DNA of 60,803 nt. It comes from Terriglobia bacterium (GTDB lineage Bacteria > Acidobacteriota > Terriglobia > Acidiferrales > UBA7541). The first letter of the stretch is position 1. Every line of letters starts with the position of its first letter. The notes beneath the pieces were generated by a model that made no database searches, was not told the DNA's origin, and saw only the letters and a list, made by a program, of their open reading frames with translations. The stretch spans positions 1 to 60,803 of the forward strand of contig JAIQES010000024.1 of assembly GCA_020073705.1 (NCBI GenBank). The letters are read 5' to 3'. Made by a program: the position numbers and the translations under genes. Shown here one piece after another: positions 1 to 60,803 of this stretch.

Positions 1-110
1 ATGTGTAGCTCACCGGGTAGCGCGTGTTTCCATGTGTCTTGTGGCAGGGGAAACGCGCTATGATTTCGCTGACCATTTGCCAAGAAGGACGCTAATAAAG
101 GGAGCGGCAT

Positions 111-1475
111 ATGAACCTGACGGAATACATTGAATCGAAGCGTGAAGAGCACCTGAGCGATTTGTTCGAATTCTTGAGGATTCCGAGTGTCAGCGCGCAA
201 TCCGAGCATAAGCCGGATATCGAGCGCGCGGCGAAGTGGGTTGCGGACCGGCTGGGCGCGGCGGGCTTGGACAACATCGAGATCGTGCCGACGAAAATGC
301 ATCCGCTGGTCTACGGTGAATCGCTGCACGCGCCCGGGAAGCCGACCGTGCTGTTCTATGGGCACTACGACGTCCAGCCGCCCGAGCCGCTGGACTTGTG
401 GGCTTCGCCGGCATTCGAGCCGGCGATCCGCGGGGGGAACCTCTATGGCCGCGGGACAGCCGACGACAAGGGCCAGGTGCACATTCACATCCGCGCGCTC
501 GATGCGATTCGCAAGACCGCGGGCAAGCTGCCCATCAATCTGAAGGTGATGATCGAAGGGGAAGAGGAAGTCGGCAGCGTGAGCCTCTGGGATTTCGTGA
601 ATGCGAACAGGGCGCGGCTCAAGGCCGACGCGCTGGTTGTCTCCGACACTTCCATGCTGGCGCGAGGCGTGCCGTCGATCACTTACGGCCTGCGCGGCCT
701 TAATTATTACCAAATCGAAATTACCGGCCCGGCGCAAGACCTGCACTCGGGCGTGTTCGGGGGCGCGGCGCCGAATCCGATCACGATCCTGTGCGAGCTG
801 TTCGCAAAGCTGCACGACAGCAATTTCCGCGTGACCGTACCCGGGTTTTACGACGACGTCGCAAAACTATCGAAGGCCGAGCGCAAGGCGCTCAACGCCC
901 TTCCGTGGAAGGCAAGCGAATTTCGCAAGACGGTAGGCGCGCCGGGGCTTGGAGGGGAAAAGGGATTCTCGATTGTCGAACAGCTTTGGACGCGGCCGAC
1001 GCTCGAATTGAACGGTATCTGGGGCGGCTACACCGGCGAAGGCTCGAAGACAGTGATCCCATCCAAGGCGTACGCCAAATTTTCGACGCGTCTGGTGCCG
1101 AATCAGAATCCGGATCAGATCACGCGGCTCCTCGGGCGGCATATCCGCAAACTATTGCCGAAGACGGTAAAGTTCAAGCTCGACGTGCACAGCCAAGGCA
1201 AGCCCTGGGTTGCGCCGTACACGCATCCGTTCTTCGAGGTGGCGCGCCGGGCGCTCGAGAAGGGATTCGGCAAGCGGGCGGTGTTCATCCGTGAGGGCGG
1301 CTCCATTCCATTCGTCACGCAGATGCATGACACATTCAAGGTGCCGTGCATTCTGCTGGGATTCGGACTGCCTGACGAAAACGCGCACGCTCCGGACGAA
1401 CACATCGCACTCGAAAATTATTTTGGCGGAATCAAGGCGGTCGCTCAGTTCTATGAAGGATTGGCTGGCCTGTAG
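111..1475 (+). CDS. M20-family dipeptidase/metallopeptidase
   Basis: This 454-residue protein is a zinc-dependent exopeptidase of the M20 (ArgE/DapE/CPG2) family, probably hydrolysing dipeptides in the cytoplasm; no signal peptide is visible. The family's metal ligands are present: H85 and D87 in YGHYDVQPPEP, the bridging aspartate D118 in GRGTADDKG, the catalytic glutamates in EGEEEVGS (residues 149-156), and D179 in VVSDT. The dimerisation-domain motif QDLHSGVFGG lies near residue 212. The length fits the family. GGGAG lies six bases before the ATG. It stands alone ahead of a promoter and the HU gene. Substrate specificity cannot be read from sequence. Confidence 0.93.
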   Translation: MNLTEYIESKREEHLSDLFEFLRIPSVSAQSEHKPDIERAAKWVADRLGAAGLDNIEIVPTKMHPLVYGESLHAPGKPTVLFYGHYDVQPPEPLDLWASPAFEPAIRGGNLYGRGTADDKGQVHIHIRALDAIRKTAGKLPINLKVMIEGEEEVGSVSLWDFVNANRARLKADALVVSDTSMLARGVPSITYGLRGLNYYQIEITGPAQDLHSGVFGGAAPNPITILCELFAKLHDSNFRVTVPGFYDDVAKLSKAERKALNALPWKASEFRKTVGAPGLGGEKGFSIVEQLWTRPTLELNGIWGGYTGEGSKTVIPSKAYAKFSTRLVPNQNPDQITRLLGRHIRKLLPKTVKFKLDVHSQGKPWVAPYTHPFFEVARRALEKGFGKRAVFIREGGSIPFVTQMHDTFKVPCILLGFGLPDENAHAPDEHIALENYFGGIKAVAQFYEGLAGL

Positions 1476-1679
1476 CAGACCCCTTCCAGGTGAATAGGAA
1501 ATCAGCGGCCTCGGTAGCTGCCGAGAGAGGCTGCAAGGATTCCAGGATTGGTTAGTATCAGGCGCATCAAGCAGAGATTTGCACGGAGGCGGAACATTCG
1601 CGTCCGCGCTGAGAGCGGCTCTGGGCCGGGGCGCACTGCTGGAAGGGGCATTATCTCTGCCTTTTTGAATGTTTTTTTC
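1476..1679. other. Non-coding gap upstream of the HU promoter
   Basis: The gap between the peptidase stop codon and the HU start is 314 bases. No coding signal is seen in this part. The rest of the gap carries the HU promoter and leader. Confidence 0.5.
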
Positions 1680-1708
1680 TTGCGTTGAGCGGACTCTGCC
1701 CTTATAGT
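1680..1708 (+). promoter_or_regulatory. Sigma70-like promoter for the HU gene
   Basis: A -35 box TTGCGT (1680-1685) and a near-consensus -10 box TATAGT (1703-1708) are separated by exactly 17 bases, about 80 bases ahead of the HU start. It is a pattern call, with no expression evidence. Confidence 0.5.
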
Positions 1709-1789
1709 GCTCCCCGTGCGCGGTTGGTGCTCTTTGAGGCTAGCCGACGCGCCTGCAGCACCAAATTCTGAGGAGGAAAACGAAACTAG

Positions 1790-2080
1790 ATGGCAAAACC
1801 ACTGAGCAAGTCCAAGGTCGTCGCGCACATCGCCGAGAAAGTTGGGACGTCAAAGAAAGTCGCAGCGCAATTCTTCGAAGAACTGTTCAAGCTGGCAGTC
1901 AAAGAATGCAAGGGCGGTGCGGGCAAATTTGTCATTCCAAACATCGGTCGCGCGGTGAAGGCGCACCGGAAGGCGCGCATGGGCCGCAATCCGCAAACTG
2001 GCGAAGCGATCAAGATCAAGGCGAAGACGGTTGTGCGTCTCCGTGCGGCAAAGGCGTTCAAAGACGCCATCCTCGGATAA
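1790..2080 (+). CDS. HU-family DNA-binding protein
   Basis: This small basic protein of 96 residues is a histone-like DNA-bending protein of the HU/IHF family. The N-terminal helices (SKSKVVAHIAEKVGTSKK) are followed by the family's beta-arm region, with GRNPQTGEAIKIKAK around residues 65-79 matching the conserved R-N-P-x-T-G signature, then a short C-terminal helix. The usual family length is about 90 residues. AGGAGG lies about 13 bases before the ATG, and a promoter lies further upstream. It probably acts as a dimer in nucleoid compaction. HU and IHF cannot be told apart here. Confidence 0.93.
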   Translation: MAKPLSKSKVVAHIAEKVGTSKKVAAQFFEELFKLAVKECKGGAGKFVIPNIGRAVKAHRKARMGRNPQTGEAIKIKAKTVVRLRAAKAFKDAILG

Positions 2081-2240
2081 GACGGCCTCTTCGCAAGATA
2101 GATTTCTCGAATCAACGCGCGGGTCGGGTGTCTCGCCGTGGGTCCGAAGCCGCTTACGCGGCTGGCGGATACGCGGCAGGCGCTGGCGAGTCACCCGGCA
2201 TTGCATCAATTCTTGCAGCGATTTCGCCGCTGCTACTTCC

Positions 2241-2275
2241 GCCCCGGACCTCAACCCTCCGGGGCTTTATTTTTG
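2241..2275 (+). terminator. Rho-independent terminator after the HU gene
   Basis: The stem GCCCCGGA / TCCGGGGC is followed by TTTATTTTTG. It lies 160 bases after the HU stop codon. The rest of the 379-base gap to pncB shows no gene. Confidence 0.7.
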
Positions 2276-2459
2276 TGTAGCTCTGACACTGGTTGTGCCC
2301 TGAAGATCAATCGAGCAGGTCGCCGATATGAGCCAGGATCTGGCCCGGGGTTCGCGTAGTCTCCGATCACCGAAGCCGGAGAATTCTTCAGATGCGCCGC
2401 GATAGGCGCTGGTGTGGCGTCGGGCTTGAGGCGGATGGCATAATGGCCGCGGACATTGG

Positions 2460-3824
2460 ATGACTCCCAACCCCAAGTATTCCGGCCTCCAGACCGACTT
2501 GTATGAATTGACGATGGCGGCGGGTTATCTCGAAACGAGTTTCGATGCCCGCGCAACGTTCGAACTGTTTGTTCGCTCCCTCCCGGCGCGGCGAAACTAT
2601 CTGGTTGCCGCCGGCCTTGATCAGGCGCTCGATTTTCTTGAGAACGTCCAATTTTCCGGTGAAGAAATCGCGTACTTGCGAAAGCAACCCGTGTTCGGTC
2701 GCATCGGCGGCGGATTTTTTGAATATTTGGCCAAGTTTCATTTCTCCGGCGACGTCTGGGCGATGCCGGAAGGCACGGTGTTCTTTCCCGGGGAGCCGAT
2801 CCTGCGTCTTACCGCGCCGATTATGGAAGCGCAGATCGTTGAAACCTTCTTGCTGGCGGCGATCAATTTTCAGACGATGATTGCCAGCAAGGCGGCGCGC
2901 GTGACGCAGGCAGCGGGTGGGCGGATCGTGATCGAATTTGGCACGCGGCGCGCCCACGGCATGGAGTCGGGCGTGCTCGCGGCGCGCGCGGCGGTAATCG
3001 GTGGTTGCCAGGGAACTTCGAATGTTGCGGCGGGCCATCGATTCGGCATCCCCATCTATGGCACGCAGGCGCATTCCTGGATCATGGCGCACGAGAATGA
3101 AGAGGAAGCGTTCCGGCAATTCCTCGACATTTTTCCCGACCATGCCGTGCTGCTTGTGGATACCTATGATGTGCGCGCGGCGGTGGAAAAGATCATCGCG
3201 ATGGGCCGGAAACCAAGAGGCGTACGGTTGGATAGTGGCGATCTCACGGCCGACAGCGTCTGGGTTCGGCAGCGCCTGGACCAAGCGGGCTGGCAGAATG
3301 TCACCGTGTTTGCCTCAGGCGATCTGGATGAAGACCGCATCGCTTCCTTGCTGGCCGAAGGCGCCAGAATTGACGGCTTCGGCGTCGGGACGGCGATTGT
3401 CACGTCGAACGACTCACCGGCATTAGGCGTGATTTACAAGCTGGTTGAGACGGAAATCGACGGCGAGGTGCGCTCGGCCGCAAAGTTCAGCGCCAAAAAA
3501 GTGACGTACCCCGGCAAAAAACAGGTCTTTCGCTTCAGCCATCCTGACGGGCGTTTCGCGAACGACGTCATCGGTCTCGCGGAAGAAAATTTTCCGCGCG
3601 CGGAATTGCTGCTCACTCCGGTGATGGCCGGAGGCAATCGCATCGTTCCGCGCACGGACTTAAACGCCGCCAGCGAGCGGTGCATGGAACAGAGGGCGCG
3701 GTTGCCGGCGCCGGTGCGCAGCTTGAGCGGGGAAGCGGCCCCCTATCCGGTCCGGCACAGCGAAAAACTGGAAGGTTTGCTTGACGAAGAACGGCGGCGC
3801 GTCGAGCGCGCGGCGCGCATCTAA
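2460..3824 (+). CDS. pncB: Nicotinate phosphoribosyltransferase
   Basis: This 454-residue enzyme joins nicotinate to PRPP, giving nicotinate mononucleotide in the NAD salvage (Preiss-Handler) pathway. The N-terminus (GLQTDLYELTMAAGYL) is the family signature. Further motifs are IEFGTRRAHG, the phosphorylatable histidine in GTQAHSWIM, and the PRPP-binding VRLDSGDL. A C-terminal extension of about 60 residues is charged and less conserved. The next gene, a nicotinamidase-like hydrolase, starts 22 bases downstream and would supply nicotinate from nicotinamide, so the two form a salvage operon. No strong ribosome-binding site precedes the ATG. Confidence 0.93.
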   Translation: MTPNPKYSGLQTDLYELTMAAGYLETSFDARATFELFVRSLPARRNYLVAAGLDQALDFLENVQFSGEEIAYLRKQPVFGRIGGGFFEYLAKFHFSGDVWAMPEGTVFFPGEPILRLTAPIMEAQIVETFLLAAINFQTMIASKAARVTQAAGGRIVIEFGTRRAHGMESGVLAARAAVIGGCQGTSNVAAGHRFGIPIYGTQAHSWIMAHENEEEAFRQFLDIFPDHAVLLVDTYDVRAAVEKIIAMGRKPRGVRLDSGDLTADSVWVRQRLDQAGWQNVTVFASGDLDEDRIASLLAEGARIDGFGVGTAIVTSNDSPALGVIYKLVETEIDGEVRSAAKFSAKKVTYPGKKQVFRFSHPDGRFANDVIGLAEENFPRAELLLTPVMAGGNRIVPRTDLNAASERCMEQRARLPAPVRSLSGEAAPYPVRHSEKLEGLLDEERRRVERAARI

Positions 3825-3846
3825 CTACGAGAGGGAACAAGGGAGC

Positions 3847-4491
3847 ATGATCTCGCGGTCAGTGATTTTCTGGGACACGGATACGCAGGCGGATTTCATG
3901 CTGCCGGGCGGGAAGCTGTACGTGCCCGGCGCGGAGAAACTCATTCCGAATATGAAGCGGCTGACCGACGCGGCCCGGCAGGGACGCGTCCTGATTGTCG
4001 GCGACGCTGATGCGCATACTCCCGATGATCCGGAATTCAAGCGCTTCCCACCGCATTGTGTGCGTGGCACGCCCGGCGCGGAAATCATTCCCGAAACGCG
4101 CGCGGAAAAAATCCTTGTGATTCCCAGTCGCGCGGACGCGGCCGTTCCGGAAGACCTCTCGGAGTTCCAGCAGATCATTCTGGAAAAACAGACGCTCGAC
4201 GTGTTTGACAACCCCCACGCGGCCCTGATGCTGGAGCGCATCGCTGGATTCACCGATGCGGATGCTGAGTTTTTCGTATTCGGCGTGGTAACCGAGTACT
4301 GCGTTCGACTGGTGGCGAAAGGATTGCTCGACCGTGGCCGGCGCGTCGCGCTGGTGCGCGATGCCATCGAAACGCTAAAGGCCGAAGACGGCCGGAAGGC
4401 AATTGAGGAGCTGACTTCGCTGGGCGCGCGCTTGGTCACCACCGGCCAGGCGCTTGCGGCGCTCGACCGGGCAACGGCGCATCCTGCATGA
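3847..4491 (+). CDS. Isochorismatase-family hydrolase, probable nicotinamidase
   Basis: This 214-residue cysteine hydrolase belongs to the isochorismatase/nicotinamidase superfamily. The likely reaction is nicotinamide to nicotinate, feeding the phosphoribosyltransferase encoded just upstream. The catalytic triad is visible: D in FWDTDTQADF near the N-terminus, K in LEKQTLDVF, and C in GVVTEYCV. The reading frame is open 66 bases further upstream into pncB. The ATG at 3847 is preferred because it follows the pncB stop and has AAGGGAG before it. The substrate assignment rests on the neighbour and is not proven by motifs. Confidence 0.88.
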   Translation: MISRSVIFWDTDTQADFMLPGGKLYVPGAEKLIPNMKRLTDAARQGRVLIVGDADAHTPDDPEFKRFPPHCVRGTPGAEIIPETRAEKILVIPSRADAAVPEDLSEFQQIILEKQTLDVFDNPHAALMLERIAGFTDADAEFFVFGVVTEYCVRLVAKGLLDRGRRVALVRDAIETLKAEDGRKAIEELTSLGARLVTTGQALAALDRATAHPA

Positions 4492-4510
4492 TTCGTGAGT
4501 CCGATCATTT

Positions 4511-4603
4511 CCTTTCCGTGTTCTCTGCGCTCTCCGTGGTGAAATTCTCCCAGTCACGGAAGAAACGATTTAACAGGGAGAACACAAAGGGCGCAGAGAA
4601 AGA
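4511..4603. repeat. Intergenic inverted repeat pair
   Basis: GTGTTCTCTGCGCTCTCC at the left and, inverted, GGGAGAACACAAAGGGCGCAGAG at the right form an imperfect palindrome between two convergent genes. Similar sequences are, to my knowledge, common intergenic repeats in acidobacterial genomes. It may also end transcription of the flanking genes. Confidence 0.45.
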
Positions 4604-4611
4604 GGCCTGGC

Positions 4612-4998
4612 TCAGAGTGTCTTGATGTAGGCGATCAGGTCGCGGATCTGGCCGGAGTTCAAAACCTCTTTGTACGACGGCATGCCCTTGCCGCCATTCA
4701 CAATCCACTTCTCAATGGAAGCGTCGTTCACTTTGCTGCCGTCCGCAAATTTTCCTCGTTTGTAAATTCCTTTCATGCTGGACCCATACTTCTGGGCGTC
4801 AGATTCGCTGGAGTGGCAAATTTCACATCGATGGCCGTACACAATGCTGCCCCGTGTGATCGCGGCCTGCTCTCCGGCACGTTGTGAATCGGCGTTCGCA
4901 TTTTTGCCGGCGGGAACCTTTTCCTGTGCAATCGCAAGTGTAGAGAAAACGGCGGTCAGCGTAACTGCAAGGAGATTGATTTGGAAACGTTGTACCAT
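4612..4998 (-). CDS. Small exported c-type cytochrome
   Basis: This 128-residue protein has a signal peptide (hydrophobic residues 8-22, then AIAQE) and one haem-binding CEICH motif near residue 58. KGMPSYKEVL, with a plausible axial methionine, lies in the C-terminal third. That matches class I mono-haem cytochrome c, a periplasmic electron carrier. It is encoded convergently with the nicotinamidase-like gene and just downstream of an exported dienelactone hydrolase on the same strand. A redox partner cannot be named from context. Confidence 0.88.
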   Translation of the reverse strand: MVQRFQINLLAVTLTAVFSTLAIAQEKVPAGKNANADSQRAGEQAAITRGSIVYGHRCEICHSSESDAQKYGSSMKGIYKRGKFADGSKVNDASIEKWIVNGGKGMPSYKEVLNSGQIRDLIAYIKTL

Positions 4999-5091
4999 GA
5001 GTCTTGTCTTCCAGTTACTTCAAGGTTTTCGCTAGAAAGGCCAGAGTAACTCCGGCGAAAGCCCGGCCCGAAAAGACAAAGAGTAAGATCA

Positions 5092-5856
5092 CTACTTCAA
5101 CGTCTTGCCGAGGAAGGCAGTGCTGCGGCTCCACGCATCGGTAGTGGCCGCGGGACGATAGCCGTCTTTATTGTTTTCGTTTGCGAACGCATGAGGCGCG
5201 CCGTCGTAGATTTTAATATCCACGGATTTTCCCGCGCCGGTCGCCGCGGTTTCGAACGCCTTGACCGCCTCGGGCTGGACGACGCGGTCATCTCCGCCGA
5301 AATTCCCGAGAATGGGCGCTTTGATCTTTGCGATAGAAGCAGGGTCGGTTGGTGGTGGACCGTAGTACACAACGCACGCCGCGAGCCTCGGCTCATTGAC
5401 GGCAAGCTGGAACGAGTAGCCGCCACCCATGCACCAGCCGATGGAGCCGATCTTCGCGTTGTTGACGTCTGAGCGGGCGGCAAGGAAGTCAAAGCCGGCT
5501 TCGAGGTCGCGCAGGGCACGATCCCGCGGCGTCGTCCGGCTGAGCTCCGAAGCCTTTTGAGGATCGGTCGCGATTGCGCCGCGATACAGATCTACGGCCA
5601 AGGCGACGTACCCCGCGGCGGCGAGCTTTTCGGTTTGTTGCTTCGCCCAGTCGTTCATGCCCCAATACTCGTGAATGACGATGAGGCCCGGATGGCGGCC
5701 CGGGGAATCCGGCAGCGCGAGAAATCCGTTGATCGTCTCGTCGCCGCTCTTGAATTGGACGGTTTGTGTTTTCGGCGGGACGGCTGCGAGCAAAGCGGCA
5801 ACGGTCACGCAAGCAACCAGCAGAGCGGCAGAAGAGATTCGCGTGGAATACTTCAC
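5092..5856 (-). CDS. Exported dienelactone hydrolase family protein
   Basis: This 254-residue alpha/beta hydrolase of the dienelactone hydrolase family has an N-terminal signal peptide (ALLVACVTVAALLAAVPP). The nucleophile elbow is GWCMGGGYS, with cysteine as in the family. The acid is in GDDRVV and the histidine in GAPHAF, completing the Cys-Asp-His triad. It probably hydrolyses an ester or lactone outside the cytoplasm. The ATG start is preceded, on the minus strand, by GGAGG at a normal distance. The gene lies between a POT-like transporter and a cytochrome c on the same strand. The true substrate is unknown. Confidence 0.9.
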   Translation of the reverse strand: MKYSTRISSAALLVACVTVAALLAAVPPKTQTVQFKSGDETINGFLALPDSPGRHPGLIVIHEYWGMNDWAKQQTEKLAAAGYVALAVDLYRGAIATDPQKASELSRTTPRDRALRDLEAGFDFLAARSDVNNAKIGSIGWCMGGGYSFQLAVNEPRLAACVVYYGPPPTDPASIAKIKAPILGNFGGDDRVVQPEAVKAFETAATGAGKSVDIKIYDGAPHAFANENNKDGYRPAATTDAWSRSTAFLGKTLK

Positions 5857-5923
5857 AGAACACCTCCAATTGGAGACTTAGCCCTCGGAACTGCGGCCAT
5901 TGTACCGCGGCACTCAGGAAAAG

Positions 5924-7210
5924 TCATGTCGGCGGCGCAGCGTCTGTAACGGGAACTTCGGTCTTCGCCACGAGGTGGTAAAACCACATCAGCAGTGTAG
6001 TCGCGACCCCGATTCCGGTGAGCGCGCACCACACCCGGGCAGGGCGGTGCGCAAGTTCGCCGTAATGATGCATCAGGCGCCCGCCCAGCCATCCCCCGGC
6101 CAGTGATCCGATACCAATCGGTAGAAATGCGAAGCCCATATAGGTTCCCTGTTGTCCGGGCGGGGCCAGGCGCGAAATGTATTCATAGTAGCGGGGCGAA
6201 AGCACCATCTCGCCCAGTGCAACCACCAGAATCGACAGCACGACGGCCCAAACTGCCGGACGAGACGCGACGATGAGCCAGCCGAGCGCGGAGATCAGCG
6301 TGCCGATAGTAATGGCGCGAAAAGCGGGAATTTTCCGTGTCAGGTAGGTGATCAGGAACTGCAAGCAGATTACTGCCGCGGCGTCCGTGATCAGAATGAG
6401 TTCGACGTCGGCGCGCGGATCAATGTACCCATGAATGTAAATCGGGAGCACGATGTACTGCTGCCAGTAGACGATCCAGTAGCCGGAAAAGATCAGCAGG
6501 AACAGCATGAACCGTGGATTCATGACCACGGTGAAGAGATTCCTCGCCGCTTCCGTCAGGCTGGCGGTCTGCACTCCCCCAGAACGCCGAGGCTCCTTAA
6601 AAAACAGGAGGACGGCAAAGAACATCAGAAGGACACTCAACGCGGAAACACGGAAGACATTTTCGACGCCGAGATGCCGATGCGCCCACGACGCCGCGTA
6701 AGGCCCCGCCGCGCCGCCGATATTCACCAGTGTGTAGTAGATCGAGTAGCCGATCGACCGGACATTTTCGCTCGATGCGCGGGCGGTCGTTCCCACCACG
6801 CTGGGTTTGACCAACGCAATCCCCAGCGCCGGCAGCGTCAGAACAAATGCGACCAGGCCGATTAGGGGCACGGCGGTGTGGACCGGCGCCATCCACGAGG
6901 CCCCGAGCGAACCAAGCAAGAAATAGGCGCAGCCCAGGATCAGATAGGCAAGGGAAAGGGCCCGCCGGAAACCCAGCCAGTCAGCCACCGCTCCCCCCAG
7001 GATTGCTAAGAACCAAACCATTCCCCCGAACAGGCCGGTCAGCGCGCCAGTCTGCTGGGTAGGAATATTCAGCGATTCATGGAGATAGTTGGCAAGCGAA
7101 GAGAAGGCGCCGTAGTAGGCGAGCCGTTCGAAGATTTCGCTGAGGTTCGCAACCCAGAAGGCAGGCTCGAAACCATCGCGGATTTCCTGCAAGCGCTGTC
7201 TGAAGCTCAC
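5924..7210 (-). CDS. POT/PTR-like major facilitator transporter
   Basis: This 428-residue integral membrane protein has about twelve hydrophobic segments. The N-terminal EIFERLAYYGAFSSLANYL resembles the ExxERFxYYG signature of proton-dependent oligopeptide transporters, and WFLAILGGAVADWLGFRRA matches the loop 2-3 motif of the major facilitator superfamily. It is shorter than typical POT proteins (about 450-500). It likely imports peptides or other small solutes with protons, but a drug or sugar transporter cannot be excluded. The ATG is preceded by GGAGG on the minus strand. Confidence 0.85.
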   Translation of the reverse strand: MSFRQRLQEIRDGFEPAFWVANLSEIFERLAYYGAFSSLANYLHESLNIPTQQTGALTGLFGGMVWFLAILGGAVADWLGFRRALSLAYLILGCAYFLLGSLGASWMAPVHTAVPLIGLVAFVLTLPALGIALVKPSVVGTTARASSENVRSIGYSIYYTLVNIGGAAGPYAASWAHRHLGVENVFRVSALSVLLMFFAVLLFFKEPRRSGGVQTASLTEAARNLFTVVMNPRFMLFLLIFSGYWIVYWQQYIVLPIYIHGYIDPRADVELILITDAAAVICLQFLITYLTRKIPAFRAITIGTLISALGWLIVASRPAVWAVVLSILVVALGEMVLSPRYYEYISRLAPPGQQGTYMGFAFLPIGIGSLAGGWLGGRLMHHYGELAHRPARVWCALTGIGVATTLLMWFYHLVAKTEVPVTDAAPPT

Positions 7211-7387
7211 ACGCTCTCCTCCGGTTCATTCTCCGATCGTTGGTAAACCGGAACAGCCGGAACGCGCGCGATTGTAGCGGAAGCGCATTCGCTGCGCCAG
7301 AATACATGATGGTTAGCAGGGCCACTCGGCGCAACGGGTGCGATCAATCAGGATTGAACTAGTTTCCGGTAGGGGCTTTATGCAGCC

Positions 7388-7423
7388 AAAATAAAACGGC
7401 CGACAGTTTGTGCTGCCGGCCGT
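7388..7423 (-). terminator. Terminator of the glycine-rich gene
   Basis: An 11-base stem (ACGGCCGaCAG with CTGcCGGCCGT, loop TTTGTG) is followed on the minus strand by TTTTATTTT. It lies shortly after the stop codon of the glycine-rich protein gene. Confidence 0.7.
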
Positions 7424-7449
7424 TCGTGTTTTTCAGTTAGCTGCGAAAT

Positions 7450-8109
7450 CTACCTGTGTCCGCCGCCACCGTGGCCACCGCCTCCGCCACGGGAGCCGCC
7501 TCCACCACGGAAGCCACCGCCGCCGCTGAAGCCGCCTCCGCTACGGGAGCCGCCTCCACCACGGAACCCGCCTCCGCCACTGAAGCCGCCTCCGCCACGG
7601 GAGCCGCTTCCACCACGGAACCCGCCCCCGCCACTGAAGCCGCCTCCACCACGGAACCCGCCTCCGCCACTGAAGCCGCCTCCGCCACTGAAGCCACCGC
7701 CACCACGGAAGCCACTGCCACCACGGAAGCCACTGCCACCACGAAAGCCACCGCCCGCGCTACCTCCGAAGCCGCCACGCCCGACAAAGCCGGGGCCGCG
7801 ACCAACGAAGCCGCGCCCGTAGCCAGGGCGGCCATAGAACCCGCGCCCATAAAAACCAGGGCGGCCGTAATAGCCGTGGTACCACGGCCCGGCGCCAATA
7901 AAGACACCGCCGTAGAACCAATCTGGACCGTAGTAACCGTAAGGCGCGCACGCGTAAGGATAATAGTCATAGTAGCCGTACAGGCACTCTGGAGGTGGAC
8001 CAACATAGCTTGGACCATATCCAAAGCCCAATACAACTCTTTGCGCATGTGCGTATGGTGCTGAAAAGAAACAAATCCCGGCTAAAGCAAGAAGTCTTAG
8101 GTATCGCAT
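7450..8109 (-). CDS. Exported glycine-rich repeat protein
   Basis: This 219-residue protein has a signal peptide (LRLLALAGICFFSAPYAHA). Next comes a tyrosine/proline-rich segment (YGYYDYYPYACAPYGYYG) and then about 130 residues of GGGGF-type repeats (FSGGGGFRGGGG and variants) ending in GGGGHGGGGHR. The composition suggests a disordered or self-associating cell-surface or matrix protein; no enzyme fold is visible. The start was chosen because AAGGAG lies 8 bases upstream and the signal peptide follows. The frame is open 84 bases further out. The repeats keep all three minus-strand frames and an opposing frame largely open, which makes false ORFs. Confidence 0.75.
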   Translation of the reverse strand: MRYLRLLALAGICFFSAPYAHAQRVVLGFGYGPSYVGPPPECLYGYYDYYPYACAPYGYYGPDWFYGGVFIGAGPWYHGYYGRPGFYGRGFYGRPGYGRGFVGRGPGFVGRGGFGGSAGGGFRGGSGFRGGSGFRGGGGFSGGGGFSGGGGFRGGGGFSGGGGFRGGSGSRGGGGFSGGGGFRGGGGSRSGGGFSGGGGFRGGGGSRGGGGGHGGGGHR

Positions 8110-8565
8110 TTTTTGACTCCTTCTGAGGTCCGTAAAGCCCATCTCAAATTGCCGTACTGGTATGTTGCAAGAGTATTGCCAAAGGACTCTCATTCCAGGA
8201 ATTTCCGAAGTTATCTATTTTCAATAGGATGCTTGAGGCAGCTTTGGGCGATGACACTCGTGGATTGCGGCCCGATGGTGATTTTCGAGCGGTGCTGGTG
8301 GTTTTCAGCCACTCAGAATTAGGCTGGCTCTGGAACAACAACTCCTCGGCCGAACTCTCATCGGCCTCGGGCCCACTTCCAGATCGATTCCCCGGTTGGC
8401 CTCGACCTCCAGCTTGTGTAATGCTATAGAGATGCGGGATTCAATCGGATCATCACAGGAGGATGGCCAAGTCTGATATTCTGCCTGTTTTCTTGGTGAG
8501 ACATCCACTATGACGCTACCGAAAATTATGGAACGAAAACACGAGGCTGCCCGAGGACTTTCCCG
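8110..8565. other. Non-coding divergent gap
   Basis: The stretch between the glycine-rich gene and the threonine ammonia-lyase gene diverges in both directions and should hold both promoters. I see no convincing gene, repeat or strong promoter match in it. Confidence 0.4.
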
Positions 8566-9774
8566 ATGTTGACAATTCGCGCGATCAAGGATGCGGCAGA
8601 CCGCATCCGGGGCTCGATTGTCGTCACTCCCTTCGGTCATTCCGAGAAGTTCTCCCAGCTCACGGGGAACTCGATTTTCCTGAAGCTCGAAAATCTGCAG
8701 ATGACCGGCGCCTTCAAGGAACGGGGTGCGCTGAACAAGATTCTGATGCTGACGGAGGAAGAGCGCCGGCGGGGCGTGATCGCGGCATCGGCGGGAAATC
8801 ACGCCCAGGCTGTGGCCTATCATGCGACCAAGCGGGGCATCAAGGCGCAAATCTGCATGCCGCTGACGACGCCGCTGGTGAAGGTGTCCGCAACCCGCGG
8901 ATACGGCGCCGAGGTGATCCTCGCCGGCGCGAACTACGATGAGGCGTGCGAGGAGGCGCTGCGCCGGTGCAAGGAGCAACGCCTTACCTTCATCCATCCG
9001 TTTGATGATGAGGCCGTCATCGCGGGACAGGGAACGCTGGGAATCGAAATGCTCGAACAGCAGAGAGATCTCGATGTACTCGTCATTCCTGTGGGTGGCG
9101 GCGGTTTGATCGCCGGTGTCGCCTGCGCGGTAAAGGAGACCAATCCCAAAATTCAGGTGATCGGGGTGCAATCCGCCAAGCTGGCCTCCATGAAAGCGGC
9201 GCTCAAACAAAACAAACTGGTCACCCTGCCGGCGAACAAGACCATCGCGGACGGGATTGCGGTCCGGTGCGCCGGCGTTCTCACGTTTCCGCTGGTCCGC
9301 AAGTACGTGGATGAAATCGTGACAGTGGATGAGGAGGAGATCGCCAGCGCGATTCTCCAGCTCCTGGAGAAGGAAAAGACGCTCGCCGAGGGCGCGGGCG
9401 CCGCCGCAACCGCTGCCGTACTGAACAAGAAAGTTCCGAATCACGGGAAGAAGATCGGAGTCCTGGTCAGCGCGGGGAATATCGATGTGTCGCTGCTTTC
9501 GCTGATTATCGAGCGAGGGCTGGTCAAGGACGGCCGGCTGGTGCGGCTGCGAATTCACCTGCCGGACCATCCTGGGGCGTTGCAGCGACTGGCCACCGTC
9601 ATCGCCGATCAAAAGGCAAACATTGTGGAAACCAACTACGACCGGGCATATTACGGCGTGGTGCTCGGCGACGCCGTCATTGACATCACGATGGAAACAC
9701 GCGGGCCGGAGCACGTCGCGGACCTGACCGCCGCTCTCGCAGCGGCGGGCTATCCCTTCGAGCGCGTGCAATAG
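8566..9774 (+). CDS. Threonine ammonia-lyase with C-terminal ACT domain
   Basis: This 402-residue PLP enzyme deaminates threonine (or serine) to 2-oxobutyrate (or pyruvate). The Schiff-base lysine is K51 in MTGAFKERGAL. The PLP phosphate-cradle glycines are in PVGGGGLIAG. The last 75 residues (LRIHLPDHPGALQRL onward) form an ACT-type regulatory domain. The length fits the catabolic IlvA/TdcB type and not the 500-residue biosynthetic type. The next gene starts 50 bases downstream and encodes a glycine C-acetyltransferase-like enzyme, so the pair points to threonine turnover. Allosteric control by amino acids is inferred from the ACT domain only. Confidence 0.92.
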   Translation: MLTIRAIKDAADRIRGSIVVTPFGHSEKFSQLTGNSIFLKLENLQMTGAFKERGALNKILMLTEEERRRGVIAASAGNHAQAVAYHATKRGIKAQICMPLTTPLVKVSATRGYGAEVILAGANYDEACEEALRRCKEQRLTFIHPFDDEAVIAGQGTLGIEMLEQQRDLDVLVIPVGGGGLIAGVACAVKETNPKIQVIGVQSAKLASMKAALKQNKLVTLPANKTIADGIAVRCAGVLTFPLVRKYVDEIVTVDEEEIASAILQLLEKEKTLAEGAGAAATAAVLNKKVPNHGKKIGVLVSAGNIDVSLLSLIIERGLVKDGRLVRLRIHLPDHPGALQRLATVIADQKANIVETNYDRAYYGVVLGDAVIDITMETRGPEHVADLTAALAAAGYPFERVQ

Positions 9775-9824
9775 GAATTTCTTGCGCCGCAAAGTCCTGG
9801 AACGCTTCGCTGGAGCAGGCATCG

Positions 9825-11024
9825 ATGAACACCACAAATCAGAACCCTCTCTCTTATCTGCACGATCAGCTTGCAGACATGGAAGCCAAGGGTCTGCATT
9901 TCCGCCTCCGCGTGCTCGAAGGAGAGCAGAGGGCGGCGGCGCATTTCGATGGCAAGGACGTCATTAACCTCGGTTCGAACAACTATCTCGGCCTGACGAC
10001 GCACAAGGCTCTGCGCCGGGCGGCGATCGGCGCAATCCGCACGCACGGTGTGGGAGCAGGAGCGGTCCGCACCATCGCGGGCACCATGGACCTGCACATG
10101 GCGCTTGAGGAACAGATCGCGAAGTTCAAAGGCACCGAGGCATCGGTCGTTTTCCAGTCCGGATTCACTGCGAATGCAGGCACGGTCGCGGCCATCCTCG
10201 GAAAAGATGATCTGATTCTTTCGGATGAACTGAATCATGCTTCCATCATCGATGGCTGCCGCCTTTCGAGAGCGGCCATCAAGGTTTTCAAGCACAAGGA
10301 TGTCGCCGATTGCGAGCGCCTGTGCAAAGAAACCGAAAGCTGGACCGGCCACAAATTGCTGATCACCGACGGCGTGTTCTCGATGGACGGAGACATCGCG
10401 CCTCTGCCCGCGCTCTGCAGCCTCGCGGAGAAATACAATTGCATCATGATGGTGGATGACGCGCATGCTTCCGGCGTGCTCGGGCGCAACGGACGTGGCA
10501 CGGTGGATCATCTCGGGTGCCACGGCCGCGTGCACATTCAGGTCGGCACGCTCAGCAAGGCCATCGGCGCGATGGGCGGATACGTTTGCGGCTCGCGGGA
10601 GTTGATCGATTTCCTTTATCACCGCGCACGGCCCTTTCTGTTTTCGACCGGGCATCCGCCGTCGGTGGTGGCCACGTGTCAGGCCGCATTTTCACTGCTC
10701 GATTCTCCCGCTGGCGAAAAACTAATTAAGAAACTCTGGTCGAATACGAAATTTTTCCAGCGCCGTCTGAAAAAGTTCGGCTTTTCCACCGGTTCGACCG
10801 AGACACCCATCACTCCGATCCACGTCGGAGAGGCTGCGAAAGCCTTTGAATTTTCCCGCCGCCTGTTTGAATCCGGCGTGTTCGCGCCGGCTGTTGGCTT
10901 CCCCACTGTTCCCGAAGGCAAGGCCCGTCTGCGCGCCATGGTCACAGCCACGCACAAGCGCGCGGATCTCGAGCATGCCTGTGAAATTATCGCGGAAGTT
11001 GGCCGCGGCCTCAGCGTCGTTTAG
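9825..11024 (+). CDS. kbl: Glycine C-acetyltransferase / AONS-family aminoacyl-CoA synthase
   Basis: This 399-residue class-II PLP enzyme of the alpha-oxoamine synthase family has its PLP lysine at K245 in GTLSKAIGAMGG and the ring-stacking/N1-binding motif VDDAHASGVLG at 210-220. SNNYLGL at 51-57 is the family's N-terminal signature. The best guess is 2-amino-3-ketobutyrate CoA ligase (glycine plus acetyl-CoA), because the adjacent gene is a threonine ammonia-lyase. 8-amino-7-oxononanoate synthase is a close relative, and no other biotin genes are nearby. No threonine dehydrogenase (tdh) is present in the window. Confidence 0.85.
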   Translation: MNTTNQNPLSYLHDQLADMEAKGLHFRLRVLEGEQRAAAHFDGKDVINLGSNNYLGLTTHKALRRAAIGAIRTHGVGAGAVRTIAGTMDLHMALEEQIAKFKGTEASVVFQSGFTANAGTVAAILGKDDLILSDELNHASIIDGCRLSRAAIKVFKHKDVADCERLCKETESWTGHKLLITDGVFSMDGDIAPLPALCSLAEKYNCIMMVDDAHASGVLGRNGRGTVDHLGCHGRVHIQVGTLSKAIGAMGGYVCGSRELIDFLYHRARPFLFSTGHPPSVVATCQAAFSLLDSPAGEKLIKKLWSNTKFFQRRLKKFGFSTGSTETPITPIHVGEAAKAFEFSRRLFESGVFAPAVGFPTVPEGKARLRAMVTATHKRADLEHACEIIAEVGRGLSVV

Positions 11025-11307
11025 AAACCTCACCTGCCGGGTCCAGCCATTGATCCCGGAAGGCGCCCTTCGCAATTGGGGTCCGCATTCATTCTTCTCC
11101 CGTCGTGGCAGGATCGGTCTGTATGAATCAGGCAGGGCTGGCCCTTCGGGCAGGAACTCTTTGTTCAACCTCAATGCGGATTTGTCGCCTGTAACTGACG
11201 CCCCGTGCTAGTTTTATGAGAAGATAAAACCTCATGCGGCCTGCGTAGGCGTGCTCGGCAATCAGCCTCAGGCCAGCTACACTAAGTTAGGTTATTGATG
11301 AGGTGCC

Positions 11308-12735
11308 ATGGTCCGAATCCGTCCCAGAGGCGCGATTGTCTTACTCATCCTTTGCGCAGGGCTTGCCGGTTGCCGCGCTAACATTAATTTGTTCTCGTCA
11401 CAGCCTCCTTTATCCGGAAGCGCGCCCGTTGTCTTGGCCCTGACCGATAGCCCGCCGACGAATGTCAGCATCCTCTCGGCGGAAGTAACGCTGACCGGTG
11501 CGACGCTGAATCCTGGAAATGTTCCGTTGCTTGCCTCTCCGGCTACATTGGAGCTCACGCGCCTTCAGACCGACTTCGCGTATTTGAGTACGACGAGTGT
11601 GGATGCGGGCAGCTACACGAGCCTCGCGCTTACGTTCGCGAATCCGTCGCTTACAATCGAGAATGACACAGCAAGCCCCATCGTATCGGGTACCACGACG
11701 TGCCCTGTGGGCGCAATTTGTACATTCGCGCCGATATCCGCGAACCTATCGACGACGATCACATTGCCGACGTTGATAATTTCGGCCAACACGGGAGCGG
11801 GGCTCCTGCTGGACGTCAAACTTGATGATTTGCTTTCCTCAACGCTGGGCGCCGATTTCAAGAGCGGCACGACGGTCTCGCAGTTTACATTTACGCCCGC
11901 GATCAGCGGACCGCTGCTGGTAGCAGCCGAAGACGTTGTCGGGCAGGTAACGTCGATGGACACTGTTCACAATACATTCTCGTTCCAGAATGCGACGAGA
12001 CTGTTTTCACTCACGGTGGACAATACAACCACGTTCCTACAGTTTCCCCCGAGTCTGTGTACGACCTCTGTTTTTACTTGCCTGCGCGACGGGCAAATTC
12101 TAAGCGTGGACATTGGCATCCGCTCTGACGGCATAGCAGTGGCACGAAATGTGCTCTTTGAGGACGGCGATAGCAGCGACACCGAAGTGGAAGGCATAAT
12201 CACCGGCACGAATGCGGGGTTGCAACAATTCACCATCGTCACGCTCGCCGAATCCGCGACGATCAGCGGATTGAACATTGGCGACACAGCCACAGTGCAG
12301 TACACGCCAGTGACCCCGTTTAATCTGGATTTCACCCACGCGGACAATGCCCAGGTTGACACAAGCTGCTGTATTTTTGGGGCGCCGACCGACCTGTCCG
12401 TGGGCCAGCAGGTTTCGGTAAGGCGCAACAGCATTTCGTCGGGCAATCTGATCAACGCCGACCGTGTGCGGCTGCGATCGTCCCGGATCACCGCGACGGT
12501 TCAAACGATCGGAGCACCAAGTATTTTTCTTTATAATTTGCCGTCGCTATTTTCCGGCCACAGCATAACTCAGATTCAGGCGCAGACTTCGGCACAAACG
12601 ATTCTCTCTGAGAACGGCGTCGCCATTATTTTCACGCAGATTCCGATTTCGAGCGTGGTCTCGGTACGAGGGCCGCTATTCAACGTCAGCGGTGCGCGAA
12701 CTTTGGTTGCGACCAAAGTCATAGTCAAGCCGTAG
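11308..12735 (+). CDS. DUF4382/DUF5666-like surface lipoprotein
   Basis: This 475-residue lipoprotein has the signal and lipobox LILCAGLAGCRA, with the lipidated Cys near residue 22. Residues 40-190 (VVLALTDSPPTNVSILSAEV and on) look like a DUF4382 domain, a beta-sandwich-type extracytoplasmic module. The rest holds repeated 70-residue beta units starting VVGQVTSMD and VEGIITG that resemble DUF5666. Such proteins occur in Acidobacteriota with no known function. It is monocistronic, with nothing around it to suggest a partner. Domain names come from pattern memory. Confidence 0.75.
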   Translation: MVRIRPRGAIVLLILCAGLAGCRANINLFSSQPPLSGSAPVVLALTDSPPTNVSILSAEVTLTGATLNPGNVPLLASPATLELTRLQTDFAYLSTTSVDAGSYTSLALTFANPSLTIENDTASPIVSGTTTCPVGAICTFAPISANLSTTITLPTLIISANTGAGLLLDVKLDDLLSSTLGADFKSGTTVSQFTFTPAISGPLLVAAEDVVGQVTSMDTVHNTFSFQNATRLFSLTVDNTTTFLQFPPSLCTTSVFTCLRDGQILSVDIGIRSDGIAVARNVLFEDGDSSDTEVEGIITGTNAGLQQFTIVTLAESATISGLNIGDTATVQYTPVTPFNLDFTHADNAQVDTSCCIFGAPTDLSVGQQVSVRRNSISSGNLINADRVRLRSSRITATVQTIGAPSIFLYNLPSLFSGHSITQIQAQTSAQTILSENGVAIIFTQIPISSVVSVRGPLFNVSGARTLVATKVIVKP

Positions 12736-12866
12736 GCGGGCGCCACATAGACTACGACCAGGTTCTCACACAAACTCTTGAGCCCTGACAAAATAAGCTG
12801 AAAACAAAGGGGCTTTAGCCCACGAAGACGTATTGCACTTTTTTAGGGAAGTTGCGGAACACTACA

Positions 12867-13126
12867 CTAGCCTGCATTTCTCACAAACACTCTGGCACGG
12901 TTCTTGCTGCCCATACTGTAAACGCCCAGAGCAAGCGCGGCGCAGCCAAGTAGCACAGGCTTTAGCCTGTGTGCCTTTTGACTCCCCCAGAACAAATCCA
13001 TACAGCAAATCCACACAGACTGAAGTCTGTGCTACTTGAAACCCGCATACACGGCAGCGCGATGCGATGAATGAATCCGGCATCTCACAGCAAATTCATC
13101 ACACGCTCGTGAGAAATGCAGACTAG
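12867..13126. mobile_element. MITE-like element with 18-bp terminal inverted repeats
   Basis: Outer ends CTAGCCTGCATTTCTCAC (12867-12884) and its inverse GTGAGAAATGCAGACTAG (13109-13126) match at 17 of 18 bases. Inside is a second nested inverted pair: TAGCACAGGCTTTAGCCTGTG (starting at 12953) and CACAGACTGAAGTCTGTGCTA. There is no transposase gene inside, so it is a non-autonomous or REP-type element. Its right end supplies the stop codon of surE. Confidence 0.55.
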
Positions 13127-13881
13127 CCGCCCTTGGATTCGAGCTTGGGCGCCCAGTGGGAGAGGTGATTGAGCGAGGTTTCGTGTGTGCGGTCGAGCTG
13201 GAGCGGCGTCATGGAAATCGCTCCGTCGAAAACAGCCGCGTAATCGCTTTCCGGATCGAGTCCTTCGATGTGCTCTTGCTCGTGAAGCCAGAAGAACGTG
13301 CGGCCGCGCGGGTCGGTGCCCTCTTGGAGAACGTTGCGCGTGACCTTCTTGGACTGGCGCGTGAAGCGCACGCTGCCGTTCCAGTTGAGCGGCACATTCA
13401 CGTTGAGCAGAACGCCCTGCGGCATTCCTTCCGCCAGAACCAACGGCGCCAGATCGCGCGCGAATTTCGCGGCTTGATCGTAGCGGAACGCCCTTCCCCT
13501 GTGCGCCACTGAAATCGCGAGCGCCGGCACGTGGTTGATCGCCGCCTCCATCGCCGCTCCAACCGTGCCCGAATAGAACACGTTTTCGCCGAGGTTACCG
13601 CCGCGATTGATTCCGGAAATCACCAGGTCGGGCCGGTTGGGCAAGAGCTTGTGAAGGGCAAGGATCACCGCGTCGGTGGGTGTGCCCTCGACCGACCATT
13701 CGCGCTCAGCCACCTGCTCCCAGAAAATCGGCTGCCGCAGCGTCAGAGACTGCGCGGACGCGCTGCGCTCATGGCTCGGCGCGACAACGCTGATCGTCCC
13801 CACGCCCTCCAACGCCTGGACCAGCGCGCGCAAGCCTTCCGCTTGAATACCATCGTCGTTCGTAATCAGAATGTGCGCCAT
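13123..13881 (-). CDS. surE: 5'/3'-nucleotidase SurE
   Basis: This 252-residue metal-dependent nucleoside monophosphate phosphatase is recognised by its N-terminal ILITNDDGIQAEGL (metal ligands D8, D9) and SGINRGGNLGENVFYSGTVG, including the catalytic-site asparagine. Length and domain layout fit SurE. The C-terminal tail (LESKGG) ends in a TAG codon that lies within the inverted-repeat end of the neighbouring element, so the original end may have been altered. It is a cytoplasmic stress/nucleotide-salvage enzyme and stands alone here. Confidence 0.95.
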   Translation of the reverse strand: MAHILITNDDGIQAEGLRALVQALEGVGTISVVAPSHERSASAQSLTLRQPIFWEQVAEREWSVEGTPTDAVILALHKLLPNRPDLVISGINRGGNLGENVFYSGTVGAAMEAAINHVPALAISVAHRGRAFRYDQAAKFARDLAPLVLAEGMPQGVLLNVNVPLNWNGSVRFTRQSKKVTRNVLQEGTDPRGRTFFWLHEQEHIEGLDPESDYAAVFDGAISMTPLQLDRTHETSLNHLSHWAPKLESKGG

Positions 13882-14364
13882 CGAATGCTTTCGACTGAGG
13901 GGCGGCCGTACCGTTACGCGCCGGGGAATGCTCTCGGAAGCTGCTCCTTGCGTGCCTGAAGAACTGGCCGGTCACCCATGACCGTCTTGCCCTGGCCAAT
14001 CCAGGTTCATTCCACCCTACATTAATACTCTAACAGCAACGGTAACGCCCCAGCAAGCCAGCAGCGAGAGGTGTTTCCTAAAAGGAGCAGCAGGTACAGA
14101 GAAAGTAGCGCGCCAGACCGGATTATTGGCGGCGCAAGAACCGCGCAACTTAGCTTACTTTCAAGGACTTGAAAGAGTACGGACGGCACTGCAGGGCATT
14201 GGAAGTACACGCTAGACGACGTTATTGTGTATTGCGATCTGTATCACGTTCGGTACGGTCACGTTCGGAAAAGGGCGATTTCTACAGTCACGCCGCCAGT
14301 GCCGTTATTCAGCAGCAGGGCAGGAATAAGGACTGGGCCCCGCCGGGAATTGAGACCTCGGTTC
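13882..14364. other. Non-coding stretch
   Basis: The 483 bases upstream of surE and downstream of the HNH-like gene show no open frame with a credible start, no tRNA and no clear hairpin. I see nothing definite in it. Confidence 0.4.
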
Positions 14365-15360
14365 TCAGCTTCCCGTAATTGGCTCTACGATTACACCCTT
14401 TTGGGCGCAATATTCGTTTAAGATCGGCGACAGTTGTTCGTGAACGGCGGTTGGGTCTTCAAACTTTGTGGCCGGGCTGAGTACATGACCGATAAGCGTC
14501 ATTTCATCAGCCAGCACGACAGGCGTGAATTGCTTTTTAGCGTCGGCATCGTAGAAAATGCTGAATTGCCTGCTTTTTTTCTCGGTGTAATTTTTCGTGA
14601 CGTTGACCAGGTAGGAGATCCCACCGAAGAGTGTCACCAATACCCAGCCTTTGCGCATCCCGGCGCTGAGATAGCACATTACGCTGTGCTGGTGTGGGGT
14701 ATGGATGTAAGCGCTCATCAATCCTGCGTTGGCGAAAAATCGAACGGGTAGGTTTTCCGGGGATTCTGCTGTGCGAGCCGCCCTGAGTTCATCAAACTCC
14801 GGGGTGAGAGCAAATTCTGTGCCGTATTCTAAGGCTATCGCCACCAAGGCAATCTTTGCCGCCAATCTGCGCGCGTGGAGGGAGGCTACAAAATGCACGG
14901 TAATTGTGTAATCAGCTTCTATCACGATTTCCCTTGGGACTTCCCGTTCTAGCACTTCAATGCCTTTGGCACGTGCCCGCTCAACGAATCTGTCGCCTGC
15001 TTCTTTAGTCAGAAAAAATCCCTGCCTAAGCTTCCTGCCGTCTTCACTTGTGGACTCCCTGACCACGTCCCGCAGATTTATGTTCCCATCGCCATCCATG
15101 AAGGCGGGTAGATTCTTCAAATCTAGGCCACGAATCTGGGCACGCAATTGCGCATTCGGCACAACGTCATACCGATTCCCGATCTGCAACAGATTTAGCA
15201 GGGGCGTAGTCGCGTCTTTAACAGCTGCTTCGGAAACACCGAAGTCGCGGTTGCAGCGCTCACAACTCCCATTTCGTACTTCCAACTCGCCTCCCATAAA
15301 GGCGGGAAACACGTGCTCATTCGTAAGTTTTTCCTCGCTGCGACAAAAAAGGCAGCCCAT
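14365..15360 (-). CDS. HNH-like zinc-ribbon protein, function unknown
   Basis: This 331-residue protein starts with a CxxC...EH...CxxCN module (C3, C6, H16, C33, C36, N37 in CLFCRSEEKLTNEHVFP and SCERCNRDFG). That resembles the HNH endonuclease-5 type zinc-binding domain. The remaining 290 residues have no recognised motif and may be a specificity or effector region. Similar proteins occur singly in accessory regions and are often suspected of nuclease or defence roles, but a second catalytic histidine is not evident. GC is lower than in the neighbouring housekeeping genes. Confidence 0.65.
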   Translation of the reverse strand: MGCLFCRSEEKLTNEHVFPAFMGGELEVRNGSCERCNRDFGVSEAAVKDATTPLLNLLQIGNRYDVVPNAQLRAQIRGLDLKNLPAFMDGDGNINLRDVVRESTSEDGRKLRQGFFLTKEAGDRFVERARAKGIEVLEREVPREIVIEADYTITVHFVASLHARRLAAKIALVAIALEYGTEFALTPEFDELRAARTAESPENLPVRFFANAGLMSAYIHTPHQHSVMCYLSAGMRKGWVLVTLFGGISYLVNVTKNYTEKKSRQFSIFYDADAKKQFTPVVLADEMTLIGHVLSPATKFEDPTAVHEQLSPILNEYCAQKGVIVEPITGS

Positions 15361-15639
15361 GATCTCTCCTTACAGCTTTTTTACAGCGGATGCAGGCGGC
15401 GGGCGGCCGGCCCTTTCATGTTTCCTCGTCTTGACCGCAGTTCACGATTGAATTATATCATTCCACAACGTTACCGCTAAATTATGGTCTTGACTTTCGG
15501 GTGCCCTTTGGACTGGAACGGCGGGTGGCCGACCCATTGGTTTGGAAGGGTCGGGGGGTTCGAACTTCCGTTGGTTCCATCAGTATCTCCGATGACCAAA
15601 AGAGTGACTGGATGAACAAATGAACGGAGGAAGAAAAAA

Positions 15640-15716
15640 TGGTCGGGACGACTGGATTTGAACCAGCGACCTCACGCACCCCAAGCGTGCGCGCTACCAG
15701 GCTGCGCTACGTCCCG
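15640..15716 (-). tRNA. tRNA-Pro (anticodon GGG), CCA encoded
   Basis: On the minus strand the acceptor arm CGGGACG pairs with CGTCCCG, followed by discriminator A and encoded CCA. The D-arm is GCGCAGCCTGGTAGCGC. The anticodon stem CACGC/GCGTG encloses TTGGGGT, giving anticodon GGG. The T-arm contains GGTTCAAATCC. It is a complete 77-base cloverleaf read by eye. It decodes CCC and CCU. Confidence 0.95.
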
Positions 15717-15733
15717 ACTGGAGATCAAGCGTA

Positions 15734-16123
15734 TCACTCGCCTTCGAGAAGCGTCAAGAATGAGCGGAGCGAGTCACGCAGGTCGAGCAACGTCTTGCGG
15801 TTGAGCGTCAAGGAAGGTTGCCCCACATGGGCTTCAGGCGTTGCAGCGCCGTCCGAACCGTTTTGCTCACGCAAGTGGCGCCGCGCCCCGGCAATCGTAA
15901 ACCCTTCGTCGTACAGCAGCCGCTTAATCAGAAAAACTGTCTCGATGTCCTGACGGCGATACAGCCGGTGCCCCTTCGGGCTTTTCACCGGCTGGAGCAT
16001 GGGGAACTCCGTCTCCCAATAGCGCAGGACAAACGGTTTGGTGGAGGTCAGGCGGCTGACCTCGCCGATCCGAAACAGATTCTTGGCCGGAATGGCCGGT
16101 TCGGAATGGCTGTTACCTTCCAT
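15734..16123 (-). CDS. MerR-family transcriptional regulator
   Basis: This 129-residue protein has an N-terminal winged helix-turn-helix of the MerR type: FRIGEVSRLTSTKPFVLRYW (residues 15-34) and the wing SPKGHRLYRRQD. A helix typical of the dimerisation coil follows. There is no C-terminal cysteine cluster, so it is not an obvious metal sensor. It lies between der (upstream, same strand, 33 bases) and tRNA-Pro. Similar short MerR proteins in this position are of unknown regulon in acidobacteria, so the target cannot be stated. Confidence 0.9.
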   Translation of the reverse strand: MEGNSHSEPAIPAKNLFRIGEVSRLTSTKPFVLRYWETEFPMLQPVKSPKGHRLYRRQDIETVFLIKRLLYDEGFTIAGARRHLREQNGSDGAATPEAHVGQPSLTLNRKTLLDLRDSLRSFLTLLEGE

Positions 16124-16156
16124 TGATCCCTTATCCTAATCCGATTCCGGCGCGTG

Positions 16157-17623
16157 TCAACGCCCGCGCTCGCGCTTTTCCTTCAGGCGCTGGAGAAAGC
16201 GAATCGGCGCGCCGAGGAAATCAAAACTCTTGCGGAGCTGGTTCTCGAGGAACCGCTCATAGCTGAAGTGCAGGCGCTTGGTCTGATTTGTGAACAAGAT
16301 GAATGTCGGCGGCGAGCTGGATGCCTGCGTGATGTAGTAGATCTTCACCTTACGCGCGGCGGGCGACGTGCCGCGCTCCAGGTCCACTTCGGAAAGCCAG
16401 CGGTTCAGCTCGCCGGTGGAGATGCGCCTGCGGCGCGCCTCGGCGACGCGGTCAATCAGTCCGAACAGCATATCCGCCCGCTCGCCGGTCAGCGCGGAGA
16501 CAAACACAATCGGCGCGTAATCGAGAAACTTGAATCGCGTCCGCACAATTTTTTCGTAATCGGCCATCAACTGGGCGGGATTGACTCTCCCCGTCGCCGC
16601 CTTCTTGCGCGTCACCGAAGTGTGCTTGCGCTTGCGGGACACGGCGACGTGCTTCGCGCTCGATTCCTGGTCTTCCAGATCGCGCTCGGCCTTTTCCGCG
16701 GCAGCCTCCAGCGCCAGGTCCCATTTGTTCATGACGATGATGACCGAGCGGCCGGACTGCTCCGCATAGCCCGCGATGTTGGCATCGCCTGCGGTCACTC
16801 CGGTGCTTGCGTCCACGATCAGCAGCGCGACGTCGGCCTGCTCGAGGTGCCGCCGCGCCATCACCACGCTCAACTTCTCCGCGACGAGTTTCGTCTTGCC
16901 CTTGCGGCGAATCCCGGCCGTGTCCACGAAGCGATACGTGCGCTCGCCGTGCCGCACGATCATGTCCACGGCGTCGCGCGTCGTTCCTGGCGTTTCGGAT
17001 ACAATCGCACGTTCCGCGCCCGCCAGACGGTTGAGCATCGTCGATTTCCCGACGTTGGGCCGGCCGATAATCGCGACGTTCACCCGTTCGGCTGCTCCCG
17101 GCTCTTCTTCCGGAGCGCCAGCGGCTTCGAGATGCGCCGTAATGGCTTCGAGCAACGTATCCATGCCATAGCCGTGTTCCGCCGAAACCGGAAAGACATC
17201 GTTCGAAAGCTCGTAAAACGGCGCCGCAAGCGATTCCTGCATCTGCGTATCGACTTTGTTTGCCACAATCGCCAGAGGCTTGCCGGTGCGGCGCAACAGG
17301 CGCGCCAGTTCGGCGTCCAGAGGCGTCAGGCCCGCGCGCGCATCCACGATGAGCAAGAGTTGCGATGCCGCTTCGATGGCCATCTGTGCCTGGCGAAGAA
17401 TTTCGCGCGGTATGGCAGCCTTGTCGTCGGGAACGATTCCGCCGGTGTCGACGACTTCGAACGCACGGTCTTGCCACGTGGCCGTGCCATAGATGCGGTC
17501 GCGCGTGATTCCCGGCTCGTCCGTGACAATCGACCGACGCGTGCCGGTCAGACGGTTGAAAATCGTGGACTTGCCGACATTGGGGCGGCCAACAATCACC
17601 ACCGATGGTAGTTTTTCAGTCAT
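16157..17623 (-). CDS. der: Ribosome biogenesis GTPase Der (EngA)
   Basis: This 488-residue protein has two tandem G domains, each with a P-loop (GRPNVGKSTIF near residue 12; GRPNVGKSTML near residue 187), and switch/DxxG motifs (VDTGGI, VDTAGI). Base-recognition motifs are NKVD and MNKWD. A C-terminal KH-like domain follows. An insertion of about 30 basic residues (SRKRKHTSVTRKKAATG) sits in the second G domain, longer than in E. coli Der. It acts in 50S subunit maturation in the cytoplasm. Confidence 0.96.
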   Translation of the reverse strand: MTEKLPSVVIVGRPNVGKSTIFNRLTGTRRSIVTDEPGITRDRIYGTATWQDRAFEVVDTGGIVPDDKAAIPREILRQAQMAIEAASQLLLIVDARAGLTPLDAELARLLRRTGKPLAIVANKVDTQMQESLAAPFYELSNDVFPVSAEHGYGMDTLLEAITAHLEAAGAPEEEPGAAERVNVAIIGRPNVGKSTMLNRLAGAERAIVSETPGTTRDAVDMIVRHGERTYRFVDTAGIRRKGKTKLVAEKLSVVMARRHLEQADVALLIVDASTGVTAGDANIAGYAEQSGRSVIIVMNKWDLALEAAAEKAERDLEDQESSAKHVAVSRKRKHTSVTRKKAATGRVNPAQLMADYEKIVRTRFKFLDYAPIVFVSALTGERADMLFGLIDRVAEARRRRISTGELNRWLSEVDLERGTSPAARKVKIYYITQASSSPPTFILFTNQTKRLHFSYERFLENQLRKSFDFLGAPIRFLQRLKEKRERGR

Positions 17624-17938
17624 TGTTTCTGGCGGGCTCCACGCTTCACTTGAAGCGTTCAGCGTAAAAGTAGAGCCCTCACCCGGGGAGACACAACGAA
17701 CCTTAAGTAAGGTGCTCGGAACCTTCCACTCTATCCTACTGTCTGCCGAAACAGAAGCGCCGCGGGTGGGGGCCAGTTTGTTTCGGACTGCCCCCGCGCA
17801 AGAACCGGGCGGCTCACCCCGCCGCCGCGGGTCCTCCCTGGTGCCACTTACCTTGCGGTCATCCTCTCCTCACTCAGTCGCGAGGAATTGCGTCACGCGG
17901 ACCTTGACAATCGCGCCCATCGCCGACAGACTAATGCC
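17624..17938. other. Non-coding divergent gap
   Basis: The bases between der and the divergent NuoI-like gene show no open frame with a good start. The stretch presumably holds the two promoters, but none stands out by eye. Confidence 0.4.
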
Positions 17939-18394
17939 ATGAACTCTTTTTTCCGGAGACTGTTCCTGGCTGATTTCTGGGACGGGTTGATCCTGACCTT
18001 CCGTACGCAAAACCCGAAGAATGTGTACACCGAGCAGTATCCGCTGGAGCGCCCGATGGTGGCGGAGCGGTACCGGGGCGCGCCGCGCTTGAACATGAAC
18101 CCCGAGACAGGCGAGACGCTCTGCATCGCGTGCAATCTTTGCGCGCTGGCCTGCCCGGAGAATTTGATTGTGGTGGGATGGCACCGCGACGACACGACGC
18201 GGCGCAAGGTGCTTACGACGTTCACCTACGATACTTCGCGCTGCATGTTCTGCGGGTTGTGCGAAGATGCCTGCCCGACCGATTGTCTTGAGCTGACCCA
18301 GGACTTCGAGATGGCATCCTATACCCGCGAGGGCGCGATCTGGGACCGGCATCGCCTGGAAGAAGGCCCCACGCCTGCGCTATATACGCACTGA
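17939..18394 (+). CDS. nuoI: NuoI-like 2[4Fe-4S] ferredoxin
   Basis: This 151-residue protein has two four-cysteine [4Fe-4S] motifs (CIACNLCALACP and CMFCGLCEDACP) and the NuoI hallmarks YPLERPMVAERYRGAPRLN and DCLELTQDFE. That is the connecting subunit of NADH:quinone oxidoreductase. No other nuo genes are nearby, so this is an isolated copy; it may be a paralogue used with a partial complex I. The start at 17939 is chosen because NSFFRRLFLADF is the family N-terminus; an upstream ATG at 17888 lacks support. No clear ribosome-binding site is seen. Confidence 0.88.
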   Translation: MNSFFRRLFLADFWDGLILTFRTQNPKNVYTEQYPLERPMVAERYRGAPRLNMNPETGETLCIACNLCALACPENLIVVGWHRDDTTRRKVLTTFTYDTSRCMFCGLCEDACPTDCLELTQDFEMASYTREGAIWDRHRLEEGPTPALYTH

Positions 18395-18525
18395 GCTTCA
18401 GCCCGTTCATTTACGCGGGAACAGAGGACGACCCCAACGCTTGTTTACCCTGCGCCGCTACGCTATAACTGCCTTTCTCCGATGCAACGGACTTGTCCGC
18501 ACCGGGCCTGGCACAACACTTGACC

Positions 18526-19506
18526 ATGGAACTACGTAAAGATCCCATCACAAGCAGTTGGGTGGTCGTGGGCCACAGGGAAGACACCTGCGAAACATCA
18601 GGCGGTTGTCCGTTCTGTCCCCCGAAAGTCGATGCGAAGCCGGTTTTGCTGCGTCTCCCGGCGCAAGGACCCTGGCAGGTGGCTGTAATACCGCATCCGG
18701 ATCCGCTCTATCGAGTCGAGGGCGATCCCAACCGCCGGGCGGACGGGATTTTCGACATGATGCGCCCGGTGGGCGCGGACGAAATCGTCATTGAAACGCC
18801 GGATCACGAGCGGAAGTTCGAAGACTTGAGCGAAGATCAGATTCTGAGGGTGACGGAAGCTTGGGCAGAACGGATTCAGGATCTGAAGCGTGATCTCCGG
18901 TTCAAATACGTGTCCGTCTTCAAGAACTATGGCGCCCTGGCAGGCCAGGACGGGTCGCACGCGCACTCAGAAGTGACCGCAACCATATTTGTGCCGAGGA
19001 GGATTCTCTACGAGCTGCGCGCGGCGCGGGAGTGGTACAGAGAAAAGGAGCGCTGTGTGTTTTGCGACATCGTGAAACAGGAAGAGCGCCAGGGAAAGCG
19101 GATCGTGGACACGCAGGGAGAATACGTTGCGCTGTGTCCCTATGCCTCACGCGTACCGTATGAAATCTGGGTGATGGATCGCAAGCACAGCTATCTTTTC
19201 GAAGTACCGCGCCCGGGTGCGAACCGGCGCCATCTGGCTGTGCTGTTGCAGCGCGTGCTGCGGCGTTTACGGCAAGTGGCGCCTGCGTATCACCTTGTTG
19301 TGCACACCTCGCCCAACACCAACCACCCAAAGGGTGAAGTTTCCTCGTACTGGAAGACCATCATGGATGATTATCACTGGCACATCGAAATCTTGCCGAT
19401 TGTGGAGACGCGAAGCAAGTCTTACAGCATCAAGGAAGTGTATTTCAACGCACTGATGCCGGAAGAGGCCGCTGAACGGCTTCGCCAGTTGGACCCAAAA
19501 TCGTGA
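18526..19506 (+). CDS. Galactose-1-phosphate uridylyltransferase-like protein
   Basis: This 326-residue protein of the GalT/HIT superfamily has an N-terminus (MELRKDPITSSWVVV) and a zinc-binding CPFCPP typical of GalT. The nucleotide-transfer histidine motif is SHAHSEV, where canonical GalT has HPHSQ, so the last motif position is Glu in place of Gln. Further landmarks are CVFCDIV and HWHIEILP. The start at 18526 is preferred; the frame is open back to a TTG at 18493. The next gene (ydcF-like) overlaps its stop codon. It may act in sugar nucleotide exchange, but the substrate is not certain. Confidence 0.82.
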   Translation: MELRKDPITSSWVVVGHREDTCETSGGCPFCPPKVDAKPVLLRLPAQGPWQVAVIPHPDPLYRVEGDPNRRADGIFDMMRPVGADEIVIETPDHERKFEDLSEDQILRVTEAWAERIQDLKRDLRFKYVSVFKNYGALAGQDGSHAHSEVTATIFVPRRILYELRAAREWYREKERCVFCDIVKQEERQGKRIVDTQGEYVALCPYASRVPYEIWVMDRKHSYLFEVPRPGANRRHLAVLLQRVLRRLRQVAPAYHLVVHTSPNTNHPKGEVSSYWKTIMDDYHWHIEILPIVETRSKSYSIKEVYFNALMPEEAAERLRQLDPKS

Positions 19507-20189
19507 GGCGAGGCGAACACGGCGGCATTTTCTTCCGGCTCCTCGCTCTGCTCGTGGTTCTGGCTTTGCTGGCGTTCCTTTATATTCTGCGGCATCCGCT
19601 GATGCGTCTGGCGGGACAGCTCTGGGTAGTGAATGAGCCTGCCGTCCAAGCCGATGTGATTCTCGTGCTGGGCGATGACAATTACGCGGGAGATCGCGCG
19701 GCTCATGCAGCGGAGCTGTATCGCGCGGGACTGGCCCCGCAGGTTGTGGCAAGCGGCCGCCTCTTGCGGCCCTACGCCGGGATTGCCGAAATGATCGAAC
19801 ATGATCTGGAATCTCACGGCGTGCCCGCAGCATCTATCGTGAAGTTCTCGCACCGAGCCGCCAATACACGGGAAGAAGCAGAAGCGCTTGGCGGGCTAGT
19901 GGCCAGTCGCGGGTGGAGGCGAGTTTTGGTGGTGACCTCCGACTATCATGCCCGGCGCGCGCGTTTCATTTTCGACCACGTATTCCCGCCCGGTGTGATT
20001 GTGCGCGTGAGTGCAGCGCATGATACCGAGTTCGATCCTTCGCACTGGTGGGAGACGCGCTTGGGGCAAAAGCTTCTCCTCAACGAAGTGCTCGGCTACG
20101 TTGTCGCACGGTGGGAGTTGCGGCACAGATCTCCCGCGGCAGCGGGCGCGACTCTGCTATTTTCCATGTCATTGCCCGCATGTTCGTGA
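19503..20189 (+). CDS. YdcF-family (DUF218) membrane-anchored protein
   Basis: This 228-residue protein has a short basic N-terminus and one transmembrane helix (FFRLLALLVVLALLAFLYIL). A DUF218 domain follows: ADVILVLGDDNY, AAELYRAGLAPQVVASGR and VVTSDYHARRAR are conserved family motifs. DUF218 proteins (YdcF, SanA, ElyC) act in envelope polysaccharide biosynthesis or osmotic resistance, generally unresolved. The GTG start overlaps the stop of the GalT-like gene by 4 bases, so the two are translationally coupled. Joint action in envelope sugar metabolism is my inference. Confidence 0.87.
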   Translation: MRRGEHGGIFFRLLALLVVLALLAFLYILRHPLMRLAGQLWVVNEPAVQADVILVLGDDNYAGDRAAHAAELYRAGLAPQVVASGRLLRPYAGIAEMIEHDLESHGVPAASIVKFSHRAANTREEAEALGGLVASRGWRRVLVVTSDYHARRARFIFDHVFPPGVIVRVSAAHDTEFDPSHWWETRLGQKLLLNEVLGYVVARWELRHRSPAAAGATLLFSMSLPACS

Positions 20190-20349
20190 CTGCTCCAATT
20201 AGGATACATTACCTCCCATATCTGATTGGAAACACACCTTGTTTACAGGCATTGACGCTTAGACTATGATTCGAAATCTACCGTTCTCTCTGGGCTGCTT
20301 TGTGTTCGCCCCGGCCTTGTAGCTACGGAGTTTCGGTTGGGAGAATCCC

Positions 20350-20877
20350 GTGTGGCGTAAACCAGAAGAGCCCAAATCATCATCGCCGGTTGTCGAGGTT
20401 CCGCCGCCTCCACGTGTGGAGGCAGTTCGCACCGTTGCCGGGTTGACTGCGGAAGTGGTACAACCATCCGGCGGAGTAATCACTTCGTCTCTGTTGATAA
20501 AGGGCGAAATCCGAGGCCGCGAGGATCTTTACATCGACGGCGAAGTACAGGGCACGATCCATCTTACCGACGGCCGGGTAACTGTCGGACCGCATGGCAA
20601 GGTTTCGGCGGATGTAGATGCGCGCGAGATTGTCGTGCGAGGAAAAGTGAAGGGGGCGCTGCGGGGACGCGAGCGCGTAGAAGTGGGGCGCACCGGGGAG
20701 GTCCGCGGAGACATTGCGACGCTCCGGATCGCCATCGAAGAAGGAGCACAAGTTCACAGCAAAGTGGAGATCACGCGCGCCGAGGAATCCCGCAGCGCCC
20801 GCGCTACGGAGAAACCGGCGGGGGCCGGTACGCCGCAGTCCTTGGCGATGAAAACCCGCGAAGATCTAACGAATTAA
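20350..20877 (+). CDS. Bactofilin (polymer-forming cytoskeletal protein)
   Basis: This 175-residue protein has a proline-rich N-tail, then the bactofilin beta-solenoid core: SLLIKGEIRGREDLYIDGEV, TVGPHGKVSADVDAREIVVR and GRTGEVRGDIATLRIAIEEG. The charged C-tail is disordered. Bactofilins polymerise without nucleotide and shape cells or position surface machinery. The start is GTG. One base separates its stop from the next ATG, so it is co-transcribed with the methyltransferase-like gene. Confidence 0.92.
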   Translation: MWRKPEEPKSSSPVVEVPPPPRVEAVRTVAGLTAEVVQPSGGVITSSLLIKGEIRGREDLYIDGEVQGTIHLTDGRVTVGPHGKVSADVDAREIVVRGKVKGALRGRERVEVGRTGEVRGDIATLRIAIEEGAQVHSKVEITRAEESRSARATEKPAGAGTPQSLAMKTREDLTN

Positions 20878-20878
20878 A

Positions 20879-21625
20879 ATGAGCCTGTTCAGCAAGCTGC
20901 GTGGTCAAAACAGCCCGGCCCCGCCCCAGCGTGGTTCGGCATCGGCGCATGGACGTGTGTCCGTGGCTGTGGCCGCCGCGCCAGCAAGCGCAACGCACGC
21001 CGGCTCGGGATATGCTCCTCGCGTTGCCCGGCTCTCGAACGGGCTGAAAGAATTCCTATTCCAACTCGAAGGGATTGGGCGTGGCCATCTGCTGGATCTC
21101 GGGCCCGCACGGCAAACGACAATCACTTTCTTCATCGAGCGTGGATATAAGGTTTACACCGAGGATCTGCTGACGACGTGGAAGAGTTTTCTGGACGCCG
21201 ACGAGCAGCGGGTGCGCGAGTTCCCGCCGGATGCGGACCGTTCGGAGATGACGCCGGCGGCACGTGCAGAGCGGTTCCTCGAGAATACGCTGCGGTATCC
21301 GGTAGATACATTCGATGCAGTGCTCATATGGGACCTGCTGGATTATCTCGACAGTGAGTTGGTGTCGAGGCTGGTGGCGCGAATGACGTCATTGGTCCGC
21401 GATGGTGGAGTTGTCCTGGCAATATTCCACACGCGCAAGCCAGAGGCTTTCCATCGCTTCCGCGTCCTGAACGCACAGAACCTGGAGGTGATTCCGGCTC
21501 CGTGCCCATTTGCTCCGCAGCGCGTATACCATAACCGCGAAATTTCTGACCTATTCCGCATGTTTCGTTCCTCCAAGACTTTCGTGGGACGCGATCAGCT
21601 CCGCGAAACCCTTTTCGTCAAGTAA
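20879..21625 (+). CDS. SAM-methyltransferase-like protein
   Basis: This 248-residue protein has a low-complexity Ala/Gly/Ser N-terminus of about 45 residues. It is followed by a methyltransferase-like Rossmann region with LLDLGPA (residues 71-77, motif I with a Pro/Ala variant), FDAVLIWDLLDYL (motif IV-like) and DGGVVLAIFHT. Motif I lacks the canonical GxGxG, so activity is unsure. It directly follows the bactofilin gene, and the pairing suggests a role in cytoskeletal or envelope function. I could not assign a target. Confidence 0.7.
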   Translation: MSLFSKLRGQNSPAPPQRGSASAHGRVSVAVAAAPASATHAGSGYAPRVARLSNGLKEFLFQLEGIGRGHLLDLGPARQTTITFFIERGYKVYTEDLLTTWKSFLDADEQRVREFPPDADRSEMTPAARAERFLENTLRYPVDTFDAVLIWDLLDYLDSELVSRLVARMTSLVRDGGVVLAIFHTRKPEAFHRFRVLNAQNLEVIPAPCPFAPQRVYHNREISDLFRMFRSSKTFVGRDQLRETLFVK

Positions 21626-21829
21626 GCTTCTTCAACCAGCCATTATCCGCAGTTTTACAGCAAATATGCCTTGTTTCGCGCTTATGTGTTGCGTGCATTT
21701 TTTATGCGCTGAAAACCCAAAAGGGGCTCTTGCCAAATACAGCCCATGGGAGTACAAAGGAATTGCAGTTTGAAAAGCCACGGAGGGTAGGATGATTCCA
21801 CCGGGCTTAGAGCAGAACACAGCATAGAT

Positions 21830-21932
21830 CACACCGCGCACGCGGTGTGCGCCGTTTGGCGCCTCAGTGCGTCATGACGGCAAAAGCCAAGTGTCACAAC
21901 GGGGAGCCGCCAGGCTCCCCGTTGTGCTTTTG
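21830..21932 (+). ncRNA. Candidate structured RNA ending in a terminator hairpin
   Basis: Three consecutive hairpins lie downstream of the methyltransferase-like gene. They are CACACCGC/GCGGTGTG (21830-21849), GCGCC/GGCGC around 21850-21862, and a perfect 14-base stem CACAACGGGGAGCC/GGCTCCCCGTTGTG (21895-21926) followed by CTTTTG. The last is also a plausible terminator for the upstream operon. No known RNA family was recognised, so the ncRNA call is tentative. Confidence 0.35.
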
Positions 21933-22091
21933 GGTACGGGAGAATTACTCGATACGGGAGGAAAAAGAACAGGGCAGTGCATCAGATGCACCGCCCGCGC
22001 TCATTCCCCCGCCAGGCCAAGAGTGCCGCAAGAGGTCATAAGGAAATCCGCAAGTCCGGACCCCTCCAGCGGCAAAACGAATCCCTCGGAA

Positions 22092-22271
22092 TTAACCGCC
22101 AAATCTTGCAGACCACATCCAATGGATAAGGTCGCGTTGATATGCGATGACATTTGATTGCCAGATGATGGCCCAGAGCATCAGGGCCATTGCGACAGCT
22201 GCCACGCCCAATCCAAGTCCCAAATGCGATTCCGTTGCTGGTACACTGAGACGACGAATCAATCGGATCAT
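22092..22271 (-). CDS. Small membrane protein, unrecognised
   Basis: This 59-residue open frame encodes one hydrophobic helix (LGLGLGVAAVAMALMLWAII) flanked by a basic N-terminus (MIRLIRRLSV) and an aromatic C-terminus. It looks like a single-pass inner-membrane peptide with the N-terminus inside. The start was chosen at 22271 because GAGGAG lies 6 bases upstream. Neighbours do not overlap it and its codon use is normal. Function is unknown. The flanking 22272-22567 is empty. Confidence 0.6.
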   Translation of the reverse strand: MIRLIRRLSVPATESHLGLGLGVAAVAMALMLWAIIWQSNVIAYQRDLIHWMWSARFGG

Positions 22272-22567
22272 TGGTCTCTCCTCGCGCACGGACGCATAAA
22301 CCGATTGCGAAGTGGTTCATACGTTCAAGTTGCGAGCGCTGGAATGATCCCTCAAGCCGCCGCACTGTACGGAGACTGCGGCAAACACAGGACCAAGTCA
22401 CTAAAGAATGGTTGCGGATCTGTAAGTCCATAAGCACGTGAGAATTGGCCACGTCGAATGGAATTCCTGCATCGAACGGGTGTGCAGATTGCACTACGAA
22501 TGTGATTTTGATTTCGCACACAATGCCAAAGATCTTCTCTTAATGTGAAGTTCTAGTAGTACTAAAA

Positions 22568-23392
22568 TTAGTTGATAATGTTTAGGATAGACGTATTCCA
22601 GCCTGCGGGTCCGGGAGTGTCTCCGAGGGTAAAACTTTTGAGGAGGCTTGTATCCAAACCTGCTGATTCAGCGTCTGAGCCAGGCAGCAAGATCGCGTGA
22701 TCCACGGCGCGAAGCCACGAAAGGTCTTCTTTGCCTGAGCCGATCCCTACCGCGCGCAGTTTGGTGCGGGTTGCGTCACGGAACAGTTGTGTGAGCGAGC
22801 GAACTGCCCGTGCGGCGTCGCACCCGGAAGAAAAGTGCCAGAAAGTCTTGCCGGGGCGGGCGGTGAAACCGCGCTGGCTTGCCGCGGCGACAAAACGCGC
22901 GATGGCCTGCCCGTCTGCGGAAGTGAAGAAGAAGAGTTCATCAAATTCCCGGTCACGCGCATGCTCGGAATCACGCGGTCGTAGTCCGGTGTTATCTGCG
23001 ATCTCCCGTGGGCTCATATGATGGAAACCGGCGACGCCTACACCAGTCTCCTCGGCAATGTCATCGAGGGCGGCGGTGACTTCCACATACGGGCGTCCGA
23101 GAGCCACACGGAGGTAGCGTCCGGAACGTTCGGCGCCCGGGATTCGGAGGTTAAAATATCCGTCTGGAAAAAATATTCCACCGCCGCTTTCGGTAATGAA
23201 GGGATGGCCATGTTGAAGTTTGCGGCGCAGCGGCTCGATCTCTGCGCGGGTGCGCGAGGTGAGCAGTACCAGAGGAATGCGGCGCCGATCCAACTCCGAC
23301 AAGGCTTCCTCAGCCCCGGCAAAGGAACCGGTATGAGGATTGAGCAAGGTGCCTTCAAGGGCTGTGAAAATCAGATGACGAGGAGCGAGCAA
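22568..23392 (-). CDS. HAD-superfamily (mannosyl-3-phosphoglycerate phosphatase-like) protein lacking catalytic Asp
   Basis: This 274-residue protein has the fold of the MPGP/Cof type HAD phosphatases: VLLTSRTRAEIEPL (motif II region), FITESGGGIFFPDGYF, and VGIGSGKEDLSWLRAVDHAI (motif III/IV region). The motif I segment reads IFTALEGTLLNP, where active enzymes have DxDGT, so both aspartates are replaced (A and E). It may be catalytically dead or binding-only, or use another reaction. Start is TTG; the frame stays open upstream. The cap domain seems intact. It follows the coiled-coil gene on the same strand, but two strong hairpins lie between them. Confidence 0.75.
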   Translation of the reverse strand: MLAPRHLIFTALEGTLLNPHTGSFAGAEEALSELDRRRIPLVLLTSRTRAEIEPLRRKLQHGHPFITESGGGIFFPDGYFNLRIPGAERSGRYLRVALGRPYVEVTAALDDIAEETGVGVAGFHHMSPREIADNTGLRPRDSEHARDREFDELFFFTSADGQAIARFVAAASQRGFTARPGKTFWHFSSGCDAARAVRSLTQLFRDATRTKLRAVGIGSGKEDLSWLRAVDHAILLPGSDAESAGLDTSLLKSFTLGDTPGPAGWNTSILNIIN

Positions 23393-23457
23393 GGCAGGAA
23401 AGAGTGTAACGCGGACAAACCCGCCGCGATACGGGTGTTTTCTGAATGCGCCACCGG

Positions 23458-23521
23458 CGGGCAGGATACGCCTGTATCCTGCCCGCCGCGCTTGGTCCGC
23501 GCGTTTGGACGCGCGCGGACC
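23458..23521. repeat. Two tandem perfect hairpins
   Basis: CGGGCAGGATAC/GTATCCTGCCCG (23458-23485, loop GCCT) is followed by GGTCCGCGCG/CGCGCGGACC (23494-23521). No T-run follows on the minus strand, so they look more like REP or attenuation elements than a standard terminator. Confidence 0.5.
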
Positions 23522-23544
23522 GTCCGGCCCCGCTAATCACCCTA

Positions 23545-24396
23545 CTAATCGCCTGATGCGGTCTGAGCGCCAGCGGCCTTGGGAACACTGATGTAACCAG
23601 TGACCTTATCTTTGCCGACTGAATTGACGACGAGTTCCAACGGGCGGCGATCGTTACCCTGATGGAAGAAGATCGGTTCGTTCACCGGCAGATTCTTCTT
23701 TTCGATGCGAACGTCATCAACGATCAATGAGACGTTGTAACGCTTCTTGTTGAGGTTCGTGCCGCGAAGTTCGACCATGACACTGCCGACCTTTTGGGGC
23801 TTGTTTTTGGTGTTAATGGTAAACTCGATGTAGTCCCGCTCACCAAGCCTTCGGAGCTGTTCAACATCCTCGTGGTTGCGCGCGATCAACGTGCCGAGCT
23901 CGCTGCGCGCCATCTTCAGGTCATTCTGTGTGGAGTCCAGATCCGTGCGAACGCTGGTCACCTTGCCATCCACGGTCTTGACATCGTCCGTCGTGGCTTT
24001 TGTGGCCAACTCGCTCTTGACGGCGCCGGTTAGCTCGGCTACCTTCTGCTCATTTTCGGTCTTGATTTCCGCCGCTTCCATGCGCGCCTTCTTCAAGTCG
24101 CCCTGGGTGAGGCGGAGTCTCTTCGTCACCACGCTCAGGTCGGTCTGCAAACCGGCGTTGGTTGTATCGGCTTGCGCCTGGTGCTGCTGCAACTGTGCTA
24201 CCTGGCTGGTGAAATCCTGTTGTGCTGCCTTGACCTTGTTTTCCAAGGCTTGCCGTATTTCTTGGCCCTGGGTCGAGGCATTGTGCGCGACCATCAGCGC
24301 GACCAAAGCCACTACACCGAGGACTGCAACCGCCGCGAGCACCCATCCGGGTACGCTCCGGCGCCCATCAGATGAATGATCCAATTCTTCTGGCAT
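23545..24396 (-). CDS. Membrane-anchored coiled-coil protein, unknown function
   Basis: This 283-residue protein has a cytoplasmic 16-residue head, one transmembrane helix (VLAAVAVLGVVALVALMVA, about 18-36), then a long coiled coil of about 150 residues rich in Gln/Lys/Glu heptads. A C-terminal beta domain of about 90 residues follows (EFTINTKNKPQKVGSVMVEL...). The layout is single-pass with the coil projecting outside the cytoplasm. No catalytic motif is seen. It resembles hypothetical proteins common in acidobacteria, and a role in envelope spacing or as a scaffold is only a guess. The start has GGGGG upstream (minus strand). Confidence 0.7.
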   Translation of the reverse strand: MPEELDHSSDGRRSVPGWVLAAVAVLGVVALVALMVAHNASTQGQEIRQALENKVKAAQQDFTSQVAQLQQHQAQADTTNAGLQTDLSVVTKRLRLTQGDLKKARMEAAEIKTENEQKVAELTGAVKSELATKATTDDVKTVDGKVTSVRTDLDSTQNDLKMARSELGTLIARNHEDVEQLRRLGERDYIEFTINTKNKPQKVGSVMVELRGTNLNKKRYNVSLIVDDVRIEKKNLPVNEPIFFHQGNDRRPLELVVNSVGKDKVTGYISVPKAAGAQTASGD

Positions 24397-24749
24397 ATGT
24401 TTCCCCCTGTTGAGCTACCGAACTCAGAATGAAGATAAGCACGCAGGCCGCCAAGAAGACCAACGAAAACTTTAGTTTCTATCTTACTGATAAATAGGTA
24501 TATGTATGAATGAATGGTTCCTGGTCCAGATGTGGCTCCGTGCAAACTTTACGTCCTTCAGGAGTTTTCTAGATATCATGTAACGATATCTGCGTGGTTC
24601 TACAGTGCGGACGTTTTGGATAGGCTTTGCGAGAATCGCACCCAGCCTGCCTCCAGGCAGGCATCTTGCTCCCAGACGACCTCTAAAAAGCGGACGTTTC
24701 ATCTGCTAATCCAACCGGACATATCAGGTGCTAACGACAATTTACAATT
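24397..24749. other. Non-coding AT-richer gap
   Basis: The stretch between the coiled-coil gene and the soxC duplication shows no open frame with a good start. It contains a short GCCTGCCTCCAGGCAGGC palindrome near 24647. Nothing else is recognisable. Confidence 0.4.
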
Positions 24750-24755
24750 TACTTC

Positions 24756-24784
24756 TTGACATGAATTGATTTTAACGCTACGTT
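24756..24784 (+). promoter_or_regulatory. Candidate promoter, soxC copy 1
   Basis: TTGACA (24756-24761) lies 17 bases from TACGTT (24779-24784). The -35 is identical in the second copy and the -10 is weak in both. Conservation between copies supports a control region. Confidence 0.4.
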
Positions 24785-24816
24785 CACGAAAAGGATTGGC
24801 TTAGGAGGCTCCTATT

Positions 24817-26196
24817 ATGAATTCCAAGATGTCTGATCGTAGAGGATTTTTGAAGCGGAGTGCAGCTCTGGCTGGCTTGGCCGCGTTCGCGAATGGCAAA
24901 GCGCTTGCGAGCGTTACCCCCGGTTTGGTCACGGGTGTAGCCGACACCAAGTTGGGCGTTACCCCCGACGAACCCACCATCCAGGATTTGTTATACGGCG
25001 GGCGTTCCAGCTACGAGAAAACTATCGCCATACCGAGCATAGGAACACTTGGCGCCACGGGACTACGAACTCTGACCCCGCTTCAGGATACGATAGGAGT
25101 CATCACACCAGCGCCTTATCATTACTTGGTTCAAGGCGATACGCATATCCCCAACATTGATCCCAGTAAGCACACTCTGATCATTCACGGCATGGTGGAC
25201 CGTCCTACGGTCTTCACCATGGAGGAATTGAAGCGTCTGCCTTCTGTATCCCGAGTTCACTTTTTAGAGTGCACGGGAAACAGCGGCTTGGCGCATTATA
25301 AGACCCTGTTGCAGGACCTTAAGAAAGGGCGGAAAGACGTAAGTGTAATCCAAGGCGTTCATGGAAGAACCTCCACCAGTGAATGGACGGGGGTTCTCCT
25401 CTCCGTGCTGCTCAAGGAAGTTGGCGTGCAAAAGGGGGCGACTTGGTTTGTTGCGGAAGGTGGGGACATTCAAGCGGAACTGCATGCCAAGAGCATTCCG
25501 CTCGCCAAGGGTATGGACGACGTGATGATAGCGTACGGCCAAAATGGCGAGGCCATCCGGCGCGAACAGGGTTATCCGATCAGGCTGTTCTGCCCGGGTT
25601 TCCAAGGGGTCTGCAGCGTGAAGCACGTGAGTAGCATCAAGCTGGTGGACAAAGCTTACATGATGCAGCGGGAAATCACCGCCTACACCAATTTGAAGCC
25701 GAACGGCATGGCGAGCCGGTACGAATCTCAAGTGGGACCGAAGTCGTTGATCACCTTCCCGTCAGACGCGCATAAGCTGCCGGGGACCGGCTTCTATGAG
25801 CTTTCCGGCATTGCATGGTGCGGCCGGGGCAAGATCGCCAGAGTGGAAGTAACTGTCGATGGCGGGCGGACCTGGAAGGACGCCAACCTGCAGCAGCCCA
25901 TATTCAGCAAGGCCTGGACACGGTTCCGCTTGCCGTGGACATGGAACGGGGCCGAGACAGTGATTGCGTCCCGCTGCACGAATGAGTTCGGTGAGCTTCA
26001 ATCGACGATGGAGGGGCTAGCCAAACTGTGGGGCGATGACGTCACACCCCACATACCGGCCGCGGAAATCGAGCGCTGGTGGGCAAACACAAACATCGCG
26101 GAGTTTCTCAATAATCCGATTCAATTTTGGACGGTAAAGACAGATGGGAGCGTGGCGGATGCGACATATGCACCTTTATACAAGCTGCCGGTGTAA
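24817..26196 (+). CDS. soxC: Sulfite dehydrogenase molybdenum subunit, SoxC-like (copy 1)
   Basis: This 459-residue exported molybdoenzyme of the sulfite oxidase/SoxC family has an N-terminal twin-arginine signal (SDRRGFLKRSAALAGLAAF). The Moco thiol ligand is C152 in VHFLECTGNSG. A C-terminal Mo-co dimerisation domain follows (EVTVDGGRTWKDANL and MSRATNEFG-like segments). It would oxidise sulfite or a sulfane intermediate in the periplasm and pass electrons to the c-type cytochrome encoded next, whose start overlaps this gene's end by 38 bases. AGGAGG lies 10 bases before the ATG. No soxXYZAB genes are near, so it may be a free-standing SorAB/SoxCD-like module. Confidence 0.9.
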   Translation: MNSKMSDRRGFLKRSAALAGLAAFANGKALASVTPGLVTGVADTKLGVTPDEPTIQDLLYGGRSSYEKTIAIPSIGTLGATGLRTLTPLQDTIGVITPAPYHYLVQGDTHIPNIDPSKHTLIIHGMVDRPTVFTMEELKRLPSVSRVHFLECTGNSGLAHYKTLLQDLKKGRKDVSVIQGVHGRTSTSEWTGVLLSVLLKEVGVQKGATWFVAEGGDIQAELHAKSIPLAKGMDDVMIAYGQNGEAIRREQGYPIRLFCPGFQGVCSVKHVSSIKLVDKAYMMQREITAYTNLKPNGMASRYESQVGPKSLITFPSDAHKLPGTGFYELSGIAWCGRGKIARVEVTVDGGRTWKDANLQQPIFSKAWTRFRLPWTWNGAETVIASRCTNEFGELQSTMEGLAKLWGDDVTPHIPAAEIERWWANTNIAEFLNNPIQFWTVKTDGSVADATYAPLYKLPV

Positions 26197-26788
26197 GTTT
26201 TTACTGCCGGTGATGGTTCTGTTGGCATGCGGCACAGCCATGGCGCAGACCCCTACCTATAAGGTGGGGAGGCCGCCGACGGCAGAAGAATTGCGCACCT
26301 GGGATAATCTAGTAGGTCCAGACGGGAAGGAGCTCCCTGTCGGAAAGGGAACCGCCCAGGAAGGCGCTGTGATCTTTGCTGCTAGGTGTGCTGTTTGTCA
26401 TGGAAAGGATGGAGTGGGCCAGTGGCCGTTCGCGCGTTTGACCGGAGGTGTGGGCACACTCAACACCGCTAATCCTATTAAGACAGCAGCGAGCAATATG
26501 CCCTATGCGACGACTCTGTTCGATTTCATCCATCGCGCCATGCCCGCATGGCCCTTTCCGAGGGATCTCACTGCCAACGACTCCTACGCTCTGACTGCCT
26601 TTATTCTCGCCAAGAGCGGCATCATTAAAGATACCGATGTCATGGATAAGAACAGTCTGGTGGAAGTCCAGATGCCGAATCGTCATGGGTTCTATCCTGA
26701 CCCTCCACAAGACAAGCCGGATGATAAGGACGGCACTTGGCTACCCCTTTGGGAGCACGCACCTGGGGCGAAACCTGCGGCGAAATGA
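26159..26788 (+). CDS. Exported c-type cytochrome, SoxD-like partner (copy 1)
   Basis: This 209-residue cytochrome c has a signal peptide (KFLLPVMVLLACGTAMAQ) and one CAVCHG haem site near residue 79. A candidate axial methionine lies in IHRAMPAWPF. It is the electron acceptor for the Mo enzyme whose gene it overlaps by 38 bases. The ATGCGA start at 26159 is used because the other copy has the same start at the same aligned position. An in-frame ATG lies 15 bases upstream at 26144. Smaller than classical SoxD (about 380, di-haem), so 'SoxD-like' refers to the role. The C-terminus is proline- and tryptophan-rich. Confidence 0.87.
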   Translation: MRHMHLYTSCRCKFLLPVMVLLACGTAMAQTPTYKVGRPPTAEELRTWDNLVGPDGKELPVGKGTAQEGAVIFAARCAVCHGKDGVGQWPFARLTGGVGTLNTANPIKTAASNMPYATTLFDFIHRAMPAWPFPRDLTANDSYALTAFILAKSGIIKDTDVMDKNSLVEVQMPNRHGFYPDPPQDKPDDKDGTWLPLWEHAPGAKPAAK

Positions 26789-26934
26789 CAAGGCCCATCG
26801 CTATTTGATAGCGAAGACGAAATCTTAGGCCGCTGTTAAAAATAGCTTCTGGATCAGTAGCTTCGTCACGGCATTCCCATTTCCAGGATTAGGAAATTAG
26901 TGCTGATATCCACGCGCCACATCTACGCGATTCA

Positions 26935-27300
26935 ATAATTCGCGTCCGGCAAACCATCGCGCGTTAACGGGCGGATCGGCACCGAAATACCGATTCGATC
27001 TGTGTCAGCTGCACGTAGCGCATCCACAGGACGCGGGATCTGCTGCGGCAAGGCTGGAGCGCAGCAAGTGGTGTCCGTCGCGCCATTCCGCACGTTGGAA
27101 TATGGGCTTCGCGGTACGTTGCCCACTGGTCCGACGCTCACGCCTTATATCCGGTTCTTGTTCATCGACTCGCACATTTGCTTGACGCTTCCTTCAGGCT
27201 TCACCTCGCGGCGATAGCCCTTGCGTCAGTGCTACCCTTTACCTCCATCAGTTTCGGTAGAGGATTTGCACCTCCCGGCTGCTGAACATGCCCAGCACAC
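26935..27300 (-). mobile_element. 5' part of a group II intron (domain I), truncated
   Basis: On the minus strand the fragment begins GTGTGCTGGGCATG, matching the GUGYG 5' end of bacterial group II introns. It continues GGGAGGTGCAAATCCTCTACC, then CTGATGGAGGTAAAGG, AACAAGAACCGGATATAAGG, CGTGAGCGTCGGACC and GAAGCCCATATTCC, a domain I ribozyme pattern I recognise. No reverse transcriptase gene or domain V-VI follows, so it is a dead 5' remnant. It ends at 27300, directly at the start of the second soxCD copy. The remaining bases of the 588-base gap show no gene. Confidence 0.65.
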
Positions 27301-27312
27301 AACACAACCTAC

Positions 27313-27341
27313 TTCTTGACATGAATCGAGTTTAGCGCTAG
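27313..27341 (+). promoter_or_regulatory. Candidate promoter, soxC copy 2
   Basis: TTGACA (27313-27318), a 17-base spacer, and TAGCGT (27336-27341). It aligns with the element before copy 1; the -10 match is poor. Confidence 0.35.
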
Positions 27342-27376
27342 CGTCGCGACACGTATTAGCTTAGGAGATTCCCACT

Positions 27377-28759
27377 ATGAATTCCAAGAAGTCTGATCGT
27401 AGAGGATTTTTGAAGGGGAGTGCAGCTCTGGCCGGCTTGGCCGTGGGAGCGATACCGTTCGCGAATGGCAAAGCGCTCGCCGCCGTGGACCAACGCACCA
27501 TCAAGCAGAGCGTTACGCCCGACGAACCCACCATCCAGGATTTGTTATACGGCGGGCGTTCCAGCTACGAGACCAGCGTGTACCGCACCCCCAGTCCGGG
27601 GGCAGGCCTGGCCCAAGTCGGGCTGCGAAACCTCACGCCGCTTCAGGATTCGATGGGAGTCATTACGCCAGCAGCTCTCCATTATGTGGTGGCCCGCGAT
27701 CTCACGCTCCCTAACATTGATCCCCGGACGCACACTTTCATGATTCACGGCATGGTAGACCGTCCCCTGATTTTCACCCTGGAGGAATTGAAGCGCTTCC
27801 CTTCTGTATCCCGAGTTCACTTTTTAGAGTGCACTGGAAACAGCGGCCTATATCACTACAGGGAATGGGTGGAGGACCGCAAAAAAGGCAGGACCGATAT
27901 ATACGCGATCCAAGGCGTTCACGGAAGACTATCTTGCAGTGAATGGACTGGTGTTCCGCTTTCGCTGTTGCTTAAGGAAGCCGGCGTGCAAAAACAGGCC
28001 AAGTGGCTGATTGCCGAAGGGAACGACATCGGACGGCATGCCAAGAGTATTCCGCTGGCCAAGGCAATGGACGACATCATCGTGGCCTATGGCCAAAATG
28101 GCGAGGCGCTGCGGCGCGAACAGGGTTATCCATTGAGGCTGGTCGTTCCCGGTTTCCAAGGGGTCAACAACGTGAAGTTCATAAGGAGCATCAAGGTAGT
28201 GGACGAGCCTTACTATCTTAGGCCGGAAATCAGCGCCTACACCAATTTGCACCCGAACGGCAAGGCGAGCTGGTACGAATCTCAAGTCGGACCGAAGTCC
28301 TTAATCACCTTCCCATCGGACGCGCACCATCTGCCGGAGCGCGGCTTGTATGAGATTTCCGGCATTGCTTGGTGCGGTAGAGGCGCGATCCGCAGAGTGG
28401 AGGTAAGCACCGACGGCGGGAAGACCTGGAAGGATGCACGCCTTCAGCAGCCGATATTTCGAAAGGCATGGACGCGATTTCTCCTGGGCTGGAATTGGAA
28501 CGGAACAGAGACTCAGATTATGTCTCGCGCCACAAATGAATACAGTGACATTCAACCGACGATCATGGAGCTAGCCAAACTGTGGGGCAATCAAACAACT
28601 CCCCCCGAACCGGCCAGTGAAATTGCGAGCTTTTGGGAAACCGCGGCAATCTCGCAGTTCCTCAATAATCCGATTCAGATATGGAAAGTGAGCCAAGATG
28701 GGAGCATCCGAGATGGGACGTTCAGCACTTTCAAGATGAACCCTGGCTTGGTCCGGTAG
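27377..28759 (+). CDS. soxC: Sulfite dehydrogenase molybdenum subunit, SoxC-like (copy 2)
   Basis: This 460-residue paralogue of the 24817 gene has a Tat signal (SDRRGFLKGSAALAGLAVGA) and Moco ligand C152 in VHFLECTGNSG. Long shared stretches include DEPTIQDLLYGGRSSYE and SQVGPKSLITFPSDAH. The N-terminal 30-90 region differs most. AGGAG lies about 10 bases before the ATG. The native end appears to be around FSTFKMN; the last residues (PGLVR) are read through a sequence scar in a shifted frame (see 28746-28854). Unlike copy 1 it does not overlap its cytochrome gene. A possible split of substrate or regulation between the copies is inference. Confidence 0.9.
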   Translation: MNSKKSDRRGFLKGSAALAGLAVGAIPFANGKALAAVDQRTIKQSVTPDEPTIQDLLYGGRSSYETSVYRTPSPGAGLAQVGLRNLTPLQDSMGVITPAALHYVVARDLTLPNIDPRTHTFMIHGMVDRPLIFTLEELKRFPSVSRVHFLECTGNSGLYHYREWVEDRKKGRTDIYAIQGVHGRLSCSEWTGVPLSLLLKEAGVQKQAKWLIAEGNDIGRHAKSIPLAKAMDDIIVAYGQNGEALRREQGYPLRLVVPGFQGVNNVKFIRSIKVVDEPYYLRPEISAYTNLHPNGKASWYESQVGPKSLITFPSDAHHLPERGLYEISGIAWCGRGAIRRVEVSTDGGKTWKDARLQQPIFRKAWTRFLLGWNWNGTETQIMSRATNEYSDIQPTIMELAKLWGNQTTPPEPASEIASFWETAAISQFLNNPIQIWKVSQDGSIRDGTFSTFKMNPGLVR

Positions 28760-28854
28760 AGGTGCGATCAACGGAGTGAAAGTAAGCACTGACTCGGAAC
28801 AATCTCAATAATCCGATTCAGATATAGAGAGTGAGCAAGGTGGGAGCGTCCAAG
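28746..28854 (+). pseudogene. Scar made of two soxC fragments
   Basis: The bases from 28746 (GCTTGGTCCGGTAGAGGTGC) match soxC copy 2 at 28367 onward (W-C-G-R-G-A-I region, with WSGRGAINGVKVSTD here). From 28804 they jump to a match with 28661 onward (LNNPIQI...). This is the remains of another soxC, internally deleted, still placed directly ahead of the cytochrome start as in copy 1. It has stops in frame and cannot be functional. Confidence 0.7.
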
Positions 28855-29469
28855 ATGCGATGTACAACTTTTTCAAGAGCTAATTTTCTGCTGCCGATGA
28901 TGGCTCTGTTGGCGTGCGGGGCAGCCATGGCGCAGTCCCCTACATATAAGTTGGGGAGGACGCCGACTGAGGCAGAATTTCGCGAGTGGGATACTGTTGT
29001 AGGCGCCAAGGGAAAGGAGCTCCCTCCCGGAAGCGGAACCTCCAAGGAAGGCGCGCCGATCTATGCCGCTCAGTGTGCTGTTTGTCATGGAAAGAACGGA
29101 GAGGGTGTGTTCCCGTACCGGCCTTTGGTGGGAGGCATAGGCACAATCAACACTCCTACCCCTAAATTAACGGTGGGGAGCTATTCGCCGTATGCGACGA
29201 CGATTTGGGACTTCATCAACCGCGCCATGCCCAAGTATGCGCCGAGGACCCTCAGCGCAGACGATGTCTACGCTCTGACCGCCTTTATCCTCGCTAAGAA
29301 CGGCATCATTAAAGAGACCGATGTCATGGACAAGAACAGTCTGCTGGAAGTCCAAATGCCAAATCGTAATGGATTCTTTCCTGTACCCCCACAATCAGTG
29401 CCGGATAAGGACCGCTCTTGGTTCCCCTATTGGAATCAAGCCCCAGGGTGGAAACCTGCGGCGAAATGA
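28855..29469 (+). CDS. Exported c-type cytochrome, SoxD-like partner (copy 2)
   Basis: This 204-residue mono-haem cytochrome is a paralogue of the 26159 gene. It has a signal peptide (NFLLPMMALLACGAAMAQ), CAVCHGKNGEG, and a possible axial Met in NRAMPKYAPR. The C-terminal half is nearly identical in pattern (ALTAFILAKNGIIKETDVMD). The start at 28855 is the ATGCGA that aligns with the start in copy 1; a GTG at 28831 is in frame. It presumably takes electrons from the Mo subunit encoded 95 bases upstream. Confidence 0.87.
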   Translation: MRCTTFSRANFLLPMMALLACGAAMAQSPTYKLGRTPTEAEFREWDTVVGAKGKELPPGSGTSKEGAPIYAAQCAVCHGKNGEGVFPYRPLVGGIGTINTPTPKLTVGSYSPYATTIWDFINRAMPKYAPRTLSADDVYALTAFILAKNGIIKETDVMDKNSLLEVQMPNRNGFFPVPPQSVPDKDRSWFPYWNQAPGWKPAAK

Positions 29470-29628
29470 CAAGGCCTTCGCTGTTTGATGGGAAGGATGA
29501 AATCTTAGGCCGCTGTTAAAAATAACTTCCGAATCAGTAGCTTCGTCACGGCATTGCCATTTCCAGGATTTGGAAATTAGCGCTAATATCCCCCGTCAGC
29601 ACAAGTTTTTTCTATTGCTCGGCCATGT

Positions 29629-29757
29629 TGGAGCGTTCGGCGCGAACAAGTCTGTGCCGGACTGCGCGGTGCTCGCGTCGAGATGGAATGCCGACTCGAT
29701 GGCTCGCACTGGCTGCGCTACCGTAGTCGCTACCTGCCACTGTTCATCGGAGTGACC
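29629..29757 (+). pseudogene. Possible transposase C-terminal remnant
   Basis: One frame reads WSVRREQVCAGLRGARVEME and CRLDGSHWLRYRSRYLPL. That resembles the C-terminal 'LDGS-x-RYRxRYL' region of some insertion-sequence transposases. No start, catalytic core or inverted repeats are present. The rest of the 517-base gap (29470-29986) is otherwise featureless, apart from the copied tail of the soxCD duplication at its left edge. Confidence 0.4.
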
Positions 29758-29986
29758 GATGCGGGGGGCGAATTTACTGGCTTCCCCTTGGAGTTTATCT
29801 CGATGTACTATTTTTGGCGGAATTTCCAGAACATCTGTGGGAGAATGCTGATCGCTTGCGGGAATTCCATTGCTTACAGGACAGTGTTATGTTTTTTTGG
29901 CAGGATCCCGGGGTCGCCTGGTATGATGTCGACCCGTTAACTCAGGCCGAATATGGGATCTTTGGGGGGCGAGGCAGCAACCCGAG

Positions 29987-30463
29987 ATGAAGAGTCCTCT
30001 GAATTTGAGCCGCGCTTTCCTATTGAAACTTGAGCTGCACAGTCATCCCAAATTGCTCTGTGTCGTGCGTGGCGCGATGGAACCGTTGATGGAAATGTTG
30101 GGGTTTTCCGAGTCAGAGTGCAGAGCAATCATTCGTGCGGTTGACGAGGCGCTGTCGAATATCATGCGACACTCTTATCACGGCCGCCTGGACCAGGTAA
30201 TCGACGTTTTGTGCAGGCGTGTCCAGCGACGCGCTCATGCGGAGACCGGCCAGGGAGTCGAAATTCTAATGTTTGATCGTGGACCGGCAATTGATCTGGC
30301 TAAATTACATGGCCGGCCATTAGACGAGATAAGGCCTGGTGGATTAGGATTACATCTAATACGGGACACTATGGACAGCGTCGAGTACACACGCACGGGA
30401 CGTTTTAATCGCCTCCGAATGGTGAAATATGTTCGACCTTCGAAGCGGGGCCCGAATCCGTAA
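29987..30463 (+). CDS. RsbW-like serine-protein kinase / anti-sigma factor
   Basis: This 158-residue GHKL ATPase of the RsbW/SpoIIAB type has an N-box in AVDEALSNIMRHSYHG (residues 50-65), a G1-box FDRGPAIDLA and a G2-like GGLGLHLIRDTMDSVEY. RsbW-type proteins bind and phosphorylate a STAS-domain partner on serine. Just such a partner starts at 30477, the two being separated by 13 bases and continuous with a lipid-transporter operon. The ATG at 29987 is used; no strong ribosome-binding site is evident. The target (sigma factor or STAS/Mla) is inferred from position only. Confidence 0.85.
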   Translation: MKSPLNLSRAFLLKLELHSHPKLLCVVRGAMEPLMEMLGFSESECRAIIRAVDEALSNIMRHSYHGRLDQVIDVLCRRVQRRAHAETGQGVEILMFDRGPAIDLAKLHGRPLDEIRPGGLGLHLIRDTMDSVEYTRTGRFNRLRMVKYVRPSKRGPNP

Positions 30464-30476
30464 GGGAGAAGTCATC

Positions 30477-30809
30477 GTGAAGATTTCTGCTCGTCGACTC
30501 GATCAGACAACGATTTTCGATGTATCCGGAGACATAGATATGTCGAATTCGCTGGAAGTCAGGAAGGCCCTGTTGGGCGAGATCCGGGAAGCCAAAAAAT
30601 CTCGCGTCGTTCTAAATCTAACCGATGTAAGGTATATCGATAGCTCGGGCGTGGCCTCACTGGTGGAAGGCCTCAAGGCGTCTCGGGAATCGGGGTCACG
30701 CTTTGTCCTTTTTGGATTGAGCGCTTCGGCGCGTGAAGTATTGAAGATTTCACGCTTACTGAAACTTTTCGAGATCTACGACGACGAAGGGCAGGCAATG
30801 AGCGCCTAA
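30477..30809 (+). CDS. STAS-domain anti-sigma antagonist, MlaB-like
   Basis: This 110-residue single STAS domain has a phosphorylatable-serine motif of the SpoIIAA type in VRYIDSSGVASLVEG; serines lie about at residues 59-60. E. coli MlaB is a STAS subunit of the MlaFEDB lipid transporter. Here the STAS gene is followed 46 bases later by mlaE, mlaF and mlaD. GGGAGA lies 6-9 bases before the GTG at 30477, so that start was preferred over the longer open frame from 30429, which would overlap the RsbW gene. It may act as MlaB, as an RsbV-like antagonist, or both. Confidence 0.85.
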   Translation: MKISARRLDQTTIFDVSGDIDMSNSLEVRKALLGEIREAKKSRVVLNLTDVRYIDSSGVASLVEGLKASRESGSRFVLFGLSASAREVLKISRLLKLFEIYDDEGQAMSA

Positions 30810-30855
30810 AAGTCGTCTATTTGGCAAGACAGATCGCGGCGTTGCAGAAAACGGC

Positions 30856-31653
30856 ATGGAATTCTTTTCTCAAATCGGCGCGGGCGTCACAAATGGCCTC
30901 GCCTATATCGGTTCACTCGCATCGCTGGGAGGCCGAGCTCTTTACTACGGCTTTGCGGGACCATTCCAAGGGAAACCGCCGCGTTTAGGAAGCGCTACCT
31001 CGCAGGCGATGGAAGTCGGGGTCCGCGCTTTGCCCATTCTTTCCCTGATTACATTTTTCATCGGCTTGATTCTGGCGTTGCAGAGCGCGAATGAGCTCGC
31101 CAAGTTAGGCGCCATGAACCTCGTGGCGAAAGCTGTCGCCTTGTCAATGACACGAGAACTCGGCCCGTTGATTACCGCCATCGTGGTCATCGGTCGCTCG
31201 GGCTCTGCGTTTGCCGCGGAGATTGGAACCATGAAGATTACCGAAGAAATCGACGCGCTGGAAACGATGGCAATTAGTCCGATTCATTTCCTCGTCACCC
31301 CGAAATTTCTAGCCATGATCGTGATGCTACCCTGTCTGACGATATGGGCAAATACCATGGGCATTTTAGGCGGAGCGTTGTTCGGCGTCACTCAGGCGGA
31401 TTTCACCTTCGGGCGTTACATTCAGACAACCATCGAGTCGCTCTACCTGCGGGACATTACTTCGGGACTGATCAAGAGTGTGATGTTCGGCGCCACGATC
31501 ACGGCGGTGGGATGTTTGGAAGGATTATCGACGGGCACAGGGGCGGAGCAAGTGGGCCGCTCCACAACAAGAGCGGTAGTGATGTCAATCTTGCTCGTTG
31601 TGGTAGTGGATCTGGTCTTTACGGGAGTATTTTTCTTCACCGGCAATCGATAG
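30856..31653 (+). CDS. mlaE: MlaE-family ABC transporter permease
   Basis: This 265-residue integral membrane protein of the MlaE/YrbE family has about five or six hydrophobic segments. The motif RELGPLITAIVVIGRSGSAFAAEIGTMKITEEIDALE is the family signature. It forms the membrane part of the inner-membrane phospholipid transporter together with the ATPase and MCE protein encoded next. It starts 46 bases after the STAS gene and ends 16 bases before mlaF. No odd features. Confidence 0.93.
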   Translation: MEFFSQIGAGVTNGLAYIGSLASLGGRALYYGFAGPFQGKPPRLGSATSQAMEVGVRALPILSLITFFIGLILALQSANELAKLGAMNLVAKAVALSMTRELGPLITAIVVIGRSGSAFAAEIGTMKITEEIDALETMAISPIHFLVTPKFLAMIVMLPCLTIWANTMGILGGALFGVTQADFTFGRYIQTTIESLYLRDITSGLIKSVMFGATITAVGCLEGLSTGTGAEQVGRSTTRAVVMSILLVVVVDLVFTGVFFFTGNR

Positions 31654-31669
31654 CTTTCTGGAGACGTCA

Positions 31670-32500
31670 ATGGATAAGGAAAATGCGAATGCAAGCCCGT
31701 CCACAGCCGCTATCTCAGTGCGAGACCTCCGTGTGAGCTATGGAGAAAGGGAAATTCTGCATGGCATTAACTTTGACGTTACACGCGGCGAAACGCTAGT
31801 CATCCTGGGAGGGTCCGGTTCCGGCAAGAGCACGCTTTTGAGGACCCTGGTGGGATTAGAAAAACCCACCTCGGGCCAGGTATGGATACAAGGCAAGAAT
31901 ATGGCGGCGATTTCAGAGGCAGAACTGCACGAGATCCGAAAAAAGACCGGGATGTCATTTCAAGGCGGAGCCCTGTTTGGCTCGATGACAGTCGGCGAGA
32001 ATGTAGCTCTGCCGCTCCGGGAACACACACAATTAGAGGATTCCACAATCGGAATTATGTTGCGGCTCAAGCTGGAACAGGTCGGGCTCGCAGGTTTTGA
32101 ATATCACATGCCCTCCCAGCTCAGCGGCGGCATGAAAAAACGCGCTGCAGTTGCGCGGGCTCTGGCGATGGATCCGGAGATTCTTTTTTTTGACGAGCCC
32201 TCGGCTGGACTGGACCCGATCATTGCAGCGGGTATCGACCAGTTGATCTTGGTATTGAAGAAGGCGTTTCGAATGACAATCATTGTCGTTACACATGAAT
32301 TGGCGAGCGCCTATCTCATCGCGGATCGTATGGTGCTGATCGATAAAGGGAATATTGTAGCGATCGGTACCATCGAGGAAATGCGGTCGAGCGTACAACC
32401 ACGGGTACGACAATTTCTGGATCGTGTGCCTGAACCGGACATTGAAGGCGAACTGGATTACTTGCAGACACTCACCGAAGAATACCGGTGGCACAGATGA
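31670..32500 (+). CDS. mlaF: MlaF-type ABC transporter ATPase
   Basis: This 276-residue ABC ATPase has Walker A GGSGSGKSTLL, signature LSGGMKKRAAVARAL and Walker B ILFFDEPSAGLDP. Like MlaF it carries a C-terminal extension (about 30 residues past the family core), which in E. coli contacts MlaB. It energises lipid transfer between inner and outer membranes. It starts 16 bases after mlaE; the MCE gene follows after 24 bases. Confidence 0.93.
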   Translation: MDKENANASPSTAAISVRDLRVSYGEREILHGINFDVTRGETLVILGGSGSGKSTLLRTLVGLEKPTSGQVWIQGKNMAAISEAELHEIRKKTGMSFQGGALFGSMTVGENVALPLREHTQLEDSTIGIMLRLKLEQVGLAGFEYHMPSQLSGGMKKRAAVARALAMDPEILFFDEPSAGLDPIIAAGIDQLILVLKKAFRMTIIVVTHELASAYLIADRMVLIDKGNIVAIGTIEEMRSSVQPRVRQFLDRVPEPDIEGELDYLQTLTEEYRWHR

Positions 32501-32524
32501 ATACCTCGGAAACACAGGAGCATT

Positions 32525-33490
32525 ATGAAACCAAAACGCGAGCAGGCGCTGGTAGGGCTGTTTGTGCTGATCGCAGGAGGCATCCTCGTGGCTGCAGTTC
32601 TCAGTATCAATGGGGGGGTTGGCCACGCGGTCAAGCTCTATCATGCTAATTTTAAATTTGCGGGCGGGCTGGAACCAGGAGCTACGGTGCGCTATTCGGG
32701 CGGTCCAAAGGTGGGACGGGTAGAGAGTGTACGTGTTGATTTACACGATCCTTCCGAAATCGATCTGACGTTCAGCGTGCGATCAGATTTGGCCGTAAAG
32801 ACAGACAGTAAGGTGAAAATCATGAGCCTGAGCCCGCTCGGCGATAATCACCTGGAACTTCTTCCCGGATCGGCCCAGGCGCGTAACGCCCCGGAAGGCT
32901 CTTTACTTGCTTCCCAGAATTACGTTGACTTTAATGCTATTGCAGATCAGATAAACAATCTCGCACCGCAAGCGCAACAATTACTTCGCACCCTGGACGA
33001 CCGAGCGACTGAACTCAAAGTGACGCTGAATCGGGTCAACGATCTGTTAAATGACCGGAACCGGTCCAATCTTTCGGCCACACTGGCGGAGAGCCGCGGA
33101 ATGATTGCGGATTCCCGGCCGCGGGTACAGTCGGCGCTTGAGCACGTGAATACCTTGAGCGAGAAAATGGAGCCTTTAATCCAAGACTTCCGAAAGAACT
33201 CCGCGGAAGCAAATGAAGTCTTGACGCACGTCGATGCAATGATCGGTGAGGAGCGGCCGGAGGTTCGTCAGGCCGTGCACGAACTTCAGGGCACATTAAA
33301 GTCTCTGGCCGAACTGACAGGGCGGTTCAACCAGACAATGGACGTGAACTCGGAAAACCTCGATCAGCTTCTTGATAACCTGATCCATGTCACCGAGAAC
33401 CTGAAAGAGTTTACGGATACCATTAAAACCCGCCCATATACGCTGATTCGAGCGGCCAGTCCGCCCGAGCATAAAACGGGCGGGCAATAA
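32525..33490 (+). CDS. mlaD: MlaD-family MCE-domain lipid-binding protein
   Basis: This 321-residue protein has one N-terminal transmembrane helix (ALVGLFVLIAGGILVAAVL). An MCE domain follows (FKFAGGLEPGATVRYSGGPKVGRVESV onward). Then comes a long helical coiled region of about 150 residues, of a kind thought to form the lipid tunnel in other MCE proteins. It is longer than E. coli MlaD (about 183) and closer to acidobacterial/plant TGD2-like forms. It is encoded in the middle of the mla operon. Confidence 0.92.
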   Translation: MKPKREQALVGLFVLIAGGILVAAVLSINGGVGHAVKLYHANFKFAGGLEPGATVRYSGGPKVGRVESVRVDLHDPSEIDLTFSVRSDLAVKTDSKVKIMSLSPLGDNHLELLPGSAQARNAPEGSLLASQNYVDFNAIADQINNLAPQAQQLLRTLDDRATELKVTLNRVNDLLNDRNRSNLSATLAESRGMIADSRPRVQSALEHVNTLSEKMEPLIQDFRKNSAEANEVLTHVDAMIGEERPEVRQAVHELQGTLKSLAELTGRFNQTMDVNSENLDQLLDNLIHVTENLKEFTDTIKTRPYTLIRAASPPEHKTGGQ

Positions 33491-33566
33491 TAAAGCAGAA
33501 GGGGCAAGGTCATCATGAGGAAACGAACTCTGATCTGCGGACAACCGCAACGACAGGGAGTTGGCA

Positions 33567-34175
33567 ATGAACCGTAAAATCTCTTGGATTGCAGCGCTAT
33601 CTATCGGGCTCGTCACCGGATGCGGAGCTGCGCGGGCCAGCAAGTATTATCAGCTTACCATTCCCGGCGATACGCAGTCCGTGCCAGACCCCAGCCCGCA
33701 CGCCGTAACGTTGCTGCTCGGCCCGCTGAGGGCTTCACACCTATACCGGGAAGATCATATCGTGTATAGCTCGAGCGGCGAGCACATGGGCACGTACGAG
33801 TATCAACGGTGGGCCGAACCCCCTACCGAGATGTTGGCGGAAGTTTTGCTGCGTCAGCTACGCAGCTCAGGACGCTACCGCTCGGTTGATGCTCTGCGCA
33901 GCAATAATCATGGAGATTATATTCTCTACGGCCGTTTGTATGATTTTAAGGAGATTTCCGGTTCGCCACTTTTAACACGCCTTACGATTGATTTGGAATT
34001 GCGCAACACGAAGACCGGCTCGACGGTTTGGACCCACTATTACTCGCACGACGAGCCAGTGGCAGGGAAAGATATATCGGCGGTTGTTGCCGCACTAGAC
34101 CGCAATGCCCAGCGTGGTGTAGGTGACGTAATATCGAGCCTGGACCAATATTTCTCAACGCATCATGGGGATTAG
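33567..34175 (+). CDS. ABC-transport auxiliary lipoprotein (PqiC-like)
   Basis: This 202-residue lipoprotein has the signal and lipobox AALSIGLVTGCGAAR with Cys near residue 20. The YYQLTIPGDTQ and SHLYREDHIVYSSSGEH segments recall the ABC-type transport auxiliary (PqiC/YmbA) domain found with MCE transporters. AGGGAG lies 6 bases ahead of ATG 33567; a TTG at 33561 is also in frame. It is last in the mla operon. A role in outer-membrane docking of the MCE tunnel is inferred from PqiC. Confidence 0.82.
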   Translation: MNRKISWIAALSIGLVTGCGAARASKYYQLTIPGDTQSVPDPSPHAVTLLLGPLRASHLYREDHIVYSSSGEHMGTYEYQRWAEPPTEMLAEVLLRQLRSSGRYRSVDALRSNNHGDYILYGRLYDFKEISGSPLLTRLTIDLELRNTKTGSTVWTHYYSHDEPVAGKDISAVVAALDRNAQRGVGDVISSLDQYFSTHHGD

Positions 34176-34292
34176 GACCGCTTGCCCTTTGTGAGTCCGC
34201 TGCGATGATTGTCTGAACTACGGGCAGAAGAAGCGTATGCTGCGCCAGCCGCCGAATCGGGAATTCCGGTTCAAAGCATCGCTAGTGAACCG

Positions 34293-34334
34293 GGCCGCAA
34301 GGAAGATGCGCTCCTCCTTGCGGCCTTTCTATTT
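34293..34334 (+). terminator. Strong terminator of the mla operon
   Basis: An 11-base stem GGCCGCAAGGA/TCCTTGCGGCC with an 11-base loop is followed by TTTCTATTT. It comes 120 bases after the lipoprotein gene. The rest of the gap to 34580 is open in one frame but has no start or coding pattern. Confidence 0.75.
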
Positions 34335-34579
34335 ATGCCCGCAGGCCGTTGCTCGGCGCGAATATTCTTTTGTGCTTCCACTATTGGCCTTCCTCTGGTA
34401 CCGTGACTGTCTCTTCGACGCCACGAGGGGCCGTGTGCGAGGGTTTGGGGCGATTCGAACCGCTGGAGTCGCTTGCAGAACACGTGGAACAGGCGTCGGG
34501 CCCCGGTTGGCGTGGCGATCTGCGTGAAACGATCCTTGCAGTCGGCGCAGCTAACCAGGTCCGGAGAAGGAACAAACTG

Positions 34580-35176
34580 ATGAAAACTAGGAGTGCGCAT
34601 ATCAATCCAGGAGTGTCCAGCAACCGATGGGAAATTGTCAGGCGGTCGCTGCGGCTGACCGGTCTGCTCGTTTTTGCCGTCGCGGTGGTTCTCGCTGCGA
34701 CTACTGCCCCGGTGTTCAGTCGGCAGCCTTCCACTCCGCAGGCTTCTCAAAGCACCTCGATCCCAAACGTCAAGTGCGTCGTCGGCCTCGAGAACATCAA
34801 GCCTAACACCAGAGGCACTCTCAGCTTGCTGCCCACGGGGCTGGAATTTGCGACCGACAAGAATAAGGTTGACATCAGCACCGCTTCGATCCAGGACATT
34901 TTTACCGGCCAGGAGAGCAGGCAGGACGTCAGCGGCGCGGGTGGCACACTGGTCAAAGCAGCCATCCCTTATGGAGGCGGACGGATCGTGAGTCTGTTCT
35001 CGCACGGGGTGGAGGTCCTCACCGTGGAATACGTGGACTCGAATGGAGGCTTTCACGGAACCATCTTCGTGCTTGCTGCTGGTAAGGCCACTGTGTTCAA
35101 GAATCAACTCGTTGCGCAGGGCGCGAAAGTCACCACTCACGTGGAACCGCCGGAACCGAAGGAGCAGAGACCATGA
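34580..35176 (+). CDS. Membrane-anchored/exported protein, unknown function
   Basis: This 198-residue protein has a basic head and one hydrophobic helix (SLRLTGLLVFAVAVVLAATTA, about 26-46), either a signal peptide or anchor. A beta-rich domain follows, with VVGLENIKPNTRGTLSLLP and GTIFVLAAGKATVFKNQL. It is not a family I recognise. The frame is open upstream to 34349, but ATG 34580 has AGAAGGA before it and starts the signal segment. The next gene overlaps by 4 bases (ATGA), so they are coupled. Confidence 0.7.
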   Translation: MKTRSAHINPGVSSNRWEIVRRSLRLTGLLVFAVAVVLAATTAPVFSRQPSTPQASQSTSIPNVKCVVGLENIKPNTRGTLSLLPTGLEFATDKNKVDISTASIQDIFTGQESRQDVSGAGGTLVKAAIPYGGGRIVSLFSHGVEVLTVEYVDSNGGFHGTIFVLAAGKATVFKNQLVAQGAKVTTHVEPPEPKEQRP

Positions 35177-35721
35177 AGGCTCTCACCCGGGCGGCATTTC
35201 TGTCCATTTTCTCGATTGCTGTTGGTGGCGTCGCTCTTCTGATGGCCGCTTCTCTGCTGGCACAGCCCAGCCCGCCGGGAAAGTCCGGGCCTGCTCCTCA
35301 GCAGGCGCAGAAGTTGACTGCCTCCGCCATTCAAATTGAACGTCCCGACCCGCCAGAGAACTTGCTTGTTCCGGAGGATTTTCGCGTCTCGACGTACGAA
35401 AACGTGATCCTCCAGGTGGCCAAGACGAAGAAGTTTCAGCACGTTTATCGAAGCGGCGACCGCACTGCCGCCAATGTGCCCGATCTCGTCATCCTGCACT
35501 TGATTCCCCAGGCGTTCAAGAAAGGCAGCCAAAAACAGCGCGAGGTCACCACCATCAGCGGATCCACCTCCATTAAGATGAAAGTTCAATTTACCTCGCG
35601 CGACGGCAAGATCCTCCGGGAAAAGGATCTCGAAGGCAAGGTGCGCTTCTACGGAGAAAACCTGCGCGCCACCTACGACCTCGCCAAGAAAGTCGCTACC
35701 GTAGTCAACGACACATTCTAG
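35173..35721 (+). CDS. Exported protein (DUF4410-like), unknown function
   Basis: This 182-residue protein has a signal peptide (FLSIFSIAVGGVALLMAASLLAQ). The domain contains YENVILQVAKTKKFQHVYRSGD and a C-terminal KKVATVVNDTF. The pattern 'lipid/outer-membrane-related beta, variable loop, AKKVA..V' recalls DUF4410-like proteins, but the match is weak. It is coupled to the upstream gene by an ATGA overlap. Confidence 0.62.
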   Translation: MKALTRAAFLSIFSIAVGGVALLMAASLLAQPSPPGKSGPAPQQAQKLTASAIQIERPDPPENLLVPEDFRVSTYENVILQVAKTKKFQHVYRSGDRTAANVPDLVILHLIPQAFKKGSQKQREVTTISGSTSIKMKVQFTSRDGKILREKDLEGKVRFYGENLRATYDLAKKVATVVNDTF

Positions 35722-36065
35722 ATCTTTACAGGATATTCGGCGCGCCAGCATAGCCAAGCTGTTGTGTCCGTCGCTGGCTGTGGCGATGCACCCGATCGGA
35801 TTGCGCACGCCGACGGTGATTTCGCCGTCTTCAATCAACTCCGCGATGTGGAACAGGTACCGGGAACTGCCTGCAGAGTTCTTCGCGGCGGCGTCTTTGT
35901 TTACGCCACGTGCTGCATTTCGAGCTGTATGTTTGCGGCGACGTTCGCGGCGTTTACAATCAGCTCATTAAGTGCGATAATTCAAGTTGCAAGTAAGTTG
36001 CAAGAGTATCCCATGATGGCATGCCTAATTTGCATCTCCCCGGCAAGGCGCGTAAGGGAATAAGT
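35722..36065. other. Non-coding gap
   Basis: Frames are open but lack starts, ribosome-binding sites and a recognised domain. One frame reads LYVCGDVRGVYNQLIKCDNS before a stop, possibly a decayed fragment. No promoter stands out. Confidence 0.35.
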
Positions 36066-38807
36066 ATGCCCAAAGTCAATTTCACGTTAAACGGGAAACC
36101 AGCCGTGGCCCCCTATGAGCCGGGGATGCAATTCCTCGACGTCTTGCGTGAGGCGTGTGGCATCGTTTCCGCGAAGAACGGGTGCGCTCCGGAGGGCACT
36201 TGCGGCTGCTGCGCCGTCTTGGTGGACGGACGGCCCGTGCTATCTTGCCTGCGTAAGCCCGAACAGATGGAAGGCCGCGACGTGGTCACGCTCGAAGGCG
36301 TCCCGGAAGAGATGCGGCATGTGTTGAGCGAGGCGTTTTCGCTCGAAGGCGGGGTCCAATGCGGATTCTGCATCCCCGGGATCGTTATGCGCGCATCGTC
36401 GTTGTTGCGGCAAGGCGTAACGGAAGATCGCGAGGTTGTCGAGCAGGCGCTCAGCGGTCATCTTTGCCGCTGCACAGGCTATGCGAGGATCGTCGATGCC
36501 ATTCAAACCGCGGGTGATGCCTGGAAAAATGGCGGAGTTTTCCCGAGCACAGAACCGCGCCGGCATTCTTACTTTGGCGAAGAGTTCGGATTGAGCCGGA
36601 ATCCAGCGTTTGCGAGCGGCAAACACGCAACTGGGAACGGCAAGAAGAACGGAAACGGAATTGGCGACTCACCGTCCCGCTATCGCGGCGTCGAGCAGAC
36701 ATTGGGAGAGCGGCCCTTCGTTGACGACATGCGCGTGCCAGGCATGTTGCATGGCGGCATGGTGCTCAGCGAACACCCACGCGCCATCGTCAACGCAATT
36801 GACACTTCGGCGGCTCTGGCGATGCCTGGAGTTGTGAGGATTTTTACCGCGGCGGACGTTCCCGGGCCACGCGGCACGGGACTCAACTATCCCGATTTGC
36901 CCGTTTTCGTGGCGGTTGGTGAAACCACGTGCTGCGTTGGCGATTTTCTGGCCATGGTTGTCGCCGACACCCAATTCCACGCGCGCCAAGCCGCTGACAA
37001 AGTTAAAGTCGATTACACGGTCCTCGAACCATTGACGGACCCATTCGCCGCGCTTGAGCCTGGTGCGCCGCAAGTCCATCCTGCGGGCAACCTGTTCGTC
37101 CACGAGAATCTGCTCGACTCCACGACCTTCTCACGCGGTGATGTGGAGGCGGGGTTCGCCGCTTCCACGCATATCATTGAACAGACGTTTGCCACTCAAC
37201 CGATCGAACCGGCATTTCTCGAGCCCGAGGCTTGCCTGGCGCTGCCTCAAGGGGATGGCATCAAAGTGTTCTCGCAGAGCCAGGGCTCTGTGTACGACCA
37301 GAAACAGATCAGCGACGTCTTGAAATTGCCCCTCGATAAAGTTGAAATCGCGCTGACCTCGAGCGGCGGTGCTTTTGGAGCTAAAGAAGAGCTCTCGATC
37401 CAGGCGCAGACTGCGACGGCAGCCTATCTGCTACAGCATCCGGTGAAAACTGTTCTCACACGGATGCAATCGACGCAGCACCACGTCAAGCGCCATCCGA
37501 TGGTTCTGAAATTCAAAGTGGGCGCCGATGCCGAGGGCCATCTGCTTGCTGTGCGCGCTCGCATTGTTGGCGATACAGGAGGCTATGCAGGGACCGGTGG
37601 CAAGTGCCTGCTGCGCGCTGCGTGCCATTCATGCGGGCCCTATCGTGTGCCCAACGTAGATATCGGATCCAAGGCCGTATTCACAAACAATCCCACGAGC
37701 GGCGCCATGCGGGGCTTCGGCACCAATCAGGCTCACTTCGCAATCGAGGGGATCATGGATCTCCTTGCAGAGAAGGTGGGTGTTGATGGTTATGATATCC
37801 GCGAACGGAATATTCTGAACCCTGGCGATGCATTCGCCACCGGCCAGATTATGAGGGAAAGCTGCCTCGGTATTCGCCGGTCGCTAGAAGCCGTAAAGGA
37901 TATCTATAAGAACGCGAAATATGCGGGCATCGGGTGCGGCATCAAAAGCACCGGCATCGGAAACGGTACGATCGATAGCGGGCACTTGCTGATCCGCGTG
38001 GTGGAAGGTAGCCGGGTGGAGGTCCTCGCCGGCTACACGGAAATGGGTCAAGGTCTATTCACAGCCATCCGGCAGGCTGTGTGCGAGGAGACCGGCTTGT
38101 CGCCGGACATCATCACAGTCCGCTGGGATAAAGAGATGGGCCTCAAGTGCGGGGAAACATGGGCATCGCGCGGCACGACGCTCAGCTGCGCCGCAGCGCA
38201 ACGAGCGGGACAGAAATTCGCCGCTGATCTGAAGCAATTTCCGCTCGATAAGCTCATCGGCCGCGAGTACCGAGGGGATTACGTCTATGACTTCACCACC
38301 AAGCCTGGCACCCCCGAAGCCCTGAAGAATCCAAATACGCACATGACATTCAGCTACGCCACTCAGGTGGTCATCCTCGATGAACACGGGCGTCTGGATC
38401 GCGTCGTGGCAGCGCACGACGTTGGCCGCGCCATCAATCCGAAGGCTTGCGCGGGGCAAATCGAAGGCGGCGTGCACATGGGACTGGGCTATGCGCTCTC
38501 CGAAAATTTCTGTTCCACTAAGGGAACCCCCGATTCCCTACTTCTGCGCGATTGTGGCATTCTGAAGGCCAAGGAAACGCCGCAAATCGACGTCATCCTG
38601 ATTGAAGTGCCCGACGAAGTGGGCGGTTACGGATCAAAGGGAGCTGGGGAAATCGGTTTGGTTCCCACAGCGGGCGCGGTGGCCGGCGCTCTGCATTCCT
38701 ACGACGGGATCCGCCGCTTCAGCCTGCCTATGCAGGATTCGCCGGCGGCTGCGCCCTCGGTTCCGAAGTCCCGTCGAAAGAAAGCAGTCCAGGCAGGCAC
38801 GAAATAG
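36066..38807 (+). CDS. Fused 2Fe-2S/molybdopterin xanthine dehydrogenase-family oxidoreductase
   Basis: This 913-residue protein combines two xanthine-dehydrogenase-type subunits. Residues 1-150 hold two [2Fe-2S] clusters: plant-type C40, C46, C49, C61, and the helical-domain C101, C104, C136, C138. From about 205 onward lies the molybdopterin cytosine dinucleotide subunit, with GAFGAKEE, GAMRGFGTNQAHF and the base Glu in GSKGAGEIGL. The usual FAD subunit is absent, as in aldehyde oxidoreductases (Mop-like), so electrons likely go to a cytochrome or other acceptor. The start is ATG 36066 after AAGGGAATAAGT; an upstream ATG at 36021 is in frame. Substrate is unknown. Confidence 0.9.
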   Translation: MPKVNFTLNGKPAVAPYEPGMQFLDVLREACGIVSAKNGCAPEGTCGCCAVLVDGRPVLSCLRKPEQMEGRDVVTLEGVPEEMRHVLSEAFSLEGGVQCGFCIPGIVMRASSLLRQGVTEDREVVEQALSGHLCRCTGYARIVDAIQTAGDAWKNGGVFPSTEPRRHSYFGEEFGLSRNPAFASGKHATGNGKKNGNGIGDSPSRYRGVEQTLGERPFVDDMRVPGMLHGGMVLSEHPRAIVNAIDTSAALAMPGVVRIFTAADVPGPRGTGLNYPDLPVFVAVGETTCCVGDFLAMVVADTQFHARQAADKVKVDYTVLEPLTDPFAALEPGAPQVHPAGNLFVHENLLDSTTFSRGDVEAGFAASTHIIEQTFATQPIEPAFLEPEACLALPQGDGIKVFSQSQGSVYDQKQISDVLKLPLDKVEIALTSSGGAFGAKEELSIQAQTATAAYLLQHPVKTVLTRMQSTQHHVKRHPMVLKFKVGADAEGHLLAVRARIVGDTGGYAGTGGKCLLRAACHSCGPYRVPNVDIGSKAVFTNNPTSGAMRGFGTNQAHFAIEGIMDLLAEKVGVDGYDIRERNILNPGDAFATGQIMRESCLGIRRSLEAVKDIYKNAKYAGIGCGIKSTGIGNGTIDSGHLLIRVVEGSRVEVLAGYTEMGQGLFTAIRQAVCEETGLSPDIITVRWDKEMGLKCGETWASRGTTLSCAAAQRAGQKFAADLKQFPLDKLIGREYRGDYVYDFTTKPGTPEALKNPNTHMTFSYATQVVILDEHGRLDRVVAAHDVGRAINPKACAGQIEGGVHMGLGYALSENFCSTKGTPDSLLLRDCGILKAKETPQIDVILIEVPDEVGGYGSKGAGEIGLVPTAGAVAGALHSYDGIRRFSLPMQDSPAAAPSVPKSRRKKAVQAGTK

Positions 38808-38822
38808 GGAGAGAAAAAGATC

Positions 38823-39000
38823 ATGAATTCCCGGATTATGAAGGCGGGACTGGCTGTCTTACGATAATTTCATCAAGGGCCGGATGCAATTCATGCCGGG
38901 CCAAGCTGAACTGGCCGTGCCCGCAGGCGTCGCCCTGCTCGACCAGATCGGGACTCCGGTCCTTTTGATCAGAGATGGCCCACTACCTGGTGGGGAGTAG
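38823..39000 (+). pseudogene. Decayed alpha/beta hydrolase fragment
   Basis: A start ATG (38823) with a good GAGAGA upstream encodes MNSRIMKAGLAVLR and then stops. In another frame the next bases read YDNFIKGRMQFMPGQAELAV and PAGVALLDQIGTPVLLI, which resembles the region before the nucleophile elbow in some alpha/beta hydrolases. The expected THSQGG elbow is missing, and the frame ends at an 18-bp repeat bordering the toxin-antitoxin island. So a hydrolase gene was internally deleted and cut at the island's border. Confidence 0.5.
38981..38998. repeat. Left direct repeat of the toxin-antitoxin island
   Basis: CACTACCTGGTGGGGAGT. It matches 41864-41881 at 16 of 18 positions, in the same orientation. 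Confidence 0.55.
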
Positions 39001-39055
39001 TGACTCATTCTTATTTTAGGCTGGACAGACCGTAGAATCTTGCCACAATGAGTGC

Positions 39056-39292
39056 ATGAGGCGCTCAAGCAAACCGTTCCCGAAAGACGCGAACCAATTA
39101 GCCGCTGAGATTGTGCGCCTATCCACAGAAGAACCAATACAATCAGTCAAAGAATATCTCGCCAGCATAGGCCGCAAAGGTGGTCTAAAAGGTGGGAAGG
39201 CTAGAGCTAAGAAGCTTTCCATTCAGAAACGATCCGAAATAGCCCGCAAAGCTGCAAACACGCGATGGGCTAAGCAGCAGGGCGACGCTTAG
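39056..39292 (+). CDS. Small basic protein with KGG motif
   Basis: This 78-residue protein is very basic. It contains ASIGRKGGLKGGKARAKKLS (residues 36-55) and ends with IARKAANTRWAK. The GLKGG-ARA pattern is known from small predicted histone-like or RNA-binding hypotheticals in soil bacteria. It lies at the island edge, convergent with the toxin-antitoxin operon (its end overlaps the 39270-39743 gene by 23 bases). Function is unknown. Confidence 0.6.
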   Translation: MRRSSKPFPKDANQLAAEIVRLSTEEPIQSVKEYLASIGRKGGLKGGKARAKKLSIQKRSEIARKAANTRWAKQQGDA

Positions 39293-39743
39293 AAGCGAAA
39301 TCTAGTTCCTCTAGATCATTTCGGAAATCAAATACCATCTGGATTTTTCTTCCCTTATTGAAATTGTCGTTGTAGCTGTCAACATCGAGCTTGAGTTGGT
39401 GGCAATCCATAACTATCTGTTGCCTTTTGTTTTGAAATGATAACTCCATGTGCTGATGTTTGGCTGTTCGCATGTCATCCCACAACCACTGCTGCTCGCC
39501 ATCCAGAGAGTAGCGGGCAGCGTGTTTTACTCGAACTCTTCGTCCCTGTGGGTCAGTTATAAATTCGTCTCGCCACACTTGGGCGATTTGATCAGCACAT
39601 TGTCTAATAACCGCACCGGGATGAAGTTTCCACATGCCTTTCTCTATTGCCCAACTTGCGACATCAATGGCAGAGGCAGGCCACTTTTGTCCTGCTTCTC
39701 TATATCGAGTCACAATTCTCTGAATCTGATCTGTATAGCTCAT
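39270..39743 (-). CDS. Third gene of the HigBA-ImmA operon, unknown
   Basis: This 157-residue protein shares no family I recognise. Visible features are YTDQIQRIVTRYREAGQKWP at the N-terminus and an acidic/Trp-containing middle (LDGEQQWLWDDMRTAKHQ). A Lys-rich C-terminal tail follows. The start is chosen at 39743, 11 bases after the preceding gene's stop on the same strand, with GGGG upstream, because the longer frame would overlap that gene. It is probably co-transcribed with the antitoxin-peptidase gene, so it may be part of the module's regulation or immunity. Confidence 0.62.
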   Translation of the reverse strand: MSYTDQIQRIVTRYREAGQKWPASAIDVASWAIEKGMWKLHPGAVIRQCADQIAQVWRDEFITDPQGRRVRVKHAARYSLDGEQQWLWDDMRTAKHQHMELSFQNKRQQIVMDCHQLKLDVDSYNDNFNKGRKIQMVFDFRNDLEELDFASKRRPAA

Positions 39744-39754
39744 TGGAGCCCCTT

Positions 39755-40900
39755 TCACATGTCCGCTGATAGAACTTGTCCAAATCCGTCTGTCAAGGCT
39801 GCGCTCGTCGCCATATCGCGAACTTTCACAAGCATTTCTCGACTGTGAGACCAATCAACTTCACGTCGATATTGCAGTTGGCCAAGAACAATAGCCGGGT
39901 GAACACCAATTCTCATGGCAAAACCCATTATCTTTCGCTTCGAAAACATGGGTCTAATACGAGCGATAAAATCATCCATCTTTGCTGGTTCCACTAAAAA
40001 GTTTGTTGCGAAAACATCGGCTTGTTTTTCAATTTCAGGTCTCTCATCAAATGGAGTGGCACCGTCACCAATGATGTTCACATCAAGCATCCACTCGCCT
40101 TCCAGTCCATCCCCATTCCGTACGTGACCGCATTCATGCATGAGAACGTACCAGAAGTTATCTAGTCGATCGTATCTCATCGTTAGCACAACAACTGGAG
40201 AGAATTCATTCAACCAGAAACAGGCCCCATCTATCTTAGTATGAGGCAAACTCTCCACGATAAGAAAGCGCACTCCGCCTTCCGCTAAGACTTTCGCCAC
40301 ATGCATAACATCTTCGGGATTCATAAGAAGATTGTGAAGAGTTCCCAAAGCTTTTGAAAATAACTTTTGAGAGAACTTTTGCGCCTGTACTCCATTGGCG
40401 AGTTTATGTGCTCGATACAGCCATGCTTTTTGCGCAGGTGTAACTTCCTGATAGGTCGTAGATTTTTTGGCAGCATGAGCCAAAGCCAGAGGCTCTTCGT
40501 CAATAGAGCGGATGCCGTAGAATTCACAAACTTCTCTTTCTAGAACGTCCAAGTCGTCAGAGTCTTGTATCCAATTACGACGGATCATGTCCTGAATCGG
40601 GGCTTTCGCAAAGAGCTTTGCCTTCTTTGAAACGGGATCGTCTGCCTCACTATGGCTCTGAGAGAGCCTGTAGGAAGTTTCCAGGTTCATCCAAAGTTCA
40701 GCACTCGTGCCGAATGCGGATGCCAACTCGCTTGCGATCTGAGATGAAATCGCACGCTTCCCATTAATTATTGAGCTAATCACAGAATCCTGCCGATTCA
40801 TGATCTTTGCTAGATCACCCTGCGTCCATCCCCTAGCCTCAAGTTCCTCCCTAATGAATTCTCCGGGAGGGAAGGTTTGTGTGCTGGTTTTGTTTTCCAT
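39755..40900 (-). CDS. HigA-type XRE antitoxin fused to ImmA/IrrE metallopeptidase
   Basis: This 381-residue protein has an N-terminal HTH of the HigA/XRE type (GDLAKIMNRQDSVISSIING about 26-45, with SAELWMNLETSYRLS typical of HigA). The C-terminal half is an ImmA/IrrE-type peptidase with HECGH (HExxH) near residue 250. AAGGAGGG lies ahead of the ATG at 40900. The upstream gene is a HigB-like toxin 13 bases away. So one protein could both repress the operon and cleave a partner, an arrangement known in some phage and antitoxin systems. Substrate is unknown. Confidence 0.88.
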   Translation of the reverse strand: MENKTSTQTFPPGEFIREELEARGWTQGDLAKIMNRQDSVISSIINGKRAISSQIASELASAFGTSAELWMNLETSYRLSQSHSEADDPVSKKAKLFAKAPIQDMIRRNWIQDSDDLDVLEREVCEFYGIRSIDEEPLALAHAAKKSTTYQEVTPAQKAWLYRAHKLANGVQAQKFSQKLFSKALGTLHNLLMNPEDVMHVAKVLAEGGVRFLIVESLPHTKIDGACFWLNEFSPVVVLTMRYDRLDNFWYVLMHECGHVRNGDGLEGEWMLDVNIIGDGATPFDERPEIEKQADVFATNFLVEPAKMDDFIARIRPMFSKRKIMGFAMRIGVHPAIVLGQLQYRREVDWSHSREMLVKVRDMATSAALTDGFGQVLSADM

Positions 40901-40913
40901 GTCGTTCCCTCCT

Positions 40914-41216
40914 TTAGTGGTAGTCCTCAATTCCGACGATCCAAAATATCTTGTTAGGATTGCCCTCCACGATCTCAACTATCAGTCTCCATTGGTCGTT
41001 TAACATCATTGATCGTTGATGCTCCCTTTTTCCCTTTAGCTTTTCGAAGTGCAGAGATTTAAGTGCATAAAAATCTCGTTCATCTGCTGCCGCACGGATG
41101 ACTTGCATCCGCTTGCGGAACGTCTTGCCGATCCCCGCTTGGTACGCGGTGTCGAGCCGGGCATCCCTTTCAAGCTTTTCGAGAGATTCATCTTTGAACC
41201 TTATCTCGAAGGCCAT
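40914..41216 (-). CDS. HigB/RelE-type toxin
   Basis: This 100-residue protein of the HigB (plasmid-maintenance killer) family has FRKRMQVIRAAADERDFYAL in its N-terminal half. The core KGKREHQRSMMLNDQWRLIVEI matches the RelE-fold strand pattern with basic catalytic residues. It is the first gene of the three-gene operon and is followed after 13 bases by the HigA-ImmA gene. HigB toxins cleave mRNA on ribosomes. AT-richer than flanking genes, as usual for transferred modules. Confidence 0.87.
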   Translation of the reverse strand: MAFEIRFKDESLEKLERDARLDTAYQAGIGKTFRKRMQVIRAAADERDFYALKSLHFEKLKGKREHQRSMMLNDQWRLIVEIVEGNPNKIFWIVGIEDYH

Positions 41217-41330
41217 GAAAAGACTTTATAGGAAGACTGTAAATATGTCAAGTACATATTTTATGTTTTCATGAAAACGTAAAAATATAACTTGACATAG
41301 CATGAGCGGCTTAAGCATAATATCGTCACT

Positions 41331-41861
41331 ATGAATCGCCTAAGCAAAGAGCAACGAACCAACGATAGAGCGCACACAATCCAAGGAAAGCCTCCGATAA
41401 GAACATTCCTATCGCTGCGATGGCTTTGGGGCGGGCTGTTAGCTGCCATTGCGATTGTTGGTTTCGCATATCAATTCCGACCGGAGATAAATGTTGATAG
41501 AGATGTATCCCTCAATGTCCGCGACCCATTCGCTACGCAATTCCGGGTGACGAACGAAGGACTCTTAGCCGTATATAACCTTCGATTTTCTTGTACCGTG
41601 AATAATTCCATGATGCAGAATGTCACTACTAGAAATAGTGGAGGACAAGAAGCGGTAGCGGTCCTAGAATCAAAAGAGTCGACTACAAAGAATTGTTCGA
41701 TTAAGGCTGACTTATTCCCCCTACTCAGCGATCTATTTTTCAATGTCACATACAGGCCTAAGTGGTTTTGGAGATCATTAATGAAAAGAACGCGATTTGT
41801 TAACATGCGCGACTCCCAAGGAAACTTGGAATGGGTAAAGCAGCCTTTAGAATCAAAATGA
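41331..41861 (+). CDS. Single-pass membrane protein, unknown
   Basis: This 176-residue protein has a cytoplasmic basic head, one transmembrane helix (LWGGLLAAIAIVGFAYQF, about 33-50) and an extracytoplasmic beta-rich domain with FRVTNEGLLAVYNLRFSC. Its two cysteine positions (FSC and KNC) may form a disulfide. It is divergent from the toxin operon and shares the island's lower GC. No family recognised. It is the last gene before the right direct repeat. Confidence 0.6.
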   Translation: MNRLSKEQRTNDRAHTIQGKPPIRTFLSLRWLWGGLLAAIAIVGFAYQFRPEINVDRDVSLNVRDPFATQFRVTNEGLLAVYNLRFSCTVNNSMMQNVTTRNSGGQEAVAVLESKESTTKNCSIKADLFPLLSDLFFNVTYRPKWFWRSLMKRTRFVNMRDSQGNLEWVKQPLESK

Positions 41862-41863
41862 AT

Positions 41864-41881
41864 CACTGCCCGGTGGGGAGT
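41864..41881. repeat. Right direct repeat of the toxin-antitoxin island
   Basis: CACTGCCCGGTGGGGAGT. Partner of 38981-38998; the two bracket about 2.9 kb. Confidence 0.55.
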
Positions 41882-41951
41882 TAGCTTGACCCTACCTAAT
41901 TTTGTGCGGTAGCATCTCCGAGAAAGCCAATCGATTGAGGAATCACAACGC

Positions 41952-43019
41952 ATGAAAAAGATTAACGTCGCCGTCATCGGGACCGGTTGGTGCGGGGGCA
42001 TCCGTGCCGAGACCTGTGCGGCCAGCCCCTTCGTGAACGAACTGCATATCGCTGAAATCAAACAGGAGCGCCTCCAGGAAGTCGCCGCAAAAACGAAACC
42101 AGCCACGGCCACCACCAACTATCGGACCCTGCTCGAAAACAAGACGATCGACGCCGTCATGATTTCGACCACTCCGGAGCCAACGCATTACCCGATCGCC
42201 AAGGAAAGCATGCTGGCCGGCAAGCACGTTTTTCTGGAAAAGCCCATGGCGCTGGAACTTTGGGAGGCGGAAGAACTGATCGCTTTATCGCGGTCGAAAG
42301 GTCTGCGCTTCACGATTGGATACTCGCAGCGATTTAACCCGAAGTTCGCCATTGTGAAGCGCTCCATCGACGACGGCAGCATTGGGCAACCGATCAGCGC
42401 GCTGGTCAGCCGGCACATCACGCGCAATCTCGGAAAAAAGATCGGTGGTCGCGTCAAACTTTCGCCGGCCGCCATGGAGGCAACCCACGATATCGACTTC
42501 GTGTTATGGTGCCTCGCGCCGAGAAAGCCGGTCCGAGTTTATGCCCAGGAAGTTCGCAAGATCATGGGCGAGCAATTTGACGTGCCGGATTGCGTCTCGA
42601 TCATCGTCACCATGGATGACGGAACTGTCTTCACCATTTGCGCGGGCTGGGTGCTCCCTCCGGCGTATCCTAACTTCTCTTCAACTTGGATCGAGATGGT
42701 CGGCACCGAAGGCGCGATCCTGGTGGACGACACACATCGGGACGTCTACCTGACCACGATGCAAAAGGGCATCCAGTTCCCCATTTCGACCATGCCCGGC
42801 GAAAAGGTGGCGCATGTATACGCTGGTCCCATGGAGGCGGAAACCATCCACTTCCTGGAATGCATCGCCTTAGATCGCCAGCCGCTGGTGACGGCCGAAC
42901 ACGCCAAGATGGTGATGCGGGTTTATCAAGCGGCGGATCTTTCGGCCGAAACGGGAAATCCAATCGATCTTACTGCCGAAACGATTCCTTCCGCGAAGCG
43001 AGTGACAACGCTGGCATGA
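41952..43019 (+). CDS. Gfo/Idh/MocA-family NAD(P)-dependent oxidoreductase
   Basis: This 355-residue protein has an N-terminal Rossmann fold (VAVIGTGWCGGIRAETC) and the family's EKPMAL, where Lys is the catalytic residue. The C-terminal dehydrogenase domain follows, with THDIDFVLW carrying the conserved histidine. Such enzymes oxidise sugars, inositols or amino-sugars. It is followed 18 bases later by an MFS solute transporter and then a secreted Kelch protein, so a sugar or sugar-acid uptake-and-oxidation operon is likely. The substrate is not identifiable. Confidence 0.9.
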   Translation: MKKINVAVIGTGWCGGIRAETCAASPFVNELHIAEIKQERLQEVAAKTKPATATTNYRTLLENKTIDAVMISTTPEPTHYPIAKESMLAGKHVFLEKPMALELWEAEELIALSRSKGLRFTIGYSQRFNPKFAIVKRSIDDGSIGQPISALVSRHITRNLGKKIGGRVKLSPAAMEATHDIDFVLWCLAPRKPVRVYAQEVRKIMGEQFDVPDCVSIIVTMDDGTVFTICAGWVLPPAYPNFSSTWIEMVGTEGAILVDDTHRDVYLTTMQKGIQFPISTMPGEKVAHVYAGPMEAETIHFLECIALDRQPLVTAEHAKMVMRVYQAADLSAETGNPIDLTAETIPSAKRVTTLA

Positions 43020-43037
43020 GATGGGCGCATAAAATCG

Positions 43038-44405
43038 ATGGATGCGGGAGCGAAGCTGGACACCAAACCCACGCTCGTCTCAGAGCATAAAGCGGTAATC
43101 GATAACCCGGCATCCAAACCAACCAAAGGCCGCTCAGCCGTCCTGTTTCTGATCAGCATCATGTACCTGATCTGTTACATGGATCGCAGCAACATCTCCG
43201 TGGCCCAGCCGGAGATCGGAAAAGCGTTTGGACTCAGCAAGACTTCGATGGGGCTGGTGTTGAGCGCTTTTACGTGGGCTTATGCTGTCGGACAGATCCC
43301 GGCCGGATGGTTGGGAGACCGTTTCGGTCCCAAAAAGGTTTTGACAGCCATCATGTCGTGGTGGTCAGTGGCGGCCGTGATGACCGGCGCGGCGGCCGGG
43401 ATGACGTCTCTGTTTAGCGCGCGTCTTCTGTTAGGGCTGGGCGAGGCGGGTGCGTTTCCGGTGGCGAGCCGCGGGATGCAGTTCTGGTTTCCCAGATCGG
43501 AGCGCGGCCGTATCCAGGGCACGACGCATTTCTTCAGCCGGTTTGCGGTGGCGGTGACCCCATTCATTGCCGGCAGCGTCATGCTAGCTTTCGGCTGGCG
43601 GGCGATTTTCTACATTTTCGGATCGTTGGGCGTGATTTGGTCGGTCATGTTCGCCTGGTACTACCGGAACCGGCCGGAAGAACATCGGAGCGTCAATCAG
43701 GCTGAGCTGGCGCAGATACGAGGGCTCAACCCGGATGGCAGTATCAAGCCATTGGTCACGATGCGGCAGGAAACCCCGTGGAGGCGGATCTTAGGGTCGC
43801 CGAATATGTGGTATATCGCGCTCGGGTATTGCTGTTTCTTCTTCGGAACCAATTTCTACCTCACCTGGTATCCTACTTACTTGCGGGAGCATCGCCATCT
43901 GACGTTACAAGCCTTGGGCATCATTGGATCCGTCCCGCTGTTCGCTGGGATGGCCGGAGATCTGATTGGAGGTTCCTTATCCGACTTGATGTTCAAACGG
44001 ACCGGCAAGGCGAAGGTTGCTCGCAGCATCGTGGCTGCGCCCGGCTTTCTACTTTCGGGGATTTTCTTGATTCCGGCAGCGATGACCGCGAGCGTTTGGA
44101 CCTCCGTGCTTTGCCTGGCGACGTCGTTTTTCTTCTTGGAGTTTGTGATCGGACCGGCATGGGCAGTTCCCATGGATGTCGGCGGCCAGTTCAGTGGCAC
44201 AGTAACTGGCGTCATGAATATGGCAGGCGCGTTGGCAGCTTCGGTAACTCCGCTGGTCTTCGGTTACTACTTTGGGAAGGGCTCCTGGATGATTCCCTTC
44301 TTTATTAGTTCCGGCGTGATGTTCTTAGGCGCTTTGATCTGGGTCTTTCTGATCGATCCTGAAAGATCGGTGGTGGAAGCGCCGGCGACGAATGGACGAG
44401 GATAA
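43038..44405 (+). CDS. MFS transporter, anion:cation symporter (ACS) type
   Basis: This 455-residue protein has twelve predicted helices, with N-terminal YMDRSNISVAQPEIGKAFG and AVGQIPAGWLGDRFGPKK. These are the hallmarks of the ACS subfamily (hexuronate, glucarate, phthalate and similar). It lies within the operon of the Gfo/Idh/MocA enzyme and ends 5 bases before the Kelch gene. It presumably imports the sugar acid that the dehydrogenase acts on, which is an inference. Confidence 0.9.
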   Translation: MDAGAKLDTKPTLVSEHKAVIDNPASKPTKGRSAVLFLISIMYLICYMDRSNISVAQPEIGKAFGLSKTSMGLVLSAFTWAYAVGQIPAGWLGDRFGPKKVLTAIMSWWSVAAVMTGAAAGMTSLFSARLLLGLGEAGAFPVASRGMQFWFPRSERGRIQGTTHFFSRFAVAVTPFIAGSVMLAFGWRAIFYIFGSLGVIWSVMFAWYYRNRPEEHRSVNQAELAQIRGLNPDGSIKPLVTMRQETPWRRILGSPNMWYIALGYCCFFFGTNFYLTWYPTYLREHRHLTLQALGIIGSVPLFAGMAGDLIGGSLSDLMFKRTGKAKVARSIVAAPGFLLSGIFLIPAAMTASVWTSVLCLATSFFFLEFVIGPAWAVPMDVGGQFSGTVTGVMNMAGALAASVTPLVFGYYFGKGSWMIPFFISSGVMFLGALIWVFLIDPERSVVEAPATNGRG

Positions 44406-44410
44406 GTTCT

Positions 44411-45499
44411 ATGAACAAGTACAATGGAGCGAACGAAATGTTGAAGCGAGTTGGTTTGGCGTGCTGCAAGCTGGGCGCGCTGACGATCTTTCTCAGTTTG
44501 TATCTGCCCACCGCTTTTTCCCAGGGAAAATGGGTGAACTTGGCGCCATTTCCCGAGCCTCGTGAGGAGGTGTTCGGGCAAGCGGCGAACGGCAAAATGT
44601 ACGTCTTTGCCGGGCTCGTTTCGGCGCCGGTCTGGCAGCCGATCGGCATGGTCTACGAGTATGACCCGTCGACGGACAAATGGACGAAGAAGAAGCCGAT
44701 GGCGCTGCCGTCTCACCATGTGGCTCTCACCGAGTACAATGGCAAGATTTATGTGTTCGGCGGCTTTACGGCAGGAAAAGTGGGGAACCTGCCGGCATGG
44801 ACGCCCATCAACAATGCATTCGAGTACGACCCGGTGCAGGATTCCTGGAGAGAGTTGGCGCCGATGCCGACCAAGCGGGGCGCTGCCGTGGCGGCGGCGG
44901 TCGGGGACAAAATGTATGTGATCGGGGGCGCGACAACTGCTCCCGGCGCCACCAACCCAGCAATTCATCCCACCACCCCGCAGCGAGTGGTAGGAACCGT
45001 CGAAGAGTACGATCCCAAGACCAACAAATGGCGTGAACGAGCTACCATGCCGACTCCTCGCAATCACACGGCCGCGGGCGTCGTGAATGGGAAAATTTAT
45101 GTGATCGGCGGAAGAATCGGAGCAGCGTTTATCGCGCCGTCCTCGAACCTGAATATTGTCGAAGCTTACGATCCGGCAACAGACACCTGGAGCGGCCCGC
45201 TTGCCAAGATGCCGACGGCGCGCAGTGGGGTGTGCGTGGGTGTCTACGAGGGCCGTCTCTACATCGCCGGCGGCGAGTGGCAGAACGCCGTGGAACAGAC
45301 CACGTACCGCGCATTTGAAGCTTACGATCCCGCCACGAATAACTGGTCCGTGCTGCCTCCCATGGCCCTGGCGCGTCACGGTGTGGCCGGCGGCGTAATC
45401 GGAAACCGGTTTTACGCGATCAGCGGCGACGTGCAGTCTTCCGGCACCGGAATCGAAGTCTCGACTCCGGTAGTGGCTGCATTCGAGTTCTCGAAATAA
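44411..45499 (+). CDS. Exported Kelch-repeat beta-propeller protein
   Basis: This 362-residue protein has a signal peptide (LGALTIFLSLYLPTAFS) and about five to six Kelch repeats with the typical G-G and aromatic pattern: MYVFAGL, IYVFGGF, MYVIGGA, IYVIGGR, LYIAGGE. The fold is a six-bladed propeller, used in sugar binding or oxidation (galactose-oxidase-like) but without visible catalytic residues. GAGGA lies about 9 bases before ATG 44411. It is the last gene of the operon. Confidence 0.85.
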   Translation: MNKYNGANEMLKRVGLACCKLGALTIFLSLYLPTAFSQGKWVNLAPFPEPREEVFGQAANGKMYVFAGLVSAPVWQPIGMVYEYDPSTDKWTKKKPMALPSHHVALTEYNGKIYVFGGFTAGKVGNLPAWTPINNAFEYDPVQDSWRELAPMPTKRGAAVAAAVGDKMYVIGGATTAPGATNPAIHPTTPQRVVGTVEEYDPKTNKWRERATMPTPRNHTAAGVVNGKIYVIGGRIGAAFIAPSSNLNIVEAYDPATDTWSGPLAKMPTARSGVCVGVYEGRLYIAGGEWQNAVEQTTYRAFEAYDPATNNWSVLPPMALARHGVAGGVIGNRFYAISGDVQSSGTGIEVSTPVVAAFEFSK

Positions 45500-46099
45500 A
45501 TGATGAGCCACGCGTGAAACTAAGTCGCAGCCTCACCACTAAGCCACTAGGTCAGGAAGGAAGGGACCACAGATAACTCATGGCGAAGACAAATCAGGCG
45601 GCTCTGCAGGCTGTCATCCCTCCGGTGTCCGACTAACCTGGCCCTCTCCAAAACCGTTAGTGAAACCAAGATCCGGCAGTCTACTTCTTCTCCTCCCCTG
45701 CATCACCGGCGCTCTCGGCGTGACGCGGTCTATTTTTGCTCCGGCGTTTACGCCGCCTGACGACTCGCTCAAAACCTTGCAACTCGAACTACTGCTCGGC
45801 GGCTAAAAAGAGTGAGGAAGGTCCACGTAAAAATTAATCTAAAATTTAACTTGACATTTAATTTTGAATGAGGGAGTATCGCCGCCATTAGGGGATGTGT
45901 ATCAGGACTGAACGGATTTCGGTGTACGTCTTTTGGGTCATATATGTATGGGCGTTTTGGCTTTTTTCTTGTCTTGCTAGGGGTGGCAGATCGTAGCGAA
46001 TCCTGGCCATTATGTTTGACCAGGGAAAGGCGCGGCCTCAAGAGAGGCTTGCGATCCCATTCGTTAAGACTGCAAAACGAATCGAGGAGGGTTTGTCCA
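45500..46099. other. Leader and promoter region of the large receptor
   Basis: Frames are open but not coding. An AT-rich stretch (45825-45875) contains TTGACA (45851-45856), with no good -10 at 17-18 bases. The region probably carries regulation for the receptor. I see no other element. Confidence 0.35.
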
Positions 46100-49000
46100 A
46101 TGAAGCATGGAACGTGGTTTTCTGCAAAGTATAGAATTACCGCGGTAATTTTCTTACTAACGTTTGCATTGTCATTTTTGAATTGTGCTCCGCTTTTCTC
46201 TCAAGGAAGTACAGGCCGCATTTCCGGAACCATAACGGATGCGACTGGCGGCTCGGTCGCTGGGGCCACCGTAACCGTTACGGATGTGGACCGGGGTATT
46301 GCACGCCCCCTGACCACGGAGGAAACGGGCTCGTTCAACGCTCCTAGCCTGCTCCCCGGCACCTATAAGGTGCGCGCCGAGTTCAAAGGGTTCAAATCCA
46401 CTGAGCGCGCGAACATTAAGCTTGAGGTCGGCCAGGAAATTCGTGTGGATCTGACGCTGCAGCCCGGCGAGCAAGCGCAGACCATTACGGTTACCGAAGA
46501 AGTTCCTCTGGTGGAAACCACCAATGCCGAGCTTGGCGGAACCATCCAGAACCAAGTCGTCAACGACCTGCCCTTGAACGGCCGGAACTACCAGAATCTG
46601 CTGAGTATGCGCCCCGGCGTCACGATCTATCCTGGCGGCGGAGGATGGACGCAGAGCTCCAACGGCATGCGTCCCCATGACAACATGTATCAGGTGGAAG
46701 GGGTCAACAGCAACGATCCCTACATGGGGCAGAGCATCATGAATACGGCCATGGCTGCCGGTGATGCGGGCACCGTGCTGCCCATCGAAGCCATCAGCGA
46801 ATTCAGGACGGTTCAAAATCCCCGCGCGGAATACGGCTGGAAGCCCGGCGCGGTGATCAATGTCGGGATCAAGTCCGGCACCAACACCATCCATGGGAGC
46901 GGCTACGCGTACGGCCGTCACGATTCTATGGACGCGGTGGATGACTTCACGCACCGGGTGCCACATCATGTCGTGCAGTACGGCGGCAGCGTCGGTGGAC
47001 CGATCGTGAAAGACAAACTCTTCTTCTTTGGCAATTTCGAGTCGCAGCAATACGCCATTACTAGCAACGTCACACACAATGCTCCGGACACAAACTCCAC
47101 CTCCTCTTCTATCACAAACAGCCTTATGGGGGCTTGCCAGAATGTTCTGGACGTCCACGGACTCAACCCCACCGGATTGAATTCCGGGGGACTCACTGCG
47201 CTCAGCGCGGCCTTGGCCGGAATCACCGTTGGTCCCGCAGTAACAGGCCACGCTAACGGACTCTGCACGGCGATCACCACCGCAGCCAATCCGAATATCG
47301 GGCCATACCCCGGTATATTCGCCGCTACACAAACAAGCACGCAGTGCGCAGCAAGCCCTGGTTCCTGTCCTTATGGCACCGGTACCCTGATCTCTACCTT
47401 GCAGAACGGCAACACGATCTACGCCGGGGTTGGTAAGCTGGACTATCACATTAGCGACAAACACGCGCTGAGCGGCGTGTTTTTTTATAGTCCCGGAGCT
47501 GGAACGTTTGTGGACGACCCCAACCACCAAGTCGATTCGCGATGGCTGCTGCTTCAAACTGCAAGAGCTATAGTGGGGTCCGGGTCCTGGACGTACAGCC
47601 CGAGTTCCACTGTGGTGAATTCCCTGCGAGTCGGCTATGCCCATTACCAGCAAACCTATTTTTCTCCGGACCACACTCTGCCTGCTTCCGCCTATGGATT
47701 TTATACGGGGGTCGTGGACCCGCTCAGTTATGGGTTCCCAAGAATGCGATTCTCTAAAAACGGCCTTGCTAACTACCAGTTAGGGGGGACTTGGCCTAAG
47801 TTTGTCGGTCCCGACGCCGTCACCAATATCGCCGAAAGCGTCTCCTGGTTGCATGGGAACCACTCGATCAAGTTCGGCGGTGAGTTTCTACTCAATCAGA
47901 GCACGAACATGGCCACGAATAATACCAAGGGTCCAGTGGGTTTCACCGTTTTGACGGACTTTTTCGCCGGTACCATCAATAGCGCGAATATAGCCGCTGG
48001 GCAATTCACGCGGCATATCTCATCCAAGGGTCTCGCGGCGTTCGTGCAGGATGATTGGCGCGTCACGCGCAGATTGACGGTGAACTTGGGAGTCCGCTAT
48101 GAGATCAATGGGGTTCCGTCGGACAATACCAACGGCACCTCTCTGATCGGAAACTGGAGCCCGACCGCCGGGCTGGAGCAGGTCGGAGTCGGCGGGTACA
48201 CCAGGCTCTATAATCCCGATTACAACAATTTTTCACCCAGGCTCGGCTTTGCGTGGGATATCGCCGGAAACGGCAAGACCGTCTTGCGCGGCGCGGCCGG
48301 CGTGATTTACGAGCAAGGCAGCTATGACTCTTTAATGGCCCTTAACAACAACTACGGAGTGCGCAGCAACCCCACCGGTATTCCCACTTATACTACCACT
48401 GGCAGTAACCCCACATGCGGCACTCTCACGGCTGCTCAATGTGGCCTCACTGCCGGAGTCACTCCGGTTGTAGGCGGCACCATCACCGCGACAGTACAGC
48501 CGATCAATAGAGCCGGTGCAGCTACAGCTAATGGTCTCAACTATAGGTGGGCTAATAACGCAAGCGGATTCCCTCTGTATGTGGTTAGCCCCGTATGCGG
48601 CGACAAGACAGTCACGGTAGCCAGCACCGGCGTAATAGCGCAGCCTTGTACCGCCGTGGCCGTGGACCAACATCTACGCACGCCCTATATCACCACATGG
48701 AGTTTGGGCATCCAGCGCGCTATATCAAGTAGCCTCTCGCTCGATGTTACCTATGTCGGTAACCACGCCACGAAGTTGGTCGGTATGCTTGATCGGCAGG
48801 GACCACCGGTGGGGGCCGGGTACTCACCGGCGATACTGGGGGCTTGCGTGACTACCCCGTCCACGAGCTGCAGTCCCAGTGCGACTCTTGAAAAGAATGC
48901 CAATCCATTCGTGGCCCAGTTCCCATATCTGAGTCCTATCTTCTGGCTGTCGAACAATAACTTTTCCAATTACCATGCCCTGCAAGTGGCGTTGACCCAG

Positions 49001-49954
49001 CACACCTGGCACGGGTGGTCCTACGTTGCCGGCTATACGTTCTCTCACGCCTTGGGGGAAAGTGGCGACAATTGGAGGTTCGGGACCCCGGTCGACCAAA
49101 ATAATGTTCGATCGCTCTACGGATCGACCGCGTTTGACGTCAGGCACCGGTTCACCATCGCGATGACCTACGCTATTCCCGGCGTCAATGCGCCAGCGCA
49201 ACTCCTCAAAGGATGGTCGCTCAACTCCGTCGTGACGCTTATGAGCAGCATGCCTTGGGGCGTCAATGACACTAACACCGACTTCAGCGGAACCGGTGAG
49301 GGCGGCAGTGGTTTGAACCAAATTCCCACCGCCAACGGTGTTTCCGGCGGCGAGATGTGGAACTTCTTCGGCAATCCCGCTGATTTCAAGACGACCATGG
49401 CGTTGGTGGGGACTAACTGCTCGGGCACGCCGTCGGCCTGCGCGGGCGGAATTCCGTATTATACGCAAGCAAACCCGGGTACAGGCTACGACAAGTGCCT
49501 GACGGCAGCAAATGCTATGACGGGGACCGTTCAGGGAGTATCACAAGCTTCCCTAGCGGTCGCGTCGCTCACCAACTTGGGCTGCTATGTTTCTCTGAAC
49601 GGAAACTCGGTTCTGATTCCGCCAGCGTACGGAACCACAGGTAACTCCGGCCCCTTTAGGTTCCCAGGCCCGTCGTTCTACAACGTGGACTTCTCCGTAA
49701 CCAAAGTGACTAAATTCGGCGAACGCCTTTCGGCGCAGTTCCGAGCCGAGGTCTTCAACATTCTCAACCACCCCAACCTCGCCAACCCGTTTGGAGGCCC
49801 GGGGGGCGTCCCCGGCACGAATTCCGATCCTACCGGTTCTGCAGGCGCGGGTTTCGGCTTCGTCCGCAACACCCCAGATGTGATGGCCCCCAATCCTGTA
49901 CTCGGATCGGGCGCAGCCCGCGCGATCCAGTTGGGCTTGAAACTTATCTTCTAA
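46100..49954 (+). CDS. Oar-like TonB-dependent receptor with carboxypeptidase-regulatory domain
   Basis: This 1284-residue outer-membrane protein has a signal peptide (AVIFLLTFALSFLNCAPLFS). A carboxypeptidase regulatory-like beta-sandwich follows (GRISGTITDATGGSVAGATV, about 35-120). Then come a plug domain (EEVPLVETTNAELGG onward, with a NDLPLNGRNYQNLLSMRPG signature) and a long beta-barrel ending in LGLKLIF with a terminal aromatic. The family is expanded in Acidobacteriota and imports large or iron/sugar-derived substrates. AGGAGG precedes ATG 46100; the frame is open upstream to 45944. A strong terminator follows. Substrate is unknown; the neighbouring sugar genes are suggestive only. 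Confidence 0.9.
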   Translation: MKHGTWFSAKYRITAVIFLLTFALSFLNCAPLFSQGSTGRISGTITDATGGSVAGATVTVTDVDRGIARPLTTEETGSFNAPSLLPGTYKVRAEFKGFKSTERANIKLEVGQEIRVDLTLQPGEQAQTITVTEEVPLVETTNAELGGTIQNQVVNDLPLNGRNYQNLLSMRPGVTIYPGGGGWTQSSNGMRPHDNMYQVEGVNSNDPYMGQSIMNTAMAAGDAGTVLPIEAISEFRTVQNPRAEYGWKPGAVINVGIKSGTNTIHGSGYAYGRHDSMDAVDDFTHRVPHHVVQYGGSVGGPIVKDKLFFFGNFESQQYAITSNVTHNAPDTNSTSSSITNSLMGACQNVLDVHGLNPTGLNSGGLTALSAALAGITVGPAVTGHANGLCTAITTAANPNIGPYPGIFAATQTSTQCAASPGSCPYGTGTLISTLQNGNTIYAGVGKLDYHISDKHALSGVFFYSPGAGTFVDDPNHQVDSRWLLLQTARAIVGSGSWTYSPSSTVVNSLRVGYAHYQQTYFSPDHTLPASAYGFYTGVVDPLSYGFPRMRFSKNGLANYQLGGTWPKFVGPDAVTNIAESVSWLHGNHSIKFGGEFLLNQSTNMATNNTKGPVGFTVLTDFFAGTINSANIAAGQFTRHISSKGLAAFVQDDWRVTRRLTVNLGVRYEINGVPSDNTNGTSLIGNWSPTAGLEQVGVGGYTRLYNPDYNNFSPRLGFAWDIAGNGKTVLRGAAGVIYEQGSYDSLMALNNNYGVRSNPTGIPTYTTTGSNPTCGTLTAAQCGLTAGVTPVVGGTITATVQPINRAGAATANGLNYRWANNASGFPLYVVSPVCGDKTVTVASTGVIAQPCTAVAVDQHLRTPYITTWSLGIQRAISSSLSLDVTYVGNHATKLVGMLDRQGPPVGAGYSPAILGACVTTPSTSCSPSATLEKNANPFVAQFPYLSPIFWLSNNNFSNYHALQVALTQHTWHGWSYVAGYTFSHALGESGDNWRFGTPVDQNNVRSLYGSTAFDVRHRFTIAMTYAIPGVNAPAQLLKGWSLNSVVTLMSSMPWGVNDTNTDFSGTGEGGSGLNQIPTANGVSGGEMWNFFGNPADFKTTMALVGTNCSGTPSACAGGIPYYTQANPGTGYDKCLTAANAMTGTVQGVSQASLAVASLTNLGCYVSLNGNSVLIPPAYGTTGNSGPFRFPGPSFYNVDFSVTKVTKFGERLSAQFRAEVFNILNHPNLANPFGGPGGVPGTNSDPTGSAGAGFGFVRNTPDVMAPNPVLGSGAARAIQLGLKLIF

Positions 49955-49980
49955 CCAATAACCGATCCTCGCGGATCGTG

Positions 49981-50024
49981 AAGGGGCCGTTCCGGACAAA
50001 CCGGGACGGCCCCTTCGTCTTTTT
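49981..50024 (+). terminator. Terminator after the large receptor gene
   Basis: A 15-base stem AAGGGGCCGTtCCGG/CCGGgACGGCCCCTT, loop ACAAA, followed by CGTCTTTTT, 26 bases after the stop codon. Confidence 0.85.
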
Positions 50025-50243
50025 GCCGCCGCCAATGTAGCCGATCGACAGGCAGGACAGCTCCGCCGCGGCAGACGCTGCTCGATCCGGCGCAACAACA
50101 GATGCTTCGCCGCCAGGTAGATACCCACTGTGTTCTTAGCACTTTTCCCTCTCATATTTATTACTAGGATTTTGAGGAAAACAGCTATTTGGGCCGGTAG
50201 GTGTACGGGTAGGTGCGGGGTTAACTGTAGCGTTCTAAATATA

Positions 50244-50271
50244 TGGCGGAGAGGGTGGGATTTGCAACCGG
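50244..50271 (-). other. 3' end fragment of a tRNA-Ser-like gene (possible att site)
   Basis: On the minus strand this reads CCGGTTGCAAATCCCACCCTCTCCGCCA. It has a T-arm (GGTT-CAAATCC-like, with one extra base) and the 3' acceptor strand CCTCTCCG-CCA of a tRNA-Ser. No matching D-arm or anticodon arm is next to it. Such pieces mark attachment sites left by tRNA-targeting integrases, consistent with the accessory region that starts here. No integrase is in the window. Confidence 0.5.
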
Positions 50272-50648
50272 ACTCTCCGAAACCATCGTAAAACGAGGCT
50301 TTTAGCCGCTAACCCCAGTAGAACCGTATTGCTCCTCAAAACTCTCGCAGGCTTAAGAACGCTTAATACCGCGTTAACCAGCGTCCCCCGTAACCCGCGT
50401 AACCGTACCATAGCGCGAATTTTGGAGAAGTAAACACGTTTTTTGGGTACTGTGGGTGCTAATTTTTGGGGGTTTCTTGGCAGGCTGTGCCCGCCAACAA
50501 TCAAATGGGACCTATCCGTAGGGGGGCGCAATCCCAGCGCGTCGAGCTTGTTCCGTCTGCGCTCTTGAACCACGCAACAATGCGATTGAATCCTACACCG
50601 TGCCGAACTTAGAACTCCGATAAAAGTAGAAATGCATTCGGGCGGAGG
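50272..50648. other. Non-coding gap beside the tRNA fragment
   Basis: Frames are open but have no credible start and no recognised domain. The gap lies between the tRNA fragment and the DUF2461 gene. Nothing more is seen. Confidence 0.35.
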
Positions 50649-51347
50649 TCAAGCCTCCCATTGCGGCGAAGACACGAACGTAAAAAGCGGGTATACGTCG
50701 CGAAATACACGGGCTATGTCAGTTACGAAACTGGGGCGCGTGGCCGCGCGCTGCGGAAATTTCCGACGTACCACCCAACCCTGAAGCTTTTTCCATTGCA
50801 CCGACACGAGCGGCCAGCCCTCGTGCTTGGTCCACTCGCCCTTTTCGGTCGAATACCAATAACTCTCGTAACGGCGCCCCAGACGCTTCTTCTGCCCCGC
50901 AACCCAGATCGGATTGGCCATCACACGTGAAAGGACCATCTGCCGAAATGGTGATTTCTTTGCTGGCCCCATAGCGTAAGCACGAAAGCCCGCCGTCACG
51001 ACCTCGGCGGAAATGCCAATGTAGAGCTGCGTCCTTGCATTAGCCGTTGCCCCCGGATCGGGGAATGTTAAATACATCTGAGGGTTATAAGGGGTCTTGT
51101 CACGCGCGAATCGGGTATCGCGATTGATGCGTGAAAAATTGGCCCCAGTCCGGCCTGACGTATCAAAACCGGGGTGGAGCTTAATCACAGAGGGCGCTAA
51201 TGCTGTAAGGAGCGCTCGAAATGGCTCAACGACTTCGGAGCGGTATCGATCGCGGTTAGCGTCCATCCACTCCTTGCGGTTGTGCCGGTTCAAGTCACGG
51301 AAGAATCGAAGTGTTGCGGGTGTAATGATCGCGCCACGCCCAGTCAT
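50649..51347 (-). CDS. DUF2461 family protein
   Basis: This 232-residue protein matches the DUF2461 (TIGR02453) pattern: FFRDLNRHNRKEWMDANRDR, FSRINRDTRFARDKTPYNP, and a Trp/Arg-rich C-terminus. The function of the family is unknown; it occurs widely with acidic, metal-independent residues. The start was set at 51347, where the conserved N-terminal segment begins and GGGGAG lies upstream. The frame stays open to 51443. Confidence 0.8.
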   Translation of the reverse strand: MTGRGAIITPATLRFFRDLNRHNRKEWMDANRDRYRSEVVEPFRALLTALAPSVIKLHPGFDTSGRTGANFSRINRDTRFARDKTPYNPQMYLTFPDPGATANARTQLYIGISAEVVTAGFRAYAMGPAKKSPFRQMVLSRVMANPIWVAGQKKRLGRRYESYWYSTEKGEWTKHEGWPLVSVQWKKLQGWVVRRKFPQRAATRPSFVTDIARVFRDVYPLFTFVSSPQWEA

Positions 51348-51435
51348 AAGTGTCAATTCTCCCCTCAGCTCGCTCCAAAAAGCACTGCCCCGCCGAATCG
51401 GGAGCAGCTCGACAATATAAACCGACGTTTCGGAT

Positions 51436-51681
51436 TTGGCCACCCCCGGCGCGCTGTCTGCAATTGAAAAGTCCGGTCAACAGCCGGGGGAATTTCTTGC
51501 TCGCCATGTCAGTGGTAACTGGGGAAACGTCCCGCCCGAAGATATCAAGGAAAACGAGTTGTCACTCCAGCACGGGTTCCGCCTCTTGAACGCCTATCAC
51601 ACTAGCGTGAGGGATAAACTCTGGGTGATTACCGAAGCTAATCGTTCCTCTACCTGCATTTTGCTGCCCGAAGAGTCTTGA
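51436..51681 (+). CDS. Small protein of a plasmid-associated family
   Basis: This 81-residue protein has the pattern EFLARHVSGNWGN, NELSLQHGFRLLNAY and WVITEANRSSTCILLPEE. It is recognisable from small proteins common on plasmids and islands, function unknown. It is divergent from the DUF2461 gene. No strong ribosome-binding site is seen. Confidence 0.65.
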   Translation: MATPGALSAIEKSGQQPGEFLARHVSGNWGNVPPEDIKENELSLQHGFRLLNAYHTSVRDKLWVITEANRSSTCILLPEES

Positions 51682-51856
51682 TTTGGGCACAAGAAACTCG
51701 ACACCAACAGCTCCATCCGTCAATGCTAACTACTAACGTTTCCAACAATTCATGAAATCGGTTTTTTCGCTCAAAGCTAACTCCAATGCAGTGAAAACGT
51801 GTGATTTATGCACAGATCGTGCACAGCAGCACCAAAAGTGAAGTACTCTAGTAATT

Positions 51857-52234
51857 ATGATAATTGGCATCGGAATAGATCACGTGGAAATCGCAAAGTT
51901 CAGGACGGATGTAGAAGTCGATGAACTTGGTTTCGTTGGGCGAATTTTCACTGAGTCCGAAGTTACCTATGCCCGGAGCACGGACGATTATCTTCAGCGC
52001 CTAGCGGGTCGTTTTGCGGCGAAAGAGGCGACTTTGAAAGCTCTTGGCACGGGATGGACCGCCGAGATAGATTGGAAGCAAATTGAAATCAGCAATGATC
52101 CCTTCGGGAAGCCGAGGATTATATTGAGAGGCCAGGCAGCGGAGTTAGCGACCGCAGCAGGCGCAAAGCAATTCTTTGTGTCCATTAGCCACTCGCCGCA
52201 TTTAGCAACGGCTGAGGTCATCATTGAGGCCTGA
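51857..52234 (+). CDS. acpS: Holo-ACP synthase AcpS-type phosphopantetheinyl transferase
   Basis: This 125-residue protein has the AcpS motifs GIGIDHVEIAKFR (metal-binding D8) and RFAAKEATLKALGTG (catalytic Glu/Lys). The final VSISHSPHLATAEVI is the family C-terminus. It adds 4'-phosphopantetheine to a carrier protein. An isolated AcpS in an accessory region next to a base-modification gene may serve a dedicated acyl carrier, but no carrier gene is visible, and it could be the housekeeping copy. The next small gene starts 3 bases after its stop. Confidence 0.92.
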   Translation: MIIGIGIDHVEIAKFRTDVEVDELGFVGRIFTESEVTYARSTDDYLQRLAGRFAAKEATLKALGTGWTAEIDWKQIEISNDPFGKPRIILRGQAAELATAAGAKQFFVSISHSPHLATAEVIIEA

Positions 52235-52237
52235 GAA

Positions 52238-52519
52238 GTGACTGTCCATACCTCATGCTCGCCTGACCGCATGATTGTGATCGAGAAAGCGGCCTGGAGA
52301 GTTGCAAAATCTACGGTCGTGTTCTTGATCGATAGAAGCAAGCCATTCCGCCTCGAACCTCCCAAATTCTGGGTCAAATACGGGGACGCCCACCGGCAGT
52401 TGTTCTATGCAGAAAGGACACAGTACTCATCCGAGACGATTGCCAATAAAGATTCCATCAAGCAGACTCTTAAGCAATTGATTCAGTCCTGGCAGAAGAG
52501 GTGTGAAGCTACAATTTAG
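52238..52519 (+). CDS. Small protein of unknown function
   Basis: This 93-residue protein contains PPKFWVKYGDAHRQLFYAE and a Lys/Gln-rich C-terminal helix. No family recognised. GTG start, 3 bases after the acpS stop and 14 bases before the next gene, so it is probably in the same transcript. Confidence 0.5.
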   Translation: MTVHTSCSPDRMIVIEKAAWRVAKSTVVFLIDRSKPFRLEPPKFWVKYGDAHRQLFYAERTQYSSETIANKDSIKQTLKQLIQSWQKRCEATI

Positions 52520-52533
52520 GAGGAACCCTGGTC

Positions 52534-53565
52534 TTGACGACGAGCAGCCGAACCGGCGCGGTTCTGTGTTTCCCACGGCGTGAGCCAATGACGACTGAAG
52601 TATTTGACTGTTACTGGCGGTTCGCAGCGGAGCGACAAGCCATTTTCTTCCGTCGGTTTGGTGGTCAGGCAAGACCTTGGACAAACGACGAGATACTGTC
52701 TACATTCCGCTTTACGAATGCTTACAGAGCATCCGATCGTGTTAGCCAGTACTTGATCCGCCATGTAGTCTACGGCGGCGACCAATCCCCCGAAGACGTA
52801 GTCTTTCGGATCATCCTCTTCAAGCTCTTCAACAAGATTGAGACCTGGCAGCTATTGAGCTCGCATGTTGGTCCGATAAATTACTCGACGTATCGCTCTA
52901 AAAGCTACGATCAGATTCTGACCGAAGCGATGTCTGCCGGGACTCGGATTTATTCATCGGCTTACATTATGCCAAATGGTGGGCGGAATTATTTGCGGAA
53001 GCACCGGGCTCACTTGTGGTTACTAGAGAGAATGATGCGCGACGAAATGCCGAAGAAGCTAGCCGGCTGCCCGTCTATGAAGCACGCATTCGAGCTCCTG
53101 CGTGGCTACCCCATGATTGGAGACTTTCTGGCCTATCAGTACGTGACGGACCTGAACTACAGTGAGGTAACAAACTTCAATGAAATGGACTTCGTGGTGC
53201 CTGGGCCTGGAGCGCGGAGTGGTATTCACAAGTGTTTTTCCGATCTAGGCGACTGGCCTGAGGACGATGTTCTTCGCTGGGTAACCGAGAATCAAGAAGT
53301 GCAGTTCTCCAAACAACAGTTGGAGTTTAGATCGTTGTGGGGAAGGCCGCTTCAGCTGATTGACTGCCAGAATCTGTTCTGCGAGATCGATAAGTATGCC
53401 CGGGCGCGGTTTCCCAGAATATCGGGTCGATTACAGCGGACGCGGATCAAACGAAAATTCGAACCTAACCCAGCGGCGATCGATTACTGGTATCCCCCTA
53501 AGTGGGGTATTAACGCGAACATTGGTAAGGATCCGATTTTAGCGCGGGCTGCTGCTTCGGGCTAG
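52534..53565 (+). CDS. Predicted DNA base hypermodification protein (HMUDK-helical / aGPT-pyrophosphorylase type)
   Basis: This 343-residue protein begins with CYWRFAAERQAIFFRRFGGQ and FTNAYRASDRVSQYLIRHV. It contains the HhH-like loop GYPMIGDFLAYQYVTDLNYS and PGPGARSGIHKC near 225-240. This combination is the pattern I know from the 5-hmdU DNA kinase helical domain / alpha-glutamyl-putrescinyl thymine pyrophosphorylase group, enzymes of phage thymidine hypermodification. No P-loop kinase motif is visible, so it is more like the pyrophosphorylase/glycosylase-type member. It follows a small gene and acpS, and converges on a MazG-like gene. The exact reaction is unproven. Confidence 0.72.
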   Translation: MTTSSRTGAVLCFPRREPMTTEVFDCYWRFAAERQAIFFRRFGGQARPWTNDEILSTFRFTNAYRASDRVSQYLIRHVVYGGDQSPEDVVFRIILFKLFNKIETWQLLSSHVGPINYSTYRSKSYDQILTEAMSAGTRIYSSAYIMPNGGRNYLRKHRAHLWLLERMMRDEMPKKLAGCPSMKHAFELLRGYPMIGDFLAYQYVTDLNYSEVTNFNEMDFVVPGPGARSGIHKCFSDLGDWPEDDVLRWVTENQEVQFSKQQLEFRSLWGRPLQLIDCQNLFCEIDKYARARFPRISGRLQRTRIKRKFEPNPAAIDYWYPPKWGINANIGKDPILARAAASG

Positions 53566-53616
53566 GGCGGAGATCGTATCGAATCAAATCAATGCCACTC
53601 GTATCATTCCACACGC

Positions 53617-54804
53617 TCAAGTCATCTTGAACGAGAGTGTATGGGTGTTGAGATCTGCGATTACGACCCCGCGACGGTGTTCCTGCAGAGGACGAAACAC
53701 TTCGTAACCTTTGAGTATCGCCTCCTCCCATTGCCACAGAGGAATTCGTTCCACTTCGTAGTCGGCCACGAGCTCCTTGATGGCTTTCAGGAGAGAATAG
53801 TCAAGACTTGAAATTGACGCGAAATAGTTCAATCGACAGGCGTGATTGAAAACCCAAGTAGCCACGGCCTCTTCGATCAAAATAGCTCGAGCGCCGTCCT
53901 GGGTTTCATCGATGAGCGGTTTGCTCTTTCGCTTAACCCTGAATAGTGCCCGAATAACAGGCGACCACCCCAAAATAGCGGCGTATCCAAGGTGGAATAC
54001 ATCGTGAAAACGATAGTCATCCTGTTCGATTTTGTTGTCCGTTAAGTGATCGCCTATATTGATTCCTTGACATTGCAGTCGGACGTACGTTTTCTTGCCC
54101 GAGGTTCGCTCCATGATATCGATCTCGATGTGCCGAGGGAGTTGTTCTTCCGTGTCCTCAGTCTCGTCGAACAAGGGAGCGTATTCGCGAATGGTCGGCG
54201 CCCAGCGTCCCGAAGTCTTCTCAAGATTCTTCCGGGCGCAGTCTGAGAGGCTAATGCCAGCGTCGTTTGCTGCGCGGATCAATGCGCGGAAAACTTCCAC
54301 CAAATGCGCAGAGAGGGCGTCACGATTCCCATCGATGCGACCCGAGGCGACGTCATCTAGCAGCCTGCCGACCTTCCCCGCAAGTCCGATTAGCCCAGCT
54401 TCTACTGTGTCATCTACGAGCGGACCTGAGAATTCGACTCCCGCCTGCAGTTCCTCAAAGGAGATAGAGCCGTTCGGTGTAGGCTTGTCCCAGTCTCCCA
54501 ATGTGCGGAGTGCTCGCTGGCCGATTGCAGACAGTTTCAAGACGGCCCGGGATGCAACATTGGCGAAATACCAAAGTGCGTCACCGAATTCTTCAGTGAT
54601 GGATGCACGATAGGCGAAGTAGGAGTCCTGATCTCGCTGCTTCTTTTTAAGCTCACTCAGCACACTGCCGACTTCTCCGAAGAGACCCAATAGCGCGAAG
54701 TGAATCCCGGCCGTGCCCTGCTTTGGATTTCGGGCGGTCAACGCGGCCTGAGTTTGATATTGGTCTAAATGCAATGGCAGCGATTCTGAAGCGGCTGCGT
54801 CCAT
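53617..54804 (-). CDS. MazG-like NTP pyrophosphohydrolase with long C-terminal domain
   Basis: This 395-residue protein has an N-terminal MazG-like all-alpha module: HFALLGLFGEVGSVLSELKK (Glu pair for Mg) and EEFGDALWYFANVASRAVL (ExxD). The second half has an unusual conserved-looking domain, YRFHDVFHLGYAAILGWSP and ILIEEAVATWVFNH, perhaps a nucleotide- or metal-binding domain. MazG proteins hydrolyse dNTPs, and in T-hypermodifying phages they remove dTTP. On the minus strand it lies 17 bases after the thymidylate-synthase-like fragment, so the two were one transcript. Function of the C-terminal half is unknown. Confidence 0.78.
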   Translation of the reverse strand: MDAAASESLPLHLDQYQTQAALTARNPKQGTAGIHFALLGLFGEVGSVLSELKKKQRDQDSYFAYRASITEEFGDALWYFANVASRAVLKLSAIGQRALRTLGDWDKPTPNGSISFEELQAGVEFSGPLVDDTVEAGLIGLAGKVGRLLDDVASGRIDGNRDALSAHLVEVFRALIRAANDAGISLSDCARKNLEKTSGRWAPTIREYAPLFDETEDTEEQLPRHIEIDIMERTSGKKTYVRLQCQGINIGDHLTDNKIEQDDYRFHDVFHLGYAAILGWSPVIRALFRVKRKSKPLIDETQDGARAILIEEAVATWVFNHACRLNYFASISSLDYSLLKAIKELVADYEVERIPLWQWEEAILKGYEVFRPLQEHRRGVVIADLNTHTLSFKMT

Positions 54805-54821
54805 TTTTCGCCTTGGCCTGA

Positions 54822-55121
54822 TCAGGCTGCTTTGTTTTCGGCGACATTATGGCAGTTCTTAACGAGTTTTTCGATATCAGACTTACCCCATTCGCCGGTC
54901 TCACGTTCGAGCGTTGCATAGGTCGAGTGGCAGATGAGAGGTCCAATATTCAACCTGGTCTCGTTCGCGACAAAACCTTGAAGCTGGGCAAGCCCAAGGA
55001 GATTGCCGAGTGTCTTCTGCACGTAGTAGTGCGAGCGGTAGAGTGCAGTGAGCATAAGCGAGTTGTCACTCCTGATTCTGAAGCTGAGATGACTCAGACA
55101 CGGTTGGCTCAGTGTCCGTGT
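54822..55121 (-). pseudogene. 3' part of a thymidylate-synthase-like gene, truncated
   Basis: The frame, read upstream from the stop at 54822, gives LSQPCLSHLSFRI, then ALYRSHYYVQKTLGNLLGLA and LNIGPLICHSTYATLE. PCL, with the catalytic-type cysteine, and YRSH...LGN are thymidylate synthase / dUMP hydroxymethyltransferase motifs. The 5' part (substrate-binding N-terminus) is missing. An ATG at 55055 gives only 77 residues and would lack the cysteine. The sequence changes abruptly into an RHS gene at about 55120-55150. It was probably functional together with the MazG-like gene before truncation. Confidence 0.6.
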
Positions 55122-55148
55122 GGAATCAGATGCCGCGGCTACAGCTTC

Positions 55149-56714
55149 CTGACGAGCCGCAACTTCACGAACGCATACACGTACGACGCTGCATCGAACC
55201 GCACGGGGTTCACCGATCCTGAGAGCGGCTCGACCACCTACTCCTACGACACGCTGAATCGCCTGACAACTCTTGCTCCGCCGTCGGCATTCACCACAGG
55301 CTCATTCGGCTTCAGCTATGACGCGCTGAGCCGCCGCACGCAGATGACGCGCCCAAACAGCATCGCGACCAACTACACCTACGACAATCTGTCGCGGCTG
55401 CTGACCGTGCTGCACCAGGCAGGCGGAAGTACCATTGACGGGGCGAGCTATACGGTGGATTCTACTGGGAACCGGACGGCGAAGACGGACCAGTTGGCGG
55501 CAGTCACGTCGAATTACACGTATGACGCGATCTATCAACTCCTGAGCGCCACACAAGGAGGAAGTACGTCCGAGAGTTACACCTACGACCCGGTAGGCAA
55601 CCGCACGGCGTCGCTGGGCGTGTCGTCGTACACCACCAACGCATCGAACGAACTGACGGCGACATCAAACGCGAGCTACACCTACGACAGCAACGGCAAT
55701 ACGCTGACCAAGACGGTCGGCTCGGACACGACGAGCTACACCTGGGACTTCGAGAACCGCCTGACGAGCGTGACGTTGCCCGGGAGCGGCGGGACGGTCA
55801 GCTTCAAGTACGATCCGTTTGGCAGAAGGATATACAAGTCACCATCGGGCGGAACGAGCATCTTCGCTTACGATGGTGCGAGCCTAGTCGAGGAGACGAA
55901 CGGAGCGGGCGCCGTAGCCGCACGGTATGCGCAGGGAGCCAGTATTGATGAGCCACTGGCCATGCTCCGCAGTTCGTCAACCAGCTATTACAATGCCGAT
56001 GGATTGGGCTCCGTCACATCACTGGCCAATGCCACAGGAACGCTGGTGCAGACGTACACGTTCGACTCCTTCGGTAAGCTGACCGCTTCGGCAGGCTCGC
56101 TGACAAATCCATTCCAGTACACGGGCCGCGAATCCGATCCTGAAACCGGCCTCTATTCTTACCGCGCCAGATATTACGACACTTCGATTGGACGGTTTTT
56201 AAGTGAGGATCCGACGCAACTCCGGGGAGGTATCAATTTTTATGCGTATGTCAAGAATGGACCCGTTGACTTTGTCGATCCATGGGGCCTGCAATGCAAA
56301 CAGGTGACTCCTTGGCACGCAATACCGCGCTGGAGTAATCCGAACGGTCGTAAGCCTTACACTACTATTGAAGATGGTTTCTTTTTTAACTTTCAAGGTT
56401 GGGATTTCATGAATTCATTGCTTATAGACTGCGATTGCACGTGGGCTTCAACACATACTCGCATTCGAAAATTTTACCGCGAAGATATTAAGGAAGAGGC
56501 ATGGTTTGAATGTCCGACATGCAATGGACAGACGCAGCGAGAATACCGAACGAGAGACAAGATACGAGTGCGTGAAGAAGACAGTGCGGGACAACAATTT
56601 ATGCCTCCCGTTATCAAGCACACCCCAGGGAAACTCGTGCAGATAGGCCCCGACGGGGGCACAGACCCGAATAGAACCAACGTGAATTGCCTGTGCTCAC
56701 CACCAACTCCGTGA
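55149..56714 (+). CDS. RHS-repeat protein with variable C-terminus, 5'-truncated
   Basis: About 521 residues of Rhs/YD repeats (TYDAASNRTG, YTYDAIYQLL, YTYDSNGNTLTK) end in the RHS core FQYTGRESDPETGLYSYRAR, YYDTSIGRFLSEDP. A 135-residue unique tail with CPTCNG and cysteine pairs follows, typical of a polymorphic toxin domain. The start was not found: the frame is open back to an ATG at 54849, but that stretch is antisense to the thymidylate-synthase-like fragment. So the gene is a 5'-truncated end that joins at about 55130. The lipoprotein gene after it may be immunity. The tail matches nothing I know. Confidence 0.72.
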   Translation: MTSRNFTNAYTYDAASNRTGFTDPESGSTTYSYDTLNRLTTLAPPSAFTTGSFGFSYDALSRRTQMTRPNSIATNYTYDNLSRLLTVLHQAGGSTIDGASYTVDSTGNRTAKTDQLAAVTSNYTYDAIYQLLSATQGGSTSESYTYDPVGNRTASLGVSSYTTNASNELTATSNASYTYDSNGNTLTKTVGSDTTSYTWDFENRLTSVTLPGSGGTVSFKYDPFGRRIYKSPSGGTSIFAYDGASLVEETNGAGAVAARYAQGASIDEPLAMLRSSSTSYYNADGLGSVTSLANATGTLVQTYTFDSFGKLTASAGSLTNPFQYTGRESDPETGLYSYRARYYDTSIGRFLSEDPTQLRGGINFYAYVKNGPVDFVDPWGLQCKQVTPWHAIPRWSNPNGRKPYTTIEDGFFFNFQGWDFMNSLLIDCDCTWASTHTRIRKFYREDIKEEAWFECPTCNGQTQREYRTRDKIRVREEDSAGQQFMPPVIKHTPGKLVQIGPDGGTDPNRTNVNCLCSPPTP

Positions 56715-56733
56715 GCATCGATAGGGGTAATAA

Positions 56734-57369
56734 ATGAAAGCTCGCTTATTACTTATAGTGGGAATTCTTTGGGTGCAGCCCATGCTCTCATGTAGCCATC
56801 AATCTAATCCGTCGGATCTACACAGTTCGACTGCCAACGGCGAGTCGCAACACAAGGTTGTGCAAGTCGATTTACATGCAGAATTGGATCGGATCCAAAA
56901 AGATCTGAAGAGCAATCCGCAATCGGCACCTCTCCATAATCAGGCAGCTAATGTCTATGATTCGTTAGGTGACTTTCAGAGTTTTGAGCGCGAAATTCAA
57001 ACCGCAATGACGCTCGATCCGGAGAATCCCATACACCCCTACATAGCATATGCTGTATATAAACGACGGCACGCAACCGAGAAACAGACTGCAGTTCTCG
57101 ACATGGCGCTGAAGATCGACCCAGCAAATCCATTCGGCCATTACGAACGAGCGAGCATTTTTGAAGACAAGAAACAATGGCGGGATGCCTTGAGAGAATA
57201 CGGAGTTGCACAAGAGCTAATACAACACCTGAAGGCCGACGCTCGCAATCTTAACAGCGACCGTTTGATGTATGTAGATACCCGCGGGAACCCGTTTGAC
57301 GTAACGTTCCAAGAAATGCATATCGCGGATGACATCGCGCGCGTGCGCGGGGTACAAGGCCGAAACTGA
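56734..57369 (+). CDS. TPR-type lipoprotein, possible RHS-partner
   Basis: This 211-residue protein has a lipobox signal (LLLIVGILWVQPMLSCSHQ, Cys about 20) and at least three tetratricopeptide-like repeats (SAPLHNQAANVYDSLGDFQS, DPENPIHPYIAYAVYKRRHA, DPANPFGHYERASIFEDKKQ). It starts 20 bases after the RHS stop, so it is likely co-transcribed. An immunity or a structural role for it is possible; neither is shown. Confidence 0.75.
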   Translation: MKARLLLIVGILWVQPMLSCSHQSNPSDLHSSTANGESQHKVVQVDLHAELDRIQKDLKSNPQSAPLHNQAANVYDSLGDFQSFEREIQTAMTLDPENPIHPYIAYAVYKRRHATEKQTAVLDMALKIDPANPFGHYERASIFEDKKQWRDALREYGVAQELIQHLKADARNLNSDRLMYVDTRGNPFDVTFQEMHIADDIARVRGVQGRN

Positions 57370-57384
57370 CCGATTTGAGCGAAT

Positions 57385-57568
57385 GGGCGGGCCAGGCTTT
57401 GAGCGATTTTGAATTTTCGGGTGCCGCAACCCTCATGCTTATCGAGGGGGCGATGTGTTTGATTTGTCTTTCTTCGAACAAAGTTGGGCGGGTGGCACAC
57501 CCTTTGACACGGTCTTGAACTTCCGGCGGGTGGGCCAGCCTTTTGAGCGATTTTGAAATTCCGGGTGG
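57385..57568. repeat. Imperfect direct repeats in a non-coding gap
   Basis: GGGCGGGCCAGGCTTTGAGC (57385 on) recurs as GGCGGGTGGGCCAGCCTTTTGAGC (57525 on), both followed by GATTTTGAA and CGGGTG. A third, shorter GGCGGGTGG...CCTTTG copy lies at 57488. They fill the 323-base gap after the lipoprotein gene. Confidence 0.5.
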
Positions 57569-57692
57569 CCGCTCCTTCGTGGTTTTCGAAGGGTCGGAGA
57601 GATTGGTTTATTTCTTGTCGGATGATCTAAATTCATTCTCTACATTCAGCAAGTCGCCCGGCACGCATTGACGTTGAAAGGAACAAACATCC

Positions 57693-57887
57693 GTGGCATG
57701 GTTTTACGAAATTCGCAGTTCAAATAACGCCGTGCTGAAACGAGATGGCGGATTTGCTACTTTGGATGCCGCGAAAACTGCCGGACGCGAGGACGCTAAG
57801 AAGATGAAAAACTCCTGTCAGCCGGACAGGCCGGATGTTGAACGCATTATGGTCGGCCAGAATTTGGAAAAGCCCACGCGGTATTGA
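57693..57887 (+). CDS. Small conserved-looking protein
   Basis: This 64-residue protein (AWFYEIRSSNNAVLKRDGGF ... RIMVGQNLEKPTRY) has balanced charge and normal codon use. It looks like the widespread small acidobacterial hypotheticals that start AWFYEIRSS. Function unknown. Confidence 0.55.
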   Translation: MAWFYEIRSSNNAVLKRDGGFATLDAAKTAGREDAKKMKNSCQPDRPDVERIMVGQNLEKPTRY

Positions 57888-57983
57888 CTGCATTTGTCAA
57901 TTGGGTGTGCTGATCCTTAGACTTAGAGCATTTACCCAGATTCCCCGACACACCTGCCAAATCCGCAAAGGTCCCAAGTTTCG

Positions 57984-58247
57984 ATGTTCGAAGTTCAAAC
58001 GAAGGGTTCAATCGGCAGATTGATTCTGAACTTATTAAAGTCCATGAATAACCCTGCGGTCCAAGGCGTCGTCGCAGTGGCTGACTCTGCTCAATTGGTG
58101 AAAATCAAAAAGCACGCATCTGCTGTTAAAGGTTTGGGCGATAAGTTGAAATACTGGGACTTTAGAGAAGTCTTGAAAGTTTACGAATCCCTCCAAGCGG
58201 TCTACGAGGCAATCAACAAGCTGGATTTGGTTCCACAAGGATTTTGA
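57984..58247 (+). CDS. Hypothetical protein
   Basis: This 87-residue protein is rich in Val/Ala/Lys, with VQGVVAVADSAQLVKIKKHA and a C-terminal helix. It has the appearance of the end of a larger protein but an intact ATG. No family recognised. Confidence 0.4.
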   Translation: MFEVQTKGSIGRLILNLLKSMNNPAVQGVVAVADSAQLVKIKKHASAVKGLGDKLKYWDFREVLKVYESLQAVYEAINKLDLVPQGF

Positions 58248-58351
58248 ATGCTAGCTTCGACTGAGCCGATCTGCAAATCGCCATCAGCCGGGCGGGTACT
58301 TTCTTTGTAAGGCGTTCAAGTCGTCCGACTGGCGGCGGGGTGATGCGCCGC

Positions 58352-59131
58352 TCACGCCGTTCCCAGAATCCACCCCTCAATCTCAGCGGTCTTGCGCTCA
58401 TGCGGTTCAAGCTCAGGGCAGAGGAACTTTTCGAGACTGCCATCACAGCCCGCCCGTCGCAGCCATTCGGCTGTCGCATATGCGTCTTGCTGGTCAGGCG
58501 TTCGTCCTGCAGTCGGGAAAGATCTGCTCCAAAGCGCAGGGTAGACCTCCGCGACCACGGAGCAGTTGGGCGGTACGCACCACCCGTCGAACGGCCAGAA
58601 GTGAACGTGCCGCTTAACATTCCGTCGGATGTAACGCAGCCACGGGATGCCTGCGTGCGTAGATTTCGCCACTGCCCCTTGCACGTCGAAATGGAAGACC
58701 GACTTGGCTCGCACGCGCACTTCCGTTAGCCGCCGCCAGCGTGGGTTGCCGGAGCGGGCTGCACCTTTTCCAATGCTGCCGTCCCGAACGAAATCGACGT
58801 AGATGTCCTCGTCGGTCGGCCAATGGCGCTGGAAGTCGTCAAGGAACAACGGCCAGTCATGAGGCAATCCATACTGCCCGAAATACCGCAGCGGGAATGA
58901 TAACCCGTGGTCGATCCCGACAAGCGTGGGCTTTCCATCGGAAAGCTTCTCAACCAGCCACTCAGCAATGGCCCTGCGAGTCCAATACTTACGCGGGCTT
59001 GGTGGCGGCTCAACTTCCTGAGGGATGATCAAACGGTCGGCCTCGTAAACGCGCAAGCCCTTAAGGCTAGATGTGGGCGTCTGTGCGCCCGAGTAGTCAA
59101 TGCCGACATAGCATTCGAATGCGGGGTTCAT
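58352..59131 (-). CDS. DUF429-like predicted nuclease
   Basis: This 259-residue protein begins CYVGIDYSGAQTPTSSLKG (RNase H-like first strand, DYSGA) and contains LVGIDHGLSFPLRYF and a Trp/Arg-rich core. It ends with TPDQQDAYATAEWLRRA and CPELEPHERKTAEIEGWI, as in DUF429-type RNase H-fold proteins. ATG 59131 overlaps the stop of a 40-residue frame (ATGA). The longer frame from 59179 is not favoured. The role is unknown. Confidence 0.75.
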   Translation of the reverse strand: MNPAFECYVGIDYSGAQTPTSSLKGLRVYEADRLIIPQEVEPPPSPRKYWTRRAIAEWLVEKLSDGKPTLVGIDHGLSFPLRYFGQYGLPHDWPLFLDDFQRHWPTDEDIYVDFVRDGSIGKGAARSGNPRWRRLTEVRVRAKSVFHFDVQGAVAKSTHAGIPWLRYIRRNVKRHVHFWPFDGWCVPPNCSVVAEVYPALWSRSFPTAGRTPDQQDAYATAEWLRRAGCDGSLEKFLCPELEPHERKTAEIEGWILGTA

Positions 59132-59250
59132 GCTAGACCGCCCACGGGCCGGAAGCGTTTCCTGATGAACTTGCGCCACTCCAACTTCTGCGTCTTATTG
59201 CAGTCAGAAATTGGCCCGGCAAGATAGATGGTGAGTCGCTGACGGTCCAT
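59128..59250 (-). CDS. 40-residue stub with nucleoside deoxyribosyltransferase-like N-terminus
   Basis: The frame has GGGAGG 7 bases before its ATG and encodes MDRQRLTIYLAGPISDCNKT plus 20 residues, then a TGA overlapping the next ATG. IYLAGPI-x-C is the N-terminal motif of nucleoside 2-deoxyribosyltransferases (usually about 150 residues). So it is truncated or a reduced leader. It may be a leader for the DUF429-like gene by coupling, or a remnant. Confidence 0.45.
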   Translation of the reverse strand: MDRQRLTIYLAGPISDCNKTQKLEWRKFIRKRFRPVGGLA

Positions 59251-59299
59251 GGATTCACCTCCCAATCTTGCGACAAAAGGATATTCCACCGGACGTAGG

Positions 59300-59551
59300 T
59301 TACTCGAAAGCTGGATGCAGAAGAAACGGCGGAACGTCCCCGCGCCAACGAATCACTTCCTCGTGGTCATACCAATATCTCTTTCGGCATGCGGGGTCGT
59401 CGCCTACCACATCGAGCCAGTCGGGAAGAGGTGGGAGTTCGGCAGTTCCGTCTGTCCTGCCGAGCGGAATCCGGTGCCCGGCGAGCGGATTTTGTTCCCG
59501 ATGGACCCTCGTGTTCCTACAGGTCACAACCCAGTAATAACCTTGTGGCAT
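59300..59551 (-). CDS. Hypothetical protein
   Basis: This 83-residue protein is Pro/Trp-rich (LGRTDGTAELPPLPDWLDVV and DHEEVIRWRGDVPPFLLHP). The composition suggests a real protein. It precedes the stub and the DUF429-like gene on the same strand and may share their transcript. No family recognised; no clear ribosome-binding site. Confidence 0.48.
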   Translation of the reverse strand: MPQGYYWVVTCRNTRVHREQNPLAGHRIPLGRTDGTAELPPLPDWLDVVGDDPACRKRYWYDHEEVIRWRGDVPPFLLHPAFE

Positions 59552-59714
59552 GAAAGGATTCTATCAGAATGGAAAGCGTCTCGACTTGCGAGTTCGGCGC
59601 ACATTTTTGGGTGAAACCCTGAGATTCAGGGAAAGATGCGATAAAGTACAGGACGAAAGTTTGCTTTACACACGAAATCGAAGCCTGAATCATTTACGAA
59701 TTATATGCAGGCTG

Positions 59715-60056
59715 TCATTGTAGCAACACGGGTTTCCTAGATTCTTTTAGAGTTTCCCTGTTTTTCCCGATGATACGGACTTCCTTCCCGTGTAGCCCCG
59801 CGAACTTTATCGCTATTCCGAGGATGGTATATTCCTCATCTTGGTAGTCCGCAGCAAATGAGTCCTGATGGATAATCACCGCGTCGACGTTTTCACGGCA
59901 GGACTTAGCGAAGTCCGGCAATAAACGAGCGATTTTCGCCGTGAGAGCCGACTCCTTCTCCCGTAGTTTTGTTTCTTCTGTCATGATCAGCATATCCCGT
60001 ATCCTTTCTTCTTCGGCACCGTACGCAAAGCGGACAAGCGAGACCTCGACGTGCAC
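59715..60056 (-). CDS. Hypothetical protein coupled to a small basic protein
   Basis: This 113-residue protein (VHVEVSLVRFAYGAEEERIR ... DAVIIHQDSFAADYQDEEYT) is not recognised. GTG at 60056 overlaps the TAG stop of the upstream gene, the favoured coupled start. A longer frame to 60095 overlaps more. Mixed alpha/beta, charged. Confidence 0.55.
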   Translation of the reverse strand: MHVEVSLVRFAYGAEEERIRDMLIMTEETKLREKESALTAKIARLLPDFAKSCRENVDAVIIHQDSFAADYQDEEYTILGIAIKFAGLHGKEVRIIGKNRETLKESRKPVLLQ

Positions 60057-60298
60057 TACGCTTTGGCCTTTCGTTCTGCCCTCACCTTTGCCCACCGCAC
60101 CTTCTGAGCCTTCCCTATCTTTCTTCGTGCGGCAGCCGAAAGCGTGCGCTTCTTGCCGTTTCGAGTTGGTGTCGAGTTTGCTCCAGACAGTTCACGCAGC
60201 ACTGCAATCGCCTTGTCTAATTTCGTCAGTTCCTTCTGAACTTGTGCTCGCTGACCTTGCAGCATCTTCACTGTACCCGCTAGTTCGAGGTTCCCCAT
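60056..60298 (-). CDS. Small basic protein with RWAK motif
   Basis: This 80-residue protein has an N-terminal coiled-coil (GQRAQVQKELTKLDKAIAVL), a GKKRTLSAAARRKIGKA segment and C-terminal RWAKVRAERKAKA. Such proteins with this C-terminal basic helix are common in acidobacteria; function unknown, probably DNA- or RNA-binding. It is first in a two-gene unit. Confidence 0.65.
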   Translation of the reverse strand: MGNLELAGTVKMLQGQRAQVQKELTKLDKAIAVLRELSGANSTPTRNGKKRTLSAAARRKIGKAQKVRWAKVRAERKAKA

Positions 60299-60383
60299 TT
60301 GGTCTCCGTGCCCGTTGGTGAATAAGTGTTCGCCAGAAAGTTTATCACTGGTGGCTTTGCGGGAATCTGGTTCCGAAGAGAGT

Positions 60384-60476
60384 TCACGCAGCCCGGCGCC
60401 CGCTGAAGAGATGGATCACCAAGAAAACAACCGCAAGGACAAGGAGAAGGTGATCGCGATTAACGCCGCGACCCAC
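60384..60476 (-). CDS. Possible 30-residue membrane peptide
   Basis: GTG start, then DHLLLVLAVVFLVIHLFSGRR-type sequence: one hydrophobic helix with a basic end. No ribosome-binding site is seen, so this is a weak call. Confidence 0.25.
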   Translation of the reverse strand: MGRGVNRDHLLLVLAVVFLVIHLFSGRRAA

Positions 60477-60524
60477 AAATATTATGCGCGGATAATGTTA
60501 CGGAATGCTTTCTTAGATCGTTTG

Positions 60525-60563
60525 ACGAAAAAAGCGTGGCGGGCCTGCTCCCCCGCCACGCTT
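60525..60563 (-). terminator. Terminator of the gene at the window's right edge
   Basis: The stem AAGCGTGGCGGG/CCCGCCACGCTT (60532-60563) is followed on the minus strand by TTTTTTC. It lies 48 bases after the stop at 60612. Confidence 0.85.
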
Positions 60564-60611
60564 CTGTTAGAGGGAAGAAACTGTTGCGTTCGCCTGGTAC
60601 GGTTTGCGCGG

Positions 60612-60803
60612 CTAGTTCGAAGGGGGGCGTACGCCGAGGTTGTGCGCGCCACAGAACAGCGAACTCGCGAAGCTTGCAGTCTGCGGGACCCACCACATGC
60701 GCCGCATCCAGCTATGCCTGCTGTACATCATCTTCTTGCCGACGAAATCCATCAGCGCCGGACCAACCTGGATCGCCGCGTAAAGAGAAGCGTTGCCCGC
60801 AAA
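60612..60803 (-). CDS. C-terminal end of a hypothetical membrane protein (partial)
   Basis: The last 63 residues of a protein run off the window (AAIQVGPALMDFVGKKMMYS ... SLFCGAHNLGVRPPSN). The pattern GNxxLYAxIQVGPxLMD resembles a family of acidobacterial hypothetical membrane proteins. The start lies beyond the window; the frame ends at TAG 60612-60614. A terminator follows. Confidence 0.6.
   Translation of the reverse strand, partial: FAGNASLYAAIQVGPALMDFVGKKMMYSRHSWMRRMWWVPQTASFASSLFCGAHNLGVRPPSN

Follow-up and report, generated by a model that had tools for sequence, protein, structure and literature searches.

Decayed remains of a cassette widespread in bacteria, with a probable role in anti-phage defence through modified pyrimidines, in a Terriglobia genome

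Which system do the genes at 52534-55121 of this DNA belong to, and what is left of it in the analysed stretch of 60,803 nucleotides (the window)? The sequence-only reading had seen there the remains of a chromosomal thymidine-hypermodification cassette made of three genes, i.e., a thymidylate synthase (TS)-like fragment, a MazG-like gene and a gene with HMUDK_hel motifs. The three genes are real, and «remains» is a proper word for them, since the TS-like gene and a kinase gene are truncated. The cassette is nevertheless larger than three genes: a holo-ACP synthase gene (AcpS, 51857-52234) and a kinase remnant (52238-52519) must be added. The window probably carries what is left of a cassette common among bacteria, which arrived by horizontal transfer and has since decayed in part; when intact, this cassette would act in anti-phage defence through modified pyrimidines. 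Thymidine hypermodification in DNA by this cassette is what we infer from its genes, and the literature, within the accessible text of PMC13092281, points to anti-phage defence.

Relatives were sought in 84,980 genomes of bacteria and archaea (one genome per species), which gave 534 candidate stretches; the best 80 of these 534 were compared, and all the counts given below over 80 refer to them. These counts are lower bounds, many loci being cut by contig ends. The shared operon was defined by clustering and by profile searches of the neighbourhoods. Only 10 stretches were found in 2.9 million viral contigs. The location on a non-phage chromosome, initially held to be unusual, is thus not so, given 534 stretches in these genomes and domains validated or predicted in anti-phage defence according to the accessible part of PMC13092281.

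The gene at 52534-53565(+) codes for an intact HMUDK_hel protein, predicted to be a base-flipping transferase or a DNA-base-binding domain. PF18723 (HMUDK_hel) is its sole Pfam match and is covered from position 1 to 280 out of 281 (E 3.6e-112, 374.8 bits vs. a cut-off of 25). Homology starts near residue 20, thus ATG 52588 is the probable start. The alignment of 55 sequences has 47 invariant columns. The AF2 model (pLDDT 91.5) has as top structural match 8z2n, the 5-PmdU glycinyltransferase (PUGT, gp46) of phage PaMx11 (VIA: Z 11.4, 224 residues, 3.8 A), followed by the DUF2419 queuosine enzymes (queuosine-nucleotide hydrolase, Z 10.5) and, with Z 7-9 by VIA and a weak ranking by Foldseek (E 0.7 or worse), by HhH DNA glycosylases; these are matches of middling strength, and helical models can score so high by chance. 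It must be noted that 8z2n surfaced only by VIA (Foldseek ranking weak, E 0.7) and that identity over the aligned residues is 7%, the likeness being observed in the fold. This match gains weight since it belongs to the very pathway that the Pfam family name refers to. The predicted fold is therefore not an unrelated one, the result that would have spoken against the initial reading. A PDB sequence search gave only chance matches with annexin and aquaporin. HMUDK_hel by itself might do no more than bind DNA.

The next gene, 53617-54804(-), codes for a MazG domain with intact acidic motifs (GEVGSVLSE...EEFGD), a degenerate second MazG-like stretch and MazG_C. The C-terminal domain, taken for a new one in the sequence-only reading, is the known Pfam domain PF18722 MazG_C (residues 209-393, E 5e-81). 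PF03819 MazG is just below the cut-off (E 7.5e-4, 20.2 vs. 22), and PHROG 229 (MazG-like) matches with 6e-41. The family profile matches the protein in two stretches, residues 12-101 and 137-393. The window protein has thus a tandem look (N-terminal MazG, degenerate second copy, then MazG_C), while most relatives (about 295 aa) have a single MazG stretch.

The TS-like pyrimidine hydroxymethylase is represented by its C-terminal third only (54822-55127, minus strand). TIGR03283 thymidylate synthase (NCBIfam) matches 54822-55055(-) over 46 residues (E 2e-5). With the intact TS-like protein of L032 as query, homology extends over 54843-55127, i.e., residues 186-283 of 299 aa (51% identity, E 6e-26). 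The Pro-Cys motif, invariant across the sequences of the TS-like family, is kept. From the preceding stop at about 55304 down to ATG 55055, the frame contains no ATG, GTG or TTG; the stretch bearing Pro-Cys can thus be read through but lacks a start codon ahead of it. The same L032 query found neither another TS-like copy nor the missing part elsewhere in the genome (3.79 Mb, 97% complete). A complete hydroxymethylase of the TS family is present in 72/80 relatives (best 80 of 534). The model of an intact relative has the thymidylate synthase fold (Foldseek E 2e-9), and the best PDB profile match of the family is the CMP 5-hydroxymethylase MilA (5b6d, E 0.0025); fold and Pro-Cys motif are common to the family, MilA and thymidylate synthases, the window copy differing by its truncation. 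The sequences nearest the window piece come from a sub-branch whose loci also have a papain-like protease gene (51% for L032, 53% for L111). Loss of TS is not confined to the window, since the TS-like gene of Rhizobium ruizarguesonis pRlX4 (L111:3681-4515) is likewise split into two open frames.

The break is marked by a truncated RHS/YD-repeat gene lying outside the cassette (55128-56714, plus strand; RHS_repeat 2e-21, Rhs_assc_core 1.2e-24). This gene, devoid of its front part, starts where TS homology stops and is head-to-head with the TS fragment (window 55128-57369); its open frame is called from 54849 and is antisense to TS until about 55127. A DNA match of 70% identity, at C15:75300-76008, was found for 56655-57365, a stretch taken up mostly by the TPR-like gene following RHS.

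AcpS (51857-52234, plus strand, 125 aa) is intact and matches TIGR00516 holo-ACP synthase (7e-26, 90.9 bits vs. a cut-off of 59.8). The genome has another, vertically inherited AcpS in a housekeeping setting (C8:8579-8950). It shares 81-84% identity with AcpS of those genus-mates that give a full-length match, and 39% with the window AcpS. The latter is therefore an imported second copy; a housekeeping role for it was ruled out on the same grounds. AcpS was found in 31/80 relatives and in 19/43 loci with wide flanks, when 1-2 AcpS genes per genome of several Mb would fall inside a 17 kb stretch in ~1% of cases or less (own estimate); at least two AcpS were counted by hand in 17/22 genomes with a cassette AcpS. 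Far from being a bystander, the gene at 51857-52234 belongs to the cassette, in line with the early suggestion that AcpS may feed an acyl group.

Between AcpS and HMUDK_hel, in a separate frame, 52238-52519(+) retains only the C-terminal half of a thymidylate-kinase-like domain, matching positions 128-209 of a profile of 221 (E 2.9e-13). The missing half is that of the P-loop, which is present in every complete kinase-like relative. In 35/80 relatives (best 80 of 534), HMUDK_hel has such a domain, either fused to it or as its companion. The P-loop kinase domain with Walker A expected of a 5-hmdU DNA kinase is thus found in the intact relatives and is lacking in the window.

The intact operon of the relatives comprises ACP, HTH, ImmA, TS-like gene, HMUDK (with or without the kinase), then either MazG_C with AcpS or a canonical ThyA. 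Among the best 80 of 534, the neighbourhoods contain an Xre-type HTH and an ImmA/IrrE peptidase (69/80 each), ACP (64/80), MazG_C (53/80), dCTP deaminase (26/80), canonical ThyA (20/80), TIR (12/80) and Nmad2 (11/80). The serine motif of ACP is aligned in 37/38 sequences. Consequently the early remark that no carrier gene is seen holds for the window and not for the relatives. Conjugative plasmids carry the same gene order in records annotated independently, whose names read acyl carrier protein, HTH, ImmA/IrrE, thymidylate synthase, nucleotide kinase domain, NTP pyrophosphohydrolase and acpS. The association of HMUDK_hel with intact TS-like and MazG_C genes, on which the sequence-only reading depended, is thus retrieved in the homologue neighbourhoods.

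MazG_C and canonical ThyA are almost mutually exclusive (ThyA in 2/53 MazG_C loci vs. 18/27 others; Fisher p 2e-9), ThyA is always found with the kinase (20/20; p 9e-10) and AcpS accompanies MazG_C (29/31; p 3e-5), these p-values overstating independence since the loci are kin. The window copy is of the MazG_C/AcpS subtype, with a kinase remnant. In L114, an intact member of the protease sub-branch and of the same class, HMUDK_hel and MazG_C are likewise adjacent and convergent. Cassettes without kinase and cassettes without TS both exist, thus no single step of the pathway is universal. Carriers of an intact cassette include Allocoleopsis franciscana PCC 7113 (plasmid copy) and, for the ThyA/Nmad2 type, Acidobacteriaceae ZG23-2.

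Several variants were observed. (i) In a third subtype, a radical SAM gene replaces MazG_C/ThyA after HMUDK (L013, L023, L026, L049, L057, L061, L089). (ii) In L032, L033, L034, L039, L090, L111 and L114, ImmA and the TS-like gene are separated by a papain-like cysteine protease gene, and the ImmA protein of L032 additionally bears a chagasin-type protease inhibitor domain. (iii) Nmad2 and a ThsB-type TIR are paired beside HMUDK cassettes in L010, L019, L028, L051, L053, L056, L059, L063, L066, L071, L074 and L113. Among the best 80 of 534, TIR (Pfam ThsB_TIR) was found in 11/11 Nmad2 loci, which suggests a TIR-Nmad2 module; these Thoeris-type TIR and Nmad2 genes, present in some relatives, are absent from the window. 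(iv) In another genome of the phylum (L007/L008, G384:C411), a frame change divides the HMUDK gene where the contig ends.

The cassette is patchy, occurring in 1/95 genomes of the order and 7/396 of the phylum. Its G+C content is 0.50-0.53 vs. 0.56 for the surroundings, and the comparison within the genus showed no flanking genes shared in place with genus-mates. A prophage origin was rejected, phage homologues being at most 32% identical among the matches listed vs. 54-65% for chromosomal ones. In the window, tblastn with the families found no remnant of ACP or ImmA and no HTH near the cassette, the only weak HTH match being 11 kb away; the ACP, HTH and ImmA genes which adjoin the TS-like gene in the ACP-TS-HMUDK-MazG_C cassette are thus lacking. 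HMUDK_hel, MazG_C and AcpS of the window are open frames with their conserved residues kept. With TS, kinase, ACP and regulators broken or gone, the full pathway should not run in the window, and the cassette is most likely decaying.

Two other explanations of this state were considered. The HMUDK_hel and MazG_C pair could be a minimal system, pared down yet functional: the two genes are intact and convergently oriented, and the same pair occurs without TS or ACP in L019, L028, L056 and Rhodococcus pRHL1 (L113). These four loci, however, also have Nmad2 and TIR genes, which are absent from the window, and an AcpS without ACP next to two leftover gene halves looks like recent loss, so that a minimal system appears unlikely. 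Truncations arising from the assembly (78 contigs) are more improbable still. An RHS gene, often repetitive, does lie exactly at the TS break; on the other hand, the missing part of TS is nowhere else in a 97% complete assembly and the kinase break is not at any repeat found. Misassembly through the RHS repeat is improbable from the assembled sequence, the genome having no second near-identical RHS stretch. Decay of an acquired cassette is thus the reading kept here.

In its intact form, the cassette consists of an Xre-HTH and ImmA/IrrE regulator pair, an ACP with a dedicated AcpS, a TS-fold hydroxymethylase, HMUDK_hel, an optional thymidylate-kinase-like domain, and MazG-MazG_C or a canonical ThyA. 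The following working may be proposed: (i) the TS-like enzyme, judging from its fold and catalytic Cys, would produce a 5-hydroxymethyl pyrimidine nucleotide, probably 5-hm-dUMP; (ii) MazG would trim competing dNTPs while the kinase, or possibly MazG_C, would phosphorylate, the motifs of these proteins being present and their substrates presumed; (iii) the HMUDK_hel protein, by its fold, would act on a 5-substituted uracil in DNA; (iv) AcpS, genetically linked to ACP, would activate it, and a thioester-bound acyl or aminoacyl group would be presented for modification; (v) by analogy with domain precedents and given the defence neighbours, HTH/ImmA would switch the cassette on during infection, leading to anti-phage defence.

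In phages, 5-hmdU is made, phosphorylated in DNA by the 5-hmdU DNA kinase and further modified by alkylamine transferases (PMC6449724). The relatives resemble this pathway (Pseudomonas M6, Salmonella ViI, Delftia phi W-14; 5-hmdU DNA kinase and aGPT-type transferases) by their hydroxymethylase-type TS, their kinase with HMUDK_hel and a transferase-like fold. They differ in that chromosomal cassettes add ACP/AcpS, HTH/ImmA and MazG_C and are without phage replication genes, and the best phage HMUDK homologues are at most 32% identical among the matches listed. The accessible text of the DefensePredictor study (2026; PMC13092281) lists 5-hydroxymethyluracil kinase, thymidylate synthase and NMAD among newly validated anti-phage defence domains and puts forward aGPT-Pplase, MazG and MazG-C among the predicted ones, i.e., the same domain set; in some relatives (e.g., L010, L053, L071), HMUDK and kinase occur together with ThyA, Nmad2 and TIR. 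That text names neither ACP nor AcpS, and the likeness is seen at the level of domains. Among the 25 families listed by PADLOC for the flanks of the relatives are Hachiman HamA/HamB, type IIG RM, AbiEii and ThsB, all absent among the 25 families listed for hand-placed control regions of the same genomes. The four window proteins scanned with the PADLOC-DB 2.0 models matched no family at E <= 1.

Taken with the DefensePredictor domains, these flanks favour defence by modified-pyrimidine chemistry, with ACP carrying the added group, and the cassette is, on this analysis, most likely an anti-virus system. A more precise version may be put forward tentatively: in an immune system of this kind, ACP, loaded by its own AcpS, could transfer the group it holds as a thioester to 5-hydroxymethyl-pyrimidines of DNA. 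Such a carrier-protein-dependent base modification would be a chemistry without description in the literature searched.

The same genes could instead hypermodify the host DNA itself, for self-marking as in phages M6 and ViI, with the ACP-delivered group placed on 5-hmU of the own chromosome. The enzyme classes are those of the phage pathway (PMC6449724), the HMUDK_hel fold is nearest a DNA base glycinyltransferase and the TS is of the hydroxymethylase type. But a sparse and mobile distribution, plasmid copies and HTH/ImmA regulators better fit an inducible system, defence genes lie in the flanks, and the conserved families of the cassette include no phage-type DNA polymerase; self-marking is held to be a minor possibility. 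There is still less to expect from an action on the nucleotide pool only, in which TS-like enzyme, kinase, MazG and dCTP deaminase would make or destroy modified nucleotides poisoning phage replication and HMUDK_hel would work on free nucleotides. The dCTP deaminase (26/80) and MazG (53/80) genes of the best 80 of 534 are in line with it, as is the DUF2419 queuosine-nucleotide hydrolase as second structural match (Z 10.5), yet the best structural match and most others act on bases in DNA, and ACP/AcpS would be left without a role.

For the defence reading, the enzyme set is thus already known and filed under defence; as far as the literature could be searched, the dedicated ACP and AcpS are an apparently new part. 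No mention of the ACP/AcpS link was found in the searchable literature, which did not extend to key earlier bioinformatic surveys. If the linkage means so, bacteria join carrier-protein chemistry (polyketide/peptide-style) to thymidine modification. If true, this would give a testable substrate, i.e., the group on ACP, for the predicted 5-hmdU/MazG_C defence systems, and possibly a new route of DNA modification. The mobile cassette spans Acidobacteriota, Cyanobacteria, Planctomycetota, Chloroflexi, Proteobacteria and others; the window copy, being broken, draws attention to the system but is ill suited to its study.

Downstream of the cassette, 58352-59179(-) codes for a protein without convincing Pfam match, with one partial match of 74% in a genus-mate; it is reminiscent of the DUF429 (RNase H-like) group.
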